This document shows positions 1 through 64,000 of a stretch of 64,000 bases of DNA, one piece after another (position 1 is the first letter of the stretch; each line of letters begins with the position of its first letter). The translations under genes and the position numbers were made by a program. The notes under the pieces are model-generated. The model did not search any database, was not told the origin of the DNA, and worked only from the letters and a program-made list of their open reading frames with translations. Location: contig NZ_CM001368.1 of NCBI RefSeq assembly GCF_000177215.2, positions 3,603,625 to 3,667,624 of the forward strand, written 5' to 3'. Source of the stretch: Solidesulfovibrio carbinoliphilus subsp. oakridgensis (lineage in GTDB: Bacteria > Desulfobacterota > Desulfovibrionia > Desulfovibrionales > Desulfovibrionaceae).

Positions 1-9
1 GGCGGCGGC

Positions 10-2412
10 TCAGACGCCCTCGGCCCGGGCCAGGGCCTCCCGGGACTCGTCGGCCTTGCCCTGGACGGACAGGGCCCGGGCCAGCTCCTTCCAGAATTCG
101 CCCCGGTCGGGCCGCAGGGCCACGGCCTGCCGGGCCATGGCCTCGGCAATGGCCGGATCCTGCCCTTCTTCCAGATAGAGCCGGGCCATGAGGTGCAGGG
201 AAAAGGCGTCCTTGGGATCGTGGAGGAGCGCCTGGTGCAGGTGCTCCCGGGCCTCGTCCAGGCGGCCGCGCTTGAAGGCCAGCCGGGCCAGGTGGCGCAA
301 GGTCAGGGCCGGGCCGTTTTTCGCCCCGGCCGCCCGCTTGTAATACTTGAGGGCCGCGTCGAACCGTCGGCTCTCCTCGGCCATCCGCCCCAGGCGCAAG
401 AGGCTGTAGACGTGGCCCGGGTTGGCGCGCAGGCACTTCTGGAAGGCGCTTCTCGCGGCCGCGTTCTCCCCCAGCCGGCGGCACACACAGCCGAGGTTGT
501 AAAGGGCCATGGTGTTTTTGGCGTCGCGGCCGATGACCTGGGTGAATTCCGCCCGGGCCTGGGGCAGGCGGCCGAGCTTGGCCAGGCAGATGCCGAGCGA
601 ATTGCGGGCCAGGGTGTTGCCCTCGTCGGCGAGCAGGGCCTGCTTGTACTCCTCCATGGCCGCGTAGATGTCGCCCATGGCGAAAAGCCGGTCGCCGCTG
701 ACGGTCAGGGACAGGGAGTCGAAGACCGCCAGGCGCGGGCCCTTGGGCAGGAGCAGGGCATGGTCCAGGGCCTTGCGGCAGTTGTCCGGCACATCGGCCC
801 GGGCGAAGTGGAGAAAGGGATAGCCGGCCAGGCCCATGGCCGCCGTGACGCCGAGCCGTTCGGCCAGGGCCCCGACGGCGGTCTCGGCCGCCTCGAGCAG
901 GGCCGCCGGATCGCGCTCGGGCAGGTAGAAGACGAGCTTGGACGAGCTGAACCGGCCGCCGACGGCGTCCGGCCCGAAAAACATCCGGCAGGTGGCCGCA
1001 GCCTCGGCCATGTCCGCCTCGGCCGGCCGGCCGGTGCGCCGCTCGGACGGCACCTCGGGCAGAAGCACCAGGACCATGGTGAATTCCTGCCGCTTTTCCC
1101 GGTCCGAGGCCATGACCCGCAGGAAATCGTGGTGCCCGTAGAGCCCGGACACCATGTCCCGGCGCGGCGGGCCCGCGTCCCCGCCGGGGGGCGCGGCCTC
1201 GGTTTCCGGGGCCAGGAGCAGCCGGTCCCCGGGCTCGATGGGCCAGTGGGGGTCGGTCAGCTGGAGCACCTCGGCAAAGGCCATGTCCTCGCCCACGTCC
1301 ATGAGCACGGCCTCGCCCTTGAAGGTGGTCGGGTAGCGGCCGGAAAGCCGCTCGCCGTCGGATTTGCGGATGTCGAGGGTCCGCTCGTCGCGCGGCGACC
1401 AGATGAGAAACCGCTGGCCGGCCTCGGCGTCCACGCCCCGGCCGTGGCTGACCGAGATCCGGGACAGGGGCAGGGTTTCGAGGACCACGCCGCCCTCGGC
1501 CAGGATGCGGTGGTAGGCCATGACCTGGTCGCGGCCGAGGTCCTTGGCCACGGACAGGGCCCGCTTGGCCTTGCCGAGAAGGAGCCTCGCCTGTTCGGCC
1601 GGCGGGGCCACGAACTGCCCGCCGCGCATGTCCTGGGGATACATGGCGCAGCCGGCGCTGGCCGTGAGGCTGAACTGTTCGCCCGTGGCCCGGACCGGAA
1701 AGGTCATGCGGGCAAGTTCCCGCAAAAAGCCCTCGGCCGTCTCCCGGCACCGGGCCGCCGAGGCCCCGGGCAGAAAGAGGCCGAAGAGGTCGTCGTGGAG
1801 CCGGGCGGCCAGCCCCCCCTCCGGGCACATCCCTTCGAGCAGGCCGCCCACCCGGCCAAGGGCCGCCTCGGAAGCCACGAAGCCGTACCGGGCCGCCACC
1901 CGGCTAAAGGCGTCGAGATCCAGGGCGATGAGGCCGAAGCCGCCGCGAAGGCCGGTCAGGCCGGGGTCGACCAGGCTGGCCGAGCCGGGCAGGATCCGGT
2001 CCTGGACCAGCTCGATCTCGCGGGTCAGGGTCCCGGTCAGGGTGTGGCCCGAGGCCAGGCCGGTCAGGGCGTCGGCGGCCGCGGCCCGGGTCAGGGCCAG
2101 CTGGGCCAGCGCCATGGCCCCGATGCGCGGCAAAAGCGGCAGCATGGCGCGCGGCGCGGGCAGGGACGCCCCCCGGGCCACGAACACGCCAAGCAGCCGG
2201 TCGTCGGCCACGAGCGGGATCAGGAGCTTGCGCTCGGCCGGCAGGTGGGCGGCCTGGGCGTATCCCTGGCCAAAGCCGGCGGCCATGGGGTCGTCGGCCG
2301 TGGGCGGGAAAAAAAGGCTGTAGGTTTTAAACGACAGGAACCTGGAAAACACGTCTTTCAGGAACTGTTCGTGCAAAATGAGATCGCGTTGCGAAAGAGG
2401 CGCCAGAGGCAT
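10..2412 (-). CDS. Degenerate double-GGDEF and TPR protein
   Basis: An 800-residue protein if started at the ATG at 2412; a longer in-frame extension upstream looks like non-coding shadow. Residues 1-110 resemble a GAF-like sensor region. Residues about 114-300 have the fold signature of a diguanylate cyclase (DALTGLAS at the entry), but the GGDEF position reads HDDLF (206-210). A second cyclase-like unit starts near 419 (DMVSGLYG) and also lacks GGDEF. TPR helices run from about 575 to 795. Both cyclase motifs are missing, so I infer a non-catalytic nucleotide-sensing or scaffold role in signalling rather than c-di-GMP synthesis. It stands alone, divergent from the MBL hydrolase gene. Confidence 0.75.
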   Translation of the reverse strand: MPLAPLSQRDLILHEQFLKDVFSRFLSFKTYSLFFPPTADDPMAAGFGQGYAQAAHLPAERKLLIPLVADDRLLGVFVARGASLPAPRAMLPLLPRIGAMALAQLALTRAAAADALTGLASGHTLTGTLTREIELVQDRILPGSASLVDPGLTGLRGGFGLIALDLDAFSRVAARYGFVASEAALGRVGGLLEGMCPEGGLAARLHDDLFGLFLPGASAARCRETAEGFLRELARMTFPVRATGEQFSLTASAGCAMYPQDMRGGQFVAPPAEQARLLLGKAKRALSVAKDLGRDQVMAYHRILAEGGVVLETLPLSRISVSHGRGVDAEAGQRFLIWSPRDERTLDIRKSDGERLSGRYPTTFKGEAVLMDVGEDMAFAEVLQLTDPHWPIEPGDRLLLAPETEAAPPGGDAGPPRRDMVSGLYGHHDFLRVMASDREKRQEFTMVLVLLPEVPSERRTGRPAEADMAEAAATCRMFFGPDAVGGRFSSSKLVFYLPERDPAALLEAAETAVGALAERLGVTAAMGLAGYPFLHFARADVPDNCRKALDHALLLPKGPRLAVFDSLSLTVSGDRLFAMGDIYAAMEEYKQALLADEGNTLARNSLGICLAKLGRLPQARAEFTQVIGRDAKNTMALYNLGCVCRRLGENAAARSAFQKCLRANPGHVYSLLRLGRMAEESRRFDAALKYYKRAAGAKNGPALTLRHLARLAFKRGRLDEAREHLHQALLHDPKDAFSLHLMARLYLEEGQDPAIAEAMARQAVALRPDRGEFWKELARALSVQGKADESREALARAEGV

Positions 2413-2618
2413 TGCCGCTACCCCGCTTGGTGGCTGTGTGTGGGGGTCTGCTCTACCGTTGACGGGCCTGGAAAACAAGCGGAAGCGGCGGTCTTTGGCC
2501 ACGGCGCTTGACGGACCGGGCCCGGAAGCGGCACACCCTGGGCCAGGGCGCGGCAAGCGCCCCGTGGCCGTCCGGCCTGCGGCCGGCCCGTACCAAGCCA
2601 TCGGGAGTGAAGCGCTGC

Positions 2619-3245
2619 ATGGATATCCGGACTTTTCCCCTCGGCCCCCTGGAAACCAACTGCCATGTGGCGGTCGTTGGAACAGCGGCCGTGGCCGTGG
2701 ACGTCGGCGGCGACCCGGCCCAGGTCGCGCAGTTTCTGAAGGAAAAAGGCCTGGCCCTCGAGGCCGTGCTCCTCACCCACCTCCACTGCGACCACCTCTA
2801 CGGCGTCGGCACCCTGGCCCGGGAGTTCGGGGCCAAGGCCTACGGCGGCGCCGGGGACGCCTTCCTGCTCGACACCGAAGTCGGCGCGGGCGGGCTCATG
2901 GGCCTGCCGCTGGTGCCGCCCTTCGACTGGGAGCCGATCGCGCCCGGCGAAACCACGCTCCTCGGCCAGCCCTGCCGGGTCCTGGCCACGCCCGGCCATT
3001 CCCCGGGCAGCCTGTCCTATCACTTTCCCGAGGCCGGGGTGGTCTTTGTCGGGGACCTGCTTTTCTACCGCTCCATCGGCCGCACCGACTTCGCCGGCGG
3101 CGACTACGACGCGCTGATCCGGTCGGTGGCCACGGAAATCTTCGCCCTGCCGCCGGCCACCCTCGTCTATGCCGGCCACGGCCCGGCCACGACGGTCGGG
3201 GACGAGAAGCGCCACAACCCGTTTTTCTCGGAGTTCGCCCGGTGA
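2619..3245 (+). CDS. MBL-fold metallo-hydrolase (glyoxalase II-like)
   Basis: A 208-residue metallo-beta-lactamase-fold hydrolase. The start at 2619 is chosen because a GGGAGTGA ribosome site precedes it and the fold begins there. The metal-binding motif THLHCDHLYG is visible near residues 51-60, followed by downstream histidines (TPGHSPGS, YAGHGPAT) expected for a di-zinc or di-iron centre. Family members hydrolyse thioesters such as S-lactoylglutathione; the true substrate cannot be read from sequence. Its stop overlaps the next gene's start by four bases (GTGA), so the two are translationally coupled. Confidence 0.85.
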   Translation: MDIRTFPLGPLETNCHVAVVGTAAVAVDVGGDPAQVAQFLKEKGLALEAVLLTHLHCDHLYGVGTLAREFGAKAYGGAGDAFLLDTEVGAGGLMGLPLVPPFDWEPIAPGETTLLGQPCRVLATPGHSPGSLSYHFPEAGVVFVGDLLFYRSIGRTDFAGGDYDALIRSVATEIFALPPATLVYAGHGPATTVGDEKRHNPFFSEFAR

Positions 3246-3853
3246 CGGCCGGGGCCGGGCCGGGGGTGGTTTTTCTCTGCGGCCCGAGAAGCGGCGGCAA
3301 TTCCGACGCCGCCGGCCTGGCCTTTGCCCGGGGACTGGCCCGGGCCGGGCGGGAGGCGGAGATCGTCCGGCTGCGCGACCACACGGTCGCCCCCTGCCGG
3401 GGCTGCGGGGCCTGCGCCCGGCCGGGCCACCGCTGTCCCCTGGCCCGGCCGGGCGACGCGGCCGAGGCCCTGTTCGAAAAGCTTCGGGCCACGCCCGTGG
3501 CGGCCTTTGCCGCGCCCATCTATTTCTACCACGTGCCGGCGCTCTTCAAGGCCCTGATCGACCGGGCCCAGCGCCACTACGAGATCCGGCTCGCCGCCGA
3601 GGCGGCCGCGCCGCCCGTGGCCACGCCGCCTGCCCGCGCCGCCCATGTCCTCCTCGTGGCCGGCCGTCCCCGGGGCGAGCGGCTTTTCGAGGGCGCCCTC
3701 TTGACCCTCAAATACTTCCTGTGGCCGTTTCACCTGCGCCCGGCGGAGCCCTGTCTCCTGCGCGGGCTGGACGCGCCCGGCGATCTCGCGGCCGACGCCG
3801 GGGCCACGGCCCGGGTCGAGGCCTACGGCGAGGACGCCGGCCGTGGAACGTAG
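3242..3853 (+). CDS. Flavodoxin-like oxidoreductase with iron-sulfur-type cysteines
   Basis: A 203-residue flavodoxin-fold protein with a GTG start inside the GTGA overlap. The FMN phosphate loop is GPRSGGNSD (residues 14-22). A cysteine cluster C52-x2-C55-x2-C58-x6-C65 follows, which fits the compact CX2CX2CX4-7C pattern of iron-sulfur flavoproteins. PIYFYHVPALFKALIDR (92-108) is typical of the NADPH-dependent FMN reductase superfamily. It probably transfers electrons in the cytoplasm, but partners are unknown. It overlaps comF by 11 bases, so MBL hydrolase, flavoprotein and ComF form one operon. Confidence 0.75.
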   Translation: MTAGAGPGVVFLCGPRSGGNSDAAGLAFARGLARAGREAEIVRLRDHTVAPCRGCGACARPGHRCPLARPGDAAEALFEKLRATPVAAFAAPIYFYHVPALFKALIDRAQRHYEIRLAAEAAAPPVATPPARAAHVLLVAGRPRGERLFEGALLTLKYFLWPFHLRPAEPCLLRGLDAPGDLAADAGATARVEAYGEDAGRGT

Positions 3854-4607
3854 GCCGCCCCTGTTCCGCCGCCTGGCCCGGAGCCTTGGGCGTGCCCTCC
3901 TGGCCCTGGGCGACCGCTGCCAGGTCTGCCACGGGCTTTTGACCGGCCCGGCCGGCGCCGGCTCCGTCTGTCCGGCCTGCGCCGCCCGGCTGGCCCCGCG
4001 CCTTGGCGGCCACTGCCCGCGGTGCGGCGAGCTGGCCGAAGACCCGGCCGCGCCGCCGCTGGTCTGTCCGGCCTGCCTGGCCGGCGGCCGGTCCTGGGAC
4101 GGGTTCGCCTTCCACGGCCGCTACGAGGGGCTCCTTCGCGATCTGGTCCTCGGTTTCAAATTCAACGGCCGCCTGGGCCAGGGCCGGCTCCTGGCCGGGT
4201 TTCTGGCCGAAGCCTGCCTGCGGGCCGCGGCCCGGACCGGGCCGGGGTCCATGGCCGGCGGCCCGGACGTCCTTGTGCCGGTGCCGCTCCACCCCAGGCG
4301 CCTGGCCTGGCGCGGCTTCAACCAGAGCCTGGTCCTGGCCCGGCACCTGTCCCGGGCGCTCGGCCGGCCGGTGGCCCCGGCCGGCCTCGCCCGCCTGCGC
4401 GACACCACCCCCCAAAGCCAGCTGCCGGGCCCGAGACGCCTGGCCAACATCCTCGGGGCCTTTGCCGGCAGCCCGGCGGCGGTGGCCGGCCGGCGGGTGC
4501 TTCTGGTCGACGACGTCATGACCACGGGCGCGACCGTGGACACGGCCGTGCGGGCCTTGCTCCTGGCCGGGGCGGCCCGGGTCGACGTGGCCGTGGTGGC
4601 CCGGTAG
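3843..4607 (+). CDS. ComF family phosphoribosyltransferase-like protein
   Basis: A 254-residue ComF homologue with a GTG start. The N-terminal half carries zinc-ribbon cysteines (CQVC, CPAC, CPRC, CPAC between residues about 26 and 78). The C-terminal half holds the PRPP-binding signature VLLVDDVMTTGATV. ComF is linked to DNA uptake in naturally competent bacteria, but homologues occur in many species without known competence, so the role here is open. It is the last gene of a three-gene overlapping operon; about 100 bases follow before the trehalose synthase gene. Confidence 0.88.
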   Translation: MERRPPLFRRLARSLGRALLALGDRCQVCHGLLTGPAGAGSVCPACAARLAPRLGGHCPRCGELAEDPAAPPLVCPACLAGGRSWDGFAFHGRYEGLLRDLVLGFKFNGRLGQGRLLAGFLAEACLRAAARTGPGSMAGGPDVLVPVPLHPRRLAWRGFNQSLVLARHLSRALGRPVAPAGLARLRDTTPQSQLPGPRRLANILGAFAGSPAAVAGRRVLLVDDVMTTGATVDTAVRALLLAGAARVDVAVVAR

Positions 4608-4710
4608 GCCGGTCAAAAAGGCCGGGTCCGATCCGATGGCCCAACAGTGGCTAACGCGCCAGGATTGTGTATAAGGAAGGCAAAACCTGCACGGCCAAGG
4701 AGTCCTCTTC

Positions 4711-8034
<3,324 letters not shown>

Positions 8035-8043
8035 GGCGGGGGT

Positions 8044-9189
8044 TCAGGACGGGTTGCCGCGGGGAAGCCTGACCCGGAAGATGGTGCCGGTTTCGGGGCC
8101 GGACTCGAGCGCCACCGAGCCGCCGAGGTAGCGCTCGGTCAGGAGCTTGATGCTGTAGGTGCCAAGGCCCCGGCCGAGGCCCTTGGTGGAAAAGGACCGG
8201 TTGAAAATCCGCATGCGCACGCTGCGCGGGATGACGGCGCTGTTTTGCACCCAGAATTCCACCGCCTCCGGGCCGGCGGCGCAGCCCATGCGCACGAGGC
8301 CGCCCGGTTCCGTGGCCTCCAGGGCGTTTTTGACCATGTTGCCGAGCACCCGGCGCAGGAGCACCGGGTCGGAGTCGAAGACCACCGTGTCGCAGCCGTC
8401 GTGGACCTCGATCCGCTTGCCCCGGGCCTGCTCGCCGTTCTGGAAGGTGGCTTCCACCACCTCCAGGATGTCGCCGGAGCGAAGCGGCGCGAAGTTGGTC
8501 TCGAGTTCGTTGGTCTCGGCGGCCAAGAGCTGCTTCTGGTAGGTGATCTCGTCGGTGAGTTGGACCATGGCCCGGTGGATGAGCTGGGCGTCGGGGCGCA
8601 GGTCGTCCTCAACCTCCTCGGCCATGAACTCCATGAGCCCTTGCAGGCCCCCAACGGTATTGAGCATGTCGTGGAAAAAGATCCGCTCCAGGGTCCGACG
8701 CCGCTTTTCGTGGCTGACGTCGGTGATGGAAAAGATGACGAACTGCTCGGCGTCCAGGGCAAAGGGCGAGGAGGAGACCCGCAGGTCCAGCGCCTCGACC
8801 TTGCCGCCTTCCTCGCGGTTGATGTTGCACTCCTGGACGTTTTCCCGGCCGGCAAGGCCCAGCAGGATGGAACGCACGGCCCCGCAGTGGGCGCAGAATT
8901 CCCCGGTGCCGCAGCCGCCCGGGGTCTTTGCCGCGTGCACGCAGCGAAAGGCCTCGCCCGGCCGCTTGCCAAGGGCCTCGCGGATGTCCGGCACGCCGAT
9001 CGCGTCCACGAACTTGCGGTTGCCGAACACGACCTGGCGGCAACGGTTGAGCACCATGGAGATGACCGGGATGGCGTTCAGGATCGCCGGTATTTCATGG
9101 CCGGTCAGAATGGTGAACTGGCGGTCGATCTCGTCGAAGGGGGCCCGTTCGGCCGGGGCGAAACAAGTCTGGTCCAAGGCGGCGGACAT
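8044..9189 (-). CDS. PAS-type sensor histidine kinase with cysteine cluster
   Basis: A 381-residue soluble kinase. The start at 9189 is set by AGGAG six bases upstream. Residues 30-160 form a PAS-like sensor containing C83, C93, C99 and C102 (pattern C-x9-C-x5-C-x2-C), which could hold metal, an iron-sulfur cluster or a redox disulfide. The phosphoacceptor box is FFHDMLN (H173). The HATPase domain has the N box NMVKNALEA (284-292) and a glycine-rich loop GLGRGLGTYSIKLL. No membrane segment is seen, so it senses a cytoplasmic signal. No response regulator is adjacent; the nearest lie at 18.4-19.5 kb. It converges with the treS gene, with nine bases between the stops. Confidence 0.88.
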   Translation of the reverse strand: MSAALDQTCFAPAERAPFDEIDRQFTILTGHEIPAILNAIPVISMVLNRCRQVVFGNRKFVDAIGVPDIREALGKRPGEAFRCVHAAKTPGGCGTGEFCAHCGAVRSILLGLAGRENVQECNINREEGGKVEALDLRVSSSPFALDAEQFVIFSITDVSHEKRRRTLERIFFHDMLNTVGGLQGLMEFMAEEVEDDLRPDAQLIHRAMVQLTDEITYQKQLLAAETNELETNFAPLRSGDILEVVEATFQNGEQARGKRIEVHDGCDTVVFDSDPVLLRRVLGNMVKNALEATEPGGLVRMGCAAGPEAVEFWVQNSAVIPRSVRMRIFNRSFSTKGLGRGLGTYSIKLLTERYLGGSVALESGPETGTIFRVRLPRGNPS

Positions 9190-9345
9190 GGCGGCTCCTG
9201 GCTTGTATCTCTGATGATGGGCCATTGTTAAGGACAGCGCCTGGAAAGTAAAGCCCTTTTAGGAGACCCTCCCCCTTCCCCGCCCCGGGAAGGCCGCGCC
9301 TTTGCCCTTGAATAATCCCGCCGCATCTGGTCTCTTTGGACGGAA

Positions 9346-10833
9346 ATGATCACACGGCTCACGCTTCTCGATTTCATGGCCCACGCCCGGACGGTCTTCG
9401 ACCTGGCCCCGGGCCTAAACGTCCTCACCGGCCCGAACAACACCGGCAAGTCGGCCGTGGTCGAAGCCCTGCGCTGCCTGGCCAGAAATCCGCCGCCCAA
9501 ACACGTCATCCGCCACGGCGCCACCGAGGCCCGGGTGACGGCCGAGACCGACGACGGCACCACCGTCACCTGGGTCCGCCGGCCGAAATACGCCCTTTAC
9601 GAGCTGACGCGGCCGGGCGCGGCCGCACCGGAAGTGTTCGCCAAGTTCGGCCGCACCCCGCCCGAGGCGGTCCTGGCCGTGCTTGGCCTCGGACCCGTGC
9701 CCATCGAGGGCGGCGACGAGGTGGACGTCCACATCGGCAACCAGCGCGAGCCGGTCTTTCTGCTCAACCAGCCCGGTTCGGTCCTGGCCGGCTTTTTCGC
9801 GGCCTCGACCGAGGCGGCCCATCTGATTGGCATGCAAAATCGGCTGACCGACCGGACGAAAAAGGCCAAGGCCGAGAAAAAACGGCTGGAAGGACGCATG
9901 GCTGGCCTCCTGGCCGAGCTCGACAAACTTGCGCCGCTGCCGGACCTGGAACTGCGGCTCGGCGCGGCCACGGACCTGGAGGCGGCCCTGGCCGCCGGGG
10001 ACCGGCAGGCGGCCGGCCTTGCCGCCGTGCTGGCGGCCGGGCACGGACTTCGCGGCCGCGTGGCCGGCCTTGGCCGCAGCCGGGACGCCCTGGCGGCGCT
10101 CGCCTTGCCGCCGGAATTGGCCCCGACCGCCGCCCTGGCTGGGGCCGTGTCCAGGCAAGCCGCCCTGGCCGTCCGGCTCGATCGGACCGTGGGCCGCCGG
10201 CAAGCCCTGGCGTCGCTCACCGACCCGCCGGCCCTGGCCGACACGGCCCGCCTTTCTTCCCAGTCGGACGGCCTCGCCCGCCTGCGCACAGACGAAGCCC
10301 GCGCGGCCGGCCGGGCCAGGGCCCTGGGTCCGCTCGCGCCGCCGCCGGCCCTGGCCGACCTGGCCGGGCCGGCCGATCTGGCCCGCCGCCTGGACGAGGC
10401 CCGGCGGGCGGCCAAACGGCTGGCCGGCCGCGACCGGACCCTGGACAAACTGGCTGCCCCGCCCGAAACGGCCCCGGTGGCACCGCTTGCCGCCCTGGCC
10501 GGACGCCTGGAAGCGGGCCGGGCCGCGGGACACGCCCTGGCCCGCCGGAACCGGACCCTGGCCGGGCTGGCCCCGCCGCCGGTTCCGGCCGACGTCCAGC
10601 CTCTGGCCGCGACCCTGGCCGCCCTGGCCGAGGCCCGGCAGGCCGTTGCCGCCGCCGAGGCGGCCGCCGCCGGAAGCGCCGCGTCCCTGGCCGCCCTGGC
10701 CGGGCGCATCGAGGCCCGATTGGCCGAACTCCCCGCCTGTCCCCTGTGCGGCGGGGAACTCTCCGCCGCCGATTTCCTCGGGCCCGGCCACCGCCACGCC
10801 ACCCCCGGGCCCGGGGCCGGAAAGACGCCATGA
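9346..10833 (+). CDS. N-terminal half of a split Rad50/SMC-type ATPase with CxxC hook
   Basis: A 495-residue protein resembling only the first half of Rad50/SbcC. It has Walker A GPNNTGKS (29-36), a Q-loop-like FLLNQPG (138-144), then a long Ala/Leu-rich helical arm ending in CPLCGG (465-470), which looks like a zinc hook. Signature motif, Walker B and returning arm are missing; they occur instead in the gene at 12241. The arm holds five Pro-Pro breaks at exactly 39-residue spacing (255, 294, 333, 372, 411). The stop overlaps the nuclease start as ATGA. I infer it pairs with the other ATPase half and the nuclease for DNA-end processing. Confidence 0.8.
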   Translation: MITRLTLLDFMAHARTVFDLAPGLNVLTGPNNTGKSAVVEALRCLARNPPPKHVIRHGATEARVTAETDDGTTVTWVRRPKYALYELTRPGAAAPEVFAKFGRTPPEAVLAVLGLGPVPIEGGDEVDVHIGNQREPVFLLNQPGSVLAGFFAASTEAAHLIGMQNRLTDRTKKAKAEKKRLEGRMAGLLAELDKLAPLPDLELRLGAATDLEAALAAGDRQAAGLAAVLAAGHGLRGRVAGLGRSRDALAALALPPELAPTAALAGAVSRQAALAVRLDRTVGRRQALASLTDPPALADTARLSSQSDGLARLRTDEARAAGRARALGPLAPPPALADLAGPADLARRLDEARRAAKRLAGRDRTLDKLAAPPETAPVAPLAALAGRLEAGRAAGHALARRNRTLAGLAPPPVPADVQPLAATLAALAEARQAVAAAEAAAAGSAASLAALAGRIEARLAELPACPLCGGELSAADFLGPGHRHATPGPGAGKTP

Positions 10834-11777
10834 CCCTGCCCACGAAAAAAGCCCGCGGGCTCCTTTGCATCCCCGATCCCCACGTGGCCGGGGCCCCGCC
10901 CATGCAGCGGCTCGAATCCTTCATGGACGACGTCCTCTCCAAGCTCGCCGCCTGCCTGGACGAGGCCGCCCGCGAGGACCTGGTGCCGGTCGTGCTCGGG
11001 GATCTCTTCCACTGGCCGCGCGAAAACCCCAACACGTTGATGGTGGCCCTGATCGAGCTCTTCCGGCCCCATCATCCGTTCGTCCTGGTCGGCAACCACG
11101 ACAAATACCAGGCCCGGTTCACGGCCGACACCTCCCTGGCCGTCTTGCGGGCGGCCGGCGTGGTCGAGGTTCTGGAGGCGCCGGGCCTTTTCCTGCGCCT
11201 GGAGACGCCCACCGGCACGGCCGTCATTGGCGCGTCCCCGGACGGGGCGCCCCTGCCGGCCTCGGTCGAAAAGGCGGCGGACGAGGAGAGCGTCTGGCTG
11301 ACCCACCACGGCATCGGCTTTCCCGACTACCTGGAGCAGCGGATCAAGATCCGGGAAATCCCGGGCCTCGACTGGGTCATAAACGGCCACATGCACCGGC
11401 CCCAACCGACCGTCACGGCCGGCGCCACGCGCTGGGCCAACCCCGGCAACATCACGCGCCTCCACTTCAGCCGGCGGTCCAAGGAGCGCGTCCCCATGGC
11501 GGCCATCTGGCGGCCCGGGGCCGACGATCTGGAACGGTGGCCCATCCCGCACCGGCCCTTCGAGGAAGTCTTCCCGGACCAGGAGTTCCCGCCCGAGGAG
11601 ACGGCCGCGCCCGAGGTCGAATCCCGGTTTCTCGAAGGCCTGGCCCGCCTCGCCTGGCGACGCACCCGCGAGGGGGCCGGGCTGCGGGAATTTTTAAGCG
11701 CCAACTTGAACCCCGAAAACCCGGAAACGAAAATCATCTGGGAGCTTTACCGCGAGGTCACCCATGCCGACGAATGA
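10830..11777 (+). CDS. Mre11/SbcD-like metallophosphoesterase
   Basis: A 315-residue calcineurin-like phosphoesterase. Ordered metal motifs are visible: PDPH (D16, H18), GDLFHW, GNHDKYQ, THHG and GHMHRP, the set expected of Mre11/SbcD nucleases. The C-terminal 70 residues may form the capping or ATPase-binding part. Its start lies in an ATGA overlap with the upstream ATPase half, which argues for fixed stoichiometry. Next to a Rad50-like protein, a DNA exo/endonuclease is the most likely function; a phosphodiesterase on another substrate is possible. It is shorter than typical SbcD (about 400 residues). Confidence 0.85.
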   Translation: MTLPTKKARGLLCIPDPHVAGAPPMQRLESFMDDVLSKLAACLDEAAREDLVPVVLGDLFHWPRENPNTLMVALIELFRPHHPFVLVGNHDKYQARFTADTSLAVLRAAGVVEVLEAPGLFLRLETPTGTAVIGASPDGAPLPASVEKAADEESVWLTHHGIGFPDYLEQRIKIREIPGLDWVINGHMHRPQPTVTAGATRWANPGNITRLHFSRRSKERVPMAAIWRPGADDLERWPIPHRPFEEVFPDQEFPPEETAAPEVESRFLEGLARLAWRRTREGAGLREFLSANLNPENPETKIIWELYREVTHADE

Positions 11778-12078
11778 ACCGGCCGCCCCCGACGCCGACG
11801 CCCGCCTGGAACGCGAACTGGCCGGGCTCAAGGCCCAATACGAACGCCTGCGCGACGACAAGGTCCGCACCGAGCAGGACCTCTCCCACCTTCAAAACCA
11901 GCTGGCCGAACTCGAAGCCAAGGCGCAGGCCGAATACGGCACAGCCGACCCCGAGGCCCTGCGCCGGCTCCTGGAACAGAAGCGCGCCGACAACGCCCGC
12001 CTCGTGGCCGAGTACCGCGACCACATCGCCACCGTGCGCCGGGAATTGGAGTCGGTGGAGAAGGCGTTTGAAGGGTAG
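11764..12078 (+). CDS. Small coiled-coil protein of the split Rad50 cluster
   Basis: A 104-residue charged helical protein overlapping the nuclease gene by 14 bases. Residues 12-100 have heptad-like spacing of Leu/Ala/Val with many Glu, Lys, Arg and Gln, interrupted once near YGTADPEAL (about 59-67), so it probably folds as a helical hairpin. No enzymatic motif and no recognised family. Because the second ATPase half has only a short helix in front of its ATPase motifs, this protein could supply a returning coiled-coil strand; that is inference. Confidence 0.7.
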   Translation: MPTNEPAAPDADARLERELAGLKAQYERLRDDKVRTEQDLSHLQNQLAELEAKAQAEYGTADPEALRRLLEQKRADNARLVAEYRDHIATVRRELESVEKAFEG

Positions 12079-12102
12079 AAAGAGGAAAGAAAGGGGGATG
12101 AA

Positions 12103-12150
12103 GAATGCCTCCGGCGGCCGGGAGGGGATGATCCCCTCCCGGACCCTCCC
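12103..12150 (+). repeat. Repeat family A, copy 1
   Basis: Contains GCCTCCGGCGGCC (12107-12119) running into a perfect 11-bp stem with a TGA loop (12118-12142). It lies between the coiled-coil gene and the second ATPase half. It is an inverted partner of the copy at 12998-13048, so the two bracket the gene between them. No T-tract follows, so it is not a classic intrinsic terminator. Confidence 0.85.
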
Positions 12151-12240
12151 CAACGGGGGAAAAGTATGTGAGCACAGGCCGCTGAGGACCGGGTGACGGA
12201 AGTGTGCCCTGTTGTGCGAGAAGGGGGGCAGGAGAGCCTG

Positions 12241-12972
12241 ATGGAGAGTGAAACGGCTTTGGATTGGACGGCGTTGGCCGAGGAGCGACGGGAGCTGGAA
12301 CGGCGGGTGTACCGGCTGTCCGGCGCGGCCGAGGGGCGGGTGCGGGACTACGGCGCGGCCCGGGCGGCTCTTGGGGAGGTCGAGGCGTTTTTGGCCCTGT
12401 CGCCGGGCGTGGCGGCCCGGCTGGAGGAGCTGACGGCGGAACTCTTCGGCGAGGTGCTCGACGAAATCGAGGCCGACCTCAGCCACGCCGTGCGCGAAAT
12501 CCTCGGCCAGGACCGCACGGTCGTGTCCCGGCGCGAGGTCAAGGGCAACCGGCTTTGCATCGAATTCGACATGGAGCAGGGGGGCAATGTCGAGGACATC
12601 TGGTCGGGCCAGGGCGGGTCGGTCTGCAACATCCTGTCGGTCGGGCTGCGGCTCATTGCCCTGTCCCAGCTCGATCCGGCCGCGCACCGGCCGTTTCTGG
12701 TCCTCGACGAGCAGGACTGCTGGATCAAACCCGACCTGGTGCCCGGGTTCGTGCGCCTCATTTCCGCCATCGCCGACCGGCTCGGCATCCAGGTCCTCTA
12801 CATCAGCCACCACCCGGTGGATCTGTTTGCGGACCAGGCCCGCCGCGTCTTCGCCCTGCGCCCGGGCCGCGAAGACGGCCCCCGCCTGGAAATCCTGACC
12901 GACCGGGCCTTGAACGCGGCCACGCTTCCCGCCCTCGACGCCTCGGCAACCACCGCCCCCACCGACGACTGA
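12241..12972 (+). CDS. C-terminal half of a split Rad50/SMC-type ATPase
   Basis: A 243-residue protein; the ATG at 12241 is preferred because AGGAG sits about seven bases upstream (an in-frame start at 12193 is weaker). It has a short N-terminal helix (7-50), then motifs of the second half of an ABC/SMC ATPase: a signature-like SGQGGSVCN (122-130), Walker B FLVLDE (152-157), a D-loop region QDCWIKPD and the switch histidine in YISHH (187-191). There is no Walker A, so it cannot work alone and must complement the 9346 gene product. Repeat family A copies flank it in inverted orientation. Confidence 0.8.
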   Translation: MESETALDWTALAEERRELERRVYRLSGAAEGRVRDYGAARAALGEVEAFLALSPGVAARLEELTAELFGEVLDEIEADLSHAVREILGQDRTVVSRREVKGNRLCIEFDMEQGGNVEDIWSGQGGSVCNILSVGLRLIALSQLDPAAHRPFLVLDEQDCWIKPDLVPGFVRLISAIADRLGIQVLYISHHPVDLFADQARRVFALRPGREDGPRLEILTDRALNAATLPALDASATTAPTDD

Positions 12973-12997
12973 TCGCCCAAGCTCCCCCATCTCTCCC

Positions 12998-13048
12998 TTT
13001 CAGGGGGTCCGGGGGGGGATGATCCCCCCGGCCGCCGGAGGCATCTTC
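12998..13048 (-). repeat. Repeat family A, copy 2
   Basis: The reverse-orientation copy, with the 13-mer at 13030-13042 and a G-rich/C-rich stem around a central ATGATC. It sits behind the second ATPase half and just beyond the stop of the cysteine-rich peptide gene on the other strand, so it could shape the 3' ends of both transcripts. Confidence 0.85.
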
Positions 13049-13065
13049 GCTCTTCTCTTCCCGTA

Positions 13066-13236
13066 CTATCCGCAATTGCAACTGACGCAGCTGCAGCCCG
13101 GGCAGCCGCAGCCGACGCCGCTTTGGGGGTCGAGGGCGAAGGCGGCCAGGGCGTCGGCCGGGGCGGCCTTGGCCACGGCGAAGAGGCCAACAGTGAGGGT
13201 CAGGGCCAGGAGGGTGATAAGGATGATGCTTCGCAT
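13066..13236 (-). CDS. Small exported cysteine-rich peptide (CxCxxCxCxxCxC)
   Basis: A 56-residue open frame with AAGGAAG seven bases before its ATG. Residues 1-24 form a basic-then-hydrophobic signal peptide ending near AVAKAAPA. The mature part ends in CGCPGCSCVSCNCG, with cysteines at 43, 45, 48, 50, 53 and 55. The regular spacing suggests metal binding or a disulfide knot, or a modified-peptide core; no modification enzyme is adjacent. It lies 10 bases downstream of a CBS-domain gene on the same strand, so the two are probably co-transcribed. I do not recognise a family. Confidence 0.7.
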   Translation of the reverse strand: MRSIILITLLALTLTVGLFAVAKAAPADALAAFALDPQSGVGCGCPGCSCVSCNCG

Positions 13237-13246
13237 GGGTGCTTCC

Positions 13247-13708
13247 TTAGAGGTTTTGGACCAGGAAGTGGAGGATCATGCGCCGGCTGATTTCGCCGAC
13301 GAGGACGCCGTTGGGGTCGATGACCGGCAGGGCGGTGATGCCCTTGGTGACGATCAGTTCGCTGGCCATGACGAAGAGGTCTTCGGGGTGGGCGAAGGGG
13401 TAGTCCGCGTCCATGAGGCTGCCGACGCTGGTGTCGGAGATGGCGGCCATGTTGTGGCGCAGGGCGTCGAGGAGTTCCTCGCGGCCGTCGAGCCGGCCGG
13501 CCTTGGCCTGTTCGATGACCGGCGGCGGCACGATGACGGACAGGAGCATGTGGATGGTGACCACGCCGAGCAGCCGGTCGCAGTGGTCCACCACGTAGGT
13601 GTTGCGAAAGATGTGGGCCATGCCGCCGTACCAGATGAGCACATGGCCGACCGGAGCCTCGGCGCGTACCTTGATGACGTTTGTTCGCATGATATCGGCT
13701 ATTTGCAT
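13247..13708 (-). CDS. CBS-domain protein
   Basis: A 153-residue protein made of a CBS pair. It begins IADIMRTNVIKVRAEA, the usual first strand-helix of a CBS unit, and the second unit contains ELIVTKGITALPVIDPNGVLVGEIS. Such stand-alone modules bind adenine nucleotides and regulate a partner. Ribosome-site sequence in front of the chosen ATG is weak; an in-frame start about 15 codons upstream is possible. The cysteine-rich peptide gene follows immediately on the same strand. Confidence 0.82.
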   Translation of the reverse strand: MQIADIMRTNVIKVRAEAPVGHVLIWYGGMAHIFRNTYVVDHCDRLLGVVTIHMLLSVIVPPPVIEQAKAGRLDGREELLDALRHNMAAISDTSVGSLMDADYPFAHPEDLFVMASELIVTKGITALPVIDPNGVLVGEISRRMILHFLVQNL

Positions 13709-13853
13709 GGTGATATCCGGGCCTGTATTTGTGAAAAAAAGTACGACGAACATAGCAGGCCCGAACGGGGGCGTAAAGGGATTCCCGCCCGCCGTCGGTT
13801 GCCGCACGGGAGACTTTTGCGTGCGGCAACCGCCGGTTGTGCGGTCGCGGGGG

Positions 13854-15050
13854 CTAGGAAAGGAGGGCCGAGACGAGCGGCACCAGGACACAGCCCGCGG
13901 CCGCGCCGGCCAGGGCGGCGGGGCATGGCGGGGCAAGGGCGGGGGCGGGTAGGCCGGACGGTTCCCGGCGGCCCAGGCCCCGGCACACGCCCAGGGTCTC
14001 GCCGGCCAGGAAGGCGGCGGCCAGGGCCGGGAGATGGACGAACAGGGCCCCGGCGTAGAGGTCGTAGAGGAGCAGCAGGCCGACCAAGGCGGCGGCTTCG
14101 GCCAGGCCGGCGGCGGCCGCCCGGGCCGCGTCCGGGGAGAGGCCGGGCAGGCGTTTCCGGTCGCCCAGGGCCACGAGGGCTCCGGCCAGGAGCGCGGCCA
14201 CGGCGAGCCCCGTGGGCAGGCCGGTCGGCGACGGCCGGCCGGGCGCTTCCTGACGGGCCAGGACCTGGGCCGCCCGGGGCGTGGCCGGAATGGCGTCGAT
14301 GGGGCACTGCCAGGCAAAGGCCTGCAACCTGGCGTCAATGAGTCCCGAGACCGGCAGCAGCAGCACGAAGAGCAGGGCCAAGAGCGACAGCCAGGATTCC
14401 AGACGTCGCCCGCCCGGGGCCCCGGCCGCGCAGAGAAGCCCGGCCCCGGCGCAGCCGATGCCGATGTCCAGACAGGCGTTTAGGGGCGAAAGCTTGGGGA
14501 TGGCCACGAACTGGACAAAGAGCGCGCCCAAAACCCCGGCCAGGGGCACGGCCAGGGGCAGGGGCAGCCGGGCGGCCGGGGCCGGGGCTTTGCGTCCGGC
14601 CACGTCCGCCACCAGGGCCAGGCCGATGCCGAGGCAAAGGCCCACCGGCAGGAAGGCGACCAGCCCCGAGCCGAGGACGGCAAGGGGCGCGAGCGCCGTG
14701 CCGGCCAGACGGGCCAGACCCGGCCGGACAAGGCTCGCCAGGGCCAGGGTGGCGGGCAGGCACAGGGCGAGAAACCCCAGGAGCGGGGCGAGCTGGTCGG
14801 CCGGATCGCGGCCCGCCGGCCGGCGGCGGCCAAGGACGGTCCCGGCCGCCATGGCCAGGGGGAGCACGGCCAGGGACGCGGCCATGGCCAGGGTGTTGCC
14901 GCAAAAAAGGAGCAGGTGTTCCCGCAAAAGCAGGCAGGTAAGCGCCGTGCCGGCGAAACCCAGGGCAAGGGCGGCCGGCAGGGGACGGCCGGTATGTTCG
15001 GCGTGGCCGCCTGGGCCGGACGGGCCGGCGTGGTCGGAGGGGTGCGTCAT
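13854..15050 (-). CDS. Polytopic membrane protein, possibly spermidine-synthase-like membrane region
   Basis: A 398-residue protein with about ten hydrophobic segments separated by short Arg/Pro-rich loops, and almost no soluble domain. Its N-terminal pattern (LGFAGTALTCLLLREH then a second helix ending GTVLGRRR) recalls the membrane half of fused spermidine-synthase-like proteins, but no synthase domain is present. The start overlaps the stop of the channel gene (ATGA), indicating translational coupling. The function is unknown; a transport or channel-accessory role is inference from the coupling. Confidence 0.7.
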   Translation of the reverse strand: MTHPSDHAGPSGPGGHAEHTGRPLPAALALGFAGTALTCLLLREHLLLFCGNTLAMAASLAVLPLAMAAGTVLGRRRPAGRDPADQLAPLLGFLALCLPATLALASLVRPGLARLAGTALAPLAVLGSGLVAFLPVGLCLGIGLALVADVAGRKAPAPAARLPLPLAVPLAGVLGALFVQFVAIPKLSPLNACLDIGIGCAGAGLLCAAGAPGGRRLESWLSLLALLFVLLLPVSGLIDARLQAFAWQCPIDAIPATPRAAQVLARQEAPGRPSPTGLPTGLAVAALLAGALVALGDRKRLPGLSPDAARAAAAGLAEAAALVGLLLLYDLYAGALFVHLPALAAAFLAGETLGVCRGLGRREPSGLPAPALAPPCPAALAGAAAGCVLVPLVSALLS

Positions 15051-16540
15051 AAAAAGAGCTTGCAGAACCTGGCAAACAGGGTTGTCGCCTCGTCCACGGC
15101 CTGGGGGGCGGTGGCGCTGCGGTTGGCGGCGGCCCGGGCGGCGAAGATGCCGCGCACCCGGTCCACGATTTCGGGATTGCGCGACAGGACCATGCGGAAG
15201 GCCTCCCGGTCCACTTCCAGGCACCGGGTCGTTTCCACGGCCCGCACGTCGGCCTGGCGCGGCTCGCCGGTCAAGAGCGCCATCTCGCCGAAGATCTGGC
15301 CCGGCGCCAGCCTGGCCACCTCCTTGCCGTCCAGGACCACGGCCACGAGCCCGGACAGGATGATCGACATGGTGGTCCCGGTCTCGCCCTTGGCCATGAT
15401 GGTCTGGCCCGGGGAGAAGCGGCGCGGCACCGACACCCGGGCCAGCATGGCGAGGTCCGCCTCGGCCATGCCGGCGAGCAGTTCCACGCCGGCCAGGGCG
15501 GCGAGGTCGGTGCCGGGCGCGTCCTCGCCGGCCGGTTTGCCCTTGAGCAGGCGGCGGGCCGGGGCCGGGATCTCGATGCCGCGCTCCAGGAACTGGTACC
15601 AGACCGTGGACAGGACCGCGTCGGCCGCGGGCAGCCGGCCGCCATAGCCCGTGACGCTATAGGAGGCGGCGTAGACGAGCCGGTCGGCCTGGATCTCGTG
15701 GAGCCGGGCCACGGGCGCGGGGCTTTTGACCACGCCCTCGGCCCGGCCAAGGGCCGTCAGGATGGCGGACTTGACCTTGACCGGCGGGGCGTCCAGGGGG
15801 GCCGGCACGTAGAGGACTTGGCGCAGGGTCGAGTCGGGCCGGTCGTAGTTGACGAGCCGGTCCTTGGCCACGGTGTTGTTCGGCAACAGCGCCTCGTTGC
15901 CGTCGGCGGTCACGACCTTGGTGTAGCGCCAGGTCACTTCCGTCACCTGGCCGTCCACGTCCCCGACCCGGATCCAGTCGCCTTCCTGGAAGGGCTTTTC
16001 GATCTGGAGCAAAAGTCCGGAAAAGAGGCTGCCGATGGTGTCCTGCATGGACAGGCCGATGACGGCCGTGAGGATGGCCGAGGAGGTCAAAAGCGAGCCG
16101 AGCTGGATGTCGAAGAGCTGACTGAGGGCCAGGCCCAGGAGCACGGCCAGGAGGCAGAACTTGAGCAGGTCCTGGAGGATGTGGCGGCCGGGTTTGCCGA
16201 GGGCCCGGCCCGGCAGGAGCTTGGCGTAGAGGAAATCCACGGCGTGGCCGCCGGCCATCCAGGCCATGGCCAGGGAGAGCAGGATGAAGGCCCGCTCGGC
16301 CTGGGTCCGGGCCTGCGGCGCGAGGCTGCCGTGCAGGCCCCACAGGAGGCCGAGGCCGGCAAGCCACTTGACGAGCCCCCCCAGGGAGCGGCTAATGACC
16401 CCCCGGCGGCGCAGGAGGCCGAGCACGGCCGAGATCGCCAGAAAGGCGGCCACAAAGGCGGCCAGCCGGATGCCGAAGGTCAGCACGAGGCGGCCGAAGT
16501 CGGACAGGCCCGGGGGCAGGGATAACAGACCGGGGAACAA
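15047..16540 (-). CDS. MscS-like channel with C-terminal cyclic-nucleotide-binding domain
   Basis: A 497-residue inner-membrane protein. Four hydrophobic helices occupy residues 20-165, followed by the MscS core (GLSMQDTIGSLFSG at 162-175, then FQEGDWIRVGDVDGQVTEV at 184-202). The last 150 residues form a cNMP-binding domain with a phosphate-binding cassette containing GEMALLTGEPRQADVRA. Related bacterial channels are gated by cAMP rather than membrane tension. It is co-translated with the downstream polytopic membrane protein and divergent from tatD. Confidence 0.9.
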   Translation of the reverse strand: MFPGLLSLPPGLSDFGRLVLTFGIRLAAFVAAFLAISAVLGLLRRRGVISRSLGGLVKWLAGLGLLWGLHGSLAPQARTQAERAFILLSLAMAWMAGGHAVDFLYAKLLPGRALGKPGRHILQDLLKFCLLAVLLGLALSQLFDIQLGSLLTSSAILTAVIGLSMQDTIGSLFSGLLLQIEKPFQEGDWIRVGDVDGQVTEVTWRYTKVVTADGNEALLPNNTVAKDRLVNYDRPDSTLRQVLYVPAPLDAPPVKVKSAILTALGRAEGVVKSPAPVARLHEIQADRLVYAASYSVTGYGGRLPAADAVLSTVWYQFLERGIEIPAPARRLLKGKPAGEDAPGTDLAALAGVELLAGMAEADLAMLARVSVPRRFSPGQTIMAKGETGTTMSIILSGLVAVVLDGKEVARLAPGQIFGEMALLTGEPRQADVRAVETTRCLEVDREAFRMVLSRNPEIVDRVRGIFAARAAANRSATAPQAVDEATTLFARFCKLFL

Positions 16541-16635
16541 GGGGCGCGGCTCCTTCTCGGGTTTCCGCCCTCCTACGTGGCCTGTGCCCTGGCGTCAACG
16601 CGGCCGCCGCCATGGTGCGGAAAGGGAGCAGCAAG

Positions 16636-17460
16636 GTGTCCAAAAAGAAACGGGAACGGCCGGATCCGGCCAGCCTGGGGCTGGCCCGGGTGGGGGTGGA
16701 GAGCCACGCCCACCTGGACATGGGAGAATACGAGGCCGGCGAGATCGGACCGGTCCTCGACCGGGCGGCAGCGGCCGGCGTGGCCCGGGTGGGGAACGTG
16801 TTTCTGGGGCCGGCGGCCTTTGCCGCCCACCGGCAGTATTTCGACGACCGGCCCGAGGTCTTTTTCCTGTGCGGCATCCATCCCTGCGATGCGGCCAAGG
16901 CCGCGCCCGGCGACCTGCCGGCCCTGGAGGCGGCCTTTCGCGCCGAGCCGCGGCTGCGGGCCATGGGCGAGATCGGGCTCGACTATTACTGGGACCAGGA
17001 GACCAAGGCCGTGCAGCGGCAGGTCCTTGGCGACCAGCTGGCCCTGGCCCGGTCCCTCGACGTTCCCGTGGCCATCCACAGCCGGGAGGCCGAGGCCGAC
17101 ACCCTCTCGGTCCTGGACGACCTGGGGTTTCGGGACCGGCCCCTGGTGTGGCACTGTTTCGGCGGCGGGGCCGACCTGGCCCGGGAGGTCCTGTCCCGGG
17201 GGTGGCAGGTTTCCATTCCGGGACCCGTCACCTATCCCAAGAACACCGATCTGGCCGCAGCCGTGGCGGCCATGGACCTCGGCCGGGTGCTCCTTGAGAC
17301 CGACGCGCCCTTTCTCTCGCCCGAGCCCTGGCGCGGCAAGCGCAACGAGCCGGCCTACCTGGCCTTCACCGCCGCCCGGGTGGCCGAACTCACGGGCCGC
17401 GACGTGGCCGCCGTCTGGCAGGCGACCGGCGACAACGCCCGGCGTTTTTTCGGGCTCTAG
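16636..17460 (+). CDS. TatD-family metal-dependent hydrolase
   Basis: A 274-residue TIM-barrel hydrolase. I prefer the GTG at 16636, with GGGAG seven bases upstream; an in-frame ATG at 16612 would add eight residues. Metal ligands are visible in ESHAHLD, the glutamate of MGEIGLDYYW, the histidines of VAIHSRE and VWHCFGG, and LLETDAPFLSP. TatD proteins are cytoplasmic DNases or related hydrolases used in DNA repair and quality control. Length is normal for the family. Confidence 0.9.
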   Translation: MSKKKRERPDPASLGLARVGVESHAHLDMGEYEAGEIGPVLDRAAAAGVARVGNVFLGPAAFAAHRQYFDDRPEVFFLCGIHPCDAAKAAPGDLPALEAAFRAEPRLRAMGEIGLDYYWDQETKAVQRQVLGDQLALARSLDVPVAIHSREAEADTLSVLDDLGFRDRPLVWHCFGGGADLAREVLSRGWQVSIPGPVTYPKNTDLAAAVAAMDLGRVLLETDAPFLSPEPWRGKRNEPAYLAFTAARVAELTGRDVAAVWQATGDNARRFFGL

Positions 17461-17568
17461 CCGGTTTCACGCCCAGGGCCGCCACGGGATCCCGGCGACT
17501 TGCCGAAAATCCGGCGGCCGGCTACACTGCCGCAGCAACCACGCAACATCCCGGGGGAAGGCACGGAT

Positions 17569-18210
17569 ATGGCTCTTTACATCACCACCCAAGGCGACAT
17601 CGACCAGATCATCGTCTCCTCGCTGCCGCGGGCCTTTGTGCAGAAGATCTACCGCCACTGTTGGGGCAAGAACAACACCCCCTACTTTGCCGGCAACTGC
17701 TTTCGGGGCGTGCTCTATTTCGACGAACGGCTGGCCGGAAAATATGCCGAGGACCTGGGCCTTCTCTGGCGGGGCTGGCTTTCGGTCGACAAATTCTACC
17801 ACCGGACCGGCTCGTCCTACGAGCACGGCCTGACGCTTGCCGTCCGGGCGGACGGCGAGGCGTCGACCCTCTCCTCGGTCGGCATCCCGGTGCTCGAGAC
17901 CCGGCCGCAGCTCGGGGACTACCTCGGCCGGCTCGGCGAGGACGAGGTGCTTTGTCTGCTCGGGTCCGTGGACAAGGGCGAGATGGTTTTTTCCCTGCCC
18001 GATTTCACCGGCCCCTTTGACCCGGACAAGCTCGTCCTCCAGGTGGACCGCCTTTCGGACCTCTACTGCGAGGAAGCCGTCGTCACGGGTCTGGCCTACG
18101 ACGGCCGGCGGCTGTCCATGGAAAGCGGCGATTCCCGGGGCAAGAACATGATCGACCCGCTGCTCGTCGGCCGCGACGGCAAGCTCCTCGACATGTACGA
18201 TTTCGCCTGA
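17569..18210 (+). CDS. Hypothetical soluble protein
   Basis: A 213-residue protein that I cannot place in a family. The start at 17569 follows GGGGGAAGG at good spacing; the sequence upstream of it in frame looks non-coding. No signal peptide or membrane segment is present. The composition is balanced, with acidic loops and aromatic residues (YRHCWGKNNTPYF, GLLWRGWLSVDKFYHRTGS), which suggests a folded cytoplasmic domain. It follows tatD by 108 bases and precedes a response regulator, with a promoter-like sequence between. Confidence 0.75.
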   Translation: MALYITTQGDIDQIIVSSLPRAFVQKIYRHCWGKNNTPYFAGNCFRGVLYFDERLAGKYAEDLGLLWRGWLSVDKFYHRTGSSYEHGLTLAVRADGEASTLSSVGIPVLETRPQLGDYLGRLGEDEVLCLLGSVDKGEMVFSLPDFTGPFDPDKLVLQVDRLSDLYCEEAVVTGLAYDGRRLSMESGDSRGKNMIDPLLVGRDGKLLDMYDFA

Positions 18211-18266
18211 GCCCGACGCGGCCGGGCGACCGGCATCCCCTGTCCTTCGAAGGAGGCGGGGGATTG

Positions 18267-18295
18267 TTGACGCCGTTGTCGTGGCAGTCTATCAA
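18267..18295 (+). promoter_or_regulatory. Sigma-70-type promoter upstream of the response regulator
   Basis: TTGACG (18267-18272), a 17-base spacer and TATCAA (18290-18295), matching the housekeeping consensus at eight or more positions. It lies about 65 bases ahead of the response regulator's GTG start. Confidence 0.55.
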
Positions 18296-18358
18296 TAAAA
18301 GTATCGGTTTCCTTTTCGAAAACCCCATGCCGTGCAAACCGTTCCGGGAGGCCGCCCC

Positions 18359-18736
18359 GTGAAAACCGTACTGGTCGTGGACGACGACCCGAGCATCCGT
18401 GCGCTGATTCGCCTGTATCTGGAGGGAGCGGGCTATGCCGTGATCGAGGCGGCGGACGGGCGGCTGGCCATGTCGGCCCTGGCCGGGCAGCCCGTGGACC
18501 TGGTGGTGCTCGATATCTTCATGCCCGAGATGGACGGCCTGGAGGTGCTCCAAGTGCTGCGCGACCAGTGCCAGTCCTGCAAGGTCATGGCCATATCCGG
18601 CGGTTCGGCCAAGATCGGCCTGGACCTGCTGGACCATGCCACCATCTTCGGAGCGGACGCGGTGCTGGAAAAGCCTTTCGGCGCGGCCCGGCTCCTCGAA
18701 AAGACCGCCGCCCTGATCGGCACGGCCGCCGGCTGA
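18359..18736 (+). CDS. Single-domain response regulator
   Basis: A 125-residue receiver domain. The GTG start is fixed by GGGAGG seven bases upstream. Phosphorylation residues are present: acidic D8-D9-D10, acceptor D52 in VVLDIFMPEMDG, AISGG and the lysine of LEKPFG. There is no output domain, so it acts by protein contact, as CheY-like proteins do. It converges on a receiver-Hpt gene, which raises the possibility that the two belong to one phosphorelay. Confidence 0.9.
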   Translation: MKTVLVVDDDPSIRALIRLYLEGAGYAVIEAADGRLAMSALAGQPVDLVVLDIFMPEMDGLEVLQVLRDQCQSCKVMAISGGSAKIGLDLLDHATIFGADAVLEKPFGAARLLEKTAALIGTAAG

Positions 18737-18746
18737 TCCGTCCACC

Positions 18747-19478
18747 TCAGCCGGCGAAGCCTCTTTGGGCCCGGGCCAGGAGTTCCCGGGCCAGGGCCAT
18801 GCAGGTGGCCGCCGCCGCGGCATCGCCCTGGCCGCCGGCCAGTTCCAGGGTCCTGGCCGCCTGGCCGAGGTCGGCGAATCCGTAGGACAGGGCCGCCCCC
18901 TTGAGCTTGTGGCCCTGGGCCCGCACCACTTCCAGATCCTCGGCTTGCAGGGCCCGCCGGGCCGTATCCAGGGTTTCGCCGGCCGTGGCGAAAAAAAGCG
19001 GCAACAGCGGCCGCAGCATGTCCGCGTCCGGCCTGTCGGCCGCCTGGAGCGAGACCGGCGGTTGCGGGGCCGGCCTCGTCCGGGGGGCGTTTTCCCCCAG
19101 ATGCCGGGCCACGGTGTCGAGCACCAGGGCCTTGCCCACGGGCTTGACCAGGAAGTCCGTGCACCCGGCCGCCTCGCACCGCAGGCGGAATTCGTCCAGG
19201 CCGTAGGCCGTCAGGGCCAGGATGGGAACGGGCGGCCCGGGCCGGCCGCGTTCCATGGCCCGCATGGCCCGGGTGGCCTCGTAGCCGTCCATGACCGGCA
19301 TTTCCAGATCCATGAAGACGAGGTCGTAGGGCGCGGCCGCGAACAGGGCCACGGCCTCGCGGCCGTTTTCCGCGTTGTCCGTCCGGTAGGGGCCGCCGAG
19401 AAACAGGCGCATGAGCGCCAGATTGTCGGCGTTGTCGTCCACCAGCAGGATGCGGGGCCTTTGGGCGGTGCTGGGCAT
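18747..19478 (-). CDS. Receiver-Hpt phosphorelay protein
   Basis: A 243-residue two-domain protein. The receiver (1-130) has acceptor D57 in VFMDLEMPVMDGYEAT and the usual Thr and Lys (LALTAYG, FLVKPVG). The linker is Pro/Arg rich. The C-terminal Hpt domain (155-243) carries the phosphohistidine H190 in AQGHKLKGAALSYG. This layout normally sits in the middle of a phosphorelay downstream of a hybrid kinase. The kinase is not encoded nearby; the PAS kinase at 8-9 kb is a candidate only by proximity. Confidence 0.88.
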   Translation of the reverse strand: MPSTAQRPRILLVDDNADNLALMRLFLGGPYRTDNAENGREAVALFAAAPYDLVFMDLEMPVMDGYEATRAMRAMERGRPGPPVPILALTAYGLDEFRLRCEAAGCTDFLVKPVGKALVLDTVARHLGENAPRTRPAPQPPVSLQAADRPDADMLRPLLPLFFATAGETLDTARRALQAEDLEVVRAQGHKLKGAALSYGFADLGQAARTLELAGGQGDAAAAATCMALARELLARAQRGFAG

Positions 19479-19560
19479 GGGCAGGTTCCCGGTTGTGGGT
19501 GGAGGGTGCGCGGCGGGCGCGCCCCGAGTCCAGCAAACCTCGCAAGGATCCTGGCCGTAC

Positions 19561-19860
19561 TTAGACAAGCGGGGAACGGTTGGCAACCCCGAAATCGGCC
19601 GGCCGCAGGCAGACGGCCGCTTCCGGACAGACGGCGGCCAGGTCCCGGACAAAGCCCTCCACCCGGCCGGCCGCGTCCGGGGCATAGGTCAGGCGCACCA
19701 CGGCCGCGAACCGGTCGACCACGGTCGGCAGGGCCAGGTTGTCCTCGGCCTCGAGCAGAAACCGCAGCATGGCCACGTGGCGCGGCAAAAGGCGCACGTA
19801 GAGCCGGGCCGAGGTCCGGGGCGGGACGTAGGGCGGCTGCCGCCGGGGACGCCGCCTCAC
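19561..19860 (-). CDS. DUF4911-like small protein
   Basis: A 99-residue frame starting at a GTG that overlaps the stop of the M24 peptidase (GTGA), so it reads as the second gene of a coupled pair. After an Arg/Pro-rich leader, residues 20-75 (YVRLLPRHVAMLRFLLEAED then TVVDRFAAVVRLTY) resemble DUF4911, a small domain found in related sulfate reducers. The function is not known. The family assignment is from memory of the pattern and would need a profile search. Confidence 0.65.
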   Translation of the reverse strand: MRRRPRRQPPYVPPRTSARLYVRLLPRHVAMLRFLLEAEDNLALPTVVDRFAAVVRLTYAPDAAGRVEGFVRDLAAVCPEAAVCLRPADFGVANRSPLV

Positions 19861-20927
19861 AGGGTCTCGCAGCCGTCTTCGGTAATGAGGGCCATGTGCT
19901 CCCACCGCGCCCCGCCCCATTCCGGATAGTAGAGCCCCGGCTCCACCGTCACCACCATGCCGGGGGCAAGCGTCCCGTCGGCGGCCGGATTGAGGCTTGG
20001 GCCCTCGTGGGTCTCGAGGCCCACGCCGTGGCCGAGGGAGTGGGTGAAATGCGCGGCCACGCCTTCGGCCTCGAAGACCTGTCGGGCCAGGGCGTGGGCG
20101 GCACGAAACGGCAGGCCCGGGCGCAGGCCGGCCAGGGCCGCGGCTTGGGCCCGCTTGACCCGGTCGAGCATGGTCAGGAACCGGTCCGGCGGATTTTTCC
20201 CCACCCAGACCGTGCGGGTCTGGTCCGAGCAGTAGTCGTCGCGCCGGCCGCCGACATCGACCAGGACCAGGCAGCCGTCGGTGATGACCGTCCGGCCCGG
20301 GATGGCGTGGGGCAGGGCCGCGTTGGCGTCGACGGCCACGATGGGGGCGAAGGCCAGCTCGCTGGCCCCGAACTCCCGGAAGAGCTTTTCGATCTCCCAG
20401 GCCGCCTCGGCCTCGGTCCGGCCGGGCACGAGCACGTCCGGCAGGCGCTCCATGACCGCGTGGTTGACCGCGGCCGAGCGGCGCATGCGCTCGATCTCGG
20501 CCGCGTCCTTGATGAGCCGCAGGGGCTCCACGGCCTGCCGGACCGGGGTCAGGCCGATGTGGGCCGACAGGTGGGCGTGGGTTTCGAAGGGCATGGACGC
20601 GGCCTCGAAGGCCAGATGGACGAGGCCCCGTTCCCGGAGAAAATCGGCGATGGTGGCGAACCGGCCGCTGCCGTAGATGCAAAGGTCGGCCTCGGGCCAC
20701 AGGCGAAGGGCCGCGTCGCGGTAGCGGGAGTCGGTGAAAAGGGCGTCCCGGCCGTTTTCCGCCACGACGAGGCAGCCGGCCGATTCGTTGCACTGGGGAT
20801 CGTGCAGCTCGAAGCCGGAAAGATAGAACCGGTTGGCCGCGTGGGTGACGAGGAGGGCCTGGTGGCCCATCGCCGAAAGCCGCTGCCGCAGCCGGTCGCG
20901 CCGGGCTGCGAAAATGTCCTGGTCCAT
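19857..20927 (-). CDS. M24 family metallopeptidase (Xaa-Pro aminopeptidase-like)
   Basis: A 356-residue peptidase when started at the ATG at 20927; a GTG at 20939 and longer extensions are possible, since the AAGGAG upstream sits far from either. A creatinase-like N-terminal domain is followed by the pita-bread fold with its five metal ligands: LVDVGG, CSDQTRTV, SLGHGVGLETHEG, VTVEPGLYY and the glutamate of RWEHMALI. It removes N-terminal residues before proline in family members. It is translationally coupled to the DUF4911-like gene. Confidence 0.88.
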   Translation of the reverse strand: MDQDIFAARRDRLRQRLSAMGHQALLVTHAANRFYLSGFELHDPQCNESAGCLVVAENGRDALFTDSRYRDAALRLWPEADLCIYGSGRFATIADFLRERGLVHLAFEAASMPFETHAHLSAHIGLTPVRQAVEPLRLIKDAAEIERMRRSAAVNHAVMERLPDVLVPGRTEAEAAWEIEKLFREFGASELAFAPIVAVDANAALPHAIPGRTVITDGCLVLVDVGGRRDDYCSDQTRTVWVGKNPPDRFLTMLDRVKRAQAAALAGLRPGLPFRAAHALARQVFEAEGVAAHFTHSLGHGVGLETHEGPSLNPAADGTLAPGMVVTVEPGLYYPEWGGARWEHMALITEDGCETL

Positions 20928-21057
20928 GGTCGTGGTCACGATGTCCGCCCGCTCCTTGTCCGTTCCGGCGTTTGGTTCCCTGGGTCGGGCAGTGCCGCCC
21001 ATGGCCGGTGGTGTTTCAGATCGGGCGGCGTCCGTCAACCGGCCGGCCCCGGCCGGG

Positions 21058-22437
21058 TCACAGGGTGTAGACCGTTTCCCGCGAGCCGGCCACCATCCGG
21101 TCGGCCCACTCCACGCCCTGCATGAGCGAATGGTCCATGTTGCCGACCTCGTACTTCCAGCCGCCGAACCGGCCCCGGGAAAAGATGCCCATGGCCTCCA
21201 GGGCCGGCTGGATGAGGCCGAGGGCGGCGTCGCGTTCCAGGCAGGGGATGGGGTAGGCGTAGTCCACGGCCATCTCCCAGGTGGAAACCAGCCGGCCGGC
21301 GTCGTCCGGGGCGGTCAGCGTGGTGGCGGCCAGGCCGGCCACGGTCCGGTCGAGGAGGGTGGCCGGGTCCTCGGGCTTGTAGCCGGAAAAGCTGGTCTCG
21401 GTCATGAGGGCCCGAAGCCTTGGCCGCATGCCGTCCGGGTCCGGGGTATTGAAGGGCGAGTAGTTGTGGAAGTTGGTCACCCGGTAAAAGGGGCAGTCGC
21501 TCTCCGGGAAATACATCCAGCACCGGGAGTCGGGCGGGGCCCCGTCGAAGCCGAGGCCGTGGATGAAGGCACCGTTGTGCTTGAGGCGGCCCGCCGCTTC
21601 GATAAGGGCCGGGGGGGCCCCGACGAGCTGGTCGGCCACCAGCCGGTCCAGGGGCCCGGTCGAGAGGAGCCGGCCGTAGGTGATGGTCTCCCCCGAGGCG
21701 GTGCACACGGTTTTGGCGGCCGGGTCGATGGAGACGACGGCCGCGCCGAGGCGGATGCGGTCGGCGAACCGGGCGGCCAGGCGGCGGAAGATCTCGCCCG
21801 TGCCGCCGCGAAGCGGAAAGGAGAAGGTGTTATTGGGGCCCCAGGCCACGTCGTCCGCGCCGAAGATGATGTTCTTGATCACCCGGCCGGCATCGACCAC
21901 GGACACCCGCTCGCCGATCCAGCGGTGGGACATGGCCTCGGCCGGGTGGGCCCAGACCTTGAAATTGTAGGGCACCATGAAGAGCCGGGCGATGCCCGGG
22001 CCGAACACCCGGTCGATCCAGGCCCGGAAGTGGGCCGGCGCGTCCGGATGGACCCCGGCGGCGGCGTCGCGGCCGGCGGCCAGCAGGCCCTCCACGCACT
22101 CCCAGGCCAGCTCGGGGGGCAGGCGGCGGATGTTGTTCTGGAAGGGGTAGGGCACGAAGGTGCCGGCCACCCGGATCCAGGACTCGCGCTGGTGGCGCAG
22201 GACCGCCTCGCCCAAAAGCTCGTCCAAAAGCCGGTCGAAGAGGCCGTAGTGGGAAAAGACCACGTGGCCGCCCACGTCCCAGGTGAACCCGGCCCGGTCG
22301 GTGAAGCTGGCGGCCAGGCCGCCGACGTGGGCGTGGCGCTCGAGGACCAGGAAGTCGTTTTCGCCGTGCCCGGCCAGCCGCCAGGCCGCGCCAAGGCCGG
22401 TCGGCCCGGCGCCGATGATCAGAAATTTGACGTGCAT
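21058..22437 (-). CDS. FAD-dependent NAD(P)-binding protein, UDP-galactopyranose-mutase/amine-oxidase-like
   Basis: A 459-residue flavoprotein; the ATG at 22437 has GGAGG six bases upstream. The dinucleotide-binding loop GAGPTGLGAAW starts at residue 9, and ERHAHVGGLAASF follows as the second FAD motif. SFPLRGGTGEIFRRL and the C-terminal GRFGGWKYEVGNMDHS fit the protoporphyrinogen oxidase/UDP-galactopyranose mutase superfamily. The likely reaction is redox or isomerisation of a sugar nucleotide in envelope polysaccharide synthesis, but no glycosyltransferase gene is adjacent to confirm it. Confidence 0.8.
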   Translation of the reverse strand: MHVKFLIIGAGPTGLGAAWRLAGHGENDFLVLERHAHVGGLAASFTDRAGFTWDVGGHVVFSHYGLFDRLLDELLGEAVLRHQRESWIRVAGTFVPYPFQNNIRRLPPELAWECVEGLLAAGRDAAAGVHPDAPAHFRAWIDRVFGPGIARLFMVPYNFKVWAHPAEAMSHRWIGERVSVVDAGRVIKNIIFGADDVAWGPNNTFSFPLRGGTGEIFRRLAARFADRIRLGAAVVSIDPAAKTVCTASGETITYGRLLSTGPLDRLVADQLVGAPPALIEAAGRLKHNGAFIHGLGFDGAPPDSRCWMYFPESDCPFYRVTNFHNYSPFNTPDPDGMRPRLRALMTETSFSGYKPEDPATLLDRTVAGLAATTLTAPDDAGRLVSTWEMAVDYAYPIPCLERDAALGLIQPALEAMGIFSRGRFGGWKYEVGNMDHSLMQGVEWADRMVAGSRETVYTL

Positions 22438-22553
22438 GCATGCCTCCGCAGGGATCGGGAAGAAGAAGCAAGATATAGGCCAGTCGCGGAGAAAAAAAGT
22501 CCCGGGGCCGCCTGGAAAAGGCGGCCCCGGGGGAAAGACGGTTCGGGGGCGGT

Positions 22554-22832
22554 CTACCAGGCCTGGCGGCGGGGAGGCCGGGCCTCGCGGGGCTTGGCCT
22601 CGTTGACCTTGAGGTTGCGGCCCTCGAAATCGGCCCCGTCCAGGGACTTGATGGCCTCGTCGGCGGCGGCGTCGTCGTCCATCTCCACGAATCCGAAGCC
22701 GCGCGGTTTGCCGGTTTCGCGGTCGGAGATCAGTTTGACGGATTGGACTTCGCCATAGCGGGCGAACAGGTCGCGCACGCTGTCCTCTGTGGTGCGGAAA
22801 GGCAGGTTGCCAACGTAGATGTTCTTGGACAT
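22554..22832 (-). CDS. RNA-recognition-motif protein
   Basis: A 92-residue protein made of a single RRM with RNP2 IYVGNL (5-10) and RNP1 KPRGFGFVEM (42-51), followed by a short basic tail ending PPRRQAW. Such proteins bind single-stranded RNA and are often cold- or stress-induced. A long gene-free stretch (22833-23358) lies upstream and may carry its leader. GGGAG lies about ten bases before the ATG. Confidence 0.92.
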   Translation of the reverse strand: MSKNIYVGNLPFRTTEDSVRDLFARYGEVQSVKLISDRETGKPRGFGFVEMDDDAAADEAIKSLDGADFEGRNLKVNEAKPREARPPRRQAW

Positions 22833-23358
22833 GAGACACGGACTCCCAAGCGGTTGACGTCAGTGCGAACACGAAGCGTCTACGGAGGTCCGTCGGACAA
22901 CAAACCGCCGGCTACGCTCCTTCCCAGGACGATTCCATCGGCCGTGCGGCCGGAATGGCCCGATAGTTGGAGTGCATCCGTCGGTTTTGGCATCGAGGCG
23001 GTGTAAAACGGTCGGCGCGCACTCTCTTGCAACTCCAGAGGCGAGTCGTTCGCGAAAGTCCGCAGGCGCCGTTCCGTTCCAGGCGCGGGAAGCCTTGCGG
23101 CTTTGGCGAAGATGCAAAAAAATAGCGAAACCCCGATAGGCTGGCAAGGGAAAAATGTTCCTTTCCCGTGTTTCAACCTGGAATGCTTACCGGTCTTCCG
23201 GAATATTCCGGCCATGGCCCGGCCGTGTCCCGGCTGTGATGGCGGCCGGCGGGACGATGCGGCCCGGGTGCCCGGGCCGGGGTGCGTTTGGCGGCCAAAA
23301 GTGGTACAAGGCGTGGCCGCTGCAAAGGCCCGGGCGCGGCAGGGGATGGAGGAAGGTC
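22833..23358. other. 526-base stretch without a supported gene
   Basis: It separates the divergent RRM and TPR genes. Open frames here lack ribosome sites and protein-like composition. A small hairpin AAGCC-TTGC-GGCTT sits at 23090-23103. I tested it by eye against the c-di-GMP and molybdenum-cofactor riboswitch patterns and found no convincing match. It probably holds both promoters and the leader of the RRM gene. Confidence 0.5.
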
Positions 23359-24129
23359 ATGGCGCAGACGTTTCGCACCGACCGGTTCGCGGTGGCGGTT
23401 TCCCTGCGGGAGTCCTACAAGACCGGCTTTGGCGGCACCACCACGGAAAGCGAGCGGATCCTCTACTATTACGCGGAAAAAACACCCGAATCCGGCATCC
23501 AGGTCCAGGCCCTGAACGCCAACAGCGTGCCAAGCGGCGAGAAGACCGTGGTGGCGGAGGCGGAATTTTTCGAGCGTTACAAGCCCGAGCCGCTCATCTA
23601 TTACAATCAGGTCAAGCCCCGGATGGAGGCGATGCTGGCCGAGCTGGCCAAGGGGGAGAAGCATCTGGAGGCCGGGCGCACGGACAAGGCCGAGGCCGCG
23701 TTCGGGAAGGCGCTCGCCTACGACGCCGAGAACCTGCGGGCCATCTTTGGCCTTGGTAACGCCTATCTCACGGCCGGCAAGATGGAGGAGGCCCGGGAGA
23801 TCTTCGAGAAGATCATGTCCCTGGACCTGGCCTTCGGTCCGGAGAACAAGTTTCTCTTCAACGAGTTCGGCATCCGCATGCGCAAGCACGGGCTCCTCGA
23901 CATGGCCCGGGCCTACTACGAAAAGGCCCTGGCCGCCTCCGAGGCCGACGAGAACCTGCACTTCAACCTCGGCCGCATCCACTTCGAGAGGGGGAATTTC
24001 GCCGAGGCCGTGGTCGAGGCCGACCGGTGCCTGGCGATAAACCCGGGCTTCATCATCGCCGCCAAGCTCAAGCGGGCGGCCGAAAAGGCGGCCAGGGCGG
24101 CCCCGGCCCCGCCGGCCGACCCGGCCTGA
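23359..24129 (+). CDS. Tetratricopeptide repeat protein
   Basis: A 256-residue soluble protein; the ATG at 23359 follows GGAGGAAGG. The first 90 residues (FAVAVSLRESYKTGFGGTTT, then ILYYYAEK) are not recognised. From about residue 95 it has three to four TPR units (GKALAYDAENLRAIFGLGNAYL; YYEKALAASEADENLHFNLG; DRCLAINPGFIIAAKLK). It ends in an Ala/Pro tail. It likely mediates protein contacts; partners are unknown. It converges with purU across a family A repeat copy. Confidence 0.85.
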   Translation: MAQTFRTDRFAVAVSLRESYKTGFGGTTTESERILYYYAEKTPESGIQVQALNANSVPSGEKTVVAEAEFFERYKPEPLIYYNQVKPRMEAMLAELAKGEKHLEAGRTDKAEAAFGKALAYDAENLRAIFGLGNAYLTAGKMEEAREIFEKIMSLDLAFGPENKFLFNEFGIRMRKHGLLDMARAYYEKALAASEADENLHFNLGRIHFERGNFAEAVVEADRCLAINPGFIIAAKLKRAAEKAARAAPAPPADPA

Positions 24130-24225
24130 CCGCCGGGCGCCGCCGCATCGAGCGCGGGCAGTCGCGGCAGACCGGCGCCGGCAACGCTCTTCCGGACATC
24201 CGGGCGGTCCGTCCCCTCTGCGGGA

Positions 24226-24265
24226 TTCCAAAGGGCGCCAGCCCTTTGGCCGCCGGAGGCTTCCC
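24226..24265 (-). repeat. Repeat family A, copy 3
   Basis: The shortest copy. The 13-mer is at 24248-24260, and the adjoining hairpin CAAAGGGC-GCCA-GCCCTTTG replaces the G/C-only stem of the other copies. It lies between the convergent stops of the TPR and purU genes. Confidence 0.75.
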
Positions 24266-24303
24266 TTTCGCTCCTGGCCCCCGCTCGCCCGGCCCTTGTG
24301 CGG

Positions 24304-25161
24304 CTAGCGGAACACCACGGTCTTGTTGCCGAACACGATCACCCGGTCCTCCAGGTGCCATTTGACGGCCCGGGCCAGGACGTTGCGTTCGAGATCGCTG
24401 CCTGTGGCCTTGAGGTCGGCCACGGAAAAGCGGTGCGTCACCCGCGCCGTGTCCTGCTCGATGATCGGGCCGGCGTCGAGTTCGGCCGTGACGTAGTGGG
24501 CCGTGGCCCCGATCAGCTTGACCCCCTTTTCGTGGGCCTGGCGGTAGGGATCGGCCCCGACGAAGGCCGGCAAAAACGAGTGGTGGATGTTTATCACCCG
24601 GTGCTCGTAGGGCCGCAGGAAATCCCCGGACAGGATCCGCATGTACCGGGCCAGGACGATGAGGTCCGTATTGTCGCCCAAAAGCTCGGCCATCTTGGCC
24701 TCGGCCTCGGCCATGCCCCCGTCCCCCACCGGCACCGCATGAAACGGCACGCCGAAGCCCTCGACGCTGGCCCGCAGGTCCTCATGGTTGCTGACCACCA
24801 TGGCGATGTCGCAGGGCAGCTCTTTGCGGGCGAACCGCCACAAGAGCTCCATCAGGCAGTGGTCGTGGCGCGACACGAACAGCGCCGCCCGCTTGGGCTC
24901 GTCGGAATACGACAGCCGCCAGTCCATGGAGAACCGGCCCCCGACCACTTCGCCGAAAGCCGCCTCCAGGGCGCTGCGGGAAACATCCATATAGGGCGTG
25001 TAGAACTCCAGGCGCAGGAAGAACGTTCCGCCCTCGGGGTCGGTGGAATGCTGGTCCAGATCGATGATGTTGGCGCCGTGGGTATAGAGAAACGTGGTCA
25101 CGGCCGAGACGATGCCGGGCCGGTCGGGGCAGGTGATGCAGAGTCGGGCGGTTGCGACCAT
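24304..25161 (-). CDS. purU: Formyltetrahydrofolate deformylase
   Basis: A 285-residue PurU. The N-terminal ACT domain ([19 protein letters not shown]) is followed by a formyltransferase-fold hydrolase domain with [23 protein letters not shown] and [11 protein letters not shown], which carry the catalytic Asn, His and Asp. It hydrolyses 10-formyl-THF to formate and THF, supplying formate for purine synthesis and balancing one-carbon pools. AAGGA precedes the ATG at 25161. It is divergent from ald. Confidence 0.95.
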
Positions 25162-25266
25162 GGGGGTATCCTTTGTGTGGAATCGCCGTTTGCGGGAAAC
25201 GACGGGGAAAAGGCCATAACCCAGAACGGTTTTTGACGCCAACCCGGTCCCGCCAAATATTATTCG

Positions 25267-25278
25267 GACAATATTGTC
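25267..25278. promoter_or_regulatory. Perfect 12-bp palindrome between purU and ald
   Basis: GACAATATTGTC reads identically on both strands and sits in an AT-rich island (25250-25300) of an otherwise very GC-rich region, between the divergent purU and ald genes. It looks like an operator. The binding factor is unknown; an Lrp-type regulator is a guess because alanine dehydrogenase genes are often Lrp targets. Confidence 0.4.
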
Positions 25279-25393
25279 ATTTTCCGCAAAATCATTTACG
25301 TTGGACCCACCTTTCCGAGCGCGCCCCCGCTTCGAGCGCGCCTTGGCCGAAGGGAAGCCCAACTTTAGAAATCGTTCCCAACGAGGTGCGCTC

Positions 25394-26500
<1,107 letters not shown>

Positions 26501-26516
26501 ATTGTCCAATGATTGC

Positions 26517-26544
26517 GCCCGGGCGGACCGCACGCCGCCCGGGC
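26517..26544. terminator. Hairpin behind ald
   Basis: A perfect 10-bp stem GCCCGGGCGG / CCGCCCGGGC with an 8-base loop, 17 bases after the ald stop. It lacks a T-tract, so it may act as a weak or factor-assisted terminator or an RNA-stabilising structure. Confidence 0.5.
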
Positions 26545-26672
26545 TGGCCGATTCACAAAAATGTGGTTTGGCCCGGCCGGGGGGATTCCCTTTGGCGGCA
26601 AGTTGAGGTATTGCCTCTGAACCTGAAGTCCTTGTGTAAGTGCTTGAAATTGACTGCAAACAGGAGGCGTGC

Positions 26673-27839
26673 ATGAAAAGGTCCTGGCTGATTGCCCTTT
26701 TTCTGATTCTCGGCATGGCTGCTCCGGCCCGCGCGGCGGACACCATCAAACTGGGATTTAACATCCCGTTGACCGGCGACATTCCGGATGTCGGCGAATC
26801 GTCGAAGAACGCCGCGGAAATGCTCAAGAAAAAGATCAATGACGCGGGCGGCCTCGATGTTGGCGGCAAGAAGTACAAGGTGGAGTTCATCTACGAGGAC
26901 AACGAGTCCAAGGCCGAATCCGCCCTGTCCGCGGCCAGAAAGCTCATCACCCAGGACGGCGTCCTCGGCATGGTCGGCCCCCAGTCGAGCAAGCAGGCCG
27001 TGCCGGCCGGCGAAGCCGCCAATGACCTGAAGACCCCGATGATGGCCCCCTGGTCCACCAACCCCAACACCACCAAGGACCGGCCCTACGTCTTCCGCGG
27101 CTGCTTCCTCGACACCTTCCAGGGCCCGACGGCCGCCAAGTTCGCGACCGAAGAGTTCAAGGCCAAGAAGGCCGCGGTCCTCTACGACATCGCCTCCGAC
27201 TATCCCAAGGGCCTGGCCGAGGACTTCAAGGCCGCCTTCGAGAAGATCAACGGCCCCGGCTCGGTCGTGGCCTTCGAGACCTTCACCACCAAGGACGTCG
27301 ACTTTTCCGCCCAGCTGACCAATATCGCCAAGTCCGGCGCGGACGTCCTTTTCGTTCCCCAGTACTACAACGAGGTCCCGCTCATCGTGAAGCAGGCCAA
27401 GTCCATGGGTTTCAACAAGCCCGTGCTCGGCAGCGACTCCTGGGGCTCCGGCGACCTGATGGGCCTTTGCGGCGACGACTGCAAGGGCAACTTCTTCGTC
27501 ACCCACTACGCCGCCGCCGGCGCCAAGGGCAAGACCAAGGAGTTCATCGACGAGTACACCAAGCTCTACAAGAAGACCCCCGACGACGTGGCCGCCCTGA
27601 CCTGGGACGGCGCCAACCTGATGCTGTCGGCCATCCAGTCCATGGGCGCCCTGTCCGGCGACATGGCCAAGGACCGCGAGGCCCTGACCAAGGCCATGGC
27701 CGGCATCAAGAAGTTCGAAGGCATCACCGGCGACATGTCCTACCCGGCGACCGGGGCCCACGACCCGATCAAGTGCGCCGTCATCGTCAAGATCGACGAC
27801 GCCGGCAAGTTCGCCTTCTACAAGTCCGTTTGTCCCTAG
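26673..27839 (+). CDS. livK: Branched-chain amino acid ABC transporter, periplasmic binding protein
   Basis: A 388-residue LivK/LivJ-type protein. A signal peptide occupies residues 1-21 (MKRSWLIALFLILGMAAPARA, cut before ADTIKL). The mature protein has the type I periplasmic-binding pattern (GFNIPLTGDIPDVG, GPQSSKQAVPAG, FRGCFLDTFQG). AGGAGG precedes the ATG. It is first in the livKHMGF operon; the ligand may be Leu/Ile/Val or, given ald next door, alanine or other small amino acids. Confidence 0.92.
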   Translation: MKRSWLIALFLILGMAAPARAADTIKLGFNIPLTGDIPDVGESSKNAAEMLKKKINDAGGLDVGGKKYKVEFIYEDNESKAESALSAARKLITQDGVLGMVGPQSSKQAVPAGEAANDLKTPMMAPWSTNPNTTKDRPYVFRGCFLDTFQGPTAAKFATEEFKAKKAAVLYDIASDYPKGLAEDFKAAFEKINGPGSVVAFETFTTKDVDFSAQLTNIAKSGADVLFVPQYYNEVPLIVKQAKSMGFNKPVLGSDSWGSGDLMGLCGDDCKGNFFVTHYAAAGAKGKTKEFIDEYTKLYKKTPDDVAALTWDGANLMLSAIQSMGALSGDMAKDREALTKAMAGIKKFEGITGDMSYPATGAHDPIKCAVIVKIDDAGKFAFYKSVCP

Positions 27840-27879
27840 GCACCGTCCTGAACGCGCTGGCCGTGCGGCCGGCGCGACC

Positions 27880-27911
27880 AGCCGGCTTCCCCCCGACCGG
27901 GGAAGCCGGCT
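27880..27911. promoter_or_regulatory. Intercistronic hairpin between livK and livH
   Basis: A 13-bp perfect stem (27880-27892 with 27899-27911) and a 6-base loop. It has no T-tract. Hairpins here commonly protect the upstream message and lower downstream expression, which would keep the binding protein in excess over the membrane complex. Confidence 0.6.
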
Positions 27912-27990
27912 GCAAACCCGAGCATCCAGGCCAGACAGCCTGGCCGTTTGCGGCCGGGCGGGGAAACCGTAGCGCCAAGGGGGTCTTCCG

Positions 27991-28914
27991 TTGCTGCAAA
28001 GTCTTTTGCAAAATCTTTTGAACGCCCTGCAGTGGGGAAGTTTCTACTCCCTGATCGCGCTTGGCTACTGCCTGGTCTACGGCGTGCTCCTGCTCATAAA
28101 CTTCGCCCACGGCGACATCTTCATGGTCGGGGCCTATATCGCCTTTTTCGTGTGCGCCTTTTTCCTCGGCAAGTTCGGGGCCATTCCGGGGCTGCCCGGC
28201 TGGCTGGTCCTGACCTTGGCCGTGCCGCTGACCATGATCCTGACCGCCGCGGTCGGCGTGACGCTCGAGCGCATCGCCTACCGGCCGCTGCGGCGCAAGG
28301 GGGTCAACCGCCTCTACGTCGTCATCACGGCGCTTATGTGCGGGCTGATCCTGGAAAACGGCAACCTGGCCCTGCTCGGGGCCAGCCGCAAAAGCTTTCC
28401 CACCCTCATCCCGACCAAGGTCTTCGAGGTGGCGGGCGTCAGCTTCACCAACATCAAGCTCATGGTCATCGGCGTGGCCATCCTGTCCTTTCTGCTGCTC
28501 CATTTCATCGTCACCCGGACCAAGATCGGCATGGCCATGCGGGCCATCTCTTATGACCACTTCGCCGTGCCCCTGATGGGCATTCCTGTCGACACGGTCA
28601 TCGTCTTCACCTTTGTTCTCGGTTCCGGGTTCGCCGGTCTGGCCGGCCTCTTTTTCGCCATGACCTATCCGGTCATCGACCCCTACATGGGGGCGCTGAT
28701 CGGATGGAAGGCCTTCATCGCGGCCGTGGTCGGCGGCATCGGCTCCATTGCCGGGGCCTTTGCCGGCGGCTTTCTGCTCGGGTTCGTGGAGATCATGGTG
28801 GTGGCCTTTTTCCCGTCCACCTACCGGGATCTCATCGCGTTTTCGATCCTGCTCCTCATCCTGTCCATCAGGCCCACCGGACTTTTCGGCGTGGCCCGGC
28901 GGACCAAAATCTAG
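27991..28914 (+). CDS. livH: Branched-chain amino acid ABC transporter permease LivH
   Basis: A 307-residue inner-membrane permease starting at TTG, supported by AAGGGGG seven bases upstream. It has about eight hydrophobic segments. Characteristic LivH stretches are visible: SFYSLIALGYCLVYGVL, INFAHGDIFMVGAY, and the cytoplasmic loop MRAISYDHFAVPLMGI that contacts the ATPase. It pairs with LivM. The unusual start codon, together with the hairpin upstream, fits reduced expression relative to livK. Confidence 0.93.
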   Translation: MLQSLLQNLLNALQWGSFYSLIALGYCLVYGVLLLINFAHGDIFMVGAYIAFFVCAFFLGKFGAIPGLPGWLVLTLAVPLTMILTAAVGVTLERIAYRPLRRKGVNRLYVVITALMCGLILENGNLALLGASRKSFPTLIPTKVFEVAGVSFTNIKLMVIGVAILSFLLLHFIVTRTKIGMAMRAISYDHFAVPLMGIPVDTVIVFTFVLGSGFAGLAGLFFAMTYPVIDPYMGALIGWKAFIAAVVGGIGSIAGAFAGGFLLGFVEIMVVAFFPSTYRDLIAFSILLLILSIRPTGLFGVARRTKI

Positions 28915-28934
28915 GGCCGGCAAGGGGGATACCG

Positions 28935-30014
28935 ATGAAGCGCCTGACCGTTCCCGTCCTGCTGGCCGTCCTGCTCGGAGTGCTTCTCTGGGTCAGCATG
29001 ACCGGAGTGTTGAACGTCTACTGGCAGTCCGTGATCATGTTCATGGGCATCAACATCATCCTGTCGTCGAGCCTCAACATCATAAACGGCAACATGGGCG
29101 AGTTTTCCTGCGGCCATGCCGGCTTCATGGCCGTTGGCGCCTACGTCTCCTCGGTCTTGTCCGTGGCCCTTTTCACCAAGAGCGCGGCCTTTGGCGGACC
29201 GCTTCTGCCGCCGGATCTGGCGGTGTGGCTGTTCCCGGTGATCCTTTTGGCCGGGGCCCTGGCCGCCTCGGTGGTGGGGCTTCTCGTCGCCATTCCGTCC
29301 TTTAAGACCCGGGGCGACTATCTGGCCATCATCACCATCGCCGCCGCCTACATCGTCAAATCGACCATCGAGAACATCGGCATCATCGGCGGGGCCCGGG
29401 GGTTCATGGGCATGGGCGGCGTCATGTCCGCCATGACCGCCACGGCCGACCTGCCCTGGATCATGATCTGGGTCTTTGTCGGCACGGTCTTTTCCGTGTG
29501 GCTGATCCGCCGCTTCATCTACTCGACCTTCGGCAAGGGCGTGGACGCCATCGCCCAGGACGAGATCGCGGCCGAGATCATGAGCGTGAACACAAACCAC
29601 GTGAAGCTGGTGGCCTTCATGGTCTCCTGCGGCCTGGCGGGCCTTGCCGGCGGGCTTTTCGCCCACATCCTCGGCTACGTGAACCCCGGCACGTTTACGA
29701 TCCTCAAATCCACCGAAATCATGGTCATGGTCTATCTGGGCGGCATGGGCTCGCTTTCGGGCTCGGTCCTGGCCGCCATCCTCATGACGCTTCTGATCGA
29801 ATACCTGCGGGACGCCTTCGGGTTCATCAACTCCTTTTTGCACTTCGTCTCCGTCATCCCGGATTCCTACGAGGTGACGCAGGTCTGGAAGTGGGTGCTG
29901 ATCCCGCTTCTGCTCGTCCTTCTGATGCAGTTTCGGCCGGAGGGCATCATGGGCCGGCGGGAACTGTCCGACGTGTTCCCGGGACTGCGAAAATTCTACA
30001 AGTTCAAGGGGTAG
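28935..30014 (+). CDS. livM: Branched-chain amino acid ABC transporter permease LivM
   Basis: A 359-residue permease. The start at 28935 is 21 bases after livH. About ten hydrophobic segments are present; MGEFSCGHAGFMAVGAYVS and VAIPSFKTRGDYLAIITI are characteristic of LivM, and GVDAIAQDEIAAEIMSV is the coupling loop. It forms the translocation channel with LivH and is energised by LivG and LivF. Confidence 0.93.
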   Translation: MKRLTVPVLLAVLLGVLLWVSMTGVLNVYWQSVIMFMGINIILSSSLNIINGNMGEFSCGHAGFMAVGAYVSSVLSVALFTKSAAFGGPLLPPDLAVWLFPVILLAGALAASVVGLLVAIPSFKTRGDYLAIITIAAAYIVKSTIENIGIIGGARGFMGMGGVMSAMTATADLPWIMIWVFVGTVFSVWLIRRFIYSTFGKGVDAIAQDEIAAEIMSVNTNHVKLVAFMVSCGLAGLAGGLFAHILGYVNPGTFTILKSTEIMVMVYLGGMGSLSGSVLAAILMTLLIEYLRDAFGFINSFLHFVSVIPDSYEVTQVWKWVLIPLLLVLLMQFRPEGIMGRRELSDVFPGLRKFYKFKG

Positions 30015-30017
30015 GCC

Positions 30018-30785
30018 GTGGCGCTGCTGGACGTAAATGAAATGACCCAGTACTTCGGCGGGCTGTGCGCCGTGTCGGAGTTTTCAGTGGCCCTTGACGA
30101 GGGCCAGGTCGTGGCGCTTATCGGCCCAAACGGCGCGGGCAAGACCACGGTCTTCAACCTCATAAGCGGCTTTTACACGCCGACGCGGGGGGAGATCCTT
30201 TTCAAGGGCCGGTCCATCAAGGGCTTAAAGCCCCACGAAGTGACCGCCCGGGGCATCGCCCGCACCTTCCAGAACATCCGGCTGTGGTTCGACATGACGG
30301 TGCTCGACAACATCCGCATCGCCCAGCACCACGCCCTTGGCTACGGTATTTTCGACTGTTTCCTGCGCACCCCGCGCTACATGAAGCGCGAGCGCGACAT
30401 CGAGGACCACGCCATGGAGGTCCTCTCGCGCCTCGGGCTTCGGGACGTGGCCGGGGAATTCCCGAAAAACCTGCCCTACGGCGTGCAGCGGCTGGTGGAG
30501 ATCGCCCGGGCCCTGTCCATAAAGCCCGCCCTTTTGATGCTCGACGAACCGGCGGCGGGCTTAAACTCCTCCGATGTCGAGGGGCTGATCCGGCTTATCG
30601 GCGACATCCATAAGGACTACGGCCTGGCCATCTGGATGATCGAGCACCAGATGGACGTGGTCATGAGCCTGTGTTCGTGGATCAAAGTCATCGATTTCGG
30701 GGCCACCATCGCCGAAGGCACGCCGACGGCCATCCAGAACAACCCCGAGGTCATCAAAGCCTACCTGGGAGACGATACAATCTGA
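30018..30785 (+). CDS. livG: Branched-chain amino acid ABC transporter ATPase LivG
   Basis: A 255-residue ATPase with a GTG start only three bases after livM. Walker A is GPNGAGKTT, the signature region LPYGVQRLVEIARAL replaces canonical LSGGQ as in other LivG proteins, Walker B is LLMLDEPAAGL, and the switch histidine is in WMIEHQMDVV. It overlaps livF by one base. It acts as the cytoplasmic heterodimer partner of LivF. Confidence 0.95.
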   Translation: MALLDVNEMTQYFGGLCAVSEFSVALDEGQVVALIGPNGAGKTTVFNLISGFYTPTRGEILFKGRSIKGLKPHEVTARGIARTFQNIRLWFDMTVLDNIRIAQHHALGYGIFDCFLRTPRYMKRERDIEDHAMEVLSRLGLRDVAGEFPKNLPYGVQRLVEIARALSIKPALLMLDEPAAGLNSSDVEGLIRLIGDIHKDYGLAIWMIEHQMDVVMSLCSWIKVIDFGATIAEGTPTAIQNNPEVIKAYLGDDTI

Positions 30786-31513
30786 TGCTGCTCTCCGTTT
30801 CCAACCTCCGGGTCAAGTACGGCAACATCGAGGCCCTGCACGGCATCTCCTTCCATGTGAACCGGGGGGAGATCGTGACCCTTATCGGGGCCAACGGCGC
30901 GGGCAAGACCACAACGCTCCTGTCCATCATGCGCCTGCCCCCTCCCGAAGCGCCCAAGGTGGTGGAAGGGGACATCCTGTACGAAGGCGCCTCCATCCTC
31001 GGCATGGAGCCCCACGACGTGGTCCGAAAGCTCCACATGGATCTCTCTCCGGAAGGCCGGCGCATCTTCGGCAACCTGACGGTCATGGAGAACCTGGTGC
31101 TGGCCACCTACGCCCGCAAGGACGGGGACGACATCATCGCCCGGGACCTCGACCGGGTCTTGTCGCTTTTCCCGCGCCTGTCCGAGCGCAAGAAGCAGCG
31201 CAGCGAGTCCCTCTCCGGCGGCGAGCAGCAGATGCTGGCCGTGGGGCGGGCCATCATGACGGGCTGCGACTTCATCCTCCTCGACGAGCCGAGCATGGGC
31301 CTCGCGCCGCTGCTCATGTACGAGATGTTTCGCACGCTCAAGAAATTGAACGAGCTCGGACTGACCATTCTCCTGATCGAACAGAACGCCAAGGTGGCGC
31401 TCAATTTCGCCCACCGGGGCTACGTCCTCGACACCGGCGAGATCAAGGCCTCGGGCACGGCCGAGGAACTCAAGCACGATCCGGAAGTGAAAAAGGCCTA
31501 CCTCGGCGGCTAA
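30785..31513 (+). CDS. livF: Branched-chain amino acid ABC transporter ATPase LivF
   Basis: A 242-residue ATPase that ends the liv operon. Walker A is GANGAGKT (35-42), the signature LSGGEQQ (143-149), Walker B FILLDEPSMGLAP. In LivF style the switch position reads LLIEQNAK, with Gln in place of His. Its start shares a base with the livG stop (TGATG). A family A repeat copy begins 30 bases after its stop. Confidence 0.95.
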   Translation: MLLSVSNLRVKYGNIEALHGISFHVNRGEIVTLIGANGAGKTTTLLSIMRLPPPEAPKVVEGDILYEGASILGMEPHDVVRKLHMDLSPEGRRIFGNLTVMENLVLATYARKDGDDIIARDLDRVLSLFPRLSERKKQRSESLSGGEQQMLAVGRAIMTGCDFILLDEPSMGLAPLLMYEMFRTLKKLNELGLTILLIEQNAKVALNFAHRGYVLDTGEIKASGTAEELKHDPEVKKAYLGG

Positions 31514-31543
31514 GGCCGGGCGACGCGCCGCCCCGAGGGGAAG

Positions 31544-31600
31544 AAGATGCCTCCGGCGGCCGGGAGGGGGTCACCCCCTCCCGGACCCACCCGAATGGGG
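31544..31600 (+). repeat. Repeat family A, copy 4
   Basis: The 13-mer is at 31549-31561, followed by the stem CCGGGAGGGGGT-CA-CCCCCTCCCGG. It lies directly behind livF, in the same orientation as that gene. Confidence 0.85.
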
Positions 31601-31709
31601 TGGCCGTATGGCCGGACGCGCGGCGGGCTTTTCGCCTCTTGTCCGTTATCTGTTCTTAACCTCGCCCCGTCGCCAAAGACCACCCCTGCCACCCGCTTCC
31701 CCAACTCCC

Positions 31710-31764
31710 GCCCAGGGGGTCCGGGGGGGCTGGAAAATCCCCCCCGGCCGCCGGAGGCATCTTC
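31710..31764 (-). repeat. Repeat family A, copy 5
   Basis: The reverse copy with the 13-mer at 31746-31758 and a stem of CCGGGGGGG and CCCCCCCGG around CTGGAAAAT. With copy 4 it forms an inverted pair, the arrangement typical of REP-type elements. Confidence 0.85.
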
Positions 31765-31814
31765 CTTCCCCGGGATCGGAGCAGAGCCCCGATCCGATTG
31801 CCTCCCGCTTACTC

Positions 31815-31847
31815 CCCGGCCGGCGCTCTGCCCGGCCGGGCTTTTTT
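31815..31847 (+). terminator. Intrinsic terminator upstream of the Asp-Gly repeat gene
   Basis: A 9-bp stem CCCGGCCGG / CCGGCCGGG with loop CGCTCTGC, then a T-rich tail (CTTTTTTC). It points rightward and probably ends the liv transcript. Confidence 0.75.
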
Positions 31848-31986
31848 CATGGCATCTCCTTTGCTTGTAACCGACTGACGCCCGCCGCGTCGGCCGTTTC
31901 TTCCGCCAAAACGGCATGGCCCTTGCCATACCCTCCCTGGGGAGCGTCTCGCCCGGCAAAAATTTCCGCCCCCCGGGAGGTTTGGC

Positions 31987-33150
31987 ATGAGCGTGCAATC
32001 CATCGGGCAAACCGGGAGCAACGACTGGCTGCAGCAGTTGCTCGCCAGTTACGCCAACCAGTCGTCCGCCACCGGCTCCGACTCGGCGATGTCGAGCCTG
32101 CTGTCCCTTGGCAGCGATTCCACGGACCAGACAGCGGCAACTTCTTCCGGGTCGTCCTCCTCCTCGAGCGCGGCCGGCAGCTTTAGCGACATCCTGACAG
32201 CACTCCTGGCCGGCAACGGCAGCCTGTCCTACGACATGTCGACCGGCTCGCTGACGCTCGGTGCGTCGAGCGCCTCGGGTTCTTCGGACGCCGCGACCGG
32301 GAACGCCCCGGCGCCGCCGCCCCCGCCGCCCATGGAAGGCGGGGAGGGCGCCGGCCTGACCCGGAGCGCCACGGAAACGGAAAACGACGACGGTTCGACC
32401 TCGATCACGGCCACCATGACCGATGCCGACGGCAACGTCGTCGGGACCGAAGACACCACCAAAAACGCCGACGGGTCGTTCACCTCGACCTTCACCCGGA
32501 CCATGCCCGATGGCCGGACCACCACCCGCACCGTCACCGGGGAAAATACCGACGACGGCTTTACGGGCGCCAACACCCTGACCGGCGACGACGGAACCGT
32601 CCTGGCTTCCGGCACCGAAGTGACGGCCGCCGACGGCACCATGACCAGCACCATGACCCGAAACGGGCCGGACGGCGGGTCGGTGACCGAAAGCGCCAGT
32701 TACGACGCCGACGGCAACCTGATTGCCTCCACCACCACGGTGACGGCCGGCACGGCGGCCACAACCGGCGCCACGGGCTCGCCCACGGGCACGGACCTGG
32801 CGTCCGCGTCCACGGGCACGTCCGCGTCCACCGCGTCCTCCGGTTCGTCGGGCTCGTCAAGCAGCGACAACACCACCACCGTGACCATGACCTTCACCTC
32901 CGAAGGCATCGAGGAGACGACCACCGTCACCGACCCGGACGGCAATATCGTCAGCCAAAGCACCAAGGAGATCCCCTTTTCCGCCACCGCCGACGGCCAG
33001 GCTTTCGGCTCGTCCCTGCAAAAGGGGCAGGGCCTGTCCGATCTCGTCGGCCAGTACGCCTCCAGCCGCTACGGCGCAGGCCGGTACGCCAGCCAGGAAA
33101 CGACGGGAAGCGACACGTCCCAGGGCTCCGGCCTGTCCGTGGAGGCCTGA
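31987..33150 (+). CDS. Low-complexity Asp-Gly repeat protein, unknown function
   Basis: A 387-residue protein, very rich in Thr, Ser, Gly, Asp and Ala. The start follows CCCGGGAGG at suitable spacing. Residues 30-110 are a Ser/Gly/Thr-rich stretch ending in a run of prolines (PPPPPPP). Residues about 125-330 hold degenerate repeats built on DADGN, NADGS, MPDGR, GDDGT, AADGT, GPDGG, DADGN and DPDGN, each followed by Thr-rich strands, as in repetitive beta-structured surface proteins. No N-terminal signal peptide is seen, so export, if any, would be non-Sec. It has its own terminator and stands alone. Family not recognised. Confidence 0.8.
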   Translation: MSVQSIGQTGSNDWLQQLLASYANQSSATGSDSAMSSLLSLGSDSTDQTAATSSGSSSSSSAAGSFSDILTALLAGNGSLSYDMSTGSLTLGASSASGSSDAATGNAPAPPPPPPMEGGEGAGLTRSATETENDDGSTSITATMTDADGNVVGTEDTTKNADGSFTSTFTRTMPDGRTTTRTVTGENTDDGFTGANTLTGDDGTVLASGTEVTAADGTMTSTMTRNGPDGGSVTESASYDADGNLIASTTTVTAGTAATTGATGSPTGTDLASASTGTSASTASSGSSGSSSSDNTTTVTMTFTSEGIEETTTVTDPDGNIVSQSTKEIPFSATADGQAFGSSLQKGQGLSDLVGQYASSRYGAGRYASQETTGSDTSQGSGLSVEA

Positions 33151-33179
33151 CGGCCGGGCCGGCCGGCCAGGAAATATCC

Positions 33180-33209
33180 AAGGCGGCTCCCGGGGGCCGC
33201 CTTTTTTTT
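33180..33209 (+). terminator. Intrinsic terminator of the Asp-Gly repeat gene
   Basis: An 8-bp stem AAGGCGGC / GCCGCCTT followed by eight Ts, 29 bases after the stop. Confidence 0.9.
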
Positions 33210-33306
33210 GCGTGGCCGCCCAGGATCCGTGCCCCGGCGTCGGCCCGGGATTGCGGCCGGGCTGCCGCTCGGGTAGGGCTGTGGCGAGACGGGACAAGGA
33301 GGGGGG

Positions 33307-33699
33307 ATGCGCAACAAGTTTCTGGGGACCGGGGAACCGGGCTGGAACCCCTGGCGCAAGGTCCTGGTGGTCCTTTCGGGACTGCGCTTCGCCGTGGTCT
33401 ACGACGCCAGCGTGGCCTGGAAGGTGGCGGTCTCGGGCCTGGTGCTGGCGGCCTTCGCCCTTGGCGGGTCGTGGCTGAATTTCGCCCTGGTCCTGGTGGC
33501 CACGGGCCAGATGCTGGCGGCCGAGCTCATCAATTCGGCCATCGAAGGGGTGTGCGATCTGCTCGCCAACAAGGAGGACCGGCGGATAAAGGCCATAAAG
33601 GACATGGCCGCGGCCGCGGCCGGCATGGCCATCCTCTTCTGGCTGGCGGTCATCGTCTGGGAAGCGGGGCGGTTTTGGGGAGCCTGGCCGGGCTTCTAG
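33307..33699 (+). CDS. dgkA: Diacylglycerol kinase
   Basis: A 130-residue integral membrane kinase that phosphorylates diacylglycerol to phosphatidic acid, recycling lipid head-group turnover products. It has three hydrophobic helices and the catalytic signature AELINSAIEGVCDLL, with the following NKEDRRIKAIKDMAAAA conserved in the family. GGAGGGG precedes the ATG. A hairpin spans its stop codon. It converges with a small helical protein gene. Confidence 0.92.
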   Translation: MRNKFLGTGEPGWNPWRKVLVVLSGLRFAVVYDASVAWKVAVSGLVLAAFALGGSWLNFALVLVATGQMLAAELINSAIEGVCDLLANKEDRRIKAIKDMAAAAAGMAILFWLAVIVWEAGRFWGAWPGF

Positions 33700-33710
33700 C
33701 CCGGCCAGGC
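33682..33710. terminator. Hairpin across the dgkA stop codon
   Basis: A perfect 12-bp stem GCCTGGCCGGGC / GCCCGGCCAGGC whose 5-base loop contains the TAG stop. It lies between convergent genes and could act on both transcripts; no T-tract is present on either side. Confidence 0.55.
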
Positions 33711-33714
33711 GGGC

Positions 33715-33999
33715 TTAGAACTTTTCCCTGGCCCGGGCCAGGGCGGCCTTCAGATCGGCCAGGGCGCTGTCAAACCCTTCCTTGAGCTCGGCCAGGGCCC
33801 CTTCGCCGCCTTTTCGCAGCAGGGTCAGCTTGTAGCGGGCCTTGTCGTATTTTTCGAGCAGGTGTTCGAGGTCGCCGGCCCAGCGGTCGAAATAGTCCGG
33901 CCCCTTTTCCCGGGCCGAAGCCCGGACCTGCTCGATCCTGGCCTTGTACGCGGCAAGCTGTTCTTCCATATCCACGCCGAACGGCTTTTTTTCGTCCAT
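33715..33999 (-). CDS. Small helical (coiled-coil) protein
   Basis: A 94-residue charged protein predicted almost entirely helical: residues 10-35, 37-60 and 65-94 alternate Ala/Leu with Lys, Arg, Glu and Asp. GAGG precedes the ATG. There is no signal peptide or known motif; the sequence resembles small stress-associated coiled-coil proteins, but I cannot assign a family. It is divergent from the outer-membrane barrel gene. Confidence 0.7.
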   Translation of the reverse strand: MDEKKPFGVDMEEQLAAYKARIEQVRASAREKGPDYFDRWAGDLEHLLEKYDKARYKLTLLRKGGEGALAELKEGFDSALADLKAALARAREKF

Positions 34000-34310
34000 G
34001 GCGTCCTCCCTGGATCGTGGCTATGGCAACAACGATAGCGGAAGGGGAAGGCGACCGCAAGATATCCGGAGCCGTCGAGACCGCTTGCACCCCGTATCCC
34101 GGTCTGCTATTGGGGTTACAGGAAAGTTGTCCGGCGGGGCTTCCCTTCCGAGGGAGGAAATGCGGGCCCCGCCCCTGGTCAAGGACCGAAGGCGACTTAT
34201 GTTGTGCTCCAGACGCGCCGGACCCCGGGGTCCCGGGGGGTCACCCCAGACGGGCCTGGACGTATCGCCAACGGAAAACGCGAAACGACGAGATTGCAAG
34301 GAGGAAGGCC
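34000..34310. other. 311-base divergent intergenic region
   Basis: It lies between the small helical protein and the outer-membrane protein. It contains a perfect 14-bp palindrome GGACCCCGGGGTCC (34220-34233). No coding frame is convincing. It probably holds both promoters. Confidence 0.45.
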
Positions 34311-34928
34311 ATGAAGGCGCAACTGCAAAAGATCCTGGTGCTTCTGATGGCGGTGTGCATCGGCTTGGCGGCTTTGCCGGCCCGCTCCTTCGCCATCGGC
34401 GAAGCGGGCACGTTCTACGTGCAGCCTGAATTCGGCGTGTACGGGACCGGCCAGAAGGCCGTGAATTCGATCATCACCTTTGGCGGCAGCGGCGGCTACT
34501 TCATCATCGACGGCCTGTCGATCGGCGCCGAGGCCCTGGCCTATTCGTTCGACCAGAAGAAGATCAGCCGCAGCACCCCGTCCGGCAACGCGCTCTACCA
34601 CGTGGTGCGCAGCGACGGCTACTCCCAGAACCCCTGGGCCTTCGGCTTCAACGGCCTGGTCAGGTACTACCCGGTCCGCACCGATACGGCGGCCTTCTTC
34701 ATCGGCACCGGTATCGGCGGCCTGTTCTCGAGCGACCGCATCCCGTACTACTCCAACGGCGGGCGCGGCAGCGAGGCCAATCTGACGGTCCCGGCCGACA
34801 TCGGCTTCACCGTGGCCTTCACCCCGAACATGGCCCTGGAAGTCACCGGCCGCTACCAGCGGATCGGCTTCGACAGCCACGGCCTGGACGCCTGGGGCGG
34901 CCATGCGGCCCTCCGCTTCACTTTCTAG
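34311..34928 (+). CDS. Outer-membrane beta-barrel protein
   Basis: A 205-residue exported protein. A signal peptide covers residues 1-29 (KILVLLMAVCIGLAALPARSFA). The mature part alternates polar and hydrophobic residues in strands rich in Tyr, Phe and Gly and ends in ALRFTF, a terminal aromatic typical of barrels recognised by the Bam machinery. AAGGAGGAAGG precedes the ATG. It resembles the OmpA-barrel/OprF-like families; specific function unknown. Confidence 0.82.
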   Translation: MKAQLQKILVLLMAVCIGLAALPARSFAIGEAGTFYVQPEFGVYGTGQKAVNSIITFGGSGGYFIIDGLSIGAEALAYSFDQKKISRSTPSGNALYHVVRSDGYSQNPWAFGFNGLVRYYPVRTDTAAFFIGTGIGGLFSSDRIPYYSNGGRGSEANLTVPADIGFTVAFTPNMALEVTGRYQRIGFDSHGLDAWGGHAALRFTF

Positions 34929-34981
34929 GCTGCCAAACACATTCTAGGCTGACAAACGTCGGCAACTAGGGTAACAGATCA

Positions 34982-35023
34982 AGCCCTCCCGCCCGCACCG
35001 GGTGGGAGGGCTCGTTTTTTTTT
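34982..35023 (+). terminator. Intrinsic terminator between the OMP gene and rpsL
   Basis: A stem AGCCCTCCC / GGGAGGGCT followed by CG and nine Ts. It ends the outer-membrane protein transcript and insulates the ribosomal operon. Just upstream is an imperfect 19-bp tandem duplication (TTCTAGGCTGxCAAACxC at 34923 and 34942). Confidence 0.92.
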
Positions 35024-35041
35024 CGGCCTGCCCATTGCCGC

Positions 35042-35070
35042 TTGACACGGCATTTTAATGGGTCTATATG
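35042..35070 (+). promoter_or_regulatory. Promoter of the ribosomal protein block
   Basis: Consensus -35 TTGACA (35042-35047), 17-base spacer and -10-like TATATG (35065-35070), 47 bases before rpsL. It is the only clear promoter ahead of the 18.6-kb gene block. Confidence 0.75.
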
Positions 35071-35116
35071 CCTCTGTCTTTGCCATACACTATGATTTTC
35101 TTGAACGGAGACGGCT

Positions 35117-35488
35117 ATGCCCACGATCAATCAACTTATCCGCAAGGAACGGGCCCAGGTGGCCAAGCGCCGCAAGACGCCCGCCCTGCAGGCCTGCCCG
35201 CAGCGTCGGGGCGTGTGCACCCGCGTGTACACCACCACGCCCAAAAAGCCCAACTCGGCCTTGCGCAAGGTCGCCCGCGTGCGCCTCACCAATGGCATCG
35301 AGGTGACGTCCTACATCCCGGGCGAAGGCCACAACCTGCAGGAACACTCCGTGGTGATGATCCGGGGCGGCCGTGTGAAAGACCTTCCCGGTGTCCGGTA
35401 CCATATCATCCGCGGCACGCTCGATACCGCCGGCGTGTCCGATCGTCGCCAGGGCCGTTCCAAGTACGGCGCCAAGCGGCCCAAGTAA
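35117..35488 (+). CDS. rpsL: 30S ribosomal protein S12
   Basis: A 123-residue S12, first gene of the str operon. It sits at the decoding centre of the 30S subunit. The conserved [10 protein letters not shown] loop (about 42-51) and LPGVRYH loop are intact, with lysine at the position where streptomycin resistance changes usually occur. GGAG precedes the ATG. A terminator and a sigma-70 promoter lie just upstream. Confidence 0.98.
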
Positions 35489-35512
35489 TTTCGGTGCAAG
35501 GAGAGGACGCGT

Positions 35513-35983
35513 ATGCCGCGTAAAGGCCCAGTTTCCAAGAGGTCGGTGCTGCCCGACCCGAAGTTTGGCAGCCATCTGGTGACGAAGTTCATCAACCGCC
35601 TCATGTATGATGGCAACAAAGGCGTGGCCGAAGGTATTTTCTACCAGGCCGTGGACGTCCTGGCTGAAAAGTCGGGCGAAGACCCCTTGAAGGCCTTCGA
35701 AAAGGCCATTGCCAACGTCAAGCCGCACATGGAAGTCAAGCCCCGCCGGGTCGGCGGCGCCACCTACCAGGTGCCCATGGAAGTCCGGCCTGAGCGGCAG
35801 CTCACGTTGGCCCTGCGCTGGCTGGTCGGGATCGCCCGGGCGCGCGGCGAAAAAGGCATGGCGGACAAATTGTCGGGCGAACTGCTGGACGCCTATCACA
35901 ATCGCGGCGGGGCCGTGAAAAAGAAAGAGGATACGCACCGTATGGCGGACGCGAACAAAGCGTTTGCCCACTACCGGTGGTAG
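35513..35983 (+). CDS. rpsG: 30S ribosomal protein S7
   Basis: A 156-residue S7 that nucleates assembly of the 30S head and lies at the E site. Family signatures are clear: [10 protein letters not shown] at the start, [12 protein letters not shown], and the C-terminal [29 protein letters not shown] precedes the ATG, 24 bases after rpsL. In E. coli S7 is the autoregulator of the str operon; no equivalent site was identified here. Confidence 0.98.
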
Positions 35984-36001
35984 TCGCACAAGGATAGCGT
36001 C

Positions 36002-38074
<2,073 letters not shown>

Positions 38075-38142
38075 CGCCCGCGGCACATCGGGCGAGGGTG
38101 TAGCAACAACGAACCGCAAGCGCGGAAGTTCAGGGGGACGAC

Positions 38143-39336
<1,194 letters not shown>

Positions 39337-39340
39337 TATC

Positions 39341-39658
39341 ATGGTTTCCATGCAAAATGACCGCATTCGCATCAAGTTGAAGGCCTACGACTACCGCATT
39401 CTCGACAAGGCCGTGGCCGAGATCGTGGATACCGCCCGCAACACCGGGGCTGGCGTTGCCGGCCCGATCCCGTTGCCGACGGACATCCACAAGGTCACGG
39501 TCAACCGCTCCGTGCACGTGGACAAGAAGTCCCGCGAGCAGTTCGAGATGCGGGTTCACAAACGTCTCCTGGACATTATGGAGCCCACCCAGCAGACGGT
39601 GGACGCGCTCGGGAAACTGAGCCTGCCCGCCGGCGTTGACGTGGAAATCAAGCTCTAA
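39341..39658 (+). CDS. rpsJ: 30S ribosomal protein S10
   Basis: A 105-residue S10, first gene of the S10 cluster, which also serves in transcription antitermination as NusE. The start at 39341 is favoured by GTGGAG eight bases upstream; an ATG three codons later is possible. The conserved [15 protein letters not shown] and [16 protein letters not shown] are present. There is no gap that could host a separate S10 promoter. Confidence 0.97.
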
Positions 39659-39669
39659 GGAAGGTTGGC

Positions 39670-40302
39670 ATGGCTGCCACGCTTGGAATACTCGGCCGCA
39701 AACTGGGCATGACCCGGATTTTCGGCGACGACGGATCGATCATTCCGGTCACGGTCATCGAGGCCGGCCCCTGTCCCGTCACGCAGGTCAAGACCGCGGA
39801 AAAAGACGGGTACAACGCCATGCAGATCGGGTTCGACCAGATCCCGGAACGCAAGGTCAACAAGCCCGAGAAGGGCCATCTGGACAAGGCCGGCCGCGGC
39901 TACTACCGGGTGCTCAAGGAAATCCGCCTCGACGGCCCCTCGGCCTTCGAACAGGGCATGGACGTGACCGTCGACATTTTCGCCCCGGGCGAGACCGTCA
40001 AGGTGACCGGCACCTCCATCGGCAAGGGCTTTGCCGGCGTCATGAAGCGCTGGAACTTCGCGGGTCTCAAAAAGACCCACGGTACGGAAAAAGCCCACCG
40101 CTCCGGCGGCTCCATCGGTAACAACACCGAGCCGGGCAAGGTCATGAAGGGCAAGAAGATGGCCGGCCACATGGGCGCGCGCACCGTGACCATGCTCGGC
40201 ATCGAGATCGTGGACGTCCGCCCGGAAATGAACCTGATCCTGGTCAAAGGCCAGGTGCCAGGGCCCCGCAATTGCGTGGTCATGGTGCGCAAGCAGGGAT
40301 AA
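39670..40302 (+). CDS. rplC: 50S ribosomal protein L3
   Basis: A 210-residue L3, an early-assembly protein near the peptidyl-transferase centre. It has the typical N-terminus [14 protein letters not shown] and the central [19 protein letters not shown] loop, whose glutamine-methylation region lies at the ribosome core. GGAAGG precedes the ATG. Confidence 0.97.
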
Positions 40303-40313
40303 CGGGAATAACC

Positions 40314-40946
40314 ATGGCAAACATAAAGCTCTACGACCAGGGTAACCAGGAAATCGGCACCGTCGAACTGGATCCCGAGGTCTTCGAAGTCGAGGTTCAG
40401 CCCGAACTGCTGCACCTGGTGGTCCGGGCCCAGCTGGCCGCCAAGCGCGCCGGCACCCACTCGGTCAAGACCCGGGCCTTCGTCAGCGGCGGCGGCAAAA
40501 AGCCCTGGCGCCAGAAAGGCACGGGCCGGGCCCGCGCCGGTTCCACCCGCTCGCCCCTGTGGCGCGGCGGCGCCGTCGTCCACGGTCCCGAACCCCGGGA
40601 CTACACCTTCAAGGTCAACCGCAAGGTCCGCCAGCTGGCCCTGCGCATGGCCCTTTCGGCCAAGCTCGGGGACGCGTCCCTGGTCCTGGTCGACACCCTG
40701 GCCGTGCCCGAAGTCAAGACCAAGCTCATGGTCAAGGTGACTTCCGACTTCGGCTTGAAAAAAGCCTTGATTGTTCTGCCTGCTTCGGATAACAATCTCG
40801 AGCTTTCCGCCAGGAACATTCCCGGCATCAAGGTTGTCCGCGAGGACATGTTAAACGTCTACGACATCCTGCGCCACGACCATCTGGTCATGGTCAAGGA
40901 TGCGGCCCTGAAGGTCCAGGAGAGGCTCGGTCATGGAGTACGCTAA
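40314..40946 (+). CDS. rplD: 50S ribosomal protein L4
   Basis: A 210-residue L4 lining the exit tunnel. The extended loop GGGKKPWRQKGTGRARAG (about 62-79) is intact. The start at 40314 is the ATG in AATAACCATGGCA. In E. coli L4 represses the S10 operon; no leader site is evident because S10 runs on from tuf. It overlaps rplW by 14 bases. Confidence 0.97.
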   Translation: MANIKLYDQGNQEIGTVELDPEVFEVEVQPELLHLVVRAQLAAKRAGTHSVKTRAFVSGGGKKPWRQKGTGRARAGSTRSPLWRGGAVVHGPEPRDYTFKVNRKVRQLALRMALSAKLGDASLVLVDTLAVPEVKTKLMVKVTSDFGLKKALIVLPASDNNLELSARNIPGIKVVREDMLNVYDILRHDHLVMVKDAALKVQERLGHGVR

Positions 40947-41223
40947 CATACTGCTTAGGCCCCTGGTTTCCGAAAAGGCCACGATGATCAAGGAAGCCGC
41001 CAACCAGGTGGTTTTTTATGTCCACCCCGAGGCGAACAAGATCGAGATCGCCAAGGCCGTGGAAAAGGCGTTTTCGGTCACGGTCGACGCCGTGCGCGTG
41101 GTGCGCCGCCGCCCGCTTGCCCGCTCGCGCATGGGCAAGGTGACCGGCCGGATTCCGGGCTACAAGAAAGCCTACGTGACCCTGGCGCAGGGTGATAAAA
41201 TAGAGTTCTTCGAAGGGGTTTAG
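40933..41223 (+). CDS. rplW: 50S ribosomal protein L23
   Basis: A 96-residue L23 at the tunnel exit, the docking point for trigger factor and SRP. It begins [15 protein letters not shown] and ends in [21 protein letters not shown], as in the family. Its start lies inside the end of rplD, so the two are probably coupled in translation; rplB follows after two bases. Confidence 0.97.
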
Positions 41224-41225
41224 TC

Positions 41226-42056
41226 ATGTCCATCCGCAAGCTTAAGCCCACGTCGGCCGGCCGCCGGTTCCAGACGGTCTCCACCTTCGAGGAGATCACC
41301 CGGACCGAGCCCGAAAAGTCCCTCGTCGAGGGGCTTCCCCGCGCTTCCGGCCGCAACTGTTATGGCCGGATCACCTCGCGGCGGCGGGGCGGCGGCAACA
41401 AGCGCCTGTACCGTATCATCGACTTCAAGCGCGACAAGTTCGAGGTCCCGGCCAAGGTCTTCTCCGTGGAGTACGACCCGAACCGTAGCGCGCGTATTGC
41501 GCTTTTGCATTACGCCGATGGCGAGAAACGTTACATTCTGGCGCCGGTTGGAATTTCGGTTGGCGACATGATCACGGCCGGTGAAGGCGCGGACATCAAG
41601 CCCGGCAACGCCCTGCCGCTCAAAAAGATCCCCGTCGGCACGCTGCTGCACAACATCGAGCTCAATCCGGGCCGCGGCGGCCAGATCTGCCGCGCCGCCG
41701 GGACCTACGCCCAGCTCGTGGCCAAGGAAGGCAAGTACGCGCTCCTGCGCCTGCCCTCCGGCGAAGTCCGGAACATCCTGGCCTCCTGCCTGGCCACCGT
41801 CGGCCAGGTCGGCAACGTGATGCACGAGAACATCTCCATCGGCAAGGCCGGCCGCAACCGCTGGCTCGGCAACCGGCCCAAGGTTCGCGGCGTGGCTATG
41901 AACCCGGTCGACCATCCGCATGGCGGCGGCGAGGGCAAAAGTTCGGGCGGCCGGCATCCCGTCACTCCCTGGGGCACGCCGACCAAGGGCTACAAAACCC
42001 GCAACAAGAAAAAGGCCTCGTCCAAGCTTATCGCCAAGCGGCGCGGACAAAAGTAA
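41226..42056 (+). CDS. rplB: 50S ribosomal protein L2
   Basis: A 276-residue L2, essential for subunit association and the peptidyl-transferase core. The family's most conserved segment, [15 protein letters not shown], is complete, and the Lys/Arg-rich C-terminus [18 protein letters not shown] is present. GGGTTTAGTC lies before the ATG. Confidence 0.98.
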
Positions 42057-42068
42057 GAGGGAACGCCT

Positions 42069-42350
42069 ATGCCTCGGTCGCTCAAAAAGGGTCCGTTCGT
42101 TGACGGGCATCTGGAAAAAAAGGTCAGCTACGCCCTGGAGAACAAGGATCGCCGCGTGATCAAGACCTGGTCGCGCCGTTCCATGATCCTGCCCGAGATG
42201 GTGGGACTGACCTTCGCCGTCCACAACGGCAAGAAATTCATCCCGGTCTTTGTTTCCGAAAATATGGTCGGCCACAAACTCGGTGAATTCTCCCCCACGC
42301 GGACCTTCCACGGCCATGCCGCGGACAAGAAAAGCAAAGTGAAAAAGTAG
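42069..42350 (+). CDS. rpsS: 30S ribosomal protein S19
   Basis: A 93-residue S19 that forms the 30S head with S13 and contacts the large subunit. The N-terminus [18 protein letters not shown] and the conserved [16 protein letters not shown] are intact. GAGGGAACG precedes the ATG. It follows rplB by 12 bases. Confidence 0.98.
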
Positions 42351-42379
42351 TCGGGGACGAACCCCGTCGGGACACAGTC

Positions 42380-42712
42380 ATGGAAGCCAAAGCCATAGCC
42401 AAATTCATCCGCGTGTCGCCCCAGAAGGCGAGGCTCGTTGCCGCCAACATCCTTGGCCGTCCGGTCGAGGAGGCCATGAATATACTGAAGTTCACACCCA
42501 AGAAGTCGGCCAAGATCATCGGCAAAGTCCTGCACTCCGCCGTTGCCAATGCCGAACAGATCTCCGGGGTGGACATCGACAACCTTACGGTCAAACAGGT
42601 GATCGTCAATCCCGGGCCGACCTGGAAGCGCATCATGACGCGTTCCATGGGCCGCGCCTTCCGGATCGTCAAGCGCACGAGCCATATCACCGTCGTCGTG
42701 GCCGAGAATTAG
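42380..42712 (+). CDS. rplV: 50S ribosomal protein L22
   Basis: A 110-residue L22 with a long hairpin lining the exit tunnel; changes in its loop can give macrolide resistance. Family segments KFIRVSPQKARLVA and GRAFRIVKRTSHITVVV are present. The loop looks unaltered. It begins 29 bases after rpsS and is followed by rpsC after nine bases. Confidence 0.97.
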   Translation: MEAKAIAKFIRVSPQKARLVAANILGRPVEEAMNILKFTPKKSAKIIGKVLHSAVANAEQISGVDIDNLTVKQVIVNPGPTWKRIMTRSMGRAFRIVKRTSHITVVVAEN

Positions 42713-42721
42713 GAGCGACAC

Positions 42722-43363
42722 ATGGGCCAGAAAGTACATCCCTACGGGTTTCGGCTCGGGTACAACAAGAATTGGCTGTCCCGCTGGTTTTCCAAAAAGG
42801 ATTATCCCGCGTTCGTTTTCGAGGACAATCAGATTCGCAAGTTCGTGAAAAAGAACTTGTACCACGCCGGGATCTCGAAAATTGAAATCGAGCGGGCCGG
42901 GGGCAAGATCCGGTTGATCATCCACACCGCCCGTCCCGGCATCGTCATCGGCCGCAAGGGCACGGAGATCGAGAAGGTCCGCGGCGACCTCAAGCAGCGT
43001 TTCGGCCGCGAGTTCACGGTCGAGGTCAACGAGATCCGCCGCCCCGAGATCGACTCCCAGCTGGTGGCCGAGAACATCGCGCTGCAACTCGAGCGCCGCG
43101 TGGCCTTCCGCCGGGCCATGAAGCGTACGGTCGGCCTGTCGCGCAAGTTCGGCGCCGAGGGCATCAAGGTCTCCTGCGCCGGCCGCCTGGCCGGAGCGGA
43201 AATCGCCCGGTCCGAATGGTACCGCGACGGACGGGTGCCCCTGCAGACGCTTCGCGCCGACATCGATTACGGCTATGCCATCGCCAAGACCACATACGGC
43301 GTGATCGGCGTCAAGGTCTGGATTTTCAAAGGCGAGATTTTGGATCATGAGGTGGAAGCGTAA
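42722..43363 (+). CDS. rpsC: 30S ribosomal protein S3
   Basis: A 213-residue S3 at the mRNA entry channel. The KH-domain motif [14 protein letters not shown] and the N-terminal [17 protein letters not shown] are typical. GGAGCGAC precedes the ATG. Its last base is the first base of the rplP start codon (TAATG), indicating translational coupling. Confidence 0.98.
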
Positions 43364-43776
43364 TGTTGGCTCCCAAAAAAACCAAATTCCGCAAGATGCA
43401 GAAAGGCCGCCTGCGCGGCCCGGCCACCAAGGGCGCCTCCATCGACTTTGGCGACATCGGCATCAAGGCGCTTGAGCACGGCAAGCTGTCCAGCCAGCAG
43501 ATCGAGGCCGCCCGCGTGGCCATCATGCGCCACATCAAGCGCGGCGGAAAAGTCTGGATCCGCGTCTTTCCGGACCGGGTCAAGACCGAGAAGCCGGCCG
43601 AAGTGCGGCAGGGCAAAGGCAAAGGCGCGCCGGTCGGCTGGTTCGCCCCGGTCAAACCGGGCCGCGTGCTCTACGAGATCAAGGGCGTCGACCTGGCCAC
43701 GGCCAAGGAAGCGCTGACCCGGGCCCAGCACAAGCTGCCGATCAAGACCAAGATCGTGGCCAAGGAGGGCGTCTAG
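43363..43776 (+). CDS. rplP: 50S ribosomal protein L16
   Basis: A 137-residue L16 near the A-site tRNA elbow. It begins [16 protein letters not shown] and contains [17 protein letters not shown], both family hallmarks. It is coupled to rpsC by the one-base overlap, and rpmC follows after two bases. Confidence 0.98.
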
Positions 43777-43778
43777 CC

Positions 43779-43973
43779 ATGAAGACCGCTGAACTGCGCG
43801 AACTCGACGCCGAAGGCCTGGCCAAAAAGCTCGGCGAGACCCGCGAGGAGCTCTTCAAGCTGCGCTTCCAGCACGCCACGGCGCAGCTGGAAAAAACGCA
43901 CCGCCTGCGTCAGGTCCGCAAGGACATCGCGAGGCTCCTTACGGTGCAAAACGAAAAAAAGCGCCAAGCGTAA
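43779..43973 (+). CDS. rpmC: 50S ribosomal protein L29
   Basis: A 64-residue helical hairpin protein at the exit tunnel beside L23. It has the typical LGETREELFKLRFQHA segment and a C-terminal helix ending in KKRQA. It begins two bases after rplP. Confidence 0.96.
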   Translation: MKTAELRELDAEGLAKKLGETREELFKLRFQHATAQLEKTHRLRQVRKDIARLLTVQNEKKRQA

Positions 43974-43985
43974 TCGGGGTTCGCC

Positions 43986-44246
43986 ATGGAAGAACATAAA
44001 AGCAACCGTCGGGTTCTGACCGGTGTCGTGGTTTCCGACAAGGCCGACAAGACCATCGTGGTCATGGTCGAAACCCTGGTCAAGCATCCGCTGTATAAAA
44101 AATACATCCGTCGCCGCAAGAAGTTCATGGCCCACGATCCGCAAAACGACTGCGGCATGGGCGATACGGTCAGCATCATCGAACACCGTCCGCTGTCGGC
44201 CCGCAAGCGCTGGCACCTTGTGAAAATCATGGAAAAAGCGGTCTAG
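43986..44246 (+). CDS. rpsQ: 30S ribosomal protein S17
   Basis: An 86-residue OB-fold protein that binds 16S helices early in assembly. The conserved [16 protein letters not shown] and [15 protein letters not shown] are present, followed by [17 protein letters not shown]. It ends the S10-type group; rplN follows after ten bases with no promoter visible. Confidence 0.97.
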
Positions 44247-44256
44247 GAGCCAGGTC

Positions 44257-44625
44257 ATGATCCAGGTTGAAACCCAACTCGACGTGGCGGACAATTCCGG
44301 CGCCAAGAGAGTCCTCTGCATCAAGGTGCTCGGCGGCTCGCGCCGCCGGTACGCTTCGGTGGGCGACATCATCGTGGTGTCGGTCAAGGACGCCCTGCCC
44401 AATTCCAAGGTGAAAAAGGGCTCGGTGATGAAGGCCGTGGTGGTGCGGACGAAAAAGGAAGTCGGGCGTCCCGACGGCTCCTACATCAAGTTCGACTCCA
44501 ATTCCGCCGTCCTCTTGTCCGCCCAGGGCGAGCCCGTCGGCACCCGCATCTTCGGACCGGTGGCCAGGGAACTGCGGCAGAAAAACTTCATGAAAATCGT
44601 GTCGCTGGCGCCTGAAGTCCTGTAG
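44257..44625 (+). CDS. rplN: 50S ribosomal protein L14
   Basis: A 122-residue L14 at the subunit interface. It begins [19 protein letters not shown] and contains [19 protein letters not shown], the family core. GGAGCC precedes the ATG. It is the first gene of the spc-type group. Confidence 0.98.
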
Positions 44626-44654
44626 GACTTACGCACCGCGCCAACGGGGACGCC

Positions 44655-44978
44655 ATGAAAACGTATCGGATACGCAAAGACGACAAGGTGATGGTCACCG
44701 CCGGCAAGGACAAGGGCAAGGTGGGCAAGGTGCTCAAGATCCTGCCCAAGAAGAATGCCGTGCTGGTGGAAAAGGTCAACATGGTCAAGCGCCACACCAA
44801 GGCCAATCCCTACGCCAAGATCGCGGGCGGGATTGTCGAAAAGGAATCCCCGCTTGACATCTCGAACGTCGCGCTTTTGTGCGACGCCTGCGCCAAGCCG
44901 ACCAAGGTCGGCTACAAAGAGACCGCAGACGGCAAAAAGGTGCGCTTCTGCAAGAAGTGCAACCACGAAATCGCTTGA
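44655..44978 (+). CDS. rplX: 50S ribosomal protein L24, zinc-ribbon form
   Basis: A 107-residue L24 with the KOW motif [20 protein letters not shown] near the N-terminus. Residues C76, C79, C99 and C102 form two CxxC pairs, so this is the cysteine-containing zinc-binding version. It initiates 50S assembly. It lies 29 bases after rplN. Confidence 0.97.
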
Positions 44979-44994
44979 GTTAAAAGGAAACGGT

Positions 44995-45534
44995 ATGACC
45001 CGCCTGGAACAAATTTATGCCGAGAAGGTAGCCCCGGAGCTGAAAAAGGAGTTCGGGTACACCTCCAGCATGCAAATCCCCCGGCTTTCCTTCATTTCGC
45101 TCAACATGGGTTTGGGCGAAGCGAGCAACAACAATAAGCTCATCGAGGAAGCCGTGGTTGAGTTGACCGCCATCTCCGGACAGAAGGCCGTGGTGACCCG
45201 GGCCAGGAAGTCCATTGCGGCGTTCAAGCTCCGGGAGGGCATGCCGGTGGGGTGTCGCGTGACGCTGCGCCGGGAACGGATGTGGGACTTCCTGGACAAA
45301 CTGATCAATTTTTCCCTGCCTCGGGTCCGCGACTTTCGCGGCGTGCCCGACCGCGGGTTCGACGGACGCGGCAATTTTACCCTCGGCATCCGGGAGCACA
45401 CGATTTTTCCGGAAATCAACGTGGATCGCGTCGAACACGTCAAGGGCATGAACGTTACCATCGTCACAACGGCCCGGGCCGACAAGGAGGGCAAGATGTT
45501 TCTCGACCTCCTCGGCATGCCGTTTAAAAAGTAA
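44995..45534 (+). CDS. rplE: 50S ribosomal protein L5
   Basis: A 179-residue L5 that binds 5S rRNA and the P-site tRNA. The start at 44995 follows AAAGGAAACG. Family segments [20 protein letters not shown] and the [17 protein letters not shown] region are present. It precedes rpsZ by 11 bases. Confidence 0.98.
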
Positions 45535-45545
45535 GGAGAACGGCC

Positions 45546-45731
45546 GTGGCCCGTAAATCGTTGAGGGTGAAAGCCAGCCGCAAGCCGAAGTTTTCCACCA
45601 GAGCGTATAACCGCTGTCCCATCTGCGGTCGTCCCAGGGCGTTTCTGCGCAAGTTCGGCGTGTGCCGTATTTGCTTCCGTAACATGTCGCTGACCGGTGA
45701 GATGCCCGGTGTGCGCAAGTCGAGCTGGTAG
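45546..45731 (+). CDS. rpsZ: 30S ribosomal protein S14, type Z (zinc)
   Basis: A 61-residue short S14 starting at GTG. Cysteines C24, C27, C40 and C43 ([15 protein letters not shown]) bind zinc, so it is the type Z form and not the longer cysteine-free form. It sits in the 30S head near the A site. AAGGAG precedes the start. Confidence 0.97.
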
Positions 45732-45746
45732 CAAGGAGAGGACGCC

Positions 45747-46130
45747 ATGTCGGTGACCGACCCCATTTCGGACATGCTGACCCGTATACGCAACGCCCAT
45801 CGGGCCCTGCACGCGGATCTGGCTTTTCCGGCCTCGAAACTCAAGGCCGCTATTGCCGTCATATTAAAGGACGAAGGCTATATCGCCGATTTTTCCGTGA
45901 GCGAAGCAAGCCTGTCCATCAACCTGAAGTACCAGGGCGGCAAGCCGCTCATCTCCGGACTCAAAAGGATCAGCAAGCCCGGCCGGCGTGTCTACGTCGG
46001 AGCCGAGGCCATCCCCAAAGTCCAAAACGGCCTGGGCATCAGCATCCTGTCCACCTCTCGGGGGATCCTCGAAGGCGGCAAGGCCCGGGAGCTCAATGTC
46101 GGCGGCGAGCTCCTGTGCGAAATCTGGTAA
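45747..46130 (+). CDS. rpsH: 30S ribosomal protein S8
   Basis: A 127-residue S8 that binds the central domain of 16S rRNA. It begins [15 protein letters not shown] and ends in [20 protein letters not shown], both family hallmarks. In E. coli it represses the spc operon by binding the rplE region. AAGGAGAGG precedes the ATG. Confidence 0.98.
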
Positions 46131-46155
46131 GAAGACAAGTCGCGGAGAAGATGTC

Positions 46156-46695
46156 ATGTCCAGGATAGGCAAACGCGAAATCGAGCTTCCCTCCGGCGTG
46201 TCCGTCGAGGTGGCTCCCGAGGCGGTGACGGTCAAAGGCCCCAAAGGCCAGCTGACCACGCCGACCCATCCCAAGATCGTCTACGCGGTGACGGACGGCA
46301 AGGTCCAGCTGACCCGGGTCGATGAGACCCGCATGGCCCGGGCCCAGCACGGCCTGCGCCGCACGCTTCTGGCCAATCTGGTCGAAGGCGTGAGCAAAGG
46401 GTTCAGCAAGACGCTCGAAGTCATCGGCGTCGGCTACAAGGTGGCGGCCTCGGCCGACACCGTGACCTTAAACGTCGGCTACTCGCACCCGGTGGACTTC
46501 AAGCTCCCGGCCGGGATCGAGGCCAAGGTCGAAGGAAACAAGCTCATCTTGTCCGGAATCGACAAGATCGTGCTTGGCGAGACCGCGGCCCGGATCCGCC
46601 GCGTGCGGCCGCCCGAGCCGTTCAAAGGCAAGGGCATCAAATACGACACCGAAGTCATTCGTCGCAAAGCCGGCAAGTCCGGCGGCAAGAAATAG
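46156..46695 (+). CDS. rplF: 50S ribosomal protein L6
   Basis: A 179-residue L6 near the factor-binding site. It begins MSRIGKREIELPSGV, has the internal duplicated fold, and ends with the RRVRPPEPFKGKGIKYD segment typical of L6. The start at 46156 is the ATG following AGAAGATGTC. rplR follows after nine bases. Confidence 0.98.
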   Translation: MSRIGKREIELPSGVSVEVAPEAVTVKGPKGQLTTPTHPKIVYAVTDGKVQLTRVDETRMARAQHGLRRTLLANLVEGVSKGFSKTLEVIGVGYKVAASADTVTLNVGYSHPVDFKLPAGIEAKVEGNKLILSGIDKIVLGETAARIRRVRPPEPFKGKGIKYDTEVIRRKAGKSGGKK

Positions 46696-46704
46696 GGACC
46701 GCAT

Positions 46705-47064
46705 ATGAAGATGACCAAGACCCTGGCGCGCGCGCGCCGGAAAGTCCGCATCCGCAAGAAGCTGGCCGGCACGGCTGAGCGTCCCCGTCTGGTCGTGTAC
46801 CGGTCCAACCGGCACATCTACGCCCAGGTGATCGACGACCTCACCGGCCAGACGTTGGTGTCTTCCTCGAGCCAGACCCTGTCCAAGGCAGGGGAAGCGC
46901 TCAAGGCCGACAAGGACGCCGCCGCCAAGGTCGGCAAGGATCTGGCGCAAAAGGCCCTGGAACGCAATATCGAAGCCGTGGTGTTCGACCGCAACGGCTA
47001 CATTTACCACGGCAGGATTCAAGCCCTCGCCGACGGAGCCCGGGATGGCGGCCTTAAATTCTAA
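46705..47064 (+). CDS. rplR: 50S ribosomal protein L18
   Basis: A 119-residue L18 that binds 5S rRNA with L5. It contains [19 protein letters not shown] and [20 protein letters not shown], as expected. The N-terminus is Lys/Arg rich. rpsE starts 19 bases after its stop. Confidence 0.97.
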
Positions 47065-47083
47065 GCGCGGGAAGGAAGACGGC

Positions 47084-47578
<495 letters not shown>

Positions 47579-47589
47579 GGAATTCCGCC

Positions 47590-47769
47590 ATGGCAACCAT
47601 TACCGTCAAGCTGGCCCGCAGCCGCTACGGCAATACGCCCAAGCAGCGGGGAACCCTGGCCGCCCTGGGTCTCAAGAAAATCCATCAGGAACGATCCTAC
47701 GAGAAGACCGACACCGTTGTCGGCATGATCGCCAAGGTCAAGCACCTGGTCGAGGTGACCGAGTCATGA
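47590..47769 (+). CDS. rpmD: 50S ribosomal protein L30
   Basis: A 59-residue L30, short enough to be missed by a 60-residue cutoff. It reads TITVKLARSRYGNTPKQR, then ALGLKKIHQERSYEKTDTV, the normal L30 core. The start follows AAGGAATTCCGCC, and its stop overlaps the rplO start as ATGA. Its place between rpsE and rplO is the standard spc order. Confidence 0.96.
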   Translation: MATITVKLARSRYGNTPKQRGTLAALGLKKIHQERSYEKTDTVVGMIAKVKHLVEVTES

Positions 47770-48245
47770 AGCTGCACGAACTCTACCCCTTCCCCGAGGA
47801 GCGGGTCAATCGCAAGCGCATCGGCCGCGGCCGGGCCACCGGCCAGGGCTGCACCGCGGGCAAGGGCAACAAGGGCCAGAACGCCCGGGCGGGTGTGAGC
47901 GAACGCCCCTGGTTCGAAGGCGGCCAGATGCCGCTGGCTCGCCGGCTGCCCAAGCGCGGCTTCAAGAACTACCCGTTCAAGGTGGTCTACCAGCCGCTGA
48001 ACCTGGATCGCCTGCTGGAGGCTTTCGCCGGCCAGGACGCCATCAGCCTGGACGACATCTACGAACGCGGCCTGGCCAAGGCCGGGGCTCTGGTCAAGAT
48101 CCTCTCCCAGGGGGAAGTCGCCGCCGCGGTCACGGTCGAGGCCCACCGCTTCAGCGCCAAGGCCCTGGAGAAGATCGCCGCCGCCGGCGGCAAGGCCGTC
48201 ACCCTCGGCGCCGTCGAATCCGGCGACGAAACCCCAACCGAATAA
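47766..48245 (+). CDS. rplO: 50S ribosomal protein L15
   Basis: A 159-residue late-assembly L15. The glycine-rich N-terminal arm RIGRGRATGQGCTAGKGNKG and the FEGGQMPLARRLPKRGF segment are typical. It is coupled to rpmD by an ATGA overlap and precedes secY by 11 bases, as in most spc operons. Confidence 0.98.
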   Translation: MKLHELYPFPEERVNRKRIGRGRATGQGCTAGKGNKGQNARAGVSERPWFEGGQMPLARRLPKRGFKNYPFKVVYQPLNLDRLLEAFAGQDAISLDDIYERGLAKAGALVKILSQGEVAAAVTVEAHRFSAKALEKIAAAGGKAVTLGAVESGDETPTE

Positions 48246-48256
48246 CGGAAGTCAAC

Positions 48257-49570
48257 GTGGCCCTTACCGGAGTCGAAAACCTGGCCCGTCTGCCGGAGCT
48301 GAAACGAAAGCTCCTCTGGACCTTCCTGCTCGTGGCCGTCTACCGCATCGGGGTGCACGTGCCCGTGCCCGGCGTGGATTCGGCCGCCTTGGCGGATTTT
48401 TTCGAGAGCGCCAAGAATACGCTGTTTGGCCTGTTCGACATGTTCTCCGGCGGAGGGCTCCGAAACCTTTCCATCTTCGCCCTGGGGATCATGCCCTACA
48501 TCTCCGCCTCCATCATCATCCAGCTGCTGACGGTCGTCAGCCCCGAGCTGGCCAAGATGCAGAAGGAGGAGGGCGCGGCCGGCCGCAAGAAGATCACCCA
48601 GTACACCCGCTACGGCACGGTGCTGATCGCCGTCATCCAGGGCTTCGGCATTGCCGTGGGCCTGGAGAGCATGGCCAGCCCCACGGGCGCGCCGGTAGTG
48701 CTCATGTCTGGCTGGGCCTTCCGTCTGATGACCATCATCACGCTTGCCGCAGGCACGGTCTTTCTCATGTGGCTTGGCGAGCAGATGACCGAGAAGGGCA
48801 TCGGCAACGGCATCTCCATGATCATCTACGCCGGTATCGTGGCCGGCCTGCCGCGGGCGGTCCTCTCGACCATCGACCTCGTGAAGGCCGGGGAGCTGTC
48901 GCTCTTTGTCCTGCTCCTGATCGGGGCACTCATGATCGGGGTCCTTTACGCCATCGTCTTCATGGAGCGCGGCCAGCGGCGCATCCCCATCCAGTACGCC
49001 AAACGGATGGTCGGGCGGAAGATGTACGGCGGGCAGACCACCCATTTGCCGCTTCGGGTCAACACGGCCGGCGTCATTCCGCCGATCTTTGCCTCCTCGA
49101 TCCTGCTTTTCCCGGCCACCCTCGGGGAATTCTCCCATGTGCCGTGGCTCAAAAGCGTTGCCTCGTTTTTCAGTCCCCAGACCATGACCTACAACGTCGT
49201 GTTCGTGGCCCTGATCGTGTTCTTCTGCTATTTCTACACGGCCATCATCTTTGATCCGGCCGACATCGCGGAGAACATCCGCAAGCAGGGCGGTTTCATC
49301 CCGGGCATCCGGCCCGGGGCCAAGACCAAGGAATACATCGACAAGGTTCTGGCCAGGATCACGCTCTGGGGTTCGCTCTACATATCCGTTGTCTGCGTCT
49401 TGCCCATGGTCCTTATCCAACAGTTCAACGTGCCGTTCTATTTCGGCGGCACGTCGCTTCTGATCGTGGTCGGCGTGGCCATGGACTTCATGTCGCAGAT
49501 CGAGTCTTACCTGATTTCCCGTCAGTATGAAGGTCTCATGCAGAAGGGGAGAATCAAGGGCAGGCAATAG
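48257..49570 (+). CDS. secY: Protein translocase subunit SecY
   Basis: A 437-residue channel protein of the Sec translocon, with ten hydrophobic helices, starting at GTG. Recognisable segments are GVHVPVPGVDSAAL, NLSIFALGIMPYISASIIIQLL and the cytoplasmic loops RRIPIQYAKRMVGRKMYGGQ and GGFIPGIRPGAKTKEYID, which contact SecA and ribosomes. It is followed by map after two bases. Confidence 0.98.
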   Translation: MALTGVENLARLPELKRKLLWTFLLVAVYRIGVHVPVPGVDSAALADFFESAKNTLFGLFDMFSGGGLRNLSIFALGIMPYISASIIIQLLTVVSPELAKMQKEEGAAGRKKITQYTRYGTVLIAVIQGFGIAVGLESMASPTGAPVVLMSGWAFRLMTIITLAAGTVFLMWLGEQMTEKGIGNGISMIIYAGIVAGLPRAVLSTIDLVKAGELSLFVLLLIGALMIGVLYAIVFMERGQRRIPIQYAKRMVGRKMYGGQTTHLPLRVNTAGVIPPIFASSILLFPATLGEFSHVPWLKSVASFFSPQTMTYNVVFVALIVFFCYFYTAIIFDPADIAENIRKQGGFIPGIRPGAKTKEYIDKVLARITLWGSLYISVVCVLPMVLIQQFNVPFYFGGTSLLIVVGVAMDFMSQIESYLISRQYEGLMQKGRIKGRQ

Positions 49571-49572
49571 CG

Positions 49573-50340
49573 TTGAAAAAGGTCAGGGGGATTTTCCTCA
49601 AAAACGACCTTGAAATCGCTTCCATGCGCGAAGCCGGCCGCATTGTGGCCATCATTTTGCGCGAATTGCGGGAAGCGGTCAAGCCCGGGGTCAAGACCAT
49701 GGTCTTTGAGGAAATCGCGCGCAAGCGGTGCGACGATTTCAAGGTGAAGCCGGCCTTTCTCGGCATGTACGGCTTCCCCTATGCCCTGTGCTGCTCGGTC
49801 AATGAAGAAGTGGTGCACGGGTTCCCCTCGGAACGCGTGCTGGTCGACGGGGATCTGGTCAGCTTCGACATGGGGGTGGTCTACGACGGGTTCTACGGGG
49901 ACTCGGCCACCACGGTCCCGGTCGGGGCAGTCAACGGCGACCGGGAGAAGCTCCTGCGGGTGACCAAGGAGTCGCTCGAAGCCGGGATTGCCGAAGCCCG
50001 GGCCGGCAACGACCTGTACGACATTTCGCGAGCCGTGCAGAAATATGTTGAAGAGCATGGCCTGAGTGTTGTAAGACGATTTGTTGGGCACGGCATCGGG
50101 AGGAAACTCCACGAAAAGCCGGAGATCCCCAATTTCGAGCCCAAGGGGGCACCCCGGGTCCCGCTTTTGCCCGGAATGGTGCTGGCCATTGAACCCATGG
50201 TGACTGCCGGCGGACCGGACGTCGAAGTGCTGTCCGACAATTGGACGGCCGTGACCAAGGACCGCAGCCTGTCCGCCCATTTCGAGCATACGGTGGCTGT
50301 GACCAAAAACGGTCCTCGGATTTTAAGCCTGGCTGATTGA
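49573..50340 (+). CDS. map: Type I methionine aminopeptidase
   Basis: A 255-residue enzyme removing initiator methionine. It starts at TTG. Metal ligands are in [18 protein letters not shown] (two Asp), [12 protein letters not shown] (His), AIEPMVT (Glu) and FEHTVAV (Glu). It overlaps no gene but begins two bases after secY; adk, often found between the two, is missing here. Confidence 0.97.
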
Positions 50341-50396
50341 CGCGGCGGACGCCACGGGCGCCTGCCGTTGCCGTCGCCAGGAGACGGAGCAACAAG

Positions 50397-50510
50397 ATGA
50401 AAGTGAAACCCTCGGTCAAAAAACTTTGTCCCAAGTGCAAAGTCATCCGGCGCCACGGCGTAGTGCGGGTGATCTGCGAGAACCCCCGGCACAAACAGCG
50501 CCAGGGATAA
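50397..50510 (+). CDS. rpmJ: 50S ribosomal protein L36
   Basis: A 37-residue L36, too short for most ORF lists. It begins [14 protein letters not shown] and has zinc ligands C11, C14, C27 and H32, so it is the zinc-binding form. AGGAGACGGAG precedes the ATG. It lies between map and rpsM; infA, a common neighbour, is absent. Confidence 0.96.
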
Positions 50511-50522
50511 CGGAGGAACGTC

Positions 50523-50894
50523 GTGGCCAGAATCGCGGGAGTCGACCTTCCGAAGAACAAGCGGATGGATATCGCGCTGACCTACATTTACGGAATCGGC
50601 CGGACAACGGCCCTTCGTATCCTTGAGGTGACCGGCGTCGATTGGACCAAGAATTCGGACGCCCTCAGCCCTGAGGAAACCAACACCATCCGCAAGGAAA
50701 TCGAGGCCAACCACAAGGTCGAGGGCGATTTGCGGCGTGATGTGACCGCCAATATCAAGCGCCTCATGGACATCGGCTGCTTTCGTGGCCTGCGCCACCG
50801 CCGCGGGCTGCCCTGCCGCGGCCAGCGCACCCACACCAATGCACGCACCCGCAAGGGCCCGCGTCGCGGCGTGATGGCCAAGAAAAAGAAGTAG
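50523..50894 (+). CDS. rpsM: 30S ribosomal protein S13
   Basis: A 123-residue S13 in the 30S head, contacting P-site tRNA and the large subunit. It starts at GTG with GGAGG upstream. It begins [20 protein letters not shown] and ends in the basic [15 protein letters not shown] tail. It opens the alpha-type group. Confidence 0.98.
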
Positions 50895-50900
50895 ATGATG

Positions 50901-50924
50901 CCGGCGCCCGGCAACGGGCGCCGG
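50901..50924. promoter_or_regulatory. Hairpin between rpsM and rpsK
   Basis: A perfect 10-bp G/C stem CCGGCGCCCG / CGGGCGCCGG with a GCAA tetraloop (a GNRA loop), six bases after the rpsM stop. It has no T-tract; a processing or regulatory RNA structure is likely. Confidence 0.6.
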
Positions 50925-50971
50925 AGCTAACCCGGTAAAATGCCCGACTCGGGCTTTCTGGAGATACGCGT

Positions 50972-51358
50972 ATGGCGAAACCGCGCCGCACCGGCAAAAA
51001 GGAACGGAAGAATATTCCCGTGGGAGTTGCCCACATCCAGGCCACGTTCAACAATACCATCGTGACCTTCACCGATCAGAAGGGCAACGTGGTCAGCTGG
51101 GCCACCTCCGGCGGAGCGGGATTCAAGGGGTCGCGCAAGTCCACCCCGTTCGCCGCCCAGGTCGCCGCCGAGAATGCCGCGCGCAAGGCCCAGGAAAACG
51201 GTATGCGCACCGTCGGTATTCTGGTCAAGGGTCCGGGCTCCGGCCGTGAGGCGGCCATGCGCGCCATCCACAACGCCGGATTCAAGGTCAGCTTCATCCG
51301 CGACATCACGCCCATCCCCCACAACGGCTGTCGCCCGCCCAAACGGCGTCGCGTCTAG
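50972..51358 (+). CDS. rpsK: 30S ribosomal protein S11
   Basis: A 128-residue S11 of the platform, contacting mRNA at the E site. Family core [18 protein letters not shown] and [20 protein letters not shown]-type C-terminus (here [15 protein letters not shown]) are present. It is framed by RNA hairpins on both sides. Confidence 0.98.
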
Positions 51359-51370
51359 TGCGAAGTGCGT

Positions 51371-51432
51371 CCGGCGGGCTGCGCCGGCGGCAACATGGTG
51401 ATTGAAAGGCCAGGCCTCGACGCGAGGCCTGG
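51371..51432. promoter_or_regulatory. Two tandem hairpins in the rpsK-rpsD gap
   Basis: The first stem CCGGCG / CGCCGG spans 51371-51387; the second, CCAGGCCTCG / CGAGGCCTGG with loop ACG, spans 51410-51432. They sit in a 186-base gap, the largest within the ribosomal block, just ahead of the gene for S4, the known autoregulator of alpha operons. Regulation through them is inference. Confidence 0.55.
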
Positions 51433-51544
51433 ATTGTTATTCGGTTCGCCGCGGGGCCAACGGCCGGCCCGCTTGGACGAAACGGACAGATAGCGGGACC
51501 GCGCCAGCGCGCGACGGACCGCGGCACACGGAGGAGGAACTACC

Positions 51545-52171
<627 letters not shown>

Positions 52172-52203
52172 TCGGCAAAGTACGCTTTGCATAAGGTGAC
52201 GCC

Positions 52204-53247
52204 ATGTTGATTCGTAACGGCCAAAGGCTCATCAACTCCCGCAACTGGACCGAACTGGTCAAGCCGGAAAAGCTCGAGAAGGACCCCGGCGCCACGGACA
52301 CGTTCGGCCGGTTTGTCTGCGAGCCCCTGGAACGTGGATTCGGCACGACCCTCGGCAATGCGCTGCGGCGCGTGCTGTTGTCCTCCCTGCAGGGCGCGGC
52401 CATCGTGGCCGCCCGCATCGAGGGAGTGCAGCACGAATTCTCGACCATTCCGGGCGTCATCGAGGATGTGACCGAGATCATCCTCAACCTCAAGCAGGTC
52501 CGCCTGGCCATGACCACCGAGGACCCCCAGCGCCTGACCTTGTTCGCCAACCAGAAGGGCGAAGTCCTGGCCAGCGCCATCCAGGGCAACCAGAACGTCA
52601 CGGTCTTAAGCGACGATGTGCTGATCGCCACCCTGTCCGAGGACCGCGATTTCCGCATCGACCTCGAGGTCCGCATGGGCAAGGGCTATGTCCCGGCCGA
52701 CATGCACGAGGGACTGGATTCCGAGATCGGGCTCATTCTGCTCGATTCCAGCTTCTCGCCGGTCAAGAAGGTGGCCTATACCATCGAGCAGGCCCGTGTC
52801 GGTCAGATGACCAACTACGACAAGCTCGTGCTCGAGGTCGGCACCGACGGTTCCATCTCGCCCGATGACGCCATCTCCTACAGCGCCAAGATCCTCAAGG
52901 ACCAGCTCACGGTCTTCATCAATTTCGACGAGAAGGAATCCGAAGCGGACAAGGCGCGCCGCCGTGACGACATCGAACTCAATCCCAGCCTGTTTAAGAG
53001 CATCGACGAGCTTGAGCTTTCCGTGCGCGCCACCAACTGCCTCAAATCCGCCAACATCCAGACCGTTGGCGAGCTGATGCAGAAAACCGAAAACGAGATG
53101 CTCAAGACCAAGAACTTCGGCAAGAAATCCCTTGAGGAAATCCGCCGGGTCCTTGAGGACATGGGCCTTGAATTCGGCATGCGCATCGAGAACTTCGAAC
53201 AAAAATACCAGGAATGGCTGAAGAGGAAGCAGGTCGATGAGACATAA
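52204..53247 (+). CDS. rpoA: RNA polymerase alpha subunit
   Basis: A 347-residue alpha subunit. The N-terminal dimerisation domain carries [20 protein letters not shown]. The C-terminal domain, from about 270, holds [16 protein letters not shown] and [17 protein letters not shown], which bind UP elements and activators. It overlaps rplQ by 11 bases, suggesting translational coupling. Confidence 0.98.
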
Positions 53248-53686
53248 GAAATCCGGACGCAAATTCGGCAGGAATTCCTCCCACCGGGAGGCCATGCTGC
53301 GCAATATGGCCCGTTCGCTCGTCATCCACGAGCGCATCCGCACCACCGAACACAAGGCCAAGGAACTGCGCGGCGTTGTCGAACGCCTCATCACCCTGGC
53401 CCAGACCGACAGCCTCCACGCCCGCCGGCTGGCCTACAAGTTCCTGGCCAACCACCAGCTCGTGGCCCGGCTCTTCGACGAGATCGGCCCCCGTTTCCGC
53501 GGGCAGGCCGGCGGCTACACCCGCGTGGTCAAGATGGGACTGCCCCGGGCCGGCGACTGCGCCCCCATGGCCGTCATCGAACTGACCCGCATGGCCGGCG
53601 AAACCGCCCCGGCCAAGGCTCCCCAAGAGGCCCCGGTCGAGCAGCAGGCTTCCCTTGCTCCGACCGAGACCGCTCCCCAGGCGTAA
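53237..53686 (+). CDS. rplQ: 50S ribosomal protein L17
   Basis: A 149-residue L17, last gene of the ribosomal block. It begins [20 protein letters not shown] and has the [19 protein letters not shown] core. The last 30 residues are an Ala/Pro/Glu-rich extension ([19 protein letters not shown]) beyond the usual end. A strong terminator follows. Confidence 0.97.
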
Positions 53687-53690
53687 GCAC

Positions 53691-53721
53691 AAGCAGGGTC
53701 CCTTGGACCCTGCTTTTTTTT
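53691..53721 (+). terminator. Terminator of the ribosomal protein block
   Basis: An 11-bp stem AAGCAGGGTCC / GGACCCTGCTT with a CTT loop and a run of Ts, just after the rplQ stop. Confidence 0.93.
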
Positions 53722-53729
53722 GTTCCGTA

Positions 53730-53760
53730 CTATAGTTTTTATCTATGGAAAGAATATAGT
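53730..53760. promoter_or_regulatory. Candidate LysR operator and autoregulatory site
   Basis: Three CTAT/ATAG half-sites are packed before the LysR start: ATAG-N7-CTAT at 53732-53746 (a T-N11-A box) and a further ATAG at 53756-53759. The arrangement overlaps the likely promoter and ribosome site of the regulator, as expected for negative autoregulation. Confidence 0.5.
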
Positions 53761-53762
53761 CT

Positions 53763-54653
53763 ATGGATGTTCGCCGGCTCCAGGCCTTTGCCAAGGTCTA
53801 TGACCTGCGCAGCTTTTCCCGGGCGGGCGAAGACCTGCTGCTGTCCCAGCCGACCATCAGCGCCCATATCCTGGCCCTGGAGGAAGAGCTCGACACCCAG
53901 CTGTTCGACCGGCTCGGCCGTACCGTCCTGCCGACCCAGGCCGGCGAGGTCCTCTACCGGTACTGCACCACCATCTTCAGCCAGCTCGACCACGCCCGGG
54001 CCGACATCCTGGCCCTGTCCAAGCGGGTGGCCGGGGAACTGGCCGTCGGCGGCAGCACGATTCCGGCCCAGTACATCATCCCCAAGCTGGTGGCCGGGTT
54101 CCTGGCCGCCTACCCCGAAGTCCGCATCGACCTCAAGGGCGGCGACACCCGGGAGATCACGGCCATGATCGTGGCGGGGGACGCGCATCTCGGCATCGTC
54201 GGCGCGCCGGCGGCCCAGCCGGAGCTGGTCAGCCGGCCGATCCTGGAAGACTCCCTGGTGCTGGTGGCGCCCAAGGACATGGGGGCCGTGTCCCTGGACG
54301 GCGGGGACTGGCGGGCCAGGCTGGTGCGGCTCCCCTGGGTCATGCGCGAGTCCGGTTCCGGCACCCGGCTGGCCCTGGAGCGGGCCCTGGCCCAGGCCGA
54401 CATCGACATCCGGGACCTGCGCGCCGTGCTCCAGGTCCATTCCTCCCTGGCGGTGCTGGAGTGCGTCGAAGCCGGGCTCGGCGTTTCGGTCGTCTCCCAC
54501 ATGGCGGCCCGGGCCTATTTGGATCGCGGGACGGTATCCCTGCTCGCGGCCCCGGAGCTCGACATGCGGCGCAGTTTTTACGCCGTGCACCACGGGCGGC
54601 GCTACATGTTCCCGGCGTTGCGGTTTTTTCTGGCCGCCTGCTGCGAGCTGTGA
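53763..54653 (+). CDS. LysR-family transcriptional regulator
   Basis: A 296-residue regulator. The N-terminal winged helix (VRRLQAFAKVYDLRSFSRAGEDLLLSQPTIS in outline, residues 3-33) is followed by a linker helix and a periplasmic-binding-like sensor (GELAVGGSTIPAQYIIPKLV). The sensor wording recalls the CysL/selenium-metabolism-associated LysR group known from sulfate reducers; that subgroup call is tentative. It converges with the flagellin gene at a bidirectional terminator; its target genes are unknown. Confidence 0.88.
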   Translation: MDVRRLQAFAKVYDLRSFSRAGEDLLLSQPTISAHILALEEELDTQLFDRLGRTVLPTQAGEVLYRYCTTIFSQLDHARADILALSKRVAGELAVGGSTIPAQYIIPKLVAGFLAAYPEVRIDLKGGDTREITAMIVAGDAHLGIVGAPAAQPELVSRPILEDSLVLVAPKDMGAVSLDGGDWRARLVRLPWVMRESGSGTRLALERALAQADIDIRDLRAVLQVHSSLAVLECVEAGLGVSVVSHMAARAYLDRGTVSLLAAPELDMRRSFYAVHHGRRYMFPALRFFLAACCEL

Positions 54654-54668
54654 CAGCCGCTGCCCATG

Positions 54669-54708
54669 AAAAAAGGCCTGCCCGGGAATTCCGGAGCAGG
54701 CCTTTTTT
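54669..54708. terminator. Bidirectional terminator between lysR and flagellin
   Basis: A 13-base arm AAAAAAGGCCTGC pairs with GCAGGCCTTTTTT, giving A/T tails on both strands; the inner CCGG pairs extend the stem. It serves both converging genes. Confidence 0.93.
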
Positions 54709-54733
54709 GTTGGATCGAGGCGGAAGCGGTTCA

Positions 54734-55627
54734 CTAGCCGCCGATGAGCTGCATGGCCATCTTGGGCAGGGAGTTGGCCTGGGAGAGCATGGCCACCGCC
54801 GACTGGGTCAGGATCTGGTTGCGCACGAACTGGGTCATTTCCGTGGCCACGTCCACGTCCGAGATCTGGGACTCGGCCGCCTGCAGGTTTTCGCTCTGGA
54901 TCTGCAGGTTGGAGATGGTGTTCTCCAGGCGGTTCTGCAAGGCGCCCAGGTTGGCCCGGATCTTGTCCTTGGACACGATGGCCGAGGTGATGGCGTCAAG
55001 GGCCTTCTGGGCCAGTTCCTGGGTGGAGATGCTGCGGCCCGCGGCCGACGAGGCCGCGCCGATGCCGACGCCCAGGGCCGAGGCCGTGGAGGTGCCGATC
55101 TGGACGTAGTAGTAGTCCTCGGCGCTGTTGTTGCTGGCACCGAAATGGACCTTCATCTTGCCGGTGGCATTGAGGCCGGCGCCGCTGTGGGTGGCTCCGG
55201 ACAGGTTGCCGTTCAAAAGATAGATGCCGTTGAAGTCCGTGGCATTGGCGATTCGGGTGATTTCCGAGGCCATGGCCTGGTATTCCGAGTCGATGATCAG
55301 GCGCTGGTCCGAGGTATAGGTGCCGGTGGCGGCCTGCTCGGCCAGTTCCTTCATGCGGATGAGCTTTTCGTCCACGACCTGGAGCGCGCCGTCGGCGGTC
55401 TGGATCATGGAGATGGCGTCGTTGGCGTTGCGGACACCCTGGTTGGTGGCCGCGATGTCCGAGCGCATGAGTTCGCGGATGGCCAGGCCGGCGGCGTCGT
55501 CGGCCGCGGTGGTGATGCGCAGTCCGGACGACAGGCGGTTGGTCGAGGTGGCCAGGGCGCTGTACGAGTTGGACAGGTTGCGGGAAGCGGTGGCGGCCAT
55601 CATATTGTGGTTGATTACGAGAGACAT
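54734..55627 (-). CDS. Flagellin
   Basis: A 297-residue flagellin, on the short side, with conserved D0/D1 ends and a small central domain. The N-terminal LVINHNMMAATASRNL and LSSGLRITTAADDAAGLAI, and the C-terminal ESQISDVDVATEMTQF and LSQANSLPKMAMQLIGG, are typical. It is secreted by the flagellar type III system and polymerises into the filament. Two sigma-28 promoters and a possible CsrA site lie upstream. GGAGGAAAAGCC precedes the ATG. Confidence 0.96.
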   Translation of the reverse strand: MSLVINHNMMAATASRNLSNSYSALATSTNRLSSGLRITTAADDAAGLAIRELMRSDIAATNQGVRNANDAISMIQTADGALQVVDEKLIRMKELAEQAATGTYTSDQRLIIDSEYQAMASEITRIANATDFNGIYLLNGNLSGATHSGAGLNATGKMKVHFGASNNSAEDYYYVQIGTSTASALGVGIGAASSAAGRSISTQELAQKALDAITSAIVSKDKIRANLGALQNRLENTISNLQIQSENLQAAESQISDVDVATEMTQFVRNQILTQSAVAMLSQANSLPKMAMQLIGG

Positions 55628-55633
55628 GGCTTT

Positions 55634-55641
55634 TCCTCCGT
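55634..55641 (-). promoter_or_regulatory. CsrA-type site over the flagellin ribosome site
   Basis: On the coding strand it reads CACGGAGG, matching the CANGGANG CsrA core and overlapping the Shine-Dalgarno, as at hag leaders regulated by CsrA-FliW. A second GGA (CTGGATG) lies about 15 bases upstream. Confidence 0.4.
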
Positions 55642-55824
55642 GAAAAGATTGTGCATCCAGCTAGTTGCCCATGAAGGCGAAGAGCTCGCCGGCGGCATGG
55701 GGGTCAGACGGTTCGGTTTGTGGCTTGCGCCGGCCTGCTCCATTGGGTGAACATTCGGGTGAGCCTCCTTTGCCAGGAAATCTTTTCTGCGGCGTTGCTT
55801 TCATTCGCGGCAGCTTTGACTCCC

Positions 55825-55851
55825 TTATCGGCCCCCTGCGAAAACCCTTTA
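55825..55851 (-). promoter_or_regulatory. Sigma-28 (FliA) promoter, proximal
   Basis: On the minus strand: TAAA, 15-base spacer, GCCGATAA, an exact match to the FliA consensus. It lies about 200 bases upstream of the flagellin start. Confidence 0.88.
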
Positions 55852-56024
55852 GGAAAAAATGCATGATTTTTTTGGAGGGAAAATGGCCACAAGGATTCCG
55901 TATCCAGGGCAAGGCCCGGGATTTTGCGGGAATGGACTGGGGTGGTGCGTGAAATATGAGGGTGTTGTGGCGATACTGCAGGGGGAGGACGGCAATACTG
56001 CAGAACAAGGCTTGTTCAGCCTTC

Positions 56025-56051
56025 TTATCGGCCTGCCGCGAAAACCCTTTA
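56025..56051 (-). promoter_or_regulatory. Sigma-28 (FliA) promoter, distal
   Basis: A second exact match, TAAA-N15-GCCGATAA, exactly 200 bases upstream of the first and in the same direction. The shared core is about 30 bases; flanks differ. Confidence 0.85.
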
Positions 56052-56128
56052 GGGCTTTTTCCCAAAAGTTTTCCCGGGCCGGCACATTTCCACCCGCCAC
56101 CCGCCTTGCCTGGGAAAAGCGGGCATGT

Positions 56129-56144
56129 CATAGTAATTGTTATG
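56129..56144. promoter_or_regulatory. Candidate tungstate-responsive operator before tupA
   Basis: A dyad CATA-N8-TATG in an AT-rich patch 30 bases before the tupA start. Tungstate uptake in related bacteria is controlled by a TunR/ModE-like repressor; assignment of this dyad is inference. Confidence 0.35.
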
Positions 56145-56173
56145 CTAAGTCAAACAAAACAGAGGAGGACACA

Positions 56174-57019
56174 ATGCGCTTGAAAACCACGCAGTGGCTT
56201 TTGCTGGGACTTGCCCTGGTCTTTGTGTGTGCCGGGCCGGCGGCGGCCGCCACGGCCAAGGACGAGGTGCTGATGATGGCCACCACCACCAGCACCGACG
56301 ACACGGGACTCCTCCCGGTCATGGCCGAGGCCTTCAAGAAGGACACGGGCATCGAACTCAAGTGGGTGGCCGTGGGCACGGGCAAGGCGCTCGAGCACGG
56401 CAAGAACTGCGATGTGGACGTGCTCCTGGTCCATGCCCCGGGCGCGGAGAAGAAGTTCGTGGAAGAGGGCTACGGCATCAACCGGACCCAGGTCATGTAC
56501 AACGATTTCGTCCTGGTCGGCCCGGCCGCCGATCCGGCCAAGATCAAGGGCAAGACCACGGCCGAGGGGCTAACCGCCATCGCCGGGGCCAAGGCCTCGT
56601 TCGTCAGCCGGGGCGACGATTCCGGCACCCACAAGATGGAGCAGTCCCTGTGGAAGGTCGCGAACCTGCCCCTGCCGGACAAGGAGTCCTGGTACGCCTC
56701 GGCCGGGCAGGGCATGCTGGCCACGCTGACCATGGCCGGCGAGCGCGGGGCCTACACCCTGGTCGACCGCGGCACCTACATCGCCTACGAGGACCAGGCC
56801 AAGGGCAAGCCGGCCCTGGTCGTGCTGGTCGAGGGCGACAAGCCGCTTCTGAACCAGTACAGCGTCCTCTCGGTCAATCCCGAGAAGTGCAAGGCCGTCA
56901 AGTTCGAGGCGGCCGAAACGTTCCGCAAGTGGCTGGCCTCGGCCAAGGGGCAGCAGGTTGTCGGCGCCTTCACGCTCAAGGGCAAGCCGCTTTTCACGCC
57001 TAACGCCGCCAAGCCGTAA
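56174..57019 (+). CDS. tupA: Tungstate ABC transporter, substrate-binding protein
   Basis: A 281-residue periplasmic protein. The signal peptide is residues 1-26 (QWLLLGLALVFVCAGPAAAA). The mature protein starts with MMATTTSTDDTGLLPVM and contains VSRGDDSGTHKMEQ, the oxyanion-binding signatures of TupA. AGAGGAGG precedes the ATG. It captures tungstate with high affinity; a role in supplying tungsten to formate dehydrogenases or aldehyde oxidoreductases is inference. First gene of tupABC. Confidence 0.93.
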   Translation: MRLKTTQWLLLGLALVFVCAGPAAAATAKDEVLMMATTTSTDDTGLLPVMAEAFKKDTGIELKWVAVGTGKALEHGKNCDVDVLLVHAPGAEKKFVEEGYGINRTQVMYNDFVLVGPAADPAKIKGKTTAEGLTAIAGAKASFVSRGDDSGTHKMEQSLWKVANLPLPDKESWYASAGQGMLATLTMAGERGAYTLVDRGTYIAYEDQAKGKPALVVLVEGDKPLLNQYSVLSVNPEKCKAVKFEAAETFRKWLASAKGQQVVGAFTLKGKPLFTPNAAKP

Positions 57020-57082
57020 CGGCGCATGCCAGCGTCCGGCCGGCCGCTTTCGCCTGGGCCGGCCGGACCGCCAAAGACACCC

Positions 57083-57778
57083 ATGGACTATATCCTAGGC
57101 GGTTTGTATCAGGCGTTCGTGCTGCTGTTGCACGGCGATCCGGAAACCTTTTCCGCGGTCTGGACCACGCTGGCCACCACCTTCGAGGCCATGGCCGCGA
57201 CGCTTGCGCTCGGGGCCCCGGCCGGGTTCCTGCTCGGGTATGCCGACTTTCCGGGCAAGCGGGCGGTGCGGCTTTGCGTGGAGACCTTTTTGTCCTTCCC
57301 GACGGTCGTCATCGGCCTCGTGGTCTACGCCCTGATCTCCAGGCGGGGGCCGCTCGGAGACTGGGGGCTTCTCTTCACGGTCCCGGGCATGGCCGTCGGC
57401 CTCACCATCCTCGGGCTCCCCATCGTCATCGCCCTGACCGCCCAGGCCGTGGAAAGCCTGGACGCCAGGCTGCGGCCGACGCTTTTGACGCTCGGGGCCA
57501 GGCCGCGCCACGTCTTCTTCGCCACCCTGTCCGAGGCCCGCTTCGGCATGCTCCTGGCCACCACCGCCGCCTTCGGCCGCATCGTCTCGGAGATCGGCAT
57601 TTCCATGATGCTTGGCGGCAACATCAAGTGGGACACCCGCACCATCACCACGGCCATCGCCCTTGAGACCGGCAAGGGCGAGTTCGCCACCGGCATCGCG
57701 CTTGGCATGGTGCTCATGGCCATCGCCTTCCTGGTCAACCTGGCCGCCACGGCCTTTCGCCGGAGGTCGGCCGCATGA
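57083..57778 (+). CDS. tupB: Tungstate ABC transporter permease
   Basis: A 231-residue inner-membrane permease with five to six hydrophobic segments. The start at 57083 (MDYILGGLYQAFVLLL) matches TupB N-termini; an in-frame ATG at 57026 would add a Pro-rich leader. The coupling loop LGARPRHVFFATLSEARFGML contains the EAA-type motif. It overlaps tupC by four bases (ATGA). Confidence 0.92.
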   Translation: MDYILGGLYQAFVLLLHGDPETFSAVWTTLATTFEAMAATLALGAPAGFLLGYADFPGKRAVRLCVETFLSFPTVVIGLVVYALISRRGPLGDWGLLFTVPGMAVGLTILGLPIVIALTAQAVESLDARLRPTLLTLGARPRHVFFATLSEARFGMLLATTAAFGRIVSEIGISMMLGGNIKWDTRTITTAIALETGKGEFATGIALGMVLMAIAFLVNLAATAFRRRSAA

Positions 57779-58497
57779 CCGCCCTCTACGAACTCACGGA
57801 CGTGACGCAACGCTACGGCGGCCGGCAGGTGCTGCGCATCCCCGCACTGTCCATCGCCCCGGGCACCATCACCTGCCTGGCCGGCCCCAACGGCGGCGGC
57901 AAGAGCACGCTTTTGCGCCTGCTCGCCTTTCTCGAAGCCCCGGCCGGGGGAACCATCCGCTACCAGGGCCGGGAGACGGCCGGCCGGGAATTCGACCTGC
58001 GCGGGGAAGTCACCTATTTCCCCCAGGAACCGTATCTGCTCAAGCGCTCGGTCCGGGCCAACGTGGGCTACGGGCTGGCCATCCGGGGCGTGCCGGACGC
58101 CCGGGCCCGGGTGGACGCGGCGCTCGTCGCCGTGGGCCTCGATCCGGCCCGTTTCGGCGGCCGGCTGTGGCACCAGCTGTCCGGGGGCGAGGTCAAACGG
58201 GTGGCCCTGGCCGCCCGGCTGGCCCTGCGGCCCCGGGTGCTCTTGCTCGACGAGCCCACGGCCAACCTGGACCGCGACAGCGCGGAGCTGGTGCGCCAGG
58301 CCGTGGTCGCGGCCCGGGAGGAGCATGGCACGACCCTTGTGGTCAGCGGCCACGACCATCCCTGGCTGCGGGCCATCCAGGACGACATGCTGTGGCTGCG
58401 CGACGGCGCGCTGGCCGCCCCGCCGGCGGGCGAGTGGGACAGGGGGCCCGGGCGCCGGGCCGCCGCAACCGACAGCCAAGGGAGAGAAAAACCATGA
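57775..58497 (+). CDS. tupC: Tungstate ABC transporter ATPase
   Basis: A 240-residue ATPase with Walker A GPNGGGKS (37-44), signature LSGGEVKR, Walker B VLLLDEPTANLD and switch histidine in VVSGHDH. It overlaps tupB and the downstream MobB-like gene by four bases each (ATGA), so the four genes are tightly coupled. It powers tungstate import. Confidence 0.93.
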   Translation: MTALYELTDVTQRYGGRQVLRIPALSIAPGTITCLAGPNGGGKSTLLRLLAFLEAPAGGTIRYQGRETAGREFDLRGEVTYFPQEPYLLKRSVRANVGYGLAIRGVPDARARVDAALVAVGLDPARFGGRLWHQLSGGEVKRVALAARLALRPRVLLLDEPTANLDRDSAELVRQAVVAAREEHGTTLVVSGHDHPWLRAIQDDMLWLRDGALAAPPAGEWDRGPGRRAAATDSQGREKP

Positions 58498-59198
58498 AAG
58501 GCGTGCAGATTCTCGGATTCAAGAAATCCGGCAAGACCACCCTGTGCGAGGACCTGCTGCGGCGGTTCGCCCAAAAGGGCCTGGCCGCCTGCGCGCTCAA
58601 GTGCACGCACAACCCGGGCCTGGACAAGGAAGACACGGACACGGACCGGTTCTTGCCCCACTGCCGGGCCGTGGGGGCCATTGCCGGGCAGGAGAGCGCC
58701 ATCTTCTGGCAGGGGCAGCGCGACGTGGCCGACATGGTATCGCTTTTGGCCGGCGATGTCCTGGTCATGGAAGGCGGCCGCGAGCACGCCCTGGCTCCCC
58801 GGGTCCTGGTGCTTCACGATGCGGCCGAGGCGGAAAAGCTGTCGGACCCGGGGCTGGTCCTGGCCGTCTTCGGCCCGGTGGCCGTGCCCGGGCTGCCCCA
58901 CATGACCGACGTGGACGCCCTGGCCGAGTTGGTCCTGGAGCGGGGCTTCGTGCTGCCGGGCCTGGACTGCGGGGCCTGCGGCCGCGAGGACTGCGGGACG
59001 CTCGCCGCCGACATCCTGGCCGGCCGGGCGACCGTTGCCGACTGCGCCACCCGGGCCGCCGCCATGACCGTCACCGTCGGCGACCGGTCCCTGGAACTCA
59101 ACCCCTTTGTGGAACGCATCCTGCGGTCCGGCATCCGGGGCCTGCTGTCCGAACTGAAGGGCTTTTCCCCGGGCCCGATCACCATCCGCATCGGCTGA
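58494..59198 (+). CDS. MobB-like P-loop protein with a C-terminal four-cysteine Fe-S-type domain
   Basis: A 234-residue protein. Residues 1-150 resemble MobB, the GTP-binding partner in molybdopterin-guanine dinucleotide synthesis: P-loop GFKKSGKTT (8-16), then CALKCTHNPG and VLVMEGG. Residues 150-234 add C159-x2-C162-x4-C167-x16-C184 (LDCGACGREDCG), suitable for a [4Fe-4S] cluster. It is coupled to tupC by ATGA. I infer a role in inserting imported tungstate or making the bis-MGD cofactor. Confidence 0.78.
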   Translation: MKGVQILGFKKSGKTTLCEDLLRRFAQKGLAACALKCTHNPGLDKEDTDTDRFLPHCRAVGAIAGQESAIFWQGQRDVADMVSLLAGDVLVMEGGREHALAPRVLVLHDAAEAEKLSDPGLVLAVFGPVAVPGLPHMTDVDALAELVLERGFVLPGLDCGACGREDCGTLAADILAGRATVADCATRAAAMTVTVGDRSLELNPFVERILRSGIRGLLSELKGFSPGPITIRIG

Positions 59199-59368
59199 CC
59201 CCGGGTCGCCGGCGGGTGGGGAGGCGTCGCCGGCCAGTCGGGAATCGGCTGGCCGGCGGCGTCCCGATCCGCCCGGGCTTTTCCCGCGTGCGCCGGAAAG
59301 GCGTATTGTCTTCACCGGATATCGCGGGTATGGGGGATGAGACCGCATTTGTTTCCCGGAGGAGCCGC

Positions 59369-60802
59369 ATGAGCGCCAAGGACGTCGTCGACACCCTCAC
59401 GGTCCTGAGCGCCGGCGCTTCGGATGACCCCTCCGTGCTCGACCGGCATGTGCTCGAGGCCGTGGCCCGGCGCATCCACAAGAAGATGGACGACTACGAG
59501 GCTTACAGCTTCACGGCCCTCCAGAGCATCTCGCTCAACATCTTTTTCGACCTGGCCCAGGAGTTCCCGACCGTCGAACACCTGTATGCCGTGTGCCTGC
59601 TCATTCCGAAGATGTTTTTCGACATGGAGTGCAACCTCTATGTCCTGGACAACAAAAGCGGGGCCATCCGGCGCTGCGCCTACCGGTGCCTGGACGCCGA
59701 CGCCGGGGAGCTGGCCGATCTGCCCTTTCCCCAGAAGACCGTGATCCGCGAGGACCGGCTCCTTATTCCCATCAAGGGCAACCACGAGCTCATTTCCCAA
59801 CTGCCGTTCACGCCCCGCGAGGATGTCTTCGGCATGCTGGAGATCTTTCCGGTCAGCCGGCTGACCGAGCACGACCGGCTCTTTTTCGAACGCTACGCCA
59901 ACCGGTTCGGCTACCAGCTCCACAACCGCATCCTGGCCAACAAGAACAAGGAGCACCTGCAGTTCATCCGCAGCCTGGTGAAAGACATCGGGCACAACGT
60001 CATTGTCCCCAACATCTATTTCAAGCTCTACTACAAGCGGCTGCGCTCCAAGATCGACCTGCTGAAATTTTTCGAGTGGAAGCTCAAGCAGACTTTCGAG
60101 GGCGAGACGCCGCCCGGCGAGGCGTTAAGTCCCGCCCACGACAAGCTCCTGCGGGATCTCGGCTATATCCATGAAGGCCTCATGGACCAGTACCGCCAGA
60201 TCCTCACCCACTACGAGCAGACGAGCCTCTTTCTGGAGACGCTCCTGCGGCGGTCGCACTTCGAGGAAGGCCGGTACGTGCTGGAAAAGCGGGCCTGCAA
60301 CTTCAAGAAGCAGGTCATCGACCTGCAGCTCGAACGCTACCGGCCCCGGTTCGAGGAGCGGGGCATCGAGATCGACACCTCCCTGGGCGGGGTGCCGGAC
60401 CAGGAGATCGAGGTGGTGGTGGACATAGGGCTCGTCAGCCAGGTCTACGCCAACCTTTTTTCCAATGCCGTCAAGTACACCCGCGAGGTGACCGACGCCA
60501 CCGGCCGCAAGCGGCGGTTCATCTCCTTTGGCTGGGAGCGCAAGGAAAATTTCTTCGGCCCGGGCCGCGACGGCATAAAGCTCAACGTCTTCACGTCCGG
60601 CCCGCCCATCCCGCCGGAAACCGCCGCCCACCTCTTCGAGGAGGGCGTCCGGGGCGAGAACGCCTCGGGCGAATACGGCACCGGCCACGGCCTCTACTTC
60701 ATCCGCGAAGTGGTCCGCCTGCACGGCGGGGTCGAAGGCTACGAAGCCACGTCGCTTGGCAACAACTTCTTCTTTATCCTGCCCATGGACCCGGTGTTGT
60801 AA
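59369..60802 (+). CDS. GAF-type sensor histidine kinase-like protein
   Basis: A 477-residue soluble protein; CGGAGGAG precedes the ATG at 59369. Residues 60-185 look like a GAF domain. A dimerisation helix region contains VKDIGHNVIVPN (H209), an atypical acceptor box. The HATPase domain has the N box ANLFSNAVKY (361-370) and the G box GTGHGLYFIREVV. Phosphotransfer competence is uncertain because the H box is non-standard. No regulator is adjacent; a composite repeat follows. Confidence 0.78.
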   Translation: MSAKDVVDTLTVLSAGASDDPSVLDRHVLEAVARRIHKKMDDYEAYSFTALQSISLNIFFDLAQEFPTVEHLYAVCLLIPKMFFDMECNLYVLDNKSGAIRRCAYRCLDADAGELADLPFPQKTVIREDRLLIPIKGNHELISQLPFTPREDVFGMLEIFPVSRLTEHDRLFFERYANRFGYQLHNRILANKNKEHLQFIRSLVKDIGHNVIVPNIYFKLYYKRLRSKIDLLKFFEWKLKQTFEGETPPGEALSPAHDKLLRDLGYIHEGLMDQYRQILTHYEQTSLFLETLLRRSHFEEGRYVLEKRACNFKKQVIDLQLERYRPRFEERGIEIDTSLGGVPDQEIEVVVDIGLVSQVYANLFSNAVKYTREVTDATGRKRRFISFGWERKENFFGPGRDGIKLNVFTSGPPIPPETAAHLFEEGVRGENASGEYGTGHGLYFIREVVRLHGGVEGYEATSLGNNFFFILPMDPVL

Positions 60803-60805
60803 GAA

Positions 60806-60900
60806 GGAAGATGCCTCCGGCGGCCAGGAGAGGCTCTGCCTCTCCTGGACCTCTCCGCCGGGGGGCGTCACACCCCCCCGGACCCCCTGGAAAGGGGAGG
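60806..60900 (+). repeat. Repeat family A, copy 6 (double hairpin)
   Basis: The 13-mer is at 60813-60825. Two hairpins follow: CCAGGAGAGGC-TCT-GCCTCTCCTGG and a G-run/C-run stem around CGTCACAC. It is placed four bases after the kinase stop and merges into repeat family B. Confidence 0.85.
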
Positions 60901-60950
60901 GGGCGCCTTCGCGGGACCGCGAACGTCCGTCCCGTCGTTTCGAAGGGGGT

Positions 60951-60985
60951 GCGGGGGAAACGCTTTTTAAAAGCGTTTCCCCCGC
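60951..60985. repeat. Repeat family B, copy 1
   Basis: A perfect 17-bp stem GCGGGGGAAACGCTTTT / AAAAGCGTTTCCCCCGC around a single T, preceded by GTTTCGAAGGGGGT. It overlaps the 3' end of the next minus-strand gene and supplies its last codons and stop. Confidence 0.88.
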
Positions 60986-61497
60986 GTCTTTGCTTTGGGC
61001 CGCGAGCGCCTTCCCCGCCACAGCCGCAGCATGGTCGCGCCGTTGACCACGGCGATGATCGATTCGAGCAGCGTTCCCCCGATCGAGCCCGACAGGATAT
61101 TGTTGGCCAGCCAGCACAGCGTGGCCAGGAAGAGCACGGCCCGCATGCCGATGCCGGTCAGGAAAAAGACCGCCACCGTGCCGCACACCCCGGCCGCGAT
61201 GGAAAACCAGCTCATGGCCGAGGTGGCGAGCGCCGCGCCGAGCCCGATGTTGGAGACCAGGAAAAAGGCCGCCACCCAGGGGGAGCGGGTTTTGAGCGAG
61301 GCGAACATGCGAAGCGTCGACAGCCCGGCCGAGAGCGAGGCCGCGTTGTTGCCGAGCAGGTAGAAGTGCAGGGTGTAGACGGCGCATTCGGTGGCGACCA
61401 GGAGCTTGAGCCGCCAGTCGATGCGCTGGGCAAAGGCCGCCACGCCAAGCACGAAGGCGACGTAGCCGACAAGTTGGGCAGGGGAGGTGAAATCCAT
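60967..61497 (-). CDS. YgjV-like inner-membrane protein
   Basis: A 176-residue membrane protein with five to six helices. It matches the YgjV/Imp-YgjV pattern: QLVGYVAFVLGVAAFAQR, TLHFYLLGNNAASLSAGLST and LANNILSGSIGGTLLESI. Function is unknown. The final residues TRGKRF and the stop are encoded by the right arm of repeat B, so the C-terminus may have been extended or replaced when the repeat inserted. Confidence 0.82.
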   Translation of the reverse strand: MDFTSPAQLVGYVAFVLGVAAFAQRIDWRLKLLVATECAVYTLHFYLLGNNAASLSAGLSTLRMFASLKTRSPWVAAFFLVSNIGLGAALATSAMSWFSIAAGVCGTVAVFFLTGIGMRAVLFLATLCWLANNILSGSIGGTLLESIIAVVNGATMLRLWRGRRSRPKAKTRGKRF

Positions 61498-61555
61498 TTT
61501 TTTCTTTTTTTAAGGGCGGGTGCGGCTTTTCCCCGGGTCGGGGGAGGCGTGACGG

Positions 61556-61586
61556 AAAAAAGAGCGCGCCCCGGCGGTGCGCTCTT
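61556..61586 (-). terminator. Terminator behind the HPP gene
   Basis: Read leftward: a stem AGAGCGC / GCGCTCT followed by six Ts. It ends the CBS-HPP transcript before the YgjV-like gene. Confidence 0.85.
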
Positions 61587-61648
61587 GGGTGGGATAGTCC
61601 CGGGGGCGGGGCGTGGCAAGCCTTTACGGCATGGGGAGCGGTCCGGGG

Positions 61649-62194
61649 CTAGAGCCAGTATTCGGGATAGCGCCGGCCACGGGCCAGGTTGTTGGCGAGA
61701 AGGGCCACGACCAGCATGACGGCCGCGCCGCTTAACGCCGGCATAAGGACGTAGAGGTAGCCGAGGGCCGCCAGCTTCGGGCCGCCGGTCACGGCAATGA
61801 GGGCCGTGGCCCCGCCCGGCGGATGGAGGGTCTTGGTCGCGTGCATGAGGGCGATGGCCCCGGCCACGGCCAGGGCGCAGACCAGCCAGGCCGGACCCGG
61901 CACGGCCAGCCGGACCGTGACCCCGAAAAGGGCGGACAGGACATGCCCGCCGAGCAGGTTTCTCGGCTGGGCCAGCGGGCTTTTGGGCGCGCCGTATAGC
62001 AGCACGGCCGAGGCCCCGAACGAGCCGATCAGCATGGACAGCCCGGCCGGATCGGCCACGGCCTGGTGCAGCCAGGCCACGGCCCCGATGCCGCCAAAGG
62101 CCCCCGCGAACGACCAGACGATTTCCGACCAGCCGACCCGGGGCGGACTCTGGCCCGCGCCGCGCATCTTTTGGAAAAAGTTCATGCCGGACAC
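61649..62194 (-). CDS. HPP-family membrane protein
   Basis: A 181-residue protein with four hydrophobic helices and the signature TKTLHPPGGATAL near residues 120-132. The start is either GTG at 62194 or ATG at 62185, the latter overlapping the CBS gene stop as ATGA. HPP proteins have been linked to nitrite transport in plants; bacterial roles are uncertain. In some bacteria the HPP and CBS domains are fused in one protein, which fits this overlapped pair. Confidence 0.88.
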   Translation of the reverse strand: MSGMNFFQKMRGAGQSPPRVGWSEIVWSFAGAFGGIGAVAWLHQAVADPAGLSMLIGSFGASAVLLYGAPKSPLAQPRNLLGGHVLSALFGVTVRLAVPGPAWLVCALAVAGAIALMHATKTLHPPGGATALIAVTGGPKLAALGYLYVLMPALSGAAVMLVVALLANNLARGRRYPEYWL

Positions 62195-62826
62195 CCCGCG
62201 CTTTCGCCGGTCCCGCCGAGGATGCCCCGGCAGGACCGGACCACGTCGCCCCGGCTGACGATGCCAACGAGCCGGCCGCCGGCATCGAGGACAGGCAGCC
62301 GGTTGACCTGCCGTTCGGCCATGAGGGCCGCCGCCTCGGACCGGGGCCTGTCCGGGCCGACGGTCAGGGCCGGGGCGGTCATGACCTCGGCCACCCGGGT
62401 GTCGCCGCGTCCCGAAACGGCCGGAGCCTGGCAGGCGTCCGGATCGAGGAGCCGGGCGAGCAGGGCGGCCGGCCGGGCCGCGGCGTCGAGGCCGAGCAGG
62501 CCGAGCAGGTCCTTGGTGGACAGGACCCCGACCACGGCCGGACCGTCCGTGACCGGCAGGCCCGACACGCCGGCCCGGGCCATGGCCCTTGCCGCCTCGA
62601 GCACGGTGCGGCCGGGGCCGGTCGTCACCACGTCGCGGGTCATGATGTCGGCGACCGGCAGATCGCGGGCCAGCCGGGCCGCGGCATGGGCGTAGGCCAG
62701 CCGGTAGAGGGCCAGGGCGTCGGCCGGGGACACGTCGATGTAGCCGCCGATGTGGCGCATGGCGTCGAGGATGTCCTCGACGGCGAGGGCGTCCGGGCCG
62801 ACGGCCCGGGGGTGTTCGTGAGCCAT
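62182..62826 (-). CDS. Tandem CBS-domain protein
   Basis: A 214-residue protein with GGAGG before the ATG at 62826. Two CBS units are visible: VADIMTRDVVTTGPGRTV near residue 55 and VAEVMTAPALTVGPDRPR near 145, the second ending in LPVLDAGGRLVGIVSRGDV. It would bind adenine nucleotides and regulate the coupled HPP membrane protein. Coupled by ATGA overlap. Confidence 0.88.
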   Translation of the reverse strand: MAHEHPRAVGPDALAVEDILDAMRHIGGYIDVSPADALALYRLAYAHAAARLARDLPVADIMTRDVVTTGPGRTVLEAARAMARAGVSGLPVTDGPAVVGVLSTKDLLGLLGLDAAARPAALLARLLDPDACQAPAVSGRGDTRVAEVMTAPALTVGPDRPRSEAAALMAERQVNRLPVLDAGGRLVGIVSRGDVVRSCRGILGGTGESAGCPA

Positions 62827-62959
62827 GGTCGTTCCTCCTGCGGGCAGCCTGCCCGAATCCGGACGTGCCCAGGTATGACCTAAGTCAAAAACCGAATCAT
62901 GCCCATGGCGTCCCTCCCTCTCCCTCCTGCCGACAACCGCATCCGCCCCAACAAACGAA

Positions 62960-62987
62960 AAGGGGACGGACAATCGCCCGTCCCCTT
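62960..62987. terminator. Hairpin ahead of repeat B copy 2
   Basis: A perfect 10-bp stem AAGGGGACGG / CCGTCCCCTT with an 8-base loop, leading into GTTTCGAAGG of repeat B. It lies between the CBS gene promoter region and the glnB stop. Confidence 0.5.
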
Positions 62988-63002
62988 GTTTCGAAGGAGG
63001 GT

Positions 63003-63039
63003 GTGGGAGGAAACGCTTTTCAAAAGCGTTTCCTCCCAC
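63003..63039. repeat. Repeat family B, copy 2
   Basis: A perfect 18-bp stem GTGGGAGGAAACGCTTTT / AAAAGCGTTTCCTCCCAC around a single C, preceded by GTTTCGAAGGAGGGT. Compared with copy 1, paired bases differ on both arms together. It lies 13 bases behind the glnB stop. Confidence 0.88.
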
Positions 63040-63052
63040 GTCTTTTCTTCTC

Positions 63053-63406
<354 letters not shown>

Positions 63407-64000
63407 TTATCGGTGCGTTTTCTGCAGGACGAATTCCGGGTAGGCGGACACGGCCACTTCGTGCTGGTCCAGGCCTTCGAGTTCGTGCTCGGGCTTTACA
63501 CGAAGCGGGATGACGAGGTCCAGGACCTTGAAGAAGGCGTACATGACGATGAAGACAAAGACGAAGTTGGTGCAGATGCCGAGGATCTGGGCCATGAGCT
63601 GGCCGCCGTCGCCGTAGAAGAGGCCTTTGACCGTGCCGGTCACGCCGTTTAACCCGTCGCCGTAGGTGCCGTCGGCGAAAAGGCCGACCGAGAGCACGCC
63701 GAAGGCGCCGTTGACGCCGTGGACCGAGATGGCGCCGACCGGGTCGTCAATCTTGAGCGTGCGTTCGACGAAGAAGACGCTGAGGCAAAGGAGCACGCCG
63801 GCGATGGCGCCGATGATGACGGCCGAAACGGAGTTGACGAAGGCGCAGGGGGCGGTGATGGCGACCAGACCGGCCAGCAGGCCGTTGGCGACCATGGAGA
63901 TGTCGGGCTTGCCGTAGAAGGTCCACATGTAGAGCATGGCGCTAAAGGCGCCGGCGGCCGAGGCCAGCATGGTGTTGGTGGCCACGACGCCGATGCGCAG
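63407..64000 (-). CDS. amt: Ammonium transporter, C-terminal part
   Basis: The gene runs off the right edge, so the N-terminal half is missing here. About 197 residues are visible, with five to six membrane helices. AISVHGVNGAFGVLS contains one of the twin channel histidines. The cytoplasmic tail DQHEVAVSAYPEFVLQKTHR is where PII docks. It is co-transcribed with the PII gene. Confidence 0.92.
   Translation of the reverse strand: MRIGVVATNTMLASAAGAFSAMLYMWTFYGKPDISMVANGLLAGLVAITAPCAFVNSVSAVIIGAIAGVLLCLSVFFVERTLKIDDPVGAISVHGVNGAFGVLSVGLFADGTYGDGLNGVTGTVKGLFYGDGGQLMAQILGICTNFVFVFIVMYAFFKVLDLVIPLRVKPEHELEGLDQHEVAVSAYPEFVLQKTHR

Follow-up and report, generated by a model that had tools for sequence, protein, structure and literature searches.

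A putative split, permutable Rad50-like ATPase encoded around an Mre11-like nuclease in bacteria, megaplasmids and viruses: a possible stand-in for SbcCD

Results

Four genes, here called A to D, lie on the forward (+) strand of the window, the whole 64,000-nucleotide stretch of Solidesulfovibrio carbinoliphilus subsp. oakridgensis DNA that was analysed. Gene A (9346..10833, +; 495 aa) encodes the N-lobe of a Rad50/SMC-type ATPase (about residues 1-143), followed by a helical arm with a CxxC near the C-terminus; gene B (10830..11777, +; 315 aa) an Mre11-type metallophosphoesterase; gene C (11764..12078, +; 104 aa) a small helical protein, conserved and YGTxD-like in its middle, which we read as a hairpin; and gene D (12241..12972, +; 243 aa) a Rad50/SMC-type ATPase C-lobe preceded by one N-terminal helix of about 80 residues. 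The first codon of B, at 10830, overlaps the end of A in an ATGA, B and C overlap by 14 nt, and D was taken to start at the ATG at 12241, which lies closer to the called starts of its homologues than an alternative GTG at 12193. The Mre11-like gene with all its motifs, the small coiled-coil third gene, the ATGA overlap and the shared direction had been described in an initial annotation of this DNA, and all were borne out. Among four flanking frames scanned, three carry metabolic or regulatory domains and the fourth gave no match.

The Walker A motif of A (GPNNTGKS, residues 29-36; 9430..9453, +) is invariant at G29, N31, N32, G34, K35 and S36 in 45/45 aligned proteins, and is present in all 57 A proteins from loci with a near-full A; the Q-loop glutamine is Q133. 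The predicted fold matches Rad50/SMC N-lobes, and A carries the Walker A, Q-loop and fold of an SbcC/Rad50 N-lobe. An hhalign comparison with the SbcC N-lobe scored 93.5%, and the heads of RecF and SMC fit predicted A as well as that of Rad50, or better. The predicted structures are of single chains, and the VIA-align listing consists of Foldseek's own matches, in which the absence of a family does not exclude it. As initially described, A combines Walker A, Q-loop and CxxC, and none of the 57 A proteins matched the D profile at E<=10. Against a clean split stands an hhhhDE string in 3/57 A proteins (IFLLDE in loci L072, L073 and L087), which, judging by the A-alignment consensus, seems to be the FLL segment that is conserved downstream of the Q-loop, not a Walker B.

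D holds the complementary motifs. Walker B (FLVLDE; 12694..12711, +) occurs in 57/57 D proteins, and the switch-histidine motif (SHH, within ISHH; 12805..12813, +) is invariant at S189, H190 and H191 in 45/45; a Walker A is present in 0/57, and the A profile matched none of the 57 at E<=10. The Rad50 signature is LSGGE, with LSGG[EQ] as the SbcC/Rad50 form. At the putative signature position, upstream of Walker B, D has GQGGS (12607..12621, +; G123, G125, G126 and S127 invariant in 45/45), within a motif GxGGSV that is likewise invariant in 45/45. The initial description of D as holding Walker B and switch histidine without Walker A stands, with the correction that what it called the signature is GxGGSV and not LSGGE. 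The predicted fold of D matches Rad50/SMC C-lobes, giving it the Walker B, switch histidine and fold expected of that lobe in SbcC/Rad50. The similarity of its sequence profile to SbcC was not significant, and because proof from sequence failed, the identity of D as a C-lobe rests on the predicted fold together with the fusions described below.

B has the phosphoesterase core of SbcD/Mre11, with D16, H18, GD57-58, GNHD88-91, H159, G186, H187 and H189 invariant in 30/30 aligned homologues, and retains a conserved stretch after that core. It matches Pfam Metallophos (E 2.7e-8), and its profile matches the Mre11 structure 3auz (E 1.5e-7); the score against the SbcD family TIGR00619 (E 0.16) falls below the family cut-off. 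C was found in 95/110 loci, and in hhalign comparisons C scored 98.6% with a plasmid C profile, 94.0% with a hand-picked viral set and 6.6% with a reversed control; the viral set comprises five C-like ORFs selected visually from the 1.5 kb that precede D, with another gene between in three. Magritte gp1 and Tunturi_5 gp12 and gp13, examined as C candidates, showed no resemblance to C.

The arm of A contains five tandem units of 39 residues (residues 241-435; 10066..10650, +) with an ALAxLxxPPxLADTAxLA-like pattern. Its length varies among homologues by units of about 39 residues; in Solidesulfovibrio alcoholivorans, for example, it is shorter by one unit, and since the number changes by one and not by two, this hints at units that follow one another in line rather than folding into hairpins. 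The CxxC of the putative zinc hook (CPLC, residues 465-468; 10738..10749, +) lies 27 residues from the C-terminus, and within the last 90 residues in 55/57 A proteins (the exceptions being L093 and L095); the A profile matches the Rad50 hook structures 6zff (E 1.4e-6) and 1l8d (E 3e-5). In SbcC/Rad50 the CxxC hook sits at the tip where two antiparallel coil strands meet, and in seven canonical SbcC proteins the CxxC is central (residue 523-538 of 1071-1078). That of A stands at the chain end: no return strand was found for the arm, A ending just after the CxxC. The arm length of A did not correlate with the length of B, C or D (rho 0.19, -0.05 and 0.17).

All four genes are present in 84/110 homologous cellular loci, in which some species are counted twice (two tools were used) and many stretches are short, with A as a fragment only. 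The order is A-B-C-D in 84/84, although in three of these the open frame of B starts before an A fragment at the locus edge; this fixed order implies that the split is not a local accident. Records labelled Desulfobacterota, Planctomycetota, Bacillota, Chlamydiota, Sumerlaeota and Poribacteria, of which many are MAGs, show the ATPase split in the same way, with the gene order and the invariant motifs retained, and this conservation across phyla rules out a local pseudogene or frameshift. Over 56 loci, pairwise distances among A, B, C and D correlate at 0.79-0.92, which shows shared inheritance, not contact. The tree leaves out L092 and L095, and its virus and SbcD branches are both long, with a warning of false joins from the tool.

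In a family sample of 119 genomes, D was found in 47 and B in the same 47; A was strong in 45 of these, and the other two show only the end of A at a contig end. D lies apart from A-B-C in G109, G058, G088, G031 and G041, with A and B still in the same genome. Exceptions to co-occurrence are relic-like B genes in G010 and G051, and two draft genomes with D in which no B was found. Some matches were dropped before counting: G061 (E 6.5e-4) from the D count of 47/119; G206, G308 and G345 (E about 3e-4 to 5e-4) from a D count of 9/199; and G006 (E 1.2e-5) from the B count. Independent occurrence of the homologues, which the initial annotation had named as evidence against its proposal, was not observed apart from these exceptions, the 47 family genomes keeping A and B even when D lies apart.

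An SbcD scoring over the TIGR00619 cut-off was found in 0/47 genomes with the system, compared with 21/72 others (by genus, 0/18 compared with 9/26). Searches of the present genome with TIGR00618 and TIGR00619 gave no match at E<=0.001, in agreement with the earlier suggestion of a system distinct from canonical SbcCD; the TIGR00618 cut-off is strict, being passed by 0/119 family genomes and 1/14 controls.

On megaplasmids, D and A form one protein in the order D-A, with C and B adjoining, in 6/6 loci read, which makes this protein a circularly permuted Rad50. Nine plasmid records matched B, and the three remaining, all Variovorax, equal one of those read in identity and coverage. SbcC/Rad50 carries both lobes in one chain, N-lobe first; here they occupy two genes, or follow the order D-A when fused. 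Viral contigs carry split, B-A-fused (L142) and D-A-fused (L167) forms, among loci that include near-duplicates (for example L165/L166), and viral D genes are located near A. Plasmid E-values come from profiles free of plasmid sequence, and viral E-values from iterated profiles that had absorbed viral ORFs. A pattern search for D in IMG/VR returned 11 pattern matches, with no relative among them.

Discussion

We propose, with a probability of roughly 0.7, that the products of the four genes belong to a single complex that resembles Mre11-Rad50/SbcCD in its working but not in its construction. The initially suggested ATPase assembled from two polypeptides within a four-gene unit is well supported by gene order, co-occurrence, the N- and C-lobe folds, and natural D-A fusions. 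In such a complex, one ABC head would consist of A, supplying N-lobe, Walker A and Q-loop, and D, supplying the signature-like motif, Walker B and switch histidine. Two heads would close on two ATPs, the Walker A in one head lying across from the GxGGS that D supplies in the other, and hydrolysis of ATP would then need both polypeptides. B would be the nuclease at the base of the machine, and A its single-strand arm, with a variable number of ~39-residue helical units and the CxxC hook at the end. D would contribute one helix of about 80 residues, on which the C hairpin, encoded before D, probably packs, replacing the return strand near the head. DNA ends or hairpins may be captured and then cut by B under ATP control, and the machine would do the work of SbcCD in these lineages.

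An alternative, in which a Rad50-like ATPase and a nuclease serve to defend the cell against phages or plasmids, is unlikely in our estimation. The distribution is patchy, A matches GajA and LmuB in PADLOC (E about 1e-8), and SMC/Rad50-like ATPases serve in Wadjet and Lamassu (PMC10586767). However, among the 25 of 61 matches listed, the PADLOC matches of A fall within residues 1-79, the P-loop region, and none spans the full length of a defence protein; B has no PADLOC match, and the best E-values for C and D are 0.0023 and 0.011. Further, none of the flanking frames that gave a match is a defence gene, and phage and viral contigs themselves carry the system. Lamassu, Wadjet and Gabija share with it an SMC/Rad50-like or OLD-type P-loop head, but the listed matches of A are confined to that region, and these systems are not known to have an Mre11-type partner. 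Of the initial suggestion of a defence or repair system distinct from SbcCD, the distinctness is supported and the defence role is not.

We give about the same small weight to a chromosome- or end-tethering machine, in which the phosphoesterase would be mainly structural and not an end-processing nuclease; a modular arm with a terminal CxxC does suggest tethering or spacing, but the phosphoesterase motifs of B are invariant throughout the aligned homologues. More doubtful still is that A and D are two separate ATPase fragments, D regulating something else or A partnering another C-lobe protein: D stands apart from A-B-C in some genomes and its similarity to SbcC is undetectable by sequence, yet A, B and D co-occur, and D is fused to A on plasmids and a viral contig. 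That a mutation or rearrangement here disrupted an sbcC gene and left its halves as relics is scarcely credible, for although the halves correspond to the two lobes of one Rad50 head, with B and C between them, the arrangement and its invariant motifs are repeated across the six groups named above.

Because distantly related bacteria and viruses have these genes in common, and some plasmids fuse the two halves in reversed order, the split seems to be an ancient alternative to the usual construction rather than the result of a gene breaking. The system is best read as a split and permutable form of Mre11-Rad50, of old origin, that takes the place of SbcCD. Few DNA-repair machines are as conserved as Mre11-Rad50, and its topology, head-coil-hook-coil-head, is generally regarded as invariable. 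Like SbcCD of bacteria and Mre11-Rad50 of archaea and eukaryotes, the present system has an Mre11-type phosphoesterase, an SMC/Rad50-type head, a helical arm and a CxxC, with the same lobes and motifs. Unlike them, its head comprises two proteins or a permuted D-A fusion, its CxxC is terminal on an arm made of ~39-residue units, for which no return strand was found, a small protein C is added, and GxGGSV stands where LSGGE is expected. On balance, though less firmly than the common machine itself, we favour a topologically distinct Mre11-Rad50 class, with a two-polypeptide or permuted head and no return strand, an adjustable ruler of 39-residue units ending in a hook, and a hairpin subunit in place of the return coil, which would have taken over from SbcCD on the chromosomes of several phyla and would also be shared with phages and megaplasmids.

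Our literature search found no published description of this split system, although more may exist in print; a classification of ABC ATPases is said to have been given by Krishnan et al. in 2020. Fusions of Mre11 and Rad50, with nuclease and ATPase in one chain, have been reported in Mimivirus R555 and others, those of Bacillus phage 0305phi8-36 and Anaerostipes missing one P-loop NTPase segment (PMC3175470). Compared by their published description, the latter two are perhaps of the same kind as the B-A fusion of L142; the sections consulted mention neither a divided ATPase nor a C-lobe gene of its own, nor any permutation.

A natural split together with a natural circular permutant offers a clean route to the function of the return strand and of arm length, the latter because arm length varies here in whole units. 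The system could also account for the survival of the many Desulfovibrionaceae, and some Planctomycetota, in which no SbcD passes the family cut-off. Finally, it provides a functional lead for phage genes labelled 'exonuclease' or 'ATPase'. The 'exonuclease' family phrog_16465 matches A (E 2.9e-19) and the 'ATPase' family phrog_15167 matches D weakly (E 0.015), under separate labels with nothing to say that they are two halves of one ATPase. In Bacillus phage vB_BboS-125, gp32 ('exonuclease') matches the A profile and gp35 ('ATPase') the D profile, and these proteins are presumably members of phrog_16465 and phrog_15167, respectively.

Gene Layout and Lobe Identity

The four genes occupy the forward strand of the window in the order A (9346-10833; 495 aa), B (10830-11777; 315 aa), C (11764-12078; 104 aa) and D (12241-12972; 243 aa, with a possible GTG start at 12193); an ATGA is common to A and B, C begins 14 nt before B ends, and 162 nt separate C from the downstream D, whose nearest named relatives are Solidesulfovibrio proteins at 74% identity. 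The initial annotation described a Rad50/SbcC-like ATPase split around an Mre11-like nuclease, and both halves of that description hold: A carries Walker A and Q133, with CPLC at residues 465-468 of its 495, D carries GQGGS, FLVLDE and ISHH, and B contains the phosphoesterase motifs. Pfam assigns A to AAA_23 (E 8.2e-7) and B to Metallophos (E 2.7e-8), with no match to D at E<=1, while among PHROGs A matches phrog_16465 'exonuclease' (E 2.9e-19) and D, weakly, phrog_15167 'ATPase' (E 0.015). Searched against the PDB, the family profile of A retrieved the N-lobes of SMC6 and Rad50 (about 1e-9) and the Rad50 hook structures 6zff (1.4e-6) and 1l8d (3e-5), and that of B retrieved Mre11 (1.5e-7). 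A is also matched to the SbcC N-lobe by hhalign (93.5%). The profile of D finds an SMC head only (5.7e-5) and, weakly, ABC transporters, and hhalign gives no match of D to the SbcC C-lobe (0.2%).

On our best reading, A and D would combine into a single ABC head, B would be the nuclease of the machine, C may support the helix of D, and the whole would take over the work of SbcCD. The system would work in the manner of Mre11-Rad50; our data show the gene set, the lobes, the fusions and the units of the arm, and from these we infer the complex, the ATP cycle and the substrate. Because SbcC/Rad50 is one chain with its hook between two strands, whereas here the N- and C-lobes reside in two proteins and the CxxC of A lies near the chain end, we do not class the system as SbcC. 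The searched portions of the literature contained no description of a split or permuted Rad50; PMC3175470 does describe two fusions without one NTPase segment. Neighbouring features are a GH13 alpha-amylase-type enzyme (window 4711-8034), probably a trehalose synthase with a kinase part, a HATPase_c-domain protein (8044-9225) and a CBS-domain frame (13250-13639).

Conservation and Co-occurrence

A scan for D across one-genome-per-species contigs yielded 97 relatives, 80 of which were kept and joined with 30 loci of Desulfovibrionaceae genomes, giving 110 loci in which some species occur twice. Iterated profiles detected A in 84, B in 93, C in 95 and D in all 110, many of these loci ending at contig ends or having short flanks. 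Wherever all four genes were found they followed the order A-B-C-D on a single strand (84/84, three with frames overlapping at the locus edge), in records named Desulfobacterota, Planctomycetota, Bacillota, Chlamydiota, Sumerlaeota and Poribacteria; many of these records are MAGs. Where A is near-full (57 loci), it always has Walker A and D always has FLVLDE; Walker A occurred in no D (0/57), and CxxC fell within the last 90 residues of A in 55. Two Planctomycetota loci, L093 and L095, have an A without CxxC; in the genome of L093, SbcD also exceeds its cut-off.

Genome-wide co-occurrence also agrees with a functional unit: D was found in 47/119 sampled family genomes (48 including one match at E 6.5e-4, which was dropped), B in all 47 and a strong A in 45. 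Only the end of A is visible, at a contig end, in G005 and G080, and the genes are split into several frames in G082. A and B are present in the genome where D is displaced from A-B-C, by several kb and on the opposite strand (G109, G058), by about 2 kb (G088) or onto a different contig (G031, G041). Across 36 further genomes reached via their loci, B was found in 34, including 5/7 whose locus had D alone; the two where it was not found are drafts with D-alone loci. A weak B match in G006 (E 1.2e-5) was dropped. Divergent B genes lie at G051:C1:2284192-2284965 and G010:C5:212477-213268, shortened or stop-bearing (one with an internal stop, one only partly matched) with no A, C or D nearby, and look like remnants of a lost operon.

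Relation to SbcCD

The proposal that the system is distinct from canonical SbcCD is supported in the window's own 4.22 Mb genome, where neither SbcC nor SbcD gives a match at E<=0.001. SbcD exceeds the cut-off in 21/119 family genomes and SbcC matches strongly (E below 1e-30) in 24/119, and none of the 47 D-bearing genomes has either. For SbcD this contrast has a Fisher p of 9e-6 among genomes and of 0.006 by genus (0/18 with D vs 9/26 without), p values that are optimistic owing to shared ancestry. Weak SbcD-profile matches below the cut-off occur in some D-bearing genomes (e.g., G016, G046, G072). In Planctomycetota (n=199), D was found in 9, SbcD over the cut-off in 30 and both in none (p 0.36). 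Two findings speak against replacement of SbcCD: 2/36 further genomes with the system also have SbcD (G140, G149), and 51/119 family genomes have neither D nor SbcD.

Fusions on Plasmids and in Viruses

Nine plasmid records matched, and the six loci read, on megaplasmids of Bosea (two), Acidiphilium, Variovorax, Methylorubrum extorquens AM1 and Rhizobium leguminosarum, all encode C, a single D-A protein and B, in that order. Profiles holding no plasmid sequence matched C at E 1e-17 to 8e-10, D at 5e-29 to 2e-33, A at 8e-42 to 3e-61 and B at 2e-52 to 6e-58. In five of the six, D spans about 20-210 and A about 230-650 (shifted in Acidiphilium), with CxxC near the end; the D-A protein is a circular permutation of Rad50, its canonical ends joined and new ends opened at the arm. 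Within 31 viral stretches (28 IMG/VR loci, near-duplicates included, two of phage Magritte and one of vB_BboS-125), iterated profiles detected a strong A in 28, B in 16 and D in 8. One viral locus (L167) has a D-A fusion, another (L142) fuses B to A and leaves D separate, and Bacillus phage vB_BboS-125 (NC_048735) has A (gp32) and D (gp35) separate. The B of this phage, an Mre11-type phosphoesterase frame (L113 7112-8227), lies mostly outside annotated CDS. In the B tree, a branch (97/93) sets the 55 cellular rows apart, with plasmids next and viruses outside; SbcD is distant, on a long branch flagged by a tool warning.

C is predicted, from sequence only, to comprise two helical stretches flanking a conserved YGTxD-like middle. 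Its profile matches the plasmid C proteins at 98.6% and five viral ORFs upstream of D, chosen by eye, at 94.0% (E 1.3e-7), vs 6.6% for the reversed viral set, 4.6% for the arm of A and 0.3% for the helix of D; a C-like protein therefore probably recurs in phages, as judged from these alignments. No C-like protein lies beside D in phages Magritte and Tunturi_5.

The Arm of A and a Flanking Repeat

Walker A-to-CxxC distances in 55 proteins cluster near 355, 398, 437 and 480 residues; the period that fits best is 39.5 (R 0.77; 0/2000 random sets as high, sets that ignore ancestry). The A of the window has five tandem 39-residue units and that of S. alcoholivorans (L032) one fewer, and a predicted model of the arm has helices of ~28 residues joined by ~11-residue links with a PP pair. 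Arm length shows no correlation with the length of B, C or D. D is flanked by a palindromic element in two inverted copies (window 12105-12146 and 13005-13044); since its core has 96 genome matches at <=3 mismatches (40 +, 56 -), vs 0 for a backward-read control, this element is abundantly repeated in a genome that has no recognisable SbcCD.
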